Part shown: positions 1 to 47,207 of the stretch, in pieces
Numbering within the stretch: the first letter of the stretch is position 1
Layout: the number at the start of each line of letters is the position of its first letter
Source of the DNA: Azoarcus sp.
Lineage (GTDB): Bacteria > Pseudomonadota > Gammaproteobacteria > Burkholderiales > Rhodocyclaceae
DNA: 47,207 nt
NCBI GenBank assembly: GCA_013911595.1
Contig: JACESY010000004.1
Location: forward strand, 1-47,207
Direction: 5' to 3'
Made by a program: the position numbers and the translations under genes
Notes under the pieces: model-generated
Databases searched by the model: none
What the model was told of the DNA's origin: nothing
What the model saw: only the letters and a program-made list of their open reading frames with translations

Positions 1-41
1 CATCTGGGTGTCCATATCCCGACACGCTCAAGGAAATCCGA

Positions 42-878
42 ATGTACGGAAACTGGATCAAGACCTCGATGCTGATGGCCGGCATCGTCGCGCTCTTCGG
101 CACGGTCGGCGCGCTTATCGGCGGACGCGACGGCATGCTGCTGGCGCTCGTCTTCGGCGGCGCGACCAACCTCTGGGCCTACTGGTTCTCCGACAAGATG
201 GTGCTCAGGATGTACAAGGCGCGCGAGGTCGACGAGACCTCCTCACCCTATCTGTACAACATGGTGCGCGAGCTTGCGGGCCGAGCCGGTCTGCCGATGC
301 CCAAGGTGTATCTGATCGACGAGGCTCAGCCCAACGCCTTCGCCACCGGTCGCAACCCGGACAACGCCGCGGTCGCGGCGACCACCGGCATCGTGCAACT
401 GCTCTCCGAGCGCGAGCTGCGCGGCGTGATGGCGCATGAGCTGTCGCACGTCAAGAACCGCGACATCCTGATCTCGACAATGTCCGCCACGGTGGCCGGT
501 GCGGTCACCGTGCTCGCGCAGTTCGGCATGTTCTTCGGCGGGCGCGGCGAGGATCGACCGCATCCGGTGCTGGCGATCCTGGTCATGCTGCTCGCGCCGA
601 TCGCGGCGATGATCATCCAGATGGCGATTTCGCGTACCCGTGAATTCGGCGCTGACCGCGGCGGCGCCGAGATCTCGGGCGATCCGCTGGCGCTCGCCGC
701 GGCGCTGGCGAAGATCGAGTCCTACGCGCGCGGCACACCGCTGGCCACTGCCGAGCGCCATCCCGAGACCGCACAGATGATGATCATGAACCCGCTCGCA
801 GGCGGCATGCGCGGCTTGTTCTCGACGCACCCGGACACGCGCGAACGTATCGCCCGGCTGCAGGCGATGGCGCGCTGA
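42..878 (+). CDS. htpX: HtpX-family M48 membrane zinc metalloprotease
   Basis: HExxH motif ([12 protein letters not shown]), N-terminal TM segments, conserved [14 protein letters not shown] and [18 protein letters not shown] upstream of ATG. Confidence 0.95.
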
Positions 879-915
879 ACCGATGGGCGCGCGTCGTCCG
901 CGGAGCGGCTGAGGC

Positions 916-3006
916 GTGGCGCGGGCCGTGGGTGTCGCCGCCTGGATCGCACGCTTTCGCGCGTCGGTGCGTCTCAAGCTGCTGGCGCTGGTGCTCGCAC
1001 CACTGGCCATCGGCGTGCCGCTGCTGCTCGGCCTGGTGTGGACCTGGGGCAACGAGGCCTACGATCGGCTGCTCAACTACAAGGTCGGCTCCGACATGGT
1101 CACCGCGCACGAGTACTTCGACCGCGTGCGCGAGGGCGTCGGCGCCGACGTGGTCGCGATCGCCGGTTCCCACCGGCTGGTGACCAGTCTCGCGGCTGCC
1201 GACGAGCCCGGATTCATCTCGCTGTTGTCACTGCTCTCGCGCGAACACGGGCTCGATTACCTGATGTTGCTCGATCTCGACGGCCACCCGCTGTCGAGTT
1301 CGCTCGCCGACGAGCCACCCGCGGCTTCGCGCCTGCAATGGCCGGTGGTCGCCGCGGCCTCCAGCGGCGCGGCGCATAACACCATCGAGCTGTTTTCGCC
1401 CGAGGCACTGGGCGCGCTCGATCCGGTGCTGCGCCTGCGCGCCTGGCTGCCGCTGGTGCCCACGCGCGCGGCCGCCCCCGACCCGCGCATGGCCGAGGAT
1501 CGCGGCATGATGATTCACGCCGCCGCTCCGGTGTATGACGCGGGCGGAGAGCTGGTCGCGGTGCTTGAGGGGGCGACCCTGCTCAACGGCAATCTCGGCC
1601 TGGTCGATCGCATCAACGAGATCGTCTATCGCGACGGCACGCTGCCGCTGGGCAGCAAGGGCACGGCGACGCTGTTCCTGGGGGATACGCGCATCGCCAC
1701 CAACGTGCGTCTGTTCGAGGGCGAGCGCGCGCTCGGTACGCGCGTGTCGCGGGCGGTGCGCGACTACGTGCTCGGCGATGGCGGCACCTGGCTGGGCACG
1801 GCCTTCGTCGTCAACGACGACTACGTGTCCGGCTACGAGCCGGTGGTCAACGGTCACGGTGAGCGCATCGGCATGCTCTACGTGGGCTTTCTCGAGCGCC
1901 CGCTGCGGACCGCGATGGTCTCTGCGATGCTCGTGCTGTGCGCGATCTTCGTGGTCCTGAGCATCATCGGCACGCTGCTCAGCCTGCGCTGGGCACGCAA
2001 CGTGTTCGGGCCGATCGAACGCATGAACCGCGTGATTGGCCGCGTCGAGGATGGTGAGACCGGTGCGCGCGTCGGCCCGGTGGCGAGCCGCGACGAACTG
2101 GGTCGGCTGGCGGTCGAGTTCGACCATCTGCTCGACACCCTGCAGGCCAAGCGCGAAGAGCTGCAACGCTGGGCCGATGAACTCGACCGCAAGGTGGCCG
2201 AGCGCACCGCCGAGCTCGAGGAGGCCAACGAGACCCTGCGCCGCGCCCAGCAGCAACTGGTCATGAGTGAGAAGCTCGCCGCCATCGGCGAACTCACGGC
2301 CGGCGTCGCGCACGAGGTCAACAATCCGGTCGCCGTGATCCAGGGCAACCTCGACGTGATGAAGTCCTTGCTGGGCCCCGCGGCCGATCCGGTGCAGCGC
2401 GAGATCGGACTGATCCACGCCCAGGTCGACCGCATCCGGCTGATCGTCACCAAGTTGCTTCAGTTCGCCCGCCCCGGCGATTTCGCCGGCTACACCGAGG
2501 CCGTGGACATCGCGCCGGTCGTGCAGGACTGCCTGGTGCTGACCGCGCACAACCTGGACCGCAACGACATCGAGGTGGTCGCGCGGCTGGAGGCAACGGT
2601 GCCGGTCGAGATCAACCGCGGCGAACTTCAGCAGGTGTTGATCAATCTGATCGTCAACGCCGCCCAGGCCATGCCCGCGGGTGGCACGCTGACCATCGCG
2701 GCGCACGACTGGAACGAAGCCGACGGCACACCGGCCGGTGTGGAACTGGTGGTGCGCGACACCGGCATGGGCATTGCGCCCGAGGATCTGGCGACCATCT
2801 TCGATCCGTTCTTCACGACCAAGAAAGAGAGCGGAACCGGACTGGGTCTGTCGGTGACCTACACCATCATCGAGCGCTATGGCGGGCGCATCACCGTGGC
2901 CAGCCAGCCCGGCGAGGGTGCGGAGTTCCACTTGCGGTTGCGTCGTCAGGCGGTGTTCCAGGGTGGGCCGGAGGCGCCCGGCTTCATGCGCCGCTGGAAG
3001 GGCTGA
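916..3006 (+). CDS. Membrane sensor histidine kinase (periplasmic Cache-like domain, HAMP, HisKA, HATPase)
   Basis: Two TM segments flanking a ~270 aa extracytoplasmic region, H-box GVAHEVNNPVAVIQGN, N-box LINLIVNAAQAM, G-boxes DTGMGIAPEDL and GTGLGLSV; GTG start with GAGG upstream. Confidence 0.92.
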   Translation: MARAVGVAAWIARFRASVRLKLLALVLAPLAIGVPLLLGLVWTWGNEAYDRLLNYKVGSDMVTAHEYFDRVREGVGADVVAIAGSHRLVTSLAAADEPGFISLLSLLSREHGLDYLMLLDLDGHPLSSSLADEPPAASRLQWPVVAAASSGAAHNTIELFSPEALGALDPVLRLRAWLPLVPTRAAAPDPRMAEDRGMMIHAAAPVYDAGGELVAVLEGATLLNGNLGLVDRINEIVYRDGTLPLGSKGTATLFLGDTRIATNVRLFEGERALGTRVSRAVRDYVLGDGGTWLGTAFVVNDDYVSGYEPVVNGHGERIGMLYVGFLERPLRTAMVSAMLVLCAIFVVLSIIGTLLSLRWARNVFGPIERMNRVIGRVEDGETGARVGPVASRDELGRLAVEFDHLLDTLQAKREELQRWADELDRKVAERTAELEEANETLRRAQQQLVMSEKLAAIGELTAGVAHEVNNPVAVIQGNLDVMKSLLGPAADPVQREIGLIHAQVDRIRLIVTKLLQFARPGDFAGYTEAVDIAPVVQDCLVLTAHNLDRNDIEVVARLEATVPVEINRGELQQVLINLIVNAAQAMPAGGTLTIAAHDWNEADGTPAGVELVVRDTGMGIAPEDLATIFDPFFTTKKESGTGLGLSVTYTIIERYGGRITVASQPGEGAEFHLRLRRQAVFQGGPEAPGFMRRWKG

Positions 3007-3112
3007 GGCCGCCCCCGCTCGGGTATCATGCGCAAGGCGCAAAAAGAGGTCGCACGCACGACCCAGGGCGTGATCGGTAGCACGCCGCGACAGGAACCGG
3101 AGGAGAGACTGC

Positions 3113-4510
<1,398 letters not shown>

Positions 4511-4526
4511 GCGCGGGAGTGTGCGC

Positions 4527-5048
4527 ATGAAGGTGATCGGATTTGCCGGCTGGTCTGGCAGCGGCAAGACCACGCTCATCGAGCGGGTCATCGAGGTGCT
4601 TGCCGGGCGTGGGCTCGCGGTGTCGCTGATCAAGCACGCCCATCACAAGTTCGACGTCGACCAGCCGGGCAAGGACTCCTACCGCCATCGCCATGCCGGC
4701 GCGCGCGAGGTTCTGGTCAGCTCGGGCAACCGCTGGGCGCTGATCCACGAGCTGCGCGGTGCGCCGGAGATGCCGCTGGATGCGCTGCTGGGCAAGCTCT
4801 CCGACTGCGACATCGCAATCGTCGAGGGCTTCAAGCGCGCGCACATCGACAAGATCGAGATCTACCGCGCGGGCGCGAGCGAGTCGATGCTGTTCCCGCA
4901 CGATGCGCACATCGTCGCGGTCGCGACCGATGTCGCGGATCTGGACACCGGCGGGCGGGCGCGGCTCGACGTCAACGACCCGGTCGAAGTCGCCGATTTC
5001 GTCATGGCGCATTGCCTGGGGCGGGCGCCGCTGGATCAGGCCGGCTGA
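4527..5048 (+). CDS. mobB: Molybdopterin-guanine dinucleotide biosynthesis protein B
   Basis: MKVIGFAGWSGSGKTTLIERVI...LIKHAHHKFDVDQPGKDSYRHRHAGA is the MobB signature; GTPase-like P-loop. Confidence 0.93.
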   Translation: MKVIGFAGWSGSGKTTLIERVIEVLAGRGLAVSLIKHAHHKFDVDQPGKDSYRHRHAGAREVLVSSGNRWALIHELRGAPEMPLDALLGKLSDCDIAIVEGFKRAHIDKIEIYRAGASESMLFPHDAHIVAVATDVADLDTGGRARLDVNDPVEVADFVMAHCLGRAPLDQAG

Positions 5049-5084
5049 GACGCGTTCCGCCGGATTTGCGACAGGGAGAAGCGC

Positions 5085-5786
5085 ATGGATCGACGTTCCT
5101 TCGTACGCAACTGCACCCTGGCCGCCGGCCTGTTCGCCAGCGGCGTGGCGGTGCCCGCCCGTGCCGCGCCGCGCAGCTATGCCCGCGTGCGTCTGCTCAA
5201 TGCGAATGGCGAGCCGCTGCGCGCGTCGACCCTGGAGCCGCGCGCGCAATATGTGTTCGCCTATCCGTTCGCGGCCACGCCGTGCTTTCTGTTCGATCTG
5301 GGGCAAGCGGTGCCGGGACGCAACGGCCTCGAGACCGAGGCCGGTGCACACTACGACTGGCCTGGAGGGGTCGGGCCCAGGCGTTCGCTGGTGGCGTATT
5401 CGGCAATCTGCGCGCACAAGATGGCGCATCCGACGCCGACCATCAGCTACATCTCGTTCCGGCCGGCGCGCAACGAATACGAGCCTGCGGCCGGTGTGAT
5501 CTCGTGCTGTGCCGAGAACAGCCGCTACGACCCGGCCGGCGGCGCGCGCGTGATCGACGGGCCAGCGGATCAGCCGCTGGCCGCGATCCTGCTCGAACAC
5601 GATGCGGCCAGCGATGGCCTGTTCGCGGTCGGCACGCTCGGTGGCGAGATGTTCCGGCGCTTCTTCGACGAGTTCGAAGCGCGGTTGTCGCTGGAGTATC
5701 CGAATGGCGACGCGCGCCAGCCGTTGGCGGGGGAGTCGATCGTGCGTCGCCTCGAGAACTTCAGCGACAATGTCGTCTCATGCTGA
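5085..5786 (+). CDS. TAT-exported Rieske-like [2Fe-2S] domain protein with atypical ligand set
   Basis: Twin-arginine signal MDRRSFVRNCTLAAGLF; Rieske-like motif 1 ICAHKM; motif 2 region SCCAENSRYDP aligning with CPCHGSxYD. Confidence 0.7.
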   Translation: MDRRSFVRNCTLAAGLFASGVAVPARAAPRSYARVRLLNANGEPLRASTLEPRAQYVFAYPFAATPCFLFDLGQAVPGRNGLETEAGAHYDWPGGVGPRRSLVAYSAICAHKMAHPTPTISYISFRPARNEYEPAAGVISCCAENSRYDPAGGARVIDGPADQPLAAILLEHDAASDGLFAVGTLGGEMFRRFFDEFEARLSLEYPNGDARQPLAGESIVRRLENFSDNVVSC

Positions 5787-5799
5787 GGCGCGCCTCAGC
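5782..5799. repeat. 18-bp perfect palindrome GCTGAGGCGCGCCTCAGC at convergent gene ends
   Basis: Self-complementary over all 18 nt; includes both stop codons (5784-5786 and 5795-5797). Confidence 0.85.
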
Positions 5800-6460
5800 G
5801 CGCGCTGCCGGCGTGCTCGAGCAGTTCCACCAGATCGGCGTGATTGCCGCGGCGGGCGAGCGTGATCGCATCGGTTCCCGAGGCGTCGCGATCCTGCGGG
5901 TCCAGGCCCAGATCGAGCAGGGTCGAGACCATCGCGCGGTCTGCGCGCTCGGTCGCATGCATCAGCAGCGTCCAGCCATAGACGTCGCGCGTCTTCGGGT
6001 CGGCGCCCAGCAGCGTGAGCAAGCGCACGGCATCGACATGGCCCTTGGCGGTGGCCAGCAGCAGCGGCGTCCAGCCGTGGCGCACGCGGTGGTTGGGGTC
6101 CGCGCCGGCTTCGACCAGGCTGCGGATGGCCTCGGTACGCCCGGCCACGGCGGCATACATCAGGGCCGTGCCGCCCTTGGCGTTGCCGCGGTCGACGACG
6201 GCACCGTAGTCGACCAACATGCGGATGACGTCGGTCTGGCCGGTCTCGGCCGCCCACATCAGCGCCGTCTTGCCGTGGTTCTCGCCCACCGCGCTCGCTG
6301 CCTCGGGCGACACGCCCTGGTCGAGCAGGATCGCCACACGTGTAGGCTGGCGGTCGATGATGGCGTTGAGCAGGGCCTCGGAGGATGAAGCGCTTGCGCT
6401 CAGCGCCGCCAGTGCCAAAACGGCGGCGAACAGCAGCTTGCAAAGGGGCGACGCGGCCAT
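5795..6460 (-). CDS. Exported ankyrin-repeat protein
   Basis: Signal peptide MAASPLCKLLFAAVLALAALSASA; repeated GKTALMWAAETGQTDVIRMLVDYGA / GGTALMYAAVAGRTEAIRSLVEAGADP ankyrin units. Longer ORF-track start (6988) rejected because it runs antisense through mrp. Confidence 0.88.
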   Translation of the reverse strand: MAASPLCKLLFAAVLALAALSASASSSEALLNAIIDRQPTRVAILLDQGVSPEAASAVGENHGKTALMWAAETGQTDVIRMLVDYGAVVDRGNAKGGTALMYAAVAGRTEAIRSLVEAGADPNHRVRHGWTPLLLATAKGHVDAVRLLTLLGADPKTRDVYGWTLLMHATERADRAMVSTLLDLGLDPQDRDASGTDAITLARRGNHADLVELLEHAGSAR

Positions 6461-6563
6461 GGTCTTCTCCGGAAGAGCAGCGAATTCTTGTTTGTTATCA
6501 GAGGTGGTCGGTGCGCGCAAGCGAAAATGCGACGTGCGCCCGTCCGCAACACGGGAGTAGGAA

Positions 6564-7667
6564 ATGTCCGAACAGAACTCGGAACTCAGTCGTGAGGCCG
6601 TCGAGGCGGCACTTGCGAAAGTCGTCGAACCGCATCTGGGCCGTGATCTGGTCTCGGCCGGCTGTGTCGGCGCCATCCACATCGAGGGCGACCGTCTGCG
6701 CGTCGACCTGGTGATGGGCTTCCCGGTTCGCGGAATCGCCGCCGACCTGGGCAAGCTGGTGCGTGGCGCGCTGGCCGGGCTGCCGGCCTCGAGCATCGAG
6801 GTCGGGGTGAGCACGGCGATCGAGCCGCGCGAGACCGATGCGCAAGACCCTGTCGCCCTGCCCGGCGTGCGTAACGTCATTGCCGTGTCGTCCGGCAAGG
6901 GCGGGGTGGGCAAGTCCACGACTGCGGTCAATCTGGCGCTGGCGCTGTCCGGCGAGGGTGCGCGCGTGGGTCTGCTCGACGCCGACATCTATGGCCCCAG
7001 CCTGCCGCGCATGCTGGGCATCTCCGGGCGCCCCTCGTCCAAGGACGGCAAGCGCTTCCAGCCGCTCACGCACTACGGCGTGCAGGCCATGTCGGCCGGC
7101 TTCCTTATCGACGAGGAAGAACCCATGGTGTGGCGTGGTGCGATGGCCACCCAGGCGCTCGAGCAACTGATGCGCGATACCGAATGGGACGATCTCGACT
7201 ACCTCATCGTGGACATGCCGCCCGGCACCGGAGACATCCAGCTCACGCTGGCTCAGCGCGTCAAGGTGGCCGGCGCGGTGATCGTCACGACGCCGCAGGA
7301 CATCGCCCTGCTCGACGCCAGTCGCGGTTACAGGATGTTCGAGAAGGTCGGCGTGCCGGTGCTGGGCATCATCGAGAACATGGGGATGCACCACTGCAGC
7401 GAATGCGGGCACGAGGAACATGTGTTCGGCGAAGGCGGCGGGCAGCGCATGGCCGAAAAGTACGGGCTCGACCTGCTCGGCTCGCTGCCGCTGGACATCC
7501 GCATCCGCGAGCAGGCCGACAGCGGCAAGCCCAGTGTGGTCGCTGATCCGGACGGCGCCATCGCGCACGCCTATCGCGAACTGGCGCGCACCATGGCGGC
7601 GCGACTGGCGCTGCGCCACACGGATGCCGCCGGCGCGTTCCCGGAGATCTCGATCAGCGACGACTGA
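6564..7667 (+). CDS. apbC: Mrp/ApbC-type iron-sulfur cluster carrier P-loop ATPase
   Basis: N-terminal MIP18-like domain, deviant Walker A SSGKGGVGKSTT, CSECG CxxC motif, LPLDIRIREQADSGKP. Confidence 0.93.
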   Translation: MSEQNSELSREAVEAALAKVVEPHLGRDLVSAGCVGAIHIEGDRLRVDLVMGFPVRGIAADLGKLVRGALAGLPASSIEVGVSTAIEPRETDAQDPVALPGVRNVIAVSSGKGGVGKSTTAVNLALALSGEGARVGLLDADIYGPSLPRMLGISGRPSSKDGKRFQPLTHYGVQAMSAGFLIDEEEPMVWRGAMATQALEQLMRDTEWDDLDYLIVDMPPGTGDIQLTLAQRVKVAGAVIVTTPQDIALLDASRGYRMFEKVGVPVLGIIENMGMHHCSECGHEEHVFGEGGGQRMAEKYGLDLLGSLPLDIRIREQADSGKPSVVADPDGAIAHAYRELARTMAARLALRHTDAAGAFPEISISDD

Positions 7668-7670
7668 GCA

Positions 7671-8669
7671 TCAGTCTTCGTCATCACTGATGTACTCGCG
7701 CAGGCGCCGCTCCAGCGTCTTGCGCGACACTCCCATGCGGCGGGCCGCTTCCGACTTGTTGCCGTTGCACGCGGCCAGCACGCGTTGCATGTGACGGCGC
7801 TTGACCTCGGCCAGCGGCAGATCGGCCGGATAGCCGCTGGCACCGAGGGCCTGCAGGGCCTGCGGGTCGATCGGTTCGATGCGCAGGCAGGCATCGGGGG
7901 ACTGGCCGAGCAGGATGGAGCGCTCGACCAGATTGCGCAGCTCGCGCACGTTGCCCGGCCAGGCGTGTTGCTCGAGCCGGCGCAGCCCGGTGCGTGTGGG
8001 CGCGACGGGGGGCAGGCCGAACACCACCGAGAACTGACGCGCGAAGAAGTCCACCAGGGGCGCGACATCCTCCGGGCGCTCGCGCAGCGGCGGCATGCGC
8101 AGCGCGAGCACGTTCAGCCTATAGAACAGGTCGTCGCGAAAGCCGCCAGCGTCGACCATGCGCCCCAGGTCGCGGTTGGTGGCCGCGACGATGCGCACAT
8201 CCACGGCCAGTTCGTCGTCGGCGCCGACGGGGCGCACCCGCAGGGTCTCGAGCACGCGCAGCAGCTTGGCCTGCAGGAAGGCCGGCAGTTCGCCAATTTC
8301 GTCGAGAAACAGGGTGCCGCCGTCGGCGTGCACGAACAATCCCTCGCGCTCCTGTGCCGCGCCGGTAAAGGCTCCCCGCGCATGACCGAACAACTCGCTG
8401 TCGAGCAGCTCGGGCGACATCGAGCCGCAGTTGATCGCGACGAAGCGTCCCGTGCGTCCGCTGTAGTGATGCAGGCTCGCCGCCGCCACTTCCTTGCCTG
8501 TTCCAGATTCACCCTCGATGAGCACCGTGGTGCGTGACGGCGCGACACGTCGCAGCAGCGCGACGATTTCGCGCATCGAGGCGCTCTCGCCGACGACCCC
8601 GGCTGCGTCCGTGCGCAGATCCTGCGCTGCGGGGGGTGGAGCGTGCGGATCGGATTGGAGGATCACCAT
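7671..8669 (-). CDS. Sigma-54-dependent AAA+ activator lacking a receiver/sensor domain (central domain + Fis HTH)
   Basis: [60 protein letters not shown]; only ~25 residues precede the AAA+ domain. Confidence 0.92.
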
Positions 8670-8712
8670 CGTGCTTCAATCGCTCCCTGTCGAATGCCTT
8701 TGAGCGACATTT

Positions 8713-8740
8713 TGACCCTGTTCGGATCGAAAGTGGGTCA
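8713..8740. promoter_or_regulatory. Candidate activator-binding inverted repeat TGACCC-N16-GGGTCA
   Basis: Perfect 6-bp arms read directly; in the divergent intergenic region upstream of the -24/-12 promoter. Confidence 0.45.
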
Positions 8741-8823
8741 GATTATCCGCGCACCGCGATAAACCATGGCCCAAATCGGTGTGTTCCGCCCTGGAGGCGG
8801 ATCCTGATCTCATCCGCGGGTCG

Positions 8824-8842
8824 TGCACCGCAGCATGGTGCA
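8824..8842. promoter_or_regulatory. Candidate activator-binding inverted repeat TGCACC-N7-GGTGCA
   Basis: Perfect 6-bp arms; about 120 bp upstream of the -24 element. Confidence 0.4.
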
Positions 8843-8944
8843 TTTTGTCGCCACATCCCGAAAACTGCGTCAATTCGTCGCTAAGTGTCGCTGTGTCGTC
8901 CGAGAAAAACCTTTTAGGTAAAGGTGTTTACGTGTTTTCACGCT

Positions 8945-8961
8945 TTGGCATAGCGGTTGCT
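8945..8961 (+). promoter_or_regulatory. Sigma-54 (-24/-12) promoter for FDH operon: TTGGCATAGCGGTTGCT
   Basis: GG (8947-8948) and GC (8959-8960) separated by exactly 10 nt; TGGCA and TTGCT boxes match consensus. Confidence 0.85.
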
Positions 8962-9009
8962 ATCAACTATAAAAAGAACCTAGGCAATCGCCTGCATAGG
9001 AGTCGCCGT

Positions 9010-9579
9010 TTGAATCAACAAATGCAGTCCGACGATCACGCCGCAGCCACCTGGTCCCACGACGCGACCCTGCCCGTGGCTGTGATGATCGCGTCGCCGC
9101 CGCCCGAGCGCGCGTCGGACGCAATGCTCTGGCACGTCACCGGCGTGGTGGTTGGCGAGCACTTCGCTTCGCCCACACGCGAGTGCACCAAGGTGCGCTC
9201 CGGGCCGAACGGCGACATGTTTCTGTGGCGCGGTTTCTCGCTGCATCTGCGCCCGGCGCAGGCTGAGGACTACTCGCTGAATCTGGGCAGCGACCGCCCC
9301 GAGGTGTTCGTGATCGGGCGCTTCGCGGCCGATGGCGGTTTCGAGCCCTGGGAGGTCACGGTCAGCCTGGACCGAGCGCAGAATCTGGATGCGACCGACC
9401 TGCGCGGTGCCGAGGACGTGGTGCTGGCCGCACCCATGCCCGACGAGGTCGGCGTATGGCTCGAGGCCTTCGTCAACGAGCACTACGTTCCGCGCAAGCG
9501 TGGCAAGGGCCGAGGCAAGCGACGCAGCAAGGCGATCTATGACGCCGAAGTGGGTGACTGGGCTGGAGACGAGACATGA
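9010..9579 (+). CDS. DUF3305-type formate dehydrogenase-associated protein
   Basis: TTG start with AGGAG 7 nt upstream (the ORF-track start at 8779 lies upstream of the -24/-12 promoter); VTGVVVGE...LWRGFSLHLRPAQAEDYSLNLGSDRPEVFVI; first gene before a DUF3306 gene. Confidence 0.8.
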   Translation: MNQQMQSDDHAAATWSHDATLPVAVMIASPPPERASDAMLWHVTGVVVGEHFASPTRECTKVRSGPNGDMFLWRGFSLHLRPAQAEDYSLNLGSDRPEVFVIGRFAADGGFEPWEVTVSLDRAQNLDATDLRGAEDVVLAAPMPDEVGVWLEAFVNEHYVPRKRGKGRGKRRSKAIYDAEVGDWAGDET

Positions 9580-10244
9580 TGGACGAGTCGCGCAACGACA
9601 TCGCGGAGCAGGACGGCGGCGTGCCGTTCCTGTCGCGCTGGTCGCGGCGCAAGCTCGGCCGGGAGGTCGAGGCGCCGCGCGAGTCCGAGGCCGTCCCGGC
9701 GCCGGTCGAGGCTGAGGCGACCGAAGCACGGGAAGACGACCCGATCGACGCGCGCACCGGCAAGCGCCGCTCGGAGTTGAGCGACGAGGACATGCCCGAT
9801 GTCGAGACGCTCTCCCCCGACGCCGACGTCTCGATGTTCTTCGGCGGCCAGGTGTCGCAGTCGCTGCGTATGCGGGCGCTCGCCAAGGTGTTCAGCAACC
9901 CCAAATACAACGTGTGGTGCGAGTGTGCGGAGTACGCTGAGGACTACAACGCCTTCCTGCCGATGGGCGACATCGTGCCGCATGATCTGAAACAGGCCAT
10001 CGTGCGCGAAGCCGACAAGCTCTACCGCCGCCTGACCGACAAGGGGCTGCGTTTGACCCCCGAGCAGGCCGAGGCGCACATCGCCGCCGAAATGCGTGGT
10101 GAGCGTGTGCCTGATCTGGAGTCGGCGCTCGCGGCCGCGCAGACCGACGAGACGCAACAAGGCGACACGGACCACGGGATGTCCGATGTGGCCGCCGACG
10201 AACCTGCGGGGCGCATGCCGCCCCCCGACAAAGAGGCCCTATGA
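9576..10244 (+). CDS. DUF3306-type formate dehydrogenase-associated protein
   Basis: FLSRWSRRKLGRE N-terminus, ALAKVFSNPKYNV..DGL-like core; ATGA overlap with upstream gene. Confidence 0.8.
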   Translation: MMDESRNDIAEQDGGVPFLSRWSRRKLGREVEAPRESEAVPAPVEAEATEAREDDPIDARTGKRRSELSDEDMPDVETLSPDADVSMFFGGQVSQSLRMRALAKVFSNPKYNVWCECAEYAEDYNAFLPMGDIVPHDLKQAIVREADKLYRRLTDKGLRLTPEQAEAHIAAEMRGERVPDLESALAAAQTDETQQGDTDHGMSDVAADEPAGRMPPPDKEAL

Positions 10245-11974
10245 TCGATCTGAGCAGTCTCTACGAAGATCCCGTATTGCGCAGTGGCGAGGCGGCTTCC
10301 GCCCCGCGCATGGCGGCGCTCGAGGCGGCCTATTCGGTGGATGTCGACGCGACGTCCCTCGTCGCCTACGAGTCGACCGGCTACCTGCTGATCATCGGTG
10401 CCGAGCGCGATGCGCTCGAGTGCGCCGACCAGTTGCGCGAGCGCCTTCACTGCACGGTAGTGGCGACGACGGCTGCGAACGCGCTGTCTGACGAAGCCAG
10501 GCGTGCGCGCGACGACGCCGCCGCGCGCGTGCAGTTGCTGCGCGGCGAGCCGGGCGAGCTCTCCGGCCATCTGGGGCGCTTCACGATGGCGATGCGCCTG
10601 CCCGACGGCAAGGAAGTGTCACCGGCGGCACTTACGCGCCCCGACCGGCCGTGGTTCGATCTGGTGCTTGATCTGCGCCGCGAGCCGTCGATGCGTCATG
10701 AGGTGCCACCGTTCGGCTATTACGCGCCGGCGGGTGACTCCACGCGGCTGATCGAGATGCTCACCGAAATTCCGGAGATGACCGGCGAGTTCGAGAAGCC
10801 GCGTTTCTTCGCCTACAACGCCGACATCTGTGCCCATGGTGACTCCGGCCTGAGCGGCTGTACGCGCTGTCTGGACGCCTGTCCGACCGGTGCGATCAAG
10901 TCGCTGGGCGATCTGGTCGACGTCGACCCCTATCTGTGCCAGGGCGCCGGCACCTGTACCAGCGTGTGCCCGACCGGGGCGATGACCTATGCCTATCCGG
11001 GCCCGCGCGACCAGATCGCACGCATCAAGCGCATGCTCGCCACCTTCCGCGAGGCCGGTGGCGAGCAACCGGTACTGATCTTCCACGATGAGGAGTCCGG
11101 GCTGGAGCGGCTCAACTCGCTGGCCGACGGATTGCCGCCGAACGCCCTGCCGGTGCAACTGGCCGAGATTGGCGCGGCCGGCATCGATACCTGGCTGGCC
11201 GCCTTGGCCTACGGCGCGAGCCGTATCGTGCTGCTCGACACCGCCGCCGTGCCGCCGACCGTGCGTGCCGCGATGCGCGAGCAGATCGGCTACGCGCGCT
11301 CGCTGCTCGATGCCATGGGTCTGGACGGCTCGGCGCGCCTGGTGTGGCTGGGAAGTGATGACCATCCCGACGAGGTGCTGCCCTGTAGCCTGCCGCCGGC
11401 CGTAGGTCGCGCGGCAAGCTTCGATACCTTCAACGAGAAGCGCGGCACGCTGCGCCTGGCGCTCGATCACCTGTACGAGCACGCGCCGCAGCGTCCGCCG
11501 GTCACGCCACTGGCTGCAGGTGCGCCGTTCGGCGAGATCATCGTCGACCGCGACGCCTGTACCTTGTGCATGTCCTGTTCCCAGGTGTGCCCGACGCGCG
11601 CGATCACCGACGCCGTCGATACCCCGCGCCTGTCCTTCACCGAAGACCTGTGCGTGCAGTGCGGGTTGTGCGCCAAGGCCTGTCCGGAAGACGCGATCAC
11701 GCTCGAGGCGCGTTTCCTGTTCGACTGGGATGAGCGCCGCAAGCCTCGCGTTCTCAACGAGGAAGAACCCTTCTGCTGCATCCGCTGCGGCACGCCCTTC
11801 GCCACCCAGAGCGTCATCGGCCGCATGACCGAGAAGCTCTCCGGTCACCACATGTTCCAGTCGGACGAGGCCATTCGCCGCCTGCAGATGTGCGGCGACT
11901 GCCGAGTCACGGACATGTTTGCGAAGGATCTGGAAGGCGGCTCCAAGCCGCGCTGGCTCGGACCGAGGGATTGA
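10241..11974 (+). CDS. Poly-[4Fe-4S] ferredoxin-like protein of FDH cluster
   Basis: CTRCLDACPTG, CTSVCPTG, CTLCMSCSQVCPT, CVQCGLCAKACPED cluster motifs, plus C-terminal CCIRCG...CGDC; ATGA overlap with upstream gene. Confidence 0.88.
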   Translation: MIDLSSLYEDPVLRSGEAASAPRMAALEAAYSVDVDATSLVAYESTGYLLIIGAERDALECADQLRERLHCTVVATTAANALSDEARRARDDAAARVQLLRGEPGELSGHLGRFTMAMRLPDGKEVSPAALTRPDRPWFDLVLDLRREPSMRHEVPPFGYYAPAGDSTRLIEMLTEIPEMTGEFEKPRFFAYNADICAHGDSGLSGCTRCLDACPTGAIKSLGDLVDVDPYLCQGAGTCTSVCPTGAMTYAYPGPRDQIARIKRMLATFREAGGEQPVLIFHDEESGLERLNSLADGLPPNALPVQLAEIGAAGIDTWLAALAYGASRIVLLDTAAVPPTVRAAMREQIGYARSLLDAMGLDGSARLVWLGSDDHPDEVLPCSLPPAVGRAASFDTFNEKRGTLRLALDHLYEHAPQRPPVTPLAAGAPFGEIIVDRDACTLCMSCSQVCPTRAITDAVDTPRLSFTEDLCVQCGLCAKACPEDAITLEARFLFDWDERRKPRVLNEEEPFCCIRCGTPFATQSVIGRMTEKLSGHHMFQSDEAIRRLQMCGDCRVTDMFAKDLEGGSKPRWLGPRD

Positions 11975-11978
11975 GACG

Positions 11979-12590
11979 ATGAGCGAACAGGCATTCGAAT
12001 CCGCCACCGAAACCGATCCGGTCGAAGCGCTGCGCGCCGGCACCTGGTCGCTGCTCGGGAGACTGTTGATGGGACCGCCGGACGCCGAGACGCTGGGTCG
12101 TCTCGTCGAGGTCGGCTCGGCCGGCCCGGCCGGCGACGCCATCGGCGAGGCCTGGCAGCGTCTCGGCGAAGCCGCGCGTACGGCACGTGACGATGCGTTG
12201 CAGCGCGAATATCAGGACGTGTTCATCGGCGTCGGCGGCGGCGAGATCACACCGTATTCGTCATGGTATCTGCGCGGCATGCTCGCCGATCGCCCGCTCA
12301 TCGAGCTGCGCGACGATCTGGCCGCGCTCGGCATCGAGATGGGCGAGGGCTGCAGCGAGACCGAGGATCACGCAGGCGCGATCTGCGAAACCATGGCCTT
12401 CGTGATCGTCGATGAAGACGTCGATCTCGACTGGCAGCGCGACCTGTTCCGTCGCCACGTCGATAGCTGGATGGGGCGACTTTTCGAGGACATCGGGAAA
12501 GCGCCCAGCGCGGATTTCTACCGCGCCGTGGCAGCGCTCGGCGACGCCTTCGTGGCGCTCGAGCGCAGGGTTTATGCAATGTCGGCGTGA
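11979..12590 (+). CDS. TorD/DmsD-family molybdoenzyme chaperone
   Basis: All-helical ~200 aa protein with YQDVFIG...TPYSSWYLRGMLADRPLIELR, typical of TorD-like chaperones; precedes fdhA. Confidence 0.85.
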   Translation: MSEQAFESATETDPVEALRAGTWSLLGRLLMGPPDAETLGRLVEVGSAGPAGDAIGEAWQRLGEAARTARDDALQREYQDVFIGVGGGEITPYSSWYLRGMLADRPLIELRDDLAALGIEMGEGCSETEDHAGAICETMAFVIVDEDVDLDWQRDLFRRHVDSWMGRLFEDIGKAPSADFYRAVAALGDAFVALERRVYAMSA

Positions 12591-12608
12591 GCCGACACAA
12601 CAGACAGC

Positions 12609-12624
12609 GGCGAACCGCTTCGCC
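12609..12624 (+). other. Intercistronic hairpin GGCGAA-CCGC-TTCGCC
   Basis: Perfect 6-bp stem between the chaperone gene and small TAT gene. Confidence 0.45.
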
Positions 12625-12656
12625 ACTGGGTCAATGACGACGAGAAGGAGTCGGAG

Positions 12657-12866
12657 ATGATGAAGAGAGACGATGCAGGGCTGGAGTCCCGGCGCAAGTT
12701 CATGAAATCGATGGCCTTGACCGGGGGAGGCGTAGCCGTGGCCGCGACCATCGGCCAGGCATCGGCTGACGAGCCGCAGATCGACGACGGCGCGACGGTC
12801 GATCGCCCGACCGGCTACCACGAGACCCAGCACATCCGGGACTACTACGCCAAGGCGCAGTTCTAG
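12657..12866 (+). CDS. Small TAT-signal protein of the formate dehydrogenase region (TIGR02811-like)
   Basis: LESRRKFMKSMALTGGGVAVAATIG plus short tail GYHETQHIRDYYAKAQF; directly precedes fdhA. Confidence 0.85.
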   Translation: MMKRDDAGLESRRKFMKSMALTGGGVAVAATIGQASADEPQIDDGATVDRPTGYHETQHIRDYYAKAQF

Positions 12867-12914
12867 CGTGACCGAGACCGCCCCTGAGCGCGGTCATCTG
12901 TGAGGAGACGAGTC

Positions 12915-15794
12915 ATGAAATTGGTCAAGAAAAACGCTGCGGCGCCCAAGCCGATCATGGCGGGCCTGCTTGGCAAGACGGTCAGCCGTCGTGCCTTCCT
13001 GCGCGGCTCGGGGTTGGCTGTCGGGGGTGCTGCCGTCGCGGGCATGATGCCCGGGACGATGGTCAAGAAGGCGCGCGCAGCGCGCTCCATCGATCCGAAA
13101 GCGGAAATCAAGCAGATCAAGACGGTCTGCGGCCACTGTTCGGTGGGCTGTTCGACCATCGCCGAGGTCCAAAACGGTGTCTGGATCGGCCAGGAGCCCG
13201 CCTTCGACAGCCCGCTCAACCTCGGCGCACATTGCGCCAAGGGTGCGGCACTGCGCAACCATGGCCACAGCAAGCGCCGGGTCAAGTACCCGATGAAGAT
13301 GGTCGGCGGCAAGTGGGAGCGCATCAGCTGGGAACAGGCGATCGAGGAGATCGGCGACAAGCTGCTCGCGATCCGCGAGGAGTCCGGACCGGATGCGCTG
13401 TGGTTCGCGGGCTCTTCCAAGGCCAGCAACGAGGGTTCCTACCTGCAACGCAAGTTCGCGGCCTTCTGGGGTTCGAACAACTGTGACCACCAGGCGCGTA
13501 TCTGCCACTCCACCACGGTCGCGGGTGTTGCCAACACCTGGGGCTACGGCGCGATGACGAACTCGTACAACGACATGCTCAACGCCAAGAGCATCATCAT
13601 GTGCGGTTCCAACGCGGCCGAGGCCCACCCGGTGGCGATGCAGATGATCCTGCGCGCCAAGGAGCAGGGGACCAAGTTGATCGTCATGGACCCGCGCTTC
13701 ACGCGAACCGCGGCCCACTCCGACCTCTACGTGCGCTTCCGTTCCGGTACCGACGTTCCGCTGATCTGGGGCATCCTGTGGCATGTCTTCGAGAATCAGT
13801 GGGAAGACAAGGAGTACATCCAGCAGCGCGTCTACGGCATGGACAAGGTGCGTGAGGAAGTCGCCAAGTGGACCCCGCAGGAAGTCGAACGCGTGACCGG
13901 TGTCGGTGGCGATGCGCTGCTCGAAGTCGCCACGATGCTCGCCGAGAACCGGCCGGGCACCTTCGTGTGGTGCATGGGCGGCACGCAGCACACCATCGGT
14001 TCCAACTACGTGCGTGCCTATAACTGCCTGCAGCTCGCGCTGGGCAACATCGGCAAGGAAGGCGGCGGCGCCAACATCTTCCGCGGCCACGACAACGTCC
14101 AGGGTGCGACCGACGTCGGCCCCAACCCGGACAACCTGCCCGGCTACTACCCGATCAACGACGTGGGTTGGGGCCATTGGTCGCGTGTGTGGGGCGTCGA
14201 TCTGGACTGGCTCAAGGCGCGCTTCGACGACGCCGAGTACGACGACGGCAAGGGCGGCACGATGAAGCCGATGAATACCGGCGGCATCACGGTGTCGCGC
14301 TGGATCGACGGCGTGCTCGAGGACAAGGCCAACATCTCGCAGCGCGACAACATCCGCGCCGCAATGTTCTGGGGCCATGCGCCGAACTCGCAGACCCGTG
14401 GTCCCGAGATGAAACGCGCCTTCGAGAAGCTCGACCTGCTGGTAGTCATCGACCCGTATCCGACCGTCTCGGCCGTGCTGCATGACCGCAAGGAGAATAC
14501 CTATCTGTTGCCCGCGGCCACGCAGTTCGAACAGGCCGGTTCGGTCACCGCGTCGAACCGCTCGCTGCAGTGGCGTGACAAGGTCATCGAGCCGCTCTAC
14601 GAGCACAAGCCCGATTCCGAAATCGCCTATCGGCTGGCGGCGAAGCTCGGTTTTGCCGACGAGATGTTCAAGAACTACGAGATCGTCAACAACATGCCGA
14701 CTCCCGAGTCCGTGTTGCGCGAGATCAACCGTGGGACCTGGACGATCGGCTACACCGGGCAGAGCCCGGAGCGTCTGAAGGAGCACATGAAGAACCAGCG
14801 CCACTTTGACGTTGCGACGCTCAAGGCGCAGGGCGGGCCGCTCGACAACGAGACCTACGGTCTGCCGTGGCCCTGCTATGGCACGGCCGAGCTCAAGCAC
14901 CCGGGCACGCACGTGCTGTACGACCCGAGCAAGCACATCATGGAGGGCGGCGGCAACTTCCGTAACGCCTTCGGGACCGAGTACCAGGGCGAGAACCTGC
15001 TTGCCGAGGGCTCCTGGTCCAAGGGTGCGGAAATCCAGGGCGGCTATCCGCAATTCACCGCGGACATTCTCAAGCAGCTTGGCTGGTGGGATGAACTGAC
15101 GCCCGAGGAGAAGGCCGAGGCCGATGGCAGAAGCTGGACCACCGACCTGTCCGGCGGTATCCAGCGCGTGGTCATGGCGCACGGCTGCCACCCGTTCGGC
15201 AACGCCAAGGCGCGTGCCCACGTGTGGAACTTCCCGGACCCGATCCCGGTGCACCGCGAACCGTTGTACACGCCGCGCTACGACCTCGTGTCGGAGTTCC
15301 CGACCTACGACGACCGCAAGGTGTTCTACCGCCTGCCCACACGCTGGAAGTCTGTCCAGGCCAAGGACTACTCCGGGGAGTTCCCGCTCATCCACACCTC
15401 CGGCCGTCTGGTCGAATACGAGGGTGGTGGCGAGGAGACGCGTTCCAACCCGTGGCTCGCCGAGCTTCAGCAGAACATGTTCGTCGAGATCAATCCGGCC
15501 GATGCCAACGACGCCAACATCAAGGATGGGCAGACAGTCTGGCTGGAAGGCCCGGAAGGTGGCCGTATCCAGATCAAGGCAATGGTTACGACCCGCGTCG
15601 GGCGCGGCACGGTGTTCACGCCGTTCCACTTCGGCGGCCACTTCCAGGGGCAGGACCTGCTCGACAAGTACCCCGAGGGTTCCGCGCCCTATACCCGTGG
15701 CGAATCGACCAATACGGCGACGACCTACGGTTACGACGCGGTCACGATGATGCAGGAAACCAAGACCACGCTTTGCCGTGTGGTGCCCGCATAA
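12915..15794 (+). CDS. fdhA: Formate dehydrogenase catalytic (molybdopterin, Cys-type) alpha subunit
   Basis: TAT signal SRRAFLRGSGL, [4Fe-4S] motif CGHCSVGC, active-site region CDHQARICHSTTVAG with Cys codon TGC at 13503-13505, MopB-family domains. Confidence 0.95.
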   Translation: MKLVKKNAAAPKPIMAGLLGKTVSRRAFLRGSGLAVGGAAVAGMMPGTMVKKARAARSIDPKAEIKQIKTVCGHCSVGCSTIAEVQNGVWIGQEPAFDSPLNLGAHCAKGAALRNHGHSKRRVKYPMKMVGGKWERISWEQAIEEIGDKLLAIREESGPDALWFAGSSKASNEGSYLQRKFAAFWGSNNCDHQARICHSTTVAGVANTWGYGAMTNSYNDMLNAKSIIMCGSNAAEAHPVAMQMILRAKEQGTKLIVMDPRFTRTAAHSDLYVRFRSGTDVPLIWGILWHVFENQWEDKEYIQQRVYGMDKVREEVAKWTPQEVERVTGVGGDALLEVATMLAENRPGTFVWCMGGTQHTIGSNYVRAYNCLQLALGNIGKEGGGANIFRGHDNVQGATDVGPNPDNLPGYYPINDVGWGHWSRVWGVDLDWLKARFDDAEYDDGKGGTMKPMNTGGITVSRWIDGVLEDKANISQRDNIRAAMFWGHAPNSQTRGPEMKRAFEKLDLLVVIDPYPTVSAVLHDRKENTYLLPAATQFEQAGSVTASNRSLQWRDKVIEPLYEHKPDSEIAYRLAAKLGFADEMFKNYEIVNNMPTPESVLREINRGTWTIGYTGQSPERLKEHMKNQRHFDVATLKAQGGPLDNETYGLPWPCYGTAELKHPGTHVLYDPSKHIMEGGGNFRNAFGTEYQGENLLAEGSWSKGAEIQGGYPQFTADILKQLGWWDELTPEEKAEADGRSWTTDLSGGIQRVVMAHGCHPFGNAKARAHVWNFPDPIPVHREPLYTPRYDLVSEFPTYDDRKVFYRLPTRWKSVQAKDYSGEFPLIHTSGRLVEYEGGGEETRSNPWLAELQQNMFVEINPADANDANIKDGQTVWLEGPEGGRIQIKAMVTTRVGRGTVFTPFHFGGHFQGQDLLDKYPEGSAPYTRGESTNTATTYGYDAVTMMQETKTTLCRVVPA

Positions 15795-15818
15795 AGCTGG
15801 ATAGAGAGGAGAGCCAAG

Positions 15819-16409
15819 ATGGCCAGAATGAAATTTCTCTGTGACGCGGAGCGCTGCATCGAATGCCAGGCCTGTGTCACTGCGTGCAAGAACGAGCACG
15901 AGGTTCCCTGGGGGGTGAACCGTCGTCGCGTCATCGTGATGGACGACGGCCAGCCCGGCGAGAAGTCGGTCTCGGTGGCGTGCATGCACTGTACGGACGC
16001 GCCGTGCGCGGCGGTCTGTCCGGTGGACTGCTTCTACACCACCGACGACGGCATCGTGCTGCACGACAAGGACCTGTGCATCGGTTGTGGTTACTGCTTC
16101 TACGCGTGCCCGTTCGGCGCGCCGCAGTATCCGAAGCAGACCGCCTTCGGCGTGCGCGGCAAGATGGACAAGTGCACCTTCTGTGCCGGTGGCCCGGAAG
16201 ACACCAACTCCGAAGCCGAGCTCACGAAGTACGGCACCAACCGCATCGCCGAAGGCAAGCTGCCGCTGTGCGCCGAGATGTGTTCGACCAAGGCGCTGCT
16301 CGCCGGTGACGGCGACGTCGTCGCCGACATCTATCGGCAGCGCGTCATGCGTCGTGGCGGTCGGCCCCAGACCTGGGGCTGGCAGGCGGCCTACGGTACG
16401 GGCGCCTGA
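15819..16409 (+). CDS. fdhB: Formate dehydrogenase iron-sulfur beta subunit
   Basis: CIECQACVTACKNEH, CMHCTDAPCAAVCP, CIGCGYCFYACPFGAPQ motifs (four-cluster ferredoxin). Confidence 0.95.
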   Translation: MARMKFLCDAERCIECQACVTACKNEHEVPWGVNRRRVIVMDDGQPGEKSVSVACMHCTDAPCAAVCPVDCFYTTDDGIVLHDKDLCIGCGYCFYACPFGAPQYPKQTAFGVRGKMDKCTFCAGGPEDTNSEAELTKYGTNRIAEGKLPLCAEMCSTKALLAGDGDVVADIYRQRVMRRGGRPQTWGWQAAYGTGA

Positions 16410-16418
16410 AGCCGACAA

Positions 16419-16444
16419 CCTGCGGGGCCTGCCGGTCCCGCAGG
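16419..16444 (+). other. Strong intercistronic hairpin (CCTGCGGGGCC-TGCC-GGTCCCGCAGG)
   Basis: 11-bp stem with one G.U pair; no U-tract. Confidence 0.6.
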
Positions 16445-16475
16445 CATCGATGCGAACAAGAACAGGAGTGAGACG

Positions 16476-16670
16476 ATGCCGTACAAAGCGATGCTTGTCG
16501 CGCTGGCCTTCGCCAGCGTGTCCCTGCTGAGTGCCTGTGATTCCGACATGACCGTATATGAACCGGGTGTCTATAAGGGCAAGCACGACGAAACGGCCAC
16601 CCGGGAAGCCGCGCAGCAACGGGCAGAACCGCTGCGCGAACGTGCCCTGTCCGGCATGACCGACCGTTAG
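16476..16670 (+). CDS. Small lipoprotein between fdhB and cytochrome b subunit genes
   Basis: Lipobox LLSAC after hydrophobic signal; 64 aa; GGAG SD before ATG. Confidence 0.8.
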   Translation: MPYKAMLVALAFASVSLLSACDSDMTVYEPGVYKGKHDETATREAAQQRAEPLRERALSGMTDR

Positions 16671-16681
16671 GAGTACACGTC

Positions 16682-17758
16682 ATGAGCGAAGCAAAATCCG
16701 CAAACCCGCAGCGGCGCTGGCGCGCGACGCTGTGGAGCATACTGGCGATCCTGGCGCTGTCCGTGGTTTTGCCGTCCATCGGCTACGTCATGGCGCAGTC
16801 GGGCGATGGCACTGCCTTCGGCGATCGCGACGCCAACCCGCGTGCCGAAATGTGGCGAGACGCGCGCGAGGGCGAAGGCGGCTTCACGGCCCAGAGCGGC
16901 CCGTATGTGACCAATACCATGATCTCCAACGTCGGCGAGAACTGGCGACAATTCCGCACCGGCCCGCTGATGGACTATGGCGGCTACTTTCTTGCCGCAG
17001 TGGTGATCCTGATCGCGCTGTTCTTCCTGATTTTCGGCCGATCCAAGATCGAGCACGGGCGATCGGGGATGACCATTCCCCGATGGAAGGCCTACGAGCG
17101 GGTACTGCACTGGTTCGTGGCGATTTCCTTCATCATCCTCGCGATCACCGGTCTGAGCCTGCTGTTCGGTCGCGAGGTACTGATCCCGTTGTTCGGCGGT
17201 GAGGGTTTCGCCGGGTTTGCACAACTTTCGATGACCGTGCACAACTATCTCGGGCCCGCATTCTCGGTCGGCGTGCTGTTGATGATCCTGCTGTGGGCGC
17301 GTCACAACATCCCGAACCGCACCGACATCGAGTGGTTCAAGGCCGGCGGCGGCATGGTCGGCAAGAAGCACCCGTCGGCCGGTAAGGCTAACGGTGGCGA
17401 GAAAGTGTGGTTCTGGGGTGGCGTGTTCCTGCTCGGCATCCTGGTGAGCGCCAGCGGCGTGATCCTCGATTTCCCGATCTGGGGTCAGACCCGCGGGGAT
17501 ATGGCGCTCGCACAGGGTGTGCACGCGATCGCCGCAATCCTGTGGATCGGCTTCTTCCTCGGCCACGCCTACATCGGTACGCTGGGCACGGAAGGTGCAC
17601 TCGAAGGCATGACGCGTGGGCGGGTCGACGTCAACTGGGCCAAGCAGCACCACGACCTGTGGTACGAGGACGAGATCGCCCGGGGCGTCAAGCCCGAGCC
17701 CGAGCCCGAGCAGTCTTCGTCCTCAGGTGGCGCCGGCGTGGGCCAGCCGAGTCACTGA
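16682..17758 (+). CDS. Formate dehydrogenase gamma subunit (cytochrome b556-type)
   Basis: WKAYERVLHWFVAISFIILAITGLSLLFGR, conserved HN / GHAYIG TM histidines; low-complexity PEPEPEPEQSSSSGG tail. Confidence 0.92.
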   Translation: MSEAKSANPQRRWRATLWSILAILALSVVLPSIGYVMAQSGDGTAFGDRDANPRAEMWRDAREGEGGFTAQSGPYVTNTMISNVGENWRQFRTGPLMDYGGYFLAAVVILIALFFLIFGRSKIEHGRSGMTIPRWKAYERVLHWFVAISFIILAITGLSLLFGREVLIPLFGGEGFAGFAQLSMTVHNYLGPAFSVGVLLMILLWARHNIPNRTDIEWFKAGGGMVGKKHPSAGKANGGEKVWFWGGVFLLGILVSASGVILDFPIWGQTRGDMALAQGVHAIAAILWIGFFLGHAYIGTLGTEGALEGMTRGRVDVNWAKQHHDLWYEDEIARGVKPEPEPEQSSSSGGAGVGQPSH

Positions 17759-17782
17759 CGGGCCGTTCGAAGCAACGACTGA

Positions 17783-17812
17783 ACGGGCGGCGCGGGGAAA
17801 CCGGCCGCCCGT
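17783..17812 (+). other. Intercistronic stem-loop (ACGGGCGGC...GCCGCCCGT)
   Basis: 9-bp perfect outer stem, bulged G, CGG/CCG inner stem, GGAAA loop; followed by only a short C-TTT. Confidence 0.55.
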
Positions 17813-17828
17813 CTTTACTGGAGTGGAT

Positions 17829-18347
17829 ATGAAGTATCTTCAGGTCGCCCGTCTCGATGACAGCGACGAGTACGTCTACAACGTCGCAGCCCGGACCGAT
17901 GAGATGGCCGTGACCGGGTCCTTCGTATTTTCGTTTGCCGAAGAGGATCCGGCCGAGCTCACCGGAAAACCGGCGCAAGCGTTTCGCAACGGATTCCTCG
18001 GGCTGGACAGCTTCGGCTGGGCAACCGTGGTGCGTGTGGTCGAGATCAGCGACGAGCAATATGGCGAAGCCATCGAGCGTCTCGCGCGGCATTTTGTCGA
18101 ACACTACGGAGCGCCGTCGATCGACGCCGCCTTGCCGGTGGCGCGCCAGGAGATCGAGTACGCCTCGGGTCTTTGCGAACACCCTGTTGGCACGATGCTG
18201 ACCGTGGAACGGCACGCCGAGAACGGAGAGATCCACGAATCCTTCAAGCGCGTTCAGCCGCGCCAGAATCAGGTCGCGGACTGGCAGGGCAACAGCGGTG
18301 AAGTCCGCATCTGGGACATGTTTCCGGAAGTCGACAGCAAGAACTGA
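17829..18347 (+). CDS. Uncharacterised conserved FDH-cluster protein
   Basis: ATG start after GGAG; 172 aa with no TM; last gene of the collinear FDH run. Confidence 0.75.
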   Translation: MKYLQVARLDDSDEYVYNVAARTDEMAVTGSFVFSFAEEDPAELTGKPAQAFRNGFLGLDSFGWATVVRVVEISDEQYGEAIERLARHFVEHYGAPSIDAALPVARQEIEYASGLCEHPVGTMLTVERHAENGEIHESFKRVQPRQNQVADWQGNSGEVRIWDMFPEVDSKN

Positions 18348-18355
18348 CCGCAGCC

Positions 18356-18452
18356 CGTAGGGCAGGTAAGCGCAGCGCACCTGCCATCCGCGCACATCGC
18401 ACGTCCACCGCCATCCGTCCGATGCGCGCCTTCGGCGCTTATCTGACCTACG
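18356..18452. repeat. REPIN-like inverted pair of palindromic REP elements between convergent genes
   Basis: CGTAGGGCAGGTAAGCGC (18356-18373) and, inverted, CGTAGGTCAGATAAGCGC (18435-18452): 16/18 identical; each followed by its own hairpin. Confidence 0.7.
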
Positions 18453-19026
18453 ACTCCCGACTCAAGTCTTCGCGTGTATTGATGTTGCGAAAGGCCGCTT
18501 CCTCGTCGTCGAAGCCCACCTCGATGATGTTCAACGTCGAGTACCAGGCGTCGATCTTGCGCCCGCCCGACTCCAGGAACGCCGTCAGGTGCGGCAGCAC
18601 CTCGCGCCGGCACAGGCAGAACACCGGATGGGCCTGGTCGAAGGTCTTGGCCACGGCCAGATCGGCCCCGGCTGTTTCCAGGCCGTCGCGCAGGCGCGCG
18701 ACCAGATCTTCGGGCAGGAAGGGCGAATCGCACGGCACCGTGATGACCAGCGAGTGATGCGCGCGCGTCAGCGCCGCGTGCAGACCGGCCAGCGGGCCGG
18801 CGAAGCCGCCGATTTCGTCCGGGAAGACCGGGTGACCGAACGCGGCATAGCGTTCGGCATTCTGGTTGGCGTTGATCAGCAATTCGTCGACCTGCGGCGC
18901 GAGTCGCTCGAGCACATGAGCGGCCATCGGCCGCTCCCGCAGTTCGACCAGTCCCTTGTCCACCCCGCCCATGCGTCGCCCCTGGCCGCCGGCCAGCAGC
19001 ACGCCGCTGATCTTTGCGTCGCTCAT
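18448..19026 (-). CDS. mobA: Molybdenum cofactor guanylyltransferase
   Basis: SGVLLAGGQGRRMGGVDKGLVELRERPM nucleotidyltransferase signature; VPCDSPFLP. Confidence 0.94.
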   Translation of the reverse strand: MSDAKISGVLLAGGQGRRMGGVDKGLVELRERPMAAHVLERLAPQVDELLINANQNAERYAAFGHPVFPDEIGGFAGPLAGLHAALTRAHHSLVITVPCDSPFLPEDLVARLRDGLETAGADLAVAKTFDQAHPVFCLCRREVLPHLTAFLESGGRKIDAWYSTLNIIEVGFDDEEAAFRNINTREDLSRES

Positions 19027-19865
19027 CGCTGGAATCGCTCCTCGCCGGTAAACAGCAGATAGTGCTTGCCCTTGGCGCGGCCGAGCATGGTCAGGCCGAC
19101 CTTGCGCGCGATCTCCCAGCCCATCTGCGTCAGCCCCGAGCGTGACACCAGCACCGGAATGCCCATCTGCGCGGTCTTGATGACCATCTCGGAGGTCAGC
19201 CTGCCGGTGGTGTAGAACACCTTGTCGCCCCCTTCCAGGCCGTCCAGCCACATTTTCCCGGCGATCGCGTCGACGGCGTTGTGGCGGCCCACGTCCTCGA
19301 AGAACATCAGGATCTCGCAACCATCGTCCGGCGTGGGCTGCGCAAGCGCGCAGCCATGCACCGCACCGGCGGCCTTGTAGACCGTGTCGTGCTTGCGCAC
19401 GGCCTCCATCAACGCGTAGTGCTGCGCCTCCGAGAAGCTCCAGTCGGTGGGCAGTTCGAGCGTGTCGATCTCTTCCATCAGATCGCCGAACATCGTGCCC
19501 TGGCCGCAGCCGGTGGTGACGGTGCGCGTGGCCATCTTTTCCTCGGCGTTCTTCAGGCCGTTGCGGGTCGTGACCGACACCGCCTCGACTTCCCAGTCGA
19601 CCTGCACCGAGGCGATCTCGTCGAGGCTGTCGACCAGGCGTTGATTGCGCAGCCAGCCGATGGTCAGCGCCTCGGGTGCAGCGCCCAACGTCATCAGCGT
19701 GACCATCTCGCACTTGTCGACGTAGATCGTCAGCGGATTCTCGCAGGAGATCGAGGTGGGGACTTGTTCGCCGTGCTCGTTGGTGGCCGGGATGGTGACG
19801 GTCAGCGGGCGGGTCGCCTCGCTCAGCAGCGGGCGGCGCGGTGCTTGCGGTTCGGGGTGATTCAT
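19023..19865 (-). CDS. fdhD: Formate dehydrogenase sulfurtransferase/accessory protein
   Basis: CENPLTIYVDKCEMVTLM, GCGQGTMF, CEILMFFEDVGRHNAVDAIAGKM, FYTTGRLTSEMVIKTAQMGIPVLVSRSG; ATGA overlap with mobA. Confidence 0.94.
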   Translation of the reverse strand: MNHPEPQAPRRPLLSEATRPLTVTIPATNEHGEQVPTSISCENPLTIYVDKCEMVTLMTLGAAPEALTIGWLRNQRLVDSLDEIASVQVDWEVEAVSVTTRNGLKNAEEKMATRTVTTGCGQGTMFGDLMEEIDTLELPTDWSFSEAQHYALMEAVRKHDTVYKAAGAVHGCALAQPTPDDGCEILMFFEDVGRHNAVDAIAGKMWLDGLEGGDKVFYTTGRLTSEMVIKTAQMGIPVLVSRSGLTQMGWEIARKVGLTMLGRAKGKHYLLFTGEERFQR

Positions 19866-19901
19866 TGCGGTACTGCCTTGCGTTTGCCAATGTTCCTCAT
19901 T

Positions 19902-21077
19902 CTAGCGCGCATCGTCGCGCGCCTCCGGCGACGGGGGCAGCCACCACAGTGCGGACAGCGTGCAGCAGGCGAGCGCGGCCATCACCCACAGCAGGCTCGC
20001 GAAACCGGCTTGGTGCACGATCGGCCCGAGCAGCCACACCGCGGCCGCGCCGGCGGAAAACGACACCGCCAGGCGCATGCCGGCTACGCGCGAGCGCATG
20101 CGGTCATCGACGTGACACACGATCATCGCCTCGGTGAACGGAATCGCGCCGAAGATCGCGATCATGAAACCGGCCTGCAGCGCGTACAGCCACCACCCCT
20201 GGGCGTACGCCGCGAGCGCCAGCAACGGGATCTGCACGGCGATCACGCTGATGTAGAGCGGCTTGAGCGTATAGCGGTCGATGAGCCGGCCCACTGCCAG
20301 TTGCGCCAGCGAGGCGAGCGCATACACGCCGGCAAGCAGCGCGCCCAGCGTTGCCGGGTCGCCGGTGATCGGGGCGAGGCGCTCGCGCAGCAGTTCGTAG
20401 TTGGCGTTGGTTGAGAAGTTGAACAGCAGGCTGCCCGTCGTCGCCGCCAGCGTCATCACCAGGAACAGGCGCACGAACAGCGCGCGCGGCACGTCCGGCC
20501 GGCTGCGCGCCCGGCGCGCCGGCGGCAGTGGGTCGTCGTGGGCGAGGAGTGCGAAGGCGATGCCACAGCCAATCGCGATCGCGCCCGGCACGGCGAAGGC
20601 CGCGCGCCAGCCCACATATTTGACGAGAAAGCCGGTGACGATCGCCGCCAGTGCGACTCCCAGATTGCCGGCCAGGCCGTTGATGCCCAGCGTCCAGCCC
20701 GGGTGGGCACTGGTGCGCACCAGCATCGGGATGCCCACCGGGTGGTAGATCGATGCAAAGGCGCCGAGCAGGCCCAGCGCAATGGCCAGTTCCAGCGGCG
20801 TGCGTGCGCACGCGACGAGCAGCGCGGCCGCGCCGATGCCGAAGAAGAACACCAGCATCATCGGTCGCCGGCCCCACAGGTCGCCCAGCCGTCCGGCCGG
20901 CAATGCGCCCAGCCCGAACAGGAAGAAGGCCAGCGTGCCATAGGGCATCAGCGCCTCCCAGCGCGGCAGTCCGAAATCGGCCGCAATGGCCGTGACCGCG
21001 GTGGCGAAGATGAGCAGGAACATGTGGTCGATCGCGTGACCGAGGTTGAGCAGCCAGGCCGTTGCCCTCTCCTGCAT
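19902..21077 (-). CDS. Major facilitator superfamily transporter
   Basis: 12-TM hydrophobic pattern, GRLGDLWGRRPMM MFS loop motif. Confidence 0.85.
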   Translation of the reverse strand: MQERATAWLLNLGHAIDHMFLLIFATAVTAIAADFGLPRWEALMPYGTLAFFLFGLGALPAGRLGDLWGRRPMMLVFFFGIGAAALLVACARTPLELAIALGLLGAFASIYHPVGIPMLVRTSAHPGWTLGINGLAGNLGVALAAIVTGFLVKYVGWRAAFAVPGAIAIGCGIAFALLAHDDPLPPARRARSRPDVPRALFVRLFLVMTLAATTGSLLFNFSTNANYELLRERLAPITGDPATLGALLAGVYALASLAQLAVGRLIDRYTLKPLYISVIAVQIPLLALAAYAQGWWLYALQAGFMIAIFGAIPFTEAMIVCHVDDRMRSRVAGMRLAVSFSAGAAAVWLLGPIVHQAGFASLLWVMAALACCTLSALWWLPPSPEARDDAR

Positions 21078-21191
21078 TCCCGCCTCCCATGAGCTAGCGA
21101 CCGAAGTGCTACACTTTCGCCGAGTTTATCGCGGCGAAGCCGTAAACAATTCACGCCGCGTTTCCCCAACCAAGACAACGGAGAGATCAAC

Positions 21192-21692
21192 ATGAGTCAA
21201 GTGACCCTCGCGGGCAACCCGATCGACGTCGCCGGTACCTTCCCCAAGGTCGGTGACACCGCCCCCGCCTTTTCGCTCGTCGACGGCAAGCTGGGTGATG
21301 TCACCCTCGACAGCTTCGCCGGCAAGCGCAAGGTGCTCAACATCGTCCCCAGCCTGGACACCCCCACCTGCGCGACTTCCACGCGCAAGTTCAACGAGTC
21401 GGCCGCCAGCCTCGCCGACACCGCCGTGCTGGTGGTTTCGGCCGACCTGCCGTTTGCCGCCAAGCGTTTCTGCTCGACCGAAGGCCTGGACAACGTCGTG
21501 CCGCTGTCGACGATGCGCGGACGCGAGTTCATGAAGAACTACGGCGTCGAGATCACCTCCGGCCCGCTGACCGGCGTGACCGCGCGCGCGGTGATCGTGC
21601 TCGACAAGGACAACAAGGTCGTGCATGCCGAGCTGGTGCCCGAGATCAAGGACGAGCCGAACTACGACGCCGCGCTGGCCGCGCTGAAGTAA
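21192..21692 (+). CDS. tpx: Thiol peroxidase (Tpx-type peroxiredoxin)
   Basis: [17 protein letters not shown] active-site motif with resolving Cys in RFCSTEG. Confidence 0.96.
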
Positions 21693-21717
21693 TCCGCGTC
21701 GTAGCCATGCATGCCGA

Positions 21718-21750
21718 CAACGGCGGGCTGCGGCCCGCCGTTGTTTTTTT
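21718..21750 (+). terminator. Rho-independent terminator downstream of tpx
   Basis: 11-bp perfect stem CAACGGCGGGC / GCCCGCCGTTG, TGCG loop, then T7. Confidence 0.93.
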
Positions 21751-21847
21751 GCGCCGGCCCACACGAAGCCGACCGTGCGACATATCCTGGAACTCTCGCA
21801 TGGCACCGCGGCGGCTCGCCGTGCGAGGTTTCGCAACGGAGGAGAGG

Positions 21848-22861
21848 ATGGATCTCGAAAGCTACGTGCGCGCATTGCCCAAGGCCGAATTGCATGTGCA
21901 CATCGAAGGCACGCTGGAGCCCGAGCTGATGTTCGAGCTGGCGCAGCGCAACGGCGTCGCGTTGCCCTACGCCAGCGTCGAGGAGACGCGTGCGGCCTAC
22001 GACTTTTCCGACCTGCAAAGCTTTCTCGACCTGTACTACGCCGGAGCCGCGGCGCTGGTCACCGAGCAGGACTTCTTCGACCTGGCAGCGGCCTATTTCG
22101 AGCGTGCGCACGCCGACGGCGTCGTGCATGCCGAGTTGTTCTTCGACCCGCAGACCCATACCGGGCGGGGCATCGCCTTCGAGACGGTGCTCGACGGGCT
22201 GGAGCGCGCCTGTCGCGACGCGCAGACGCGTTTCGGCATCAGCTCACGCCTGATCCTGTGCTTTCTGCGACACCTGAGCGAGGCGGACGGATTCGCCGCG
22301 CTCGAGCAGGCCAGGCCGCATATCGATCGCATCCACGGTGTGGGGCTCGATTCGTCCGAGCGCGACCAGCCACCGGCGAAGTTCGAGCGCCTGTTCGCGC
22401 AGTGCCGCGAGTTCGGCCTGCACATCGTCGCCCATGCCGGGGAGGAAGGTCCGCCGGCCTACATCGTCGAGGCGCTCGATGTGCTGCACGTGGAGCGCAT
22501 CGACCACGGCGTGCGTTGCGACGAGGACCCCGCGCTGGTCGAGCGCCTGGCGCGCGAGCAGGTGCCGCTGACGGTGTGTCCGTTGTCCAACGTCAAGCTA
22601 TGCGTGTTTGATCGGCTCGAACAGCACAACTTCCGCCGCCTGATGGAGGCCGGGCTGAAGCTGACCATCAACTCGGACGATCCCGCGTATTTCGGCGGCT
22701 ATGTCGGAAAAAACTACGTCGAGACCGCGCGCGCGCTCGAACTCACGCACGCCGAACTGGCGCGCATCGCGCGCAACAGTCTCGAGGCGAGTTTCGTGTC
22801 GGAGGCCGAACGTGCTCCCTGGCTGGCACGTCTGGACGCCGTCGCTGCGGCTGCATCGTGA
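21848..22861 (+). CDS. Adenine/adenosine deaminase family protein
   Basis: PKAELHVHIEGTLEPE, HIVAHAGEEGPP, RIDHGVRC, PLTVCPLSNVKLCVF, TINSDDPAYFGG. Confidence 0.92.
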   Translation: MDLESYVRALPKAELHVHIEGTLEPELMFELAQRNGVALPYASVEETRAAYDFSDLQSFLDLYYAGAAALVTEQDFFDLAAAYFERAHADGVVHAELFFDPQTHTGRGIAFETVLDGLERACRDAQTRFGISSRLILCFLRHLSEADGFAALEQARPHIDRIHGVGLDSSERDQPPAKFERLFAQCREFGLHIVAHAGEEGPPAYIVEALDVLHVERIDHGVRCDEDPALVERLAREQVPLTVCPLSNVKLCVFDRLEQHNFRRLMEAGLKLTINSDDPAYFGGYVGKNYVETARALELTHAELARIARNSLEASFVSEAERAPWLARLDAVAAAAS

Positions 22862-22923
22862 GAAGCGAGGAACCGGAGCGCCGCGTGCCTGTCTTGACTG
22901 CGGTCCACTCGTCTCGCCGCGGA

Positions 22924-22966
22924 TTTTCCGTTGGTGGGCGCGGGGCGCGCTGATCCCAACGGAAAA
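22924..22966. repeat. 11-bp perfect inverted repeat TTTTCCGTTGG-N21-CCAACGGAAAA upstream of RND pump operon
   Basis: Read directly; right arm ends 6 nt before the MFP start codon and contains its purine-rich SD region. Confidence 0.75.
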
Positions 22967-22972
22967 CGACCG

Positions 22973-24046
22973 ATGTCCCGACGCCTGACCCTGACCGCCT
23001 GTCTGCTCGCCTTCGTTCTGTGTTTGCCGACATTCGCCTTCGCGCAGGGGCTCGAAGTGGTGGTCTCGCCGGTGCGCGAGATGCGTGTGGCCGACCGTAT
23101 TGAGGCGCTGGGCACGTTGCGCGCCAACGAATCGGCGGCCCTGACCGCGACCACCACCGACACCATCGCCGAGATCCGCTTCGAGGACGGCCAGCGCGTG
23201 TCGGCCGGCGACGTGCTGGTGGTCATGAACAGCCGCGAGCAACTTGCCGAGCGCGCCGAGGGGCGCGCCTCGGTGGCCGAGGCGCAACGCCAGTTCGAGC
23301 GCGTACAGGATCTGGCACGGCGCGGCACGGCGTCGGCCGCGCTGCTCGACCAGAGTCGGCGCGAACTGGACATCGCGCGTGCGCGCGTCGAAGCGGCCGA
23401 GGCGCGTCTGCGCGACCGGCGCATCACGGCTCCGTTCGATGGCGTGGTCGGCCTGCGAAATGTCTCGGTCGGCTCGCTGCTCACGCCCGGCTCGCTGCTT
23501 ACGACGCTGCATGACGATTCCGTCATGAAGCTCGATTTCACGGTGCCCGAGCTGTTCGTTGCCATCGTGCGCCGGGGTCTGCGTGTCGAGGCGCGAAGCC
23601 GTGCCTGGCCGGACGAGGTGTTTCGTGGCGAGGTCGTCAGCGTCGGCAACGAGGTCGATCCGGTCACGCGGGCCTTTCGCGTGCGCGCCTTGCTGCCCAA
23701 CCCCGAGCGAAAACTGCTGCCGGGCATGCTGATGACGCTCGCGCTGGCCGGGCGCGAGCGCGACTCGCTGGTGGTGCCCGAAGGTGCGATCCTGACCCAG
23801 GGGCGCACGCATTCGCTGTTCATCGTGGAGGAGTCGGACGAGGGTGCCAAAGCCGTGCGCCGCGAAGTGCGCCTGGGCATCCGCATGCCCGGTTCGGTCG
23901 AGATCGTCGAGGGCCTGGTCGGGGACGAGCGCGTGGTCACGCAGGGGGCGTTCCGGCTCGACGACGGTGATCCGGTGCGCGTGCGTGCCGTCGACGATGG
24001 CAGCCGTCCGCTGGCCGAGCTCATCGGCAAGGAAGCGGCGCAATGA
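22973..24046 (+). CDS. RND efflux periplasmic adaptor (membrane fusion protein)
   Basis: Signal peptide LTACLLAFVLCLPTFAFA; biotinyl-lipoyl-like and alpha-hairpin region; RITAPFDGVVGLRNVSVGSLLTPG. Confidence 0.92.
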   Translation: MSRRLTLTACLLAFVLCLPTFAFAQGLEVVVSPVREMRVADRIEALGTLRANESAALTATTTDTIAEIRFEDGQRVSAGDVLVVMNSREQLAERAEGRASVAEAQRQFERVQDLARRGTASAALLDQSRRELDIARARVEAAEARLRDRRITAPFDGVVGLRNVSVGSLLTPGSLLTTLHDDSVMKLDFTVPELFVAIVRRGLRVEARSRAWPDEVFRGEVVSVGNEVDPVTRAFRVRALLPNPERKLLPGMLMTLALAGRERDSLVVPEGAILTQGRTHSLFIVEESDEGAKAVRREVRLGIRMPGSVEIVEGLVGDERVVTQGAFRLDDGDPVRVRAVDDGSRPLAELIGKEAAQ

Positions 24047-27000
24047 TCCTGTCCGACGTCTCGGTCAAGCGGCCGGTTTTCGCGTCGGTGCTCGCGCTGC
24101 TGCTGGTGATCTTCGGACTGGTGTCCTACCAGCAGTTGCCGCTGCGCGAGTATCCGGACATCGATCCGCCGGTGGTGGCGATCGAGACCAATTATCCCGG
24201 CGCGGCCGCCACCGTCATCGAGACCCAGATCACCGAGCCCATCGAGGAAGCGGTGGCCGGCATCGAGGGCATCGAGTACATCGAGTCGCGCAGCCGCGAC
24301 GGCGAATCCGACGTGGTGCTGCGCTTTTCCATCGGCCGCGATATCGAGGCCGCGGCCAACGACGTGCGCGACGCAGTCTCGCGCGTGATCGAGCAACTGC
24401 CCGCCGAGGCCGACGCGCCCGAGATCCAGCGCGTCGATGCCGACGCCGATGTGATCGTGTGGTGGAACTTCGCCTCGGACCGCCACACGGTCGCCGAGCT
24501 GACCGACTACGCCCAGCGCTATCTGGTCGATCGCCTGTCGGTGCTCGACGGCGTGGCGCGCGTGCGCATCGGTGGCGAGCGCGCCTACGCGATGCGCGTG
24601 TGGCTGGACCGCAACGCGCTGGCCGCGCGCGCGCTCACCGTGGGCGATGTCGAGTCAGCCCTGCGCGCCGACAACATCGAGTTGCCCGCCGGGCGCATCG
24701 AGTCGCACACGCGGCTGTTTACGGTGCGGGTGCAGCGCCAGTTCCAGGACGCGGAGGGCTTCGCGCAACTGGTCGTCGCGCGCGGCGACGACGGGCATCT
24801 GGTACGGCTGGGCGAGATCGCGCGGGTCGAGCGCGGCACCGTCGATGACCGCAGTCTGTTTCGCGGCAACGGCGATCCCATGGTCGGTCTGGGCATCATC
24901 AAGCAGTCCACGGCCAACACCATGGATGTCGCGCGCGGCGTGCGCGACGAGGTCACGCGCTTGAACGAGACGCTGCCCGAGGGCATGTCGATCGAGCCAA
25001 GCTTCGATTCGTCGGTGTTCATCGAAGGTGCAGTCAAGGAGGTGTATTCGACGCTGGCAATCGCCACCGTGCTGGTGGTGCTCACCATCTTCCTGTTCCT
25101 TGGCAGCCTGCGCGCGATTCTCGTGCCGGCGGTCGCCGTGCCGGTGTCGCTGGTGGCGACCTTCATCGCGCTGGCGCTGTTCGGTTTTTCGGTGAACCTG
25201 CTCACCTTGCTGGCACTGGTGCTGGCCATTGGGCTGGTCGTCGACGACGGCATCATCGTGCTCGAGAACATCCGTCGCCGCATGGACGACTACGGCGAGA
25301 GCGCGCTGCTCGCTTCCTACCGTGGGGCGCGCCAGGTCGCCTTCGCGGTGGTGTCGACGACGCTGGTGCTGATCTCGGTGTTCGTGCCGATCTCCTTCCT
25401 GCAGGGCGACATCGGCCGGCTGTTCTCGGAGTTTTCGCTGACCATGGCCGCGGCCGTGGCCTTCTCCAGTTTCGTCGCGCTGACCGTGTCACCCATGCTC
25501 GCCTCCAAGCTGCTGCGCCCGCGTGACGAAGGTCGCCGCATCGTGCAGGCGGTGGACCGCGTGGTGAATGCCTTGCGCCGGCGCTATGCGGTGGCGCTGC
25601 GGGCGATGTTGCGCCATCGCGCTCTGGCCCTGGTTGCCTTCGTCGCGCTGGCCGGCGGGCTTGGCTGGCTGTTCACCCAGCTCGAATCGGAATATGCACC
25701 GAGCGAGGATCGCGGTGCGTTCTATGTGCGGGTCAACGGCCCTGAGGGTGCGACCCACGCGCTGATGGCGACCTACATGGGCGAGGTCGAGCGTCGCCTG
25801 ATGCCCTATGTGGACAGCGGCGAGGTTGAGCGTCTGCTGGTCATTTCGCCGCTGGGTGGCAACGATGCGCCGGTCTACAACATCGGCATGGCCATCGTCG
25901 TGCTCGCCGACTGGAACGCGCGCCGACCGGCCAACGAAATCATGTCCGAGGTGCGCGGGGCGCTGTCCGACCTGACCGGCATCCGTGCTTCGGTGTTCAT
26001 GCGCCAGGGGTTCAGCCAGTCCAACCAGACGCCGGTGCAGTTCGTCATCGGCGGCGCGGGCTCCTACGATGAACTGGCCGGGTGGCGCGACACGCTGCTG
26101 GACAAGCTCGAGGCCGATAACCCGGGCTTGATCGACGTCGACTGGGACTACAAGGAAACCCAGCCCCAGCTCGAGGTAAAGATCGACTACGATCGTGCCG
26201 GGGCGTTGGGCGTGAATATCGACACCATCGGCCGCACGCTCGAGACCATGCTCGGCTCGCGCCGCATCACCAACTACATCGAGGGTGGGCGCGAATACGA
26301 CGTGGTCGTCGAGGGCGAGCGCGACCGTCAGCGCAGCCCGGACGCGCTCGAGAACCTCTACGTGCGCTCGGATCGATCCGGCGAACTGATTCCGCTGTCC
26401 AACCTCGTCGAACTCGAGGATTTCGCCGATTCGCGCTCGCTCTCGCGCTACAACCGCGTGCGCGCCATCACCATCAGCGCCAACCTGGGCGAGGGCCTGA
26501 CGTTGGGCGTTGCGCTCGAACACCTGGAGGGGCTGGCGCGCGAACATCTGCCCGAGAACGTCGTCATTGACTACAAGGGCCAGTCACTGGACTACCAGAG
26601 CGCGGGCGGCTCGGTCGTGTTCATCTTCGCGCTGGGTCTGTTGGTGGTCTTCCTGGTGCTCGCCGCGCAGTTCGAGAGCTGGGTGCACCCGTTCGTGATC
26701 ATCCTCGGCGTGCCCTTCGCGGTCGGCGGCGGCCTGTTCGGGCTGTGGGTGACCGGCTCCACGCTCAACCTGTACAGCCAGATCGGACTGGTCATGCTGA
26801 TCGGTCTGGCGGCCAAGAACGGCATCCTCATCGTCGAATTCGCCAACCAGTTGCGCGATGAGGGGCGCGAGTTTCACGACGCTGTGGTGGAGGCCTCGGT
26901 GATCCGCCTGCGTCCCGTGCTGATGACCGGCATCACCACGGTCGCCGGTGCGGTTCCGCTGATTCTCGCCGCGGGGGCAGGCGCGGAGACGCGCGAGGTG

Positions 27001-27147
27001 ATCGGCGTCGTAGTGTTCTTCGGTGTGGCCGTGTCGACCGTGCTGACGCTGTTCGTGATCCCGCTGTTCTACGAGCTGCTGGCGCGCAACACCGGGTCGC
27101 CGGACGACATCAAGCACCGGCTCGAAGCTGAAATGGCGCGGCCGTAG
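24043..27147 (+). CDS. RND-family efflux inner-membrane transporter (AcrB/MexB-like)
   Basis: 1034 aa; SVKRPVFASVLALLLVIFG, LALVLAIGLVVDDGIIVLENI, GVPFAVGGGLFGLW, GLAAKNGILIVEFANQLRDEG. Confidence 0.96.
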   Translation: MILSDVSVKRPVFASVLALLLVIFGLVSYQQLPLREYPDIDPPVVAIETNYPGAAATVIETQITEPIEEAVAGIEGIEYIESRSRDGESDVVLRFSIGRDIEAAANDVRDAVSRVIEQLPAEADAPEIQRVDADADVIVWWNFASDRHTVAELTDYAQRYLVDRLSVLDGVARVRIGGERAYAMRVWLDRNALAARALTVGDVESALRADNIELPAGRIESHTRLFTVRVQRQFQDAEGFAQLVVARGDDGHLVRLGEIARVERGTVDDRSLFRGNGDPMVGLGIIKQSTANTMDVARGVRDEVTRLNETLPEGMSIEPSFDSSVFIEGAVKEVYSTLAIATVLVVLTIFLFLGSLRAILVPAVAVPVSLVATFIALALFGFSVNLLTLLALVLAIGLVVDDGIIVLENIRRRMDDYGESALLASYRGARQVAFAVVSTTLVLISVFVPISFLQGDIGRLFSEFSLTMAAAVAFSSFVALTVSPMLASKLLRPRDEGRRIVQAVDRVVNALRRRYAVALRAMLRHRALALVAFVALAGGLGWLFTQLESEYAPSEDRGAFYVRVNGPEGATHALMATYMGEVERRLMPYVDSGEVERLLVISPLGGNDAPVYNIGMAIVVLADWNARRPANEIMSEVRGALSDLTGIRASVFMRQGFSQSNQTPVQFVIGGAGSYDELAGWRDTLLDKLEADNPGLIDVDWDYKETQPQLEVKIDYDRAGALGVNIDTIGRTLETMLGSRRITNYIEGGREYDVVVEGERDRQRSPDALENLYVRSDRSGELIPLSNLVELEDFADSRSLSRYNRVRAITISANLGEGLTLGVALEHLEGLAREHLPENVVIDYKGQSLDYQSAGGSVVFIFALGLLVVFLVLAAQFESWVHPFVIILGVPFAVGGGLFGLWVTGSTLNLYSQIGLVMLIGLAAKNGILIVEFANQLRDEGREFHDAVVEASVIRLRPVLMTGITTVAGAVPLILAAGAGAETREVIGVVVFFGVAVSTVLTLFVIPLFYELLARNTGSPDDIKHRLEAEMARP

Positions 27148-27163
27148 GGCAAGAGGCCTGGAG

Positions 27164-27571
27164 ATGCGAGCATTGCTCCTGCATCTTTGGCTGCTGCTCA
27201 GTTTCCGTCATTCGGGCAGCGGGCTGCCTCGAAGCTGGCCACCGGTGTTCGCGCTGATCGTGCTCGCCTCGCTGTTTGCCGCGTTGCGCTGGGAGGTACT
27301 GCACGAGCCCTACACCTTCCCGCGTCCGGTCGAGCTGTCCGCGATCGCGTTCGCGCTGTTCTTCTGGCTGGTGCTCATCGCGATGATCAGCACGCGTTTC
27401 GCCTCGGGCTATGCGCTGGTGTCGATCGGCGCCGACTGCGCGACGATGGTGCTGGCGATGATCGACCTGTTCGGGCCCGGCGTGCGCATGGCGATCCTGT
27501 TCGTCGAGATCGTCGCGCTCGCGCGCCTGGCCACGGTCCTGTTGCGAAGCGCCGGTTCGCGTGGACACTGA
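27164..27571 (+). CDS. Small multi-TM membrane protein, function unknown
   Basis: 135 aa with several hydrophobic segments; GGAG SD; coding-compatible position downstream of RND gene. Confidence 0.6.
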   Translation: MRALLLHLWLLLSFRHSGSGLPRSWPPVFALIVLASLFAALRWEVLHEPYTFPRPVELSAIAFALFFWLVLIAMISTRFASGYALVSIGADCATMVLAMIDLFGPGVRMAILFVEIVALARLATVLLRSAGSRGH

Positions 27572-27611
27572 AGCGTTTATCATCGGGCGATTGCACCGGA
27601 GAGCCGCGCCC

Positions 27612-28238
27612 ATGTCCGAGCACGACCCGCATGCGATCACCCGCCTTGAGGGTCTGGACGCCTTGTTCGGCAGCGTTGCCGCGCCTTCGCTCAAGAAAGA
27701 GATCGACTACATCCACCCGCTCTACCGGCAGATGATCGAGGCCTCGCCCTTCGTCGTCGTGGCGACCGCCGGGCCGGATGGCCTGGACGCCTCGCCGCGC
27801 GGCGACCCGGCCGGATTCGTCGTGGTCGAGGATGAGCGCACGCTGCTGCTGCCCGAGCGGCGCGGCAACAATCGCGTCGATTCGCTGCGCAACCTCGTGC
27901 GTGACCCGCGCATCGCGCTGCTGTTCCTGATTCCGGGCGTGGGCGAGACGCTGCGCGTCAACGGTCGTGCCCGCATTTCGGTCGCCCCGGCCCTGCTCAC
28001 GCGATTCGAGATGCACGGCAAGCCACCGCGCTGCGTGACCGTGGTGAGCGTCGAGCGCGTGTATTTTCAATGTGCGCGCGCGATTGCCCGTTCCGGCCTG
28101 TGGAATCCGGCGCCAGCGGACGTAAAGTCTCGTGTGCCCAGCCCGGGGTGCATCCTCGACGCGCTGACTGGCGGAGAGGTGGATGCGCAGCGCTACGACG
28201 CGGCCCTGCCCGCGCGTCAGCGCGACACGCTGTACTGA
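27612..28238 (+). CDS. Pyridoxamine 5'-phosphate oxidase-fold flavin-binding protein
   Basis: FVVVATAGPDGLDASPRGDPAGFVVVEDERTLLLPERRGNNRVDSLRNLVRDPRIALLFLIPG. Confidence 0.85.
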   Translation: MSEHDPHAITRLEGLDALFGSVAAPSLKKEIDYIHPLYRQMIEASPFVVVATAGPDGLDASPRGDPAGFVVVEDERTLLLPERRGNNRVDSLRNLVRDPRIALLFLIPGVGETLRVNGRARISVAPALLTRFEMHGKPPRCVTVVSVERVYFQCARAIARSGLWNPAPADVKSRVPSPGCILDALTGGEVDAQRYDAALPARQRDTLY

Positions 28239-28239
28239 T

Positions 28240-29439
28240 TCATTCGGCGCGCAAGGCCTCGACCGGGTCCAGACGGGCGGCGCGGCTGGCGGGCACGACG
28301 CCGGCGATCGCACCGATCACCACCGCCACCGTTTCAGCTGCGACCACGAAGGCCAGTGGCGTATGCACCGGTAGCGCCGGGATCAGCAGCGTCGCCAGTT
28401 GCGCCACGCCGATGCCGGCGAACAGGCCGAGGGCGCCGCCGAGCGCGGCGAGCAGTACCGCCTCTCCGAGGAACAGCCCGAGGATCGTGCGTGGACGCGC
28501 CCCCAGCGCCTTGAGCAGGCCGATCTCGTTGGTGCGTTCGGATACCGCGATGGTCATGATCGTGACGATGCCCACTGCGCCGACGAGCAGCGAGATGCCG
28601 CCCAGCGCGCCGACCGCAGCGGTGAGGATGTCGAGGATGTTGGACAGGGTCGCAATCATGTCCTCCTGGGTCTCGATCGTCACGTCGTCCTGGCCGTGGC
28701 GCGCGGCGATCAGCCGTCGTGCCTCGTCGGCGATGTGCTGCGGGGAGCCACCCTCGGGGTAGGCGAGGTTGATCTCCATCAGCCCCTCGCGGTCGTACAG
28801 CGCGAGCGCGCGCGCCGCCGGAATGTAGATCATGTCGTCCAGATCGAAACCGAGGAACTGACCCTTGGAGGCCATCACGCCGATCACCCGGTAGCGCTCG
28901 TCACCGATGCGCACGCGTTCGCCCAGCGGGCTGGCGTCGTCGAACAGTTCGCGTGCCAGCTTCGCTCCGAGTACCGCGACTGCGCGCGCACTGCCGGCGT
29001 CGTCGCCGGGCAGGAAGCGCCCGCTGGCGACCGGCAGCGAGAATACGCGATCCATCTGCGAGCCGGTGCCGAGCACCATGGTGCGGCGCACGCGACTGGC
29101 CGCGCGCACCTCCGAGTTGCCGGACACGGCCGGAATCACGCCGGAAACATCGGGTAGCCGGGCCAGCGCGGCTGCGTCGTCGAGGGTGAGCGGGCGGGCG
29201 CTGGTGGGCAGGCCGGGAGGCCCCCCGCTGGCCTCGCGCCGTCCGGGGGTGATCTGGATGATGTTGGTGCCGAACTGCGTGAACTCGCGCAGCACGTACT
29301 GGTGCAGGCCTTCGCCGAGCGAGGTGAGCAGAATCACCGCCGCGATGCCGACCGCGATGCCCGACAGGGTCAGAGCGCTGCGCAGCCGGTGAGCCGAGAG
29401 CGCGCTCAGCGTCAGGCGCAGGAAGTCGTTCGCGCTCAT
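28240..29439 (-). CDS. MacB-like ABC exporter permease (FtsX-type) 1
   Basis: RSALTLSGIAVGIAAVILLTSLGEG N-terminal TM, MacB-like periplasmic domain, C-terminal ERTNEIGLLKALGARPR. Confidence 0.9.
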   Translation of the reverse strand: MSANDFLRLTLSALSAHRLRSALTLSGIAVGIAAVILLTSLGEGLHQYVLREFTQFGTNIIQITPGRREASGGPPGLPTSARPLTLDDAAALARLPDVSGVIPAVSGNSEVRAASRVRRTMVLGTGSQMDRVFSLPVASGRFLPGDDAGSARAVAVLGAKLARELFDDASPLGERVRIGDERYRVIGVMASKGQFLGFDLDDMIYIPAARALALYDREGLMEINLAYPEGGSPQHIADEARRLIAARHGQDDVTIETQEDMIATLSNILDILTAAVGALGGISLLVGAVGIVTIMTIAVSERTNEIGLLKALGARPRTILGLFLGEAVLLAALGGALGLFAGIGVAQLATLLIPALPVHTPLAFVVAAETVAVVIGAIAGVVPASRAARLDPVEALRAE

Positions 29440-30641
29440 CGCCCGGCCAGCGCGCGGATCGGATCGAGCCGGGCGGCGCGACGCGCAGGCAGCACGCCGA
29501 ACAGCACGCCCGTGATCAGGGCCGTGCCCAGACCTGCTGCCACCGCCCAGTCCGGCGGCCACGCGGGCAATGCCGGGAAAACGGTACGTACGCCCCAGGC
29601 TCCAGCGTGGCCGAGTGCAAGGCCGACCAGCGCGCCGCTCACCGACAACAGCGCGGCCTCCACCAGAAAGGCCGTACGGATCGATCGCGCGGTGGCGCCC
29701 AACGCCTTGAGCAGACCGATCTCGGCGGTGCGCTGGGTGACCGCCACCAGCATCACGTTCATGACCAGCACACCGGCCACCGCGAGGCTGATCGCGGCGA
29801 TGCCCGCGACCGCCAGGGTCAGCGTCCCGAGGATGCGGTCGAAAGTGCCGAGAACTGCATCCTGCGTGATCACGGTCACGTCGAGTTCCCCGCGTCGTTG
29901 CGCAAGCAGCGCCTCGATGGCATCGCGGGTGCCGGCCAGGGCGTCGCGCGAACGGGCCTCGACGAGTATGCGGAACAGGGTGTTGGTGTCGAACATTGCC
30001 AGCGCGGTGGCTACCGGTACGATCAGCAGCTCGTCGGTCGCCATGCCCAGCCCCGAGCCGGCGCGTTCCATCACGCCGACCACGCGCAACCGTCGGTCGC
30101 CGACGCGCACCGTGCGACCGATGGCGTTTTCGGCGCCGAACATCTCGTCGCGCAGGCTCGCGCCAAGCACCGCGACGGCTCCGGCGCTGCGCGCGTCGCC
30201 TTGCGGCAGGAAGCGCCCCTGCGCCATGCGGAAGCCGCGCAGGGCGAGGTAATCGGCTGTCGTGCCCATCACCGTGACGTCGCGCCTGCGTCCGCCCCAG
30301 GCAATTTCCGAGGTGCCGACCGACAGTGGAGCGACGCGTACCACCGCCGGTAGCCGGCGCAGCGCCTCGCCGTCGTCCACGGTGAGGTCGCGTGGTGTGC
30401 TCGTGACCAGCGTGCCCAGGCCGACGCCGCCGGTTTCACTGCGGCCCGGCAGAACGATCAGCAGATTCGCGCCGAGCGCGGCGAACTCGTCCACGACATA
30501 GCGCCGCGCGCCGTCACCAAGCGCCGTGAGCACCACCACCGAGGCCACGCCGATGGCCATCGCGAGCATCATCAGCGCGCTGCGCAGCCGGTTGCCGGCG
30601 GCCGCACGCAGGGCGAAGGCGAGCGTGTCGCGCGGCGTCAT
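29436..30641 (-). CDS. MacB-like ABC exporter permease (FtsX-type) 2
   Basis: RSALMMLAMAIGVASVVVLTALGDGAR, QRTAEIGLLKALGATARSIR; paralogous to the 28240 gene. Confidence 0.9.
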   Translation of the reverse strand: MTPRDTLAFALRAAAGNRLRSALMMLAMAIGVASVVVLTALGDGARRYVVDEFAALGANLLIVLPGRSETGGVGLGTLVTSTPRDLTVDDGEALRRLPAVVRVAPLSVGTSEIAWGGRRRDVTVMGTTADYLALRGFRMAQGRFLPQGDARSAGAVAVLGASLRDEMFGAENAIGRTVRVGDRRLRVVGVMERAGSGLGMATDELLIVPVATALAMFDTNTLFRILVEARSRDALAGTRDAIEALLAQRRGELDVTVITQDAVLGTFDRILGTLTLAVAGIAAISLAVAGVLVMNVMLVAVTQRTAEIGLLKALGATARSIRTAFLVEAALLSVSGALVGLALGHAGAWGVRTVFPALPAWPPDWAVAAGLGTALITGVLFGVLPARRAARLDPIRALAGR

Positions 30642-31333
30642 CGCACGGCCTCGTCTCCGACGATGGCGCCGTCTTCCATGCGAATGCGTCGTCGCGCGCG
30701 CTCGCCCATGGCCGGGTCGTGCGTAACCACGAGTAGGGTCACGCCGCCGGCGTTGAGCGCTTCGAGCACTTCGGTGACCTCCTGGCCGGTGGCGCGGTCG
30801 AGGTTGCCGGTCGGCTCGTCGGCCAGCAGCAAGGCCGGTCGCATGATGGTCGCGCGCGCGATCGCGACACGCTGACGCTGCCCGCCGGACAGTTCCTCGG
30901 GGCGATGGTCGGCGCGCGGGGCAAGCCCGGTCGCCTCGAGTGCCGCGGCGACGCGCTGAGCGCGCTCCCTGGGCGCGACGCCGGCGAGCATCAGCGGCAG
31001 CGCGACGTTCTCGGCCGCAGTCAGGCGCGGGACAAGATGAAAGCTCTGGAACACGAAGCCGATGCGCCGACTGCGCACGGCGGCCTGCTCGTCGGCCGAC
31101 AGTGTCGTCACGTCGCGCCCCTCGAGGCGGTAGTGGCCGGAGTCCGGACGGTCGAGCAGGCCGAGCAGGTTGAGCAAGGTAGACTTCCCCGAACCCGACG
31201 GCCCCATCACCGAGAGGTATTCGCCGGCGCGGATCGACAGCGTGACCGCGCGCAGCGCATGCACCGTGGTGTCGCCGACGTGAAACACGCGATCGATGTC
31301 AGTCAGCTCGATCTGGGCGGCGTCCTGCCCCAC
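30638..31333 (-). CDS. ABC exporter ATP-binding protein (LolD/MacB type)
   Basis: Walker A GPSGSGKST, signature LSGGQRQRVAIAR, Walker B LLADEPTGNLD; GTG start with GGAGG. Confidence 0.94.
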   Translation of the reverse strand: MGQDAAQIELTDIDRVFHVGDTTVHALRAVTLSIRAGEYLSVMGPSGSGKSTLLNLLGLLDRPDSGHYRLEGRDVTTLSADEQAAVRSRRIGFVFQSFHLVPRLTAAENVALPLMLAGVAPRERAQRVAAALEATGLAPRADHRPEELSGGQRQRVAIARATIMRPALLLADEPTGNLDRATGQEVTEVLEALNAGGVTLLVVTHDPAMGERARRRIRMEDGAIVGDEAVR

Positions 31334-31337
31334 GGTT

Positions 31338-32480
31338 TCATTCCTCCGGCACGACGCGCACACCATCGCCCAGGCCGGCGCGCTCGAGCGAGGTGACGAC
31401 GCGCTCGCCCGCGGCGAGTCCGGCGAGCACTTCGGTGTATTGCCAGTTGGCGAGCCCGGTTTCGATGGTGCGCAGTGCCAGCGTGCCGCTATCGGGGAGG
31501 TAGACATAGACGCGGTTGCCCTCCAGCAGCGTGGAGGTCGGCACGCGCAGGGTGTTCTCGCGCACGTCGAGCACGATCTCGACATCGGTGCTGTAGCCCA
31601 CGAGCAGACCGCGCGCGTCGTCCTGGCGCACGAAGGCGACGTCGACGTCGACGGTACGGGCCTGCCGCTCGAGCGCCGAGATATAAGGGGCGACGCGTGT
31701 CACGCGGCCGTCGAAGACCTTGTCCGGTACCGCGTCCAGTCGAATGCGGGCGCTTTGCCCGGGGCGTATCCTGGGCGCGTCGATCTCGTCCATCGGCACG
31801 CGCACGTACAGGCACGAGTCGTCGATCAGGTCGATCGCCGGTGGTGTGGGTACGCCCGGCGGTGATGGCGTGGAGTATTCGCCCAGTTCGCCGGTGATCT
31901 TCGCCACCGTGCCGGCGAAGGGCGCGACCAGCACGCTGCGCTCCAGGTCGGTGGATGTGGCTGCGATCACCGCTTCGGCGGTGCGCGCCTCGGCTGCGGC
32001 CGAGGCGCAGGCTGCGCGGCGCGAACGTGCCTCGGACTCGGCCTGCTCGACGCGCGCGGCCGAGACGAAGCCCGCTTCGAACAGCGCGCGCTGACGCGCC
32101 GCGTCGCGCTCGGCATTGTCGGCCACGTTGCAGACCTCGACGACGCGGCTGCGCGCGCTCTCGAGTTGTGCGCGGTTGACCGCCAGGCGCGCTGCGTTGT
32201 CCTCGCTCCACAGGCGCAGCAGCACCTGGCCGGCTTCGACGCGGTCGCCTTCCTTGACGCCGAGGTAGTCGATGCGCCCACCGACGATGGTCGACAACCG
32301 GGTGCGCTGACAAGCCTCGATCTCTCCCGCGCGCGTGTTCGCGACGATGGCCTCGACCATTCCGTTGTCCACCGTCGCGAGTCGAACCGGCAGCGGCGCT
32401 TCGCGCGTCGCCCACCACAATGCCGCCGCGGCCAGAGCAGCGACGACGGCGACGACAGCGAGCTTGCGCATTGCAGCCAT
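31338..32480 (-). CDS. HlyD/MacA-type membrane fusion protein
   Basis: N-terminal TM anchor, VGGRIDYLGVKEGDRVEAGQVLLRL lipoyl-like, coiled-coil, VLVAPFAGTVAKI; immediately upstream of ABC genes. Confidence 0.9.
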   Translation of the reverse strand: MAAMRKLAVVAVVAALAAAALWWATREAPLPVRLATVDNGMVEAIVANTRAGEIEACQRTRLSTIVGGRIDYLGVKEGDRVEAGQVLLRLWSEDNAARLAVNRAQLESARSRVVEVCNVADNAERDAARQRALFEAGFVSAARVEQAESEARSRRAACASAAAEARTAEAVIAATSTDLERSVLVAPFAGTVAKITGELGEYSTPSPPGVPTPPAIDLIDDSCLYVRVPMDEIDAPRIRPGQSARIRLDAVPDKVFDGRVTRVAPYISALERQARTVDVDVAFVRQDDARGLLVGYSTDVEIVLDVRENTLRVPTSTLLEGNRVYVYLPDSGTLALRTIETGLANWQYTEVLAGLAAGERVVTSLERAGLGDGVRVVPEE

Positions 32481-32552
32481 GAGATTGGAATGTCCTCCGC
32501 AACCGATCATCGCCCGTCGGGCTGCCGCATACAAGCACGTTGCACACGCCTT

Positions 32553-32566
32553 TTGCGCTGGATCAA
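32553..32566. promoter_or_regulatory. Candidate FNR/ANR-type site TTGCGCTGGATCAA
   Basis: 8/10 informative positions of TTGAT-N4-ATCAA; lies between divergent genes. Confidence 0.45.
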
Positions 32567-32637
32567 AGGCGGGGGAACTTGCGTCGACCCGCAGCGTCGG
32601 ACCACAATCGCACCGATACGCACATACCGAGGTCGTC

Positions 32638-32928
32638 ATGCAGACCCGCGACAAGAAGCTCGACCCCCGCAAGCGACGCTTGCGCCTGCTCAATCACTTC
32701 TTTCTGCTCACCGCAGTAGCCTTCGTCGTCCACCAGAACGTCTTCCGTCCGGCACCGCCGCCGGTCGAGGTTCCGGCGATCACGCAGGCCGTGCAGTATC
32801 AGCCGCAGATGCCGCCGCCGGGCTTCGATCCCGACCAGCTCTCGAACGAGGAGGTCGATCTGTCGGTGCGGCCCGAAGAGCGCATGTACTCCCCGAGGGT
32901 CGAGCGCCAGCCGCCCTCGCGCGACTGA
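32638..32928 (+). CDS. Small single-TM protein with proline-rich tail, function unknown
   Basis: MQTRDKKLDPRKRRLRLLNHFFLLTAVAFVVHQNVFRPAPPP; 96 aa; inside-positive N-terminus. Confidence 0.6.
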   Translation: MQTRDKKLDPRKRRLRLLNHFFLLTAVAFVVHQNVFRPAPPPVEVPAITQAVQYQPQMPPPGFDPDQLSNEEVDLSVRPEERMYSPRVERQPPSRD

Positions 32929-33063
32929 CGCCGCTCGCAGCGGCCGTCCCAAGCCGTTGTTCGATCAATCCTTTTTTGCAGGTGCAGCTCGGGTACGGGC
33001 TGGGCATTCGGGCCTCGCTGGCGTAAGATAATCGGTTCGCCGAATTTCGCGCCGAGGTGCGCC

Positions 33064-35024
<1,961 letters not shown>

Positions 35025-35028
<4 letters not shown>

Positions 35029-35651
35029 GCGAAGCGGCCCTGCTGGACCGCGGGCTCGCGGAACTCGGACTCGACCTCCCCTCCGACGCGCGTGCCCGCC
35101 TGCTCGCTTTCGCGGCGCTGCTGGGCAAGTGGAACCGCGTCTACAACCTGACCGCGATCCGCTCGCCGGAGCAGGCCGTCACCCACCACCTGCTCGATTC
35201 GCTGGCGGTGCTGCCGCATCTGGGCAGCATCGCGCGGCTGGCCGACATCGGTTCCGGCGGCGGCCTGCCGGGCATCCCGCTGGCCATCGCCCGGCCTGAG
35301 CTGGTGATCACCTCGATCGAGACCGTGGGCAAGAAGGCGAGCTTCCAGCAGCAGGCGAAGATCGAACTGGGGCTGACCAACTTCGCCCCGCTGCATGCCC
35401 GTGTCGAGGACGTGCAGCCGGAGGCGCCGTTCGACGCAGTGATCTCGCGCGCCTTCTCGGAGATTGCCGACTTCGTCCGACTCACGCGTCATCTGCTGGC
35501 GCCCGGCGGGCGTTTCCTGGCGATGAAAGGCGTGTATCCTCGGGACGAACTCGCAGCCCTGCCCGATGGCGTGCGCGTCGTCGAGGCGCAGCCCGTCGAC
35601 GTGCCCGGGCTGGATGCCGAACGACACCTGATCATCCTGGAACGGGACTGA
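35025..35651 (+). CDS. rsmG: 16S rRNA (guanine527-N7)-methyltransferase RsmG/GidB
   Basis: [48 protein letters not shown]; overlaps mnmG stop. Confidence 0.97.
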
Positions 35652-36421
35652 TGGCAAGAATCTTCTGTGTCGCCAACCAGAAGGGCGGCGTCGGCAAGAC
35701 CACCACCAGCGTGAACCTGGCGGCTGCGCTGCATGAGGCGGGGCAACGCACGCTGTTGATCGATCTCGATCCCCAGGGCAATGCGACCATGGGCAGCGGC
35801 GTCGACAAGCGTGAGCTGGGCCACTCCGTCTATCACGCGCTGGTCGGCATCGCCGCGTTGGCGGAAGTGCGCGTCAAGTCGCCTACCGGCGGTTTCGACG
35901 TGCTGCCGGCCAACCGCGATCTGGCCGGCGCAGAGGTCGAGCTGGTCGAGCTCGAGCGCCGCGAGACCCGTCTTCGCGACCTGCTCGAGCCGCATGCGGA
36001 CGACTACGATTTCATCCTCGTCGACTGCCCGCCGTCGCTGTCCATGCTCACGCTCAACGGCCTGTGCACGGCGCACGGCGTGATCATTCCGATGCAGTGC
36101 GAGTACTACGCGCTCGAAGGCCTGTCGGATCTGGTCAACACCATCAAGAAGGTGCACGCCAACCTCAACCGCGACCTGAAGATCATCGGCCTCCTGCGCG
36201 TCATGTACGATCCGCGCATGACGCTGCAGCAGCAGGTCTCGGACCAGCTCGAGGGGCACTTCGGCGACAAGGTGTTCACCACCATCGTGCCGCGCAACGT
36301 GCGCCTGGCCGAGGCCCCGAGCTACGGCATTCCCGGCGTGCTCTACGACCGCAGCGCCAAGGGTGCGCAGGCCTACCAGGCCTTCGCGCAGGAAATGATC
36401 GAACGGGTGAAGACGCTGTGA
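35651..36421 (+). CDS. parA: Chromosome-partitioning ATPase ParA/Soj
   Basis: IFCVANQKGGVGKTTTSVNLAAALHEAG, DPQGNATMGSG, DCPPSLSMLTLNGL. Confidence 0.97.
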   Translation: MARIFCVANQKGGVGKTTTSVNLAAALHEAGQRTLLIDLDPQGNATMGSGVDKRELGHSVYHALVGIAALAEVRVKSPTGGFDVLPANRDLAGAEVELVELERRETRLRDLLEPHADDYDFILVDCPPSLSMLTLNGLCTAHGVIIPMQCEYYALEGLSDLVNTIKKVHANLNRDLKIIGLLRVMYDPRMTLQQQVSDQLEGHFGDKVFTTIVPRNVRLAEAPSYGIPGVLYDRSAKGAQAYQAFAQEMIERVKTL

Positions 36422-36452
36422 CGGGCACCTTCGCACTTTGCCGGATAGACGC

Positions 36453-37301
36453 ATGACTCCACCGAAACCCAAAGGGCTGGGCCGCGGCCTGGACGCGCTG
36501 CTGTCGGGCAACCGCGACGACGAGGACAAGGGCGAGCTGCAGACGCTGGCCGTGGGCAGTCTGCAGCCGGGCAAGTACCAGCCGCGCACGCGCATGGACC
36601 CGGGCTCGCTCGACGAGCTGGCCGCATCGATCCGCTCGCAGGGCGTGATGCAGCCCATCCTGGTGCGCCCGGTGGGTGTCGACCGCTACGAGATCATCGC
36701 CGGCGAACGTCGCTGGCGTGCCGCGCAACTGGCCGATCTGGGCTATGTGCCGTGTCTGGTGCGTCCGATTCCGGACGAGGCCGCGCTGGCGATGTCGCTC
36801 ATCGAGAACATCCAGCGCGAGAACCTCAACCCGCTCGAGGAGGCGGCCGGCATCCAGCGCCTGATCGACGAGTTCGGCATGTCCCACCAGCAGGCGGCCG
36901 ATGCGGTGGGCCGCTCGCGCCCGGCGGCAAGCAACCTGTTGCGTCTGCTCAATCTCGCCACGCAGGTGCAGGAGTTGCTGATGGCCGGCGATATCGACAT
37001 GGGCCACGCGCGCGCGATGCTGCCGCTCGATGCGGCGAGCCAGATCCAGGTTGCCAATCTGGTGGCTGCAAAGGGAACGTCGGTACGCGAGACTGAGCAA
37101 CTGGTCTATCGCATGCTCAACCCGCGCGACAAGAAGGCGCCGCCGGCGCCGGACCGCGACCTGCTGCGTCTGCAGGAGGAGCTGGCCGACATGCTGGGCG
37201 CGACCGTGAAGATTCGCGCCAACCGCAAGGGCGCGGGCGAGCTGTCGATCCGCTTCGGCGATCTGGACCAGCTCGACGGGCTGCTCTCGCGCCTGCGTTA
37301 G
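36453..37301 (+). CDS. parB: Chromosome-partitioning protein ParB/Spo0J
   Basis: PKGLGRGLDALL, YQPRTRMDPGSLDELAASIRSQGVMQPILVRP, GERRWRAAQLA, ENIQRENLNPLEEA. Confidence 0.97.
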   Translation: MTPPKPKGLGRGLDALLSGNRDDEDKGELQTLAVGSLQPGKYQPRTRMDPGSLDELAASIRSQGVMQPILVRPVGVDRYEIIAGERRWRAAQLADLGYVPCLVRPIPDEAALAMSLIENIQRENLNPLEEAAGIQRLIDEFGMSHQQAADAVGRSRPAASNLLRLLNLATQVQELLMAGDIDMGHARAMLPLDAASQIQVANLVAAKGTSVRETEQLVYRMLNPRDKKAPPAPDRDLLRLQEELADMLGATVKIRANRKGAGELSIRFGDLDQLDGLLSRLR

Positions 37302-38629
37302 CCGGGGCGCTCGTCGCCCTGTGCGACGGCGATGCCGCGCGCTTCATCGACCCTGGCCAGCGGCACCAGCGCGGCGACGAACAACACGATGCAGAACAGC
37401 ACTGCGCCCTGTAGGCCGAGGGCCAGTTGCAGCAGGCCGACGCCGAAGATGCCGAAGATCGCGGCGAGTTTGGAAAACAGCCCCCAGAAACCAAACAGCT
37501 CCGCCGCCCGCTCGGGCGGCGAGAATGCGCCGACCAGCGCGCGCCCGACCGACTGACTCGAGCCCAGGCTCAGGCCCGAGAGCAGGCCCGCGACCAGGAA
37601 TACGTGTTCGGTTTCGAAGTCCGTTTCGAAAGCGGTGTTGAGCAAGTCCGTCAGTTCCGCGACGAAGTAGATCGCGAGGATCGCGATCACCCATAGCACC
37701 AGCGTCATCGCATAGGTGCGCTTGCCGCCGAAGCGGTCCTGCAGCCAGCCGAAACCCAGCGCGCCGGCCAGTGCGGTCAGTTGCACGACGACGAACATCG
37801 CCGTGCGCGTGCCCTCGCTCCAACCCACCACCTGCGCGCCGTAGATGAACGCGAACGCGATGATCACGTACACGCCGGCCATCGCGAACAGGATGGAGAC
37901 GAACACCCGGCGCAGGTCCGGATACTGCGCGGCCGTGCGCAGCGTCTCGCGCAAGCGGGCGTAGCCGGCCGAGAACACCCCGCCCGTGAGCGGACGGCGC
38001 ATGCCGATCTCGGGTTCGCGCAGCCACAGGAAGGTGGGTATCGCCGCCACCAGGAAGAAGACGGCCGCGAATGGCCCGACCCAGCGCACGCGGTCGAAGT
38101 TCTCGTGGCTGACTTCTCCGAGAAAGACCAGCGCGAACAAGGCTGCCAGCAGCCCGCCGGCATAGCCCAGCGCCCAGCCGAAACCCGACACCTGGCCCAA
38201 CTCCCCGGGTCGGCCAAGGGAGGGCAAGAAGCTCGCGATGAAGGATTCGCCGATGGCGTAGGCGGTGTTCGAAAACACGATCAGGACAAAGCCCAGCCAC
38301 ATCCAGCCGGGTGCCACGAAGTACAGCAGTGCGGTCGTCGCGACGGTGGCGACATAGCTCGCGAAGAGCAGACGCTTCTTCGCGCGCGCATGGTCCATGA
38401 CGGTGCCCAGCAGTGGGGCTGAGAGCACCACCAGCAGATAGGACAGACACAGCGCGAGGCTCCACATCAGGTTGCCGATGCGGTAGTCGGGCGCATCGCC
38501 GACGACGATGCGCGTGTACAGATCCCCGAAGATCACCGTGATGATCAGCAAGGTATAGGCCTGATTGGCGAAATCGAACATCGCCCAGCCGAAGATTTCC
38601 TGGCGGCCGGCGCGGGATGTGCGGATCAT
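37298..38629 (-). CDS. UMF1/Atg22-like MFS transporter
   Basis: EIFGWAMFDFANQAYTLLIITVIFGDLY N-terminus, 12 TM pattern, SQSVGRALVGAFSPPERAAELFGFWG. Confidence 0.88.
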   Translation of the reverse strand: MIRTSRAGRQEIFGWAMFDFANQAYTLLIITVIFGDLYTRIVVGDAPDYRIGNLMWSLALCLSYLLVVLSAPLLGTVMDHARAKKRLLFASYVATVATTALLYFVAPGWMWLGFVLIVFSNTAYAIGESFIASFLPSLGRPGELGQVSGFGWALGYAGGLLAALFALVFLGEVSHENFDRVRWVGPFAAVFFLVAAIPTFLWLREPEIGMRRPLTGGVFSAGYARLRETLRTAAQYPDLRRVFVSILFAMAGVYVIIAFAFIYGAQVVGWSEGTRTAMFVVVQLTALAGALGFGWLQDRFGGKRTYAMTLVLWVIAILAIYFVAELTDLLNTAFETDFETEHVFLVAGLLSGLSLGSSQSVGRALVGAFSPPERAAELFGFWGLFSKLAAIFGIFGVGLLQLALGLQGAVLFCIVLFVAALVPLARVDEARGIAVAQGDERPG

Positions 38630-38719
38630 CGGATGCCCCTCGGGCAGTGGCGAAGGCGCCCAGTTTGCGGCCGATCGGGCACGCTGGCAAACGCCCGCGA
38701 CGCCGTGGTTAGGGTGCTC

Positions 38720-38749
38720 AGGGGTTTGACTTGATTACGGTTAACCCCT
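38720..38749. promoter_or_regulatory. Inverted repeat AGGGGTT-N16-AACCCCT overlapping atp promoter
   Basis: Perfect 7-bp arms; spans -35 and spacer. Confidence 0.55.
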
Positions 38750-38754
38750 ACCAT
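38726..38754 (+). promoter_or_regulatory. Sigma-70 promoter for atp operon: TTGACT-N17-TACCAT
   Basis: 5/6 -35 match, 17-nt spacer, 4/6 -10 match; ~60 nt upstream of atpI. Confidence 0.65.
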
Positions 38755-38812
38755 TGACCGGATTTTCAGCCGCAGGTGGCGGGGTTTTCCCGGTGCCTGC
38801 AGGCCAAAGGCC

Positions 38813-39157
38813 ATGTTGAAAGCGGTTTACCTGCAGATTTGCGCGACCCTCGCAGCGGCGGCCCTGGCGGCCGTTTTTTTCGGGGTTCATGGCGCAATCT
38901 CTGCGGCCCTCGGGGGGCTGGTGTGCGTCGTTCCGAACGCACTGTTCGCGTTGCGCATGAAGGCCTTGTCCTCGCGCTCCGGCGGGCCAGGTACCGCGAT
39001 GGCCTTCGTCGTCGGCGAGTTCTTCAAGATCGTCGCGATCGTGGGATTGTTGGTGCTGATCGGTCTCGGTTATCCGGACCTCCATTGGGGGGCTCTGTTC
39101 ATCGGACTGATCCTGGCGCTCAAGGCGAATTTGTTTGCTTTTCTGGTGAAGACTTAA
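38813..39157 (+). CDS. atpI: ATP synthase protein I
   Basis: 115-aa, four-TM AtpI-like protein directly upstream of atpB. Confidence 0.88.
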   Translation: MLKAVYLQICATLAAAALAAVFFGVHGAISAALGGLVCVVPNALFALRMKALSSRSGGPGTAMAFVVGEFFKIVAIVGLLVLIGLGYPDLHWGALFIGLILALKANLFAFLVKT

Positions 39158-40012
39158 ATGGCTACTGGGCACGCTCCTACCGCATCCGAGTACGTAACGC
39201 ACCACCTGACCAACCTCAACCAGACGGGCCACGCGCAAGAGGCCATCGTCGACTGGAGCTACATCAACCTCGACTCGGTGTTCTGGGGTTTCGGTCTCGG
39301 TGCGCTGACGGTGTTCATCCTGTGGCGCGTTGCGCAAAAGGCCACTTCGGGTGTTCCGGGCCGCTTCCAGGGTTTCTTCGAGATGATGGTCGAGATGGTC
39401 AACGATCAGGCCAAGAACATCATCCACAGTGCGGAATCGCGCAAGTTCGTCGCGCCGCTGGCGCTGACGGTGTTCATCTGGGTGTTCCTGATGAACTTCA
39501 TGGACCTGATTCCGGTGGACCTGATTCCGATGGCCTGGGGCGGCGCGCTCGCTTCGATGGGCTTCGTGGAGCACGCCGGCGAAGCCTATATGCGTGTCGT
39601 TCCGACCGCAGACATCAACATCCCGATGGGCATGGCGATCTCGGTGCTGCTGATGTGCGTCTACTACAACATCAAGATCAAGGGCTTCGGCGGCTGGGTG
39701 CACGAGTTGTTCACCGCCCCCTTCGGCGCCCATCCGCTGCTCTGGCCGGTCAACTTCGTCATGCAGATGATCGAGTTTCTCGCCAAGACCGTCTCCCACG
39801 GGCTGCGACTGTTCGGCAACCTGTTCGCCGGCGAACTGCTGTTCGTGCTGATTGCGTTGCTCGGCGGTACCGCCACCGTGTTCGGCTTTCTGGGTCACCT
39901 CGTCGCGGGTTCGATCTGGGCGATCTTCCACGTGCTGATCATCGTGCTGCAGGCCTTCATCTTCATGATGCTGACCCTGGTGTACGTCGGTCAGGCGCAT
40001 GAAGGTCATTGA
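39158..40012 (+). CDS. atpB: F0F1 ATP synthase subunit a
   Basis: [40 protein letters not shown] (conserved essential Arg region), [14 protein letters not shown]. Confidence 0.97.
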
Positions 40013-40041
40013 TTTTCTGTATCATCACGAGCTTTTCCTAG

Positions 40042-40311
<270 letters not shown>

Positions 40312-40348
40312 GCCTTACCACCTCTAAACCCAACGAGGGTCAAGAAAC

Positions 40349-40822
40349 GTGAATCTGAACGCAACCCTGATAGCCCAGATCGTTGTGTTCTTCATTCTCG
40401 GCTGGTTCACGATGAAGTTCGTGTGGCCGCCGATCATGAAGGCACTCGACGAGCGCGCGGCGAAGATCGCCGACGGGCTGGCAGCTGCGGACAAGGCCAA
40501 ATCCGACCTCGAGCGTGCCGAGAAGAAGGCCGTCGACGAAATGCGCAAGGCGCGCGAGTCGGCCGGCGACGTCCGTGCCTCGGCGGAGAAGCAGTCTGCC
40601 AAGCTGATCGAAGAGGCGCGTGCCGAAGCGGCCCGTCTGGTCGAGCAGGCGCGCACCGCAGCCGAGAAGGAAGCCGGTGCAGCGATGCAGCGTGCCAAGG
40701 ATGATCTGCGCGAAGAGGTCGCCGCGCTGGCGGTGTCCGGAGCCGAGAAGATCCTGCGCCGCGAGATCGACGCCAAGGCCCATGCCGAGCTGCTTGCCAA
40801 CCTGAAGAAGGAACTGCATTAA
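40349..40822 (+). CDS. atpF: F0F1 ATP synthase subunit b
   Basis: [47 protein letters not shown] start. Confidence 0.97.
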
Positions 40823-40825
40823 GTC

Positions 40826-41362
40826 ATGGCCGAGAACCTCACCATCGCGCGCCCCTACGCGGACGCCGCGTTCGAGCAGGCGAAGGCGACCAAGGCGCTG
40901 GGCCAGTGGCTCGATGTCCTCGAACGCCTTTCCGCCATCGTCACGGACGAGGCCATGAAGGCCGCCACCCGCGATCCGAAGCTCACGGAAGACGAGGTGT
41001 GCGAGCTGGTCACGGGCGTTGCGGGCGAGGGCCTCGGTGCCGACCAGAAGAACTTCGTTCGCATCCTGGTCGAAAACGACCGTCTGCAGGTGCTGCCGGA
41101 GATCCGGGACCTGTTCGTGCTCAAGAAGAATGTGCACGAAGGGGTGCTTGAAGCCAACGTCAGTTCCGCCTTCCCGCTCGACGACGCCGCGCTCGCCAAG
41201 CTCCACAAGGACCTCGAAGCCCACTTCAAGGCCAAGCTGAACGTCCACGTGCGCGTGGATCCGGAGCTCATCGGCGGCGTGCGCATCGCGGTCGGCGACG
41301 ACGTCATCGATACCTCGGTCCGCGGCAAGCTCGCGAACATGGCCGCTGCGCTCAAGAACTAG
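40826..41362 (+). CDS. atpH: F0F1 ATP synthase subunit delta
   Basis: [14 protein letters not shown] ... [27 protein letters not shown]. Confidence 0.97.
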
Positions 41363-41375
41363 GAGTTATCGCAAA

Positions 41376-42914
<1,539 letters not shown>

Positions 42915-42935
42915 GACCGCGAGGGAGGCTGATTT

Positions 42936-43805
42936 ATGGCAAGCGGTAAGGAAATCCGGACCAAGATCAAGAGCGTCCAGAACACGCGCAAGATCACCAA
43001 GGCGATGGAGATGGTCGCCGCATCCAAGATGCGCAAGGCGCAGGAACGGATGCGGGGTGCTCGTCCCTACGCCGACAAGATCCGCCAGCTCGCCGCCAAT
43101 CTGTCCGACGCGAACGTGGCCGACTATCGCCACCCGTTCGTCGTGCGCAAGGCCGAAGGCAAGAAGATCGGCCTGATCATCGTGACGTCCGACAAGGGGC
43201 TGTGTGGGGGTCTGAACACCAACATCCAGCGCGTCGTCATCAACGCGATGAAGGAGTGGGAAGGCAGCGGCGCTTCCGAGATCCGTGTGTGCTGCATCGG
43301 CAACAAGGGCCTGGGCTTCATGCAGCGCATCGGCGCACAGGTCGTGTCGCACATCACCCAGCTCGGTGACACGCCGCACCTGGACAAGATCATCGGCCCG
43401 ATGAAGGTCGTGCTCGACGCCTTCCGCGAGGAAGAGCTCGACACCGTCTATCTCGCCTACACCCGCTTCGTGAACACCATGAAGCAGGAGCCGGTGCTCG
43501 AACAGCTCCTCCCGGTGACCGGCGAACAGCTCGGCACGCCGGACGCGTCCTGGGACTACCTCTACGAGCCCACGCCGGAGGCCGTCGTCGACGAGCTGCT
43601 GATTCGCTACGTCGAGACGCTCGTCTATCAGGGCGTCGTCGAGAACATGGCTTCCGAGCAGAGCGCACGGATGGTGGCGATGAAGGCCGCTTCGGACAAC
43701 GCCAAGACTGTCATCGGCGACTTGCAGCTGGTCTACAACAAGACCCGCCAGGCCGCGATCACCAAGGAACTTTCGGAGATCGTCGGCGGCGCAGCCGCGG
43801 TGTAA
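42936..43805 (+). CDS. atpG: F0F1 ATP synthase subunit gamma
   Basis: [34 protein letters not shown]-terminal [21 protein letters not shown]. Confidence 0.99.
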
Positions 43806-45236
<1,431 letters not shown>

Positions 45237-45244
45237 AAGCGTGC

Positions 45245-45266
45245 TGCGGCGGGGCGACCCGCCGCA
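45245..45266 (+). other. Intercistronic hairpin between atpD and atpC with GCGA (GNRA) tetraloop
   Basis: 9-bp perfect stem TGCGGCGGG-GCGA-CCCGCCGCA; no U-tract. Confidence 0.75.
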
Positions 45267-45288
45267 ACGCAGAACATAAGGACACCCC

Positions 45289-45714
45289 ATGGCCATGACT
45301 GTTCACGTGGACGTCGTCAGTGCAGAGGAACAGTTGTTCTCCGGACTGGCGGAATTCGTCGTCCTGCCCGGTGAATCCGGCGAACTGGGCATTCTGCCCG
45401 GCCACATGCCGCTGCTCACGCGCATCCGCCCCGGTGCGGTGCGGGTAAAGCTCGCCGACAAGGACGAGGAAGAGTTGATCTTCGTCGCCGGCGGCCTGCT
45501 GGAAGTTCAGCCGGGTCTGGTGACGGTGCTTGCCGACACCGCGATCCGCGGCGCCGATCTGGACGAAGCCAAGGCGCTTGAAGCGAAGCGGCTCGCCGAG
45601 GAGGCGCTGGAGAACCGCGGCGCCCAGATTGATTATGCCAAGGCGCAGGGCGAGCTGATGGAAGCGATCGCGCAGATCCAGGCGATCCAGAAGATGAAGA
45701 AGCGCGGCCACTGA
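45289..45714 (+). CDS. atpC: F0F1 ATP synthase subunit epsilon
   Basis: [44 protein letters not shown]. Confidence 0.98.
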
Positions 45715-45732
45715 CGGCGCGTTTGTGCTCAG

Positions 45733-45765
45733 AAAAAAGCGACCGCCTGCGGTCGCTTTTTTTTT
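45733..45765. terminator. Bidirectional rho-independent terminator between atpC and convergent ubiJ-like gene
   Basis: AAAAAAGCGACCGC-CT-GCGGTCGCTTTTTTTTT; A-tract and T-tract flank the stem. Confidence 0.93.
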
Positions 45766-45780
45766 GTCCGACAGGTCTTG

Positions 45781-46368
45781 TTAGCCGCGCACGGTACGCC
45801 GCACCCGATCGACACGCTTTTCCAGCCGCGCCAACGCATCGCGCAGGGCCGATACCTCGTCGCCGAACGCCTGAACCTGCGCCCGTGCGACCAGCAGCCC
45901 CGACTCCTCGGTAAGGTACTCGCCGACATTGCCTTCCATGGCATCGACGCCGCGAACGGCGCCCGAGCGCAAGGCGCGCGCCGCGCTCGCGAGACGGTGG
46001 GCAGGGATGTCGCCAAGTAGGCGGGCCACGTCCTCCTCCACATCCCACTCGAGATTGCGAAACACGAAGCCGAGCGCCTCGGCCAGCTCCGCGTCACCAT
46101 CGATGCGTGCGCGACTGAAGGCCTTTGCGAGCCCGCCGGAGGCCAGCGCCGCCGGCATCTCGCCAAGTGGCAGCGTGATGCGCACCGATGCCGCGTCTGC
46201 TACGTCGGCCGTGGTGAGCAGCCCTTCATCGGTAATGCGGGCTCGTACCTCGAACGGTGCGCCGTCGATGTGCACCGCGCGGTCCGCGAACGGCATCAGG
46301 CGTTCGCGGGCCCACGGGGCGTCGGCCAACAGGTGATCGACTGCGTCGACGAAGATGCGATCGAACAT
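45781..46368 (-). CDS. ubiJ: UbiJ-like SCP2-domain ubiquinone biosynthesis accessory protein
   Basis: SCP2-like N-terminal domain, DAELAEALGFVFRNLEWDVEEDVARLLGDIPAHRLA, C-terminal coiled coil. Confidence 0.8.
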   Translation of the reverse strand: MFDRIFVDAVDHLLADAPWARERLMPFADRAVHIDGAPFEVRARITDEGLLTTADVADAASVRITLPLGEMPAALASGGLAKAFSRARIDGDAELAEALGFVFRNLEWDVEEDVARLLGDIPAHRLASAARALRSGAVRGVDAMEGNVGEYLTEESGLLVARAQVQAFGDEVSALRDALARLEKRVDRVRRTVRG

Positions 46369-46385
46369 GTGCGCAGGGCGCCGTC

Positions 46386-47207
46386 TCAGCTTGCCTGCTG
46401 AATGCCGGCGACGCGCCAGCCAGACGTGCCGTTCTGGTCTTTGACCAGATGCCAGATCTCGTCGAAGCGTGCCGGCGGAGCGTCCTCTTCCTCGCGCAGC
46501 AGACCGGTGAAGCGTACGCTGACGACGTAGCGTCCGCTCTCCTCGGTCACCTCGAGAACCTCGGCGTCGAGATCGATCACATCGGTGTGCTGGACCGGCC
46601 CCGTCGGTGCGTCCGCCATCTGCATGCGGATCTCGGCGAATACTTCGGGTGTCGTGAATTCGCGGATGTCGGGCAGATCGCCGCGGTCATTGGCCGCCTG
46701 CAGGCGGATGAAGTTGAGCTTGGCCTGGCGCAGGAAGGCCGTCTCGTCGAGCTGGCTGCGCAAGTCATCCTGGCTGGCCGAAGTCGCGCCTCCCATCTCC
46801 GCCATCGATGCGGGTGCAGCCCCGCCGAAAGCACCCGGCGCATTGCCGGCGTACTGCATGCGGTTTGCGCCCTGGGTCTGTTGGCTATCGAGTGCGCGGC
46901 GCGCCAGAAAGCGGAACAGCATCACGGCAGCGAACACCATCAGTGCGATCAGCACGAAGGAGGCAAAACCCTCGCCCAGACCCAGGTGCGAGAACAGCGC
47001 GGCCAGCCCCAGACCCGCGGCCAGACCGGCGATTGGTCCCATCCACGAGCGGTTGGGGGCGGCCTGCGCGCCCGGACGAACCGGTGCCTGTGCGGTCGGT
47101 CGTGGCGACTGCGGGGGGGACATCTGTCGCTGCATGCCGAAGCTGCCGCCGCCGCCGAACCGGCGGGCCTCGGCTTCCGGCACGAACATGCCGAAGGTGA
47201 AGAGGAC
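46386..47207 (-). CDS. Tim44-domain (Tim44-like/MBA1) membrane protein, 5' end outside the window
   Basis: ARRFGGGGSFGMQR motif, two TM region, C-terminal Tim44-like FIRLQAANDRGDLPDIREFTTPEVFAEI; frame open to the window edge. Confidence 0.85.
   Translation of the reverse strand, partial: VLFTFGMFVPEAEARRFGGGGSFGMQRQMSPPQSPRPTAQAPVRPGAQAAPNRSWMGPIAGLAAGLGLAALFSHLGLGEGFASFVLIALMVFAAVMLFRFLARRALDSQQTQGANRMQYAGNAPGAFGGAAPASMAEMGGATSASQDDLRSQLDETAFLRQAKLNFIRLQAANDRGDLPDIREFTTPEVFAEIRMQMADAPTGPVQHTDVIDLDAEVLEVTEESGRYVVSVRFTGLLREEEDAPPARFDEIWHLVKDQNGTSGWRVAGIQQAS

Follow-up and report, generated by a model that had tools for sequence, protein, structure and literature searches.

How is a respiratory formate dehydrogenase (FDH) operon of the DUF3305/DUF3306 type controlled, and could formate outside the cytoplasm be its signal? 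The best-known sigma-54 control of a formate dehydrogenase by formate is the cytoplasmic FhlA route. In the FhlA/formate hydrogenlyase regulon of Escherichia coli, formate, sigma-54 and an AAA+ activator control a formate dehydrogenase; FhlA senses formate in the cytoplasm by its own N-terminal domains, and the target is FDH-H plus hydrogenase. The locus discussed here lies in a stretch of 47,207 nucleotides from Azoarcus sp., hereafter called the window, and its features are collected in Table 1. DUF3305 and DUF3306 genes beside fdhGHI have been noted earlier, with regulation not addressed (PMC4464133). A survey from 2025 predicts sigma-54 control for some FDH-like COG3383 enzymes in Proteobacteria, and the passages considered mention neither a DUF3305 operon nor an enhancer, an activator or a kinase (PMC12316311). 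No earlier report of a circuit such as the one proposed below was found in the literature searched.

Table 1. Coordinates of the features in the window
Feature	Position	Strand	Remarks
Sensor histidine kinase	916..3006	+	sCache_3_3 + HAMP, HisKA, HATPase
NtrC-type response regulator	3113..4510	+	intact receiver, sigma-54 AAA+, Fis-type HTH
MobB, molybdenum cofactor (MGD) maturation	4521..5048	+	after regulator 3113-4510
Receiver-less sigma-54 activator	7671..8669	-	AAA+ with GAFTGA, Fis-type HTH; divergent from FDH operon
Outward-facing dyad TGCACC-N6-TGGTGCA	8824..8842	+	overlaps enhancer site and a reported stem
Candidate upstream activator (enhancer) site TGGTGCATTTTGTC	8836..8849	+	start 109 nt before -24 element
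Predicted -24/-12 sigma-54 promoter element TTGGCATAGCGGTTGCT	8945..8961	+	sequence, matrix scoring, conservation
Sigma-70-like TTGGCA-N17-TATAAA	8945..8973	+	hexamers 8945-8950 and 8968-8973; overlaps sigma-54 element
Shine-Dalgarno-like AGGAG	8998..9002	+	7 nt upstream of TTG 9010, which it serves
DUF3305 protein, first gene of operon	9010..9579	+	TTG start
DUF3306 protein	9576..10244	+	
Multi-4Fe-4S protein	10241..11974	+	
NarJ/TorD-type chaperone	11979..12590	+	
Small protein, twin-arginine-like start	12657..12866	+	sequence; no Pfam match
Formate dehydrogenase catalytic subunit	12900..15794	+	twin-arginine-like leader
FDH3-type beta subunit	15819..16409	+	NF038355 above cut-off
FDH gamma, membrane cytochrome b	16682..17758	+	TIGR01583 above cut-off

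The -24/-12 element and the start of the operon

The enzyme is assigned to the FDH3 type, with both the beta and the gamma subunit above the cut-offs of their models, and FdhD and a MobA-like gene come after the operon on the opposite strand. The initial annotation had proposed a sigma-54 promoter in front of this operon, and both the position and the spacing of TTGGCATAGCGGTTGCT are as it described: ten nucleotides separate the GG (8947-8948) from the GC (8959-8960), as in the -24/-12 geometry, and the 48 nucleotides from 8962 to 9009 lie between the element and the TTG of the DUF3305 gene. Compared with TGGCACG-N4-TTGCW, the element has two mismatches. Scored with an approximate Barrios-type matrix, it outranks every other sigma-54 match in the window, at 17.3 against 12.5 for the runner-up. 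A score of at least 17.3 was obtained in 3 of 5000 Markov-1 randomised 340-bp intergenic regions and, anywhere in the sequence, in 13 of 200 randomised versions of the whole window. The score taken alone is suggestive, good rather than decisive, and because it can be reached by chance in a window of this size, it is position and conservation that carry the argument for a promoter.

Conservation across relatives, which the initial annotation named as a check, is indeed observed. The element is found at the same place before DUF3305 in 16 FDH operons (the window and the relatives compared), and the intergenic sequence around it has otherwise diverged. Sites scoring at least 12.9 are present upstream of DUF3305 in the four nearest relatives (G001, G034, G131 and G010) as well as in 11 of the 18 named loci retrieved by way of the Fe-S gene, a set from Ectothiorhodospiraceae, Aquisalimonas, a Lysobacteraceae MAG and other sources. 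In a class-wide sample of 30 DUF3305 loci, 16 have a site scoring at least 13 at 84-118 nt before the domain match; these are 9 of the 12 loci with the sensor kinase discussed below and 7 of the 18 without it. The best promoter score among 30 scored DUF3305 control loci without this activator family was 10.5. In the matrix scan, no good -24/-12 site was found before DUF3305 in three genomes (G070-G072), and G070 and G072 carry good sites between the regulator gene and mobA. The genome to which the window belongs contains rpoN as well as one or more sigma-54 activators. On this evidence, TTGGCATAGCGGTTGCT is very probably the real sigma-54 promoter of the formate dehydrogenase operon.

The ORF-track start of the DUF3305 gene at 8779, already regarded as wrong in the initial annotation, is very unlikely, because the enhancer-like site and the promoter would then be coding, the start codon (TTG, or GTG in G131) and a GGAG behind the promoter are kept in relatives of three genera, and the upstream frame is closed by in-frame stops in two of them, 27 codons before the start in G034 and 18 codons before it in G010.

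The enhancer-like site, the activators and the sensor kinase

Beyond the promoter described initially, the locus contains two activators, an enhancer-like site and an overlapping sigma-70-like element. The candidate enhancer TGGTGCATTTTGTC is part of an imperfect dyad, TGGTGCA-N3-TGWCCCA, and is the sole match to the enhancer motif in the window and the sole exact match in the genome. A genome-wide search allowing two mismatches resulted in 13 matches versus 9 in the control, which is little excess. In seven genomes (the window, G001, G034, G131, L033, L035 and L041) the site lies 109-110 nt before the -24 element. With matrices built leaving the tested group out and compared with shuffles, an enhancer-like site was recovered in 14 of 16 loci, and no enhancer score above 9.9 was obtained in the 30 scored control loci that lack this activator. 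These observations suggest that TGGTGCATTTTGTC is an enhancer bound by an activator. Several relatives carry the motif again in the gap that separates the activator gene from mobA, which points to probable autoregulation and a regulon that includes molybdenum cofactor genes. Such sites are located at 9800-9840 in L118, 14086 in L123, 7769 in L125 and 8560-8730 in L127; the gap in L127 also holds a strong -24/-12 site.

Both activators have the architecture expected for action on sigma-54. The divergent activator (7671-8669) has an intact Walker A motif and GAFTGA loop and a Fis-type HTH; an N-terminal receiver is absent, only about 20-25 residues preceding the AAA+ domain, and the short copies in G001, G034 and G131 likewise have no receiver. 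The regulator at 3113-4510 has a receiver in which the acidic pair, phospho-Asp, Thr and Lys are all there. The recognition helix SRKTLER is common to both proteins, which may therefore bind one site, and this region (SRKTL) is nearly invariant among the activator orthologs. The best counterparts of the receiver-less activator in Ectothiorhodospiraceae-type genomes are full-length regulators of 57-64% identity, and in several of these genomes they are convergent with the same Mrp gene. Their receiver residues are intact in G063 and G067 and degenerate in G062, G064, G066 and G069. The receiver-less proteins form one clade (support 100/99) in a tree of which the deeper branches are poorly resolved, and the history of the short activator was likely one of receiver decay and loss. 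Among the Ectothiorhodospiraceae-type activators of L057-L069, receiver phosphorylation residues have been lost repeatedly, and GAFTSA replaces GAFTGA in three deep members.

The sensor domain of the kinase is an sCache_3_3 domain (E 1e-28). It also matches the chemoreceptor ligand-binding domains in PDB 8py0 and 8py1, which we take to be formate-bound structures, at a distant level (E about 1e-5), and its AlphaFold model, made with no alignment, has a pLDDT of 36, too low for use. The kinase residues R259, T262 and T275 fit the R-x2-T-x12-T formate triad with a spacing identical to that of PacF, in which R142, T145 and T158 influence the binding of formate (PMC12501870), and formate is bound by an sCache_3_3 domain that carries the residues reported for it (PMC12415202). 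Of 25 kinase homologs, 23 retain the triad; L178 has lost it, and one homolog is unreadable through a stop codon. The L178 kinase (8172-10034) is without two of the three triad residues and still adjoins an FDH operon. These three residues and the distant structural match make formate the candidate ligand of the kinase.

Class-wide, the kinase adjoins an NtrC-type regulator in 19 of 20 loci, and FDH or molybdenum cofactor genes are present too in 12 of these loci. Among 369 genomes of the class, 22 have the kinase, and DUF3305 is present in 18 of these, where about 2.7 would be expected (Fisher 9e-15, ignoring phylogeny). A search for the kinase in the Ectothiorhodospiraceae-type relatives found none, although they retain the promoter and the enhancer together with a regulator that often has a degenerate receiver, so that a formate phosphorelay is not a general requirement. 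G010 (L051), alone among the nearest relatives, is a natural loss experiment: no ortholog of either activator (best 45% identity) and no kinase was found, and the enhancer is missing from an upstream region that keeps the promoter core.

A predicted formate-induction circuit and its alternatives

These parts can be combined into a circuit, in which the operon would encode a Tat-exported, quinone-linked FDH3-type formate dehydrogenase. Formate outside the cytoplasm would bind the sCache_3_3 domain of the kinase, which would phosphorylate the NtrC-type regulator. This regulator, the receiver-less activator, or both would bind TGGTGCATTTTGTC about 110 bp upstream and drive open-complex formation by RNA polymerase-sigma-54 at TTGGCATAGCGGTTGCT. 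Transcription would start about 12 nt downstream of the element, and DUF3305 would be translated from the TTG. The receiver-less copy may provide a basal activity that needs no phosphorylation, or assemble into mixed hexamers. The cell would thus probably switch on its formate dehydrogenase upon detecting formate outside. The evidence for the promoter, enhancer, activators, kinase and triad, and for their conservation, is at the level of sequence, and from it we infer that formate is the ligand and that phosphate is transferred, as well as which of the activators occupies the enhancer and in which direction the operon responds. As a whole, a circuit of sigma-54 promoter, enhancer, activators and formate-sensing kinase driving the FDH operon is considered likely. 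Against it stand seven kinase-negative genomes of the class that also have a good promoter site, and the sigma-70-like element that overlaps the promoter in the clade of the window.

The -24 part of TTGGCATAGCGGTTGCT doubles as a -35-like hexamer, TTGGCA, located 17 nt before a -10-like hexamer, with 5+5 matches of 12 for the pair. TTGGCA-N17-TATAAA/C is present in all five genomes of the window clade (the window, L051, L052, L053 and L129), which represent three genera, and a sigma-70 start may therefore overlap the sigma-54 element in this clade. A dual promoter, with TTGGCA serving as both -24 and -35, sigma-70 giving basal and sigma-54 induced expression, would explain why the pair is kept in the five genomes while the remaining stretch after the -12 varies between genera, and why G010 keeps it though the activators, kinase and enhancer are gone; in that genome, sigma-70 may have taken over. 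However, the final T is missing from the -10 hexamer, and a stricter sigma-70 scan that needs a T at -10 position 6 did not list the pair and found nothing. The pair is also absent in all 11 wider relatives (0/11), each of which keeps the -24/-12, and the AT-rich stretch past the -12 could simply aid melting. A dual promoter is rather unlikely but a serious alternative. The stronger claim that this is purely a sigma-70 promoter, with a coincidental resemblance to -24/-12, can point to the same overlapping pair, but outside the clade it is the -24/-12 that stays conserved, alongside the enhancer and the activators, which makes this claim highly improbable.

Other alternatives accept sigma-54 and change the activator. 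The receiver-less protein could drive the operon alone, in the manner of PspF, with control exerted by its own level of expression or by an anti-activator; the kinase/regulator pair would then have another target. Its gene is divergent from and adjacent to the promoter, and in relatives that share the enhancer it is common for the counterpart to have a degenerate receiver and no such kinase nearby. Yet the kinase/regulator pair is located in the same cluster with MobB and co-occurs class-wide with this FDH, and the recognition helix shared by both activators also speaks against a separate target; sole control by the receiver-less protein is thus unlikely. Nitrogen control, with NtrC acting through TGGTGCA half-sites, is brought up by the outward dyad at 8824-8842, which overlaps the enhancer. 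The sequence TGGTGCA presumably resembles an NtrC half-site, but the spacing within the dyad is wider than what we take to be that of an NtrC site, and conservation does not extend to its left arm. What is conserved is TGGTGCATTTTGTC, of which the only exact genome copy is here, and the enhancer vanishes together with the FDH-linked activators in G010, so that control by NtrC is very hard to credit. Finally, a chance match, or coding DNA of the ORF starting at 8779, would agree with the score being reached in randomised windows and with the frame being open, and is nevertheless improbable in the extreme given the position and conservation of the element, the in-frame stops in G034 and G010 and the kept start codon and Shine-Dalgarno sequence.

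Relation to known systems

The sigma-54 formate-induction circuit would be a variation on known NtrC-type systems, with formate sensing and enhancer binding as its predicted parts. It has the kinase and receiver-AAA+-Fis regulator architecture of AtoSC, ZraSR and NtrBC, and differs from them in sensor domain and target. AtoC, NtrC and ZraR as identities of the regulator, and AtoS and ZraS as identities of the kinase, were rejected, with scores below the curated cut-offs. The parallel with FhlA drawn in the initial annotation extends to formate and sigma-54 as such but not to the proteins: neither activator is FhlA (273.7 and 247.8 bits versus 830 bits for the FhlA model), the candidate sensor is the periplasmic sCache domain of a separate membrane kinase, and the target is a respiratory FDH3. 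The receiver-less activator shares its AAA+ and HTH organisation with PspF, but no psp genes were seen beside it, and its score of 259.5 bits is below the TIGR02974 cut-off of 443.55 bits. The formate chemoreceptors PacF, Atu0526 and McpF have a Cache_3-type sensor with a conserved Arg (PMC12501870; PMC12415202), and PacF also shares the two Thr of the triad with the kinase; here, in contrast, the domain belongs to a histidine kinase whose gene neighbours that of an NtrC-type regulator, and not to a chemotaxis receptor.

The claim that sigma-54 controls a respiratory DUF3305/DUF3306-type FDH has gained from rpoN, the divergent sigma-54 activator, the second kinase/NtrC-type pair, the fixed distance of the enhancer-like site and the conserved -24/-12. 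The locus thereby points to a second route of formate control, in which a kinase reads a signal outside the cytoplasm and the target is a respiratory FDH, and DUF3305/DUF3306 operons gain a predicted inducer. The kinase/regulator pair is distributed across many families within the class and accompanies the DUF3305-type FDH, so that the prediction can be tested in many organisms. A wider reading, offered tentatively as quite possible in all its parts together, is that a widespread unnamed two-component system, consisting of a periplasmic formate-sensing kinase and an NtrC-type regulator, activates respiratory FDH via sigma-54, that the receiver of its activator decays or disappears in several lineages, and that the -24 is also a -35 in the clade of the window, giving a route from sigma-54 to sigma-70 control as in G010. 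Receiver decay and the overlapping sigma-70-like element would then form a natural series on how enhancer control relaxes or disappears.

Two further genes were observed at the locus. A DUF6505 protein (17820-18347) follows directly after the FDH cytochrome gene, and an ORF of 233 aa without a Pfam match (5085-5786) is located between MobB and Mrp.
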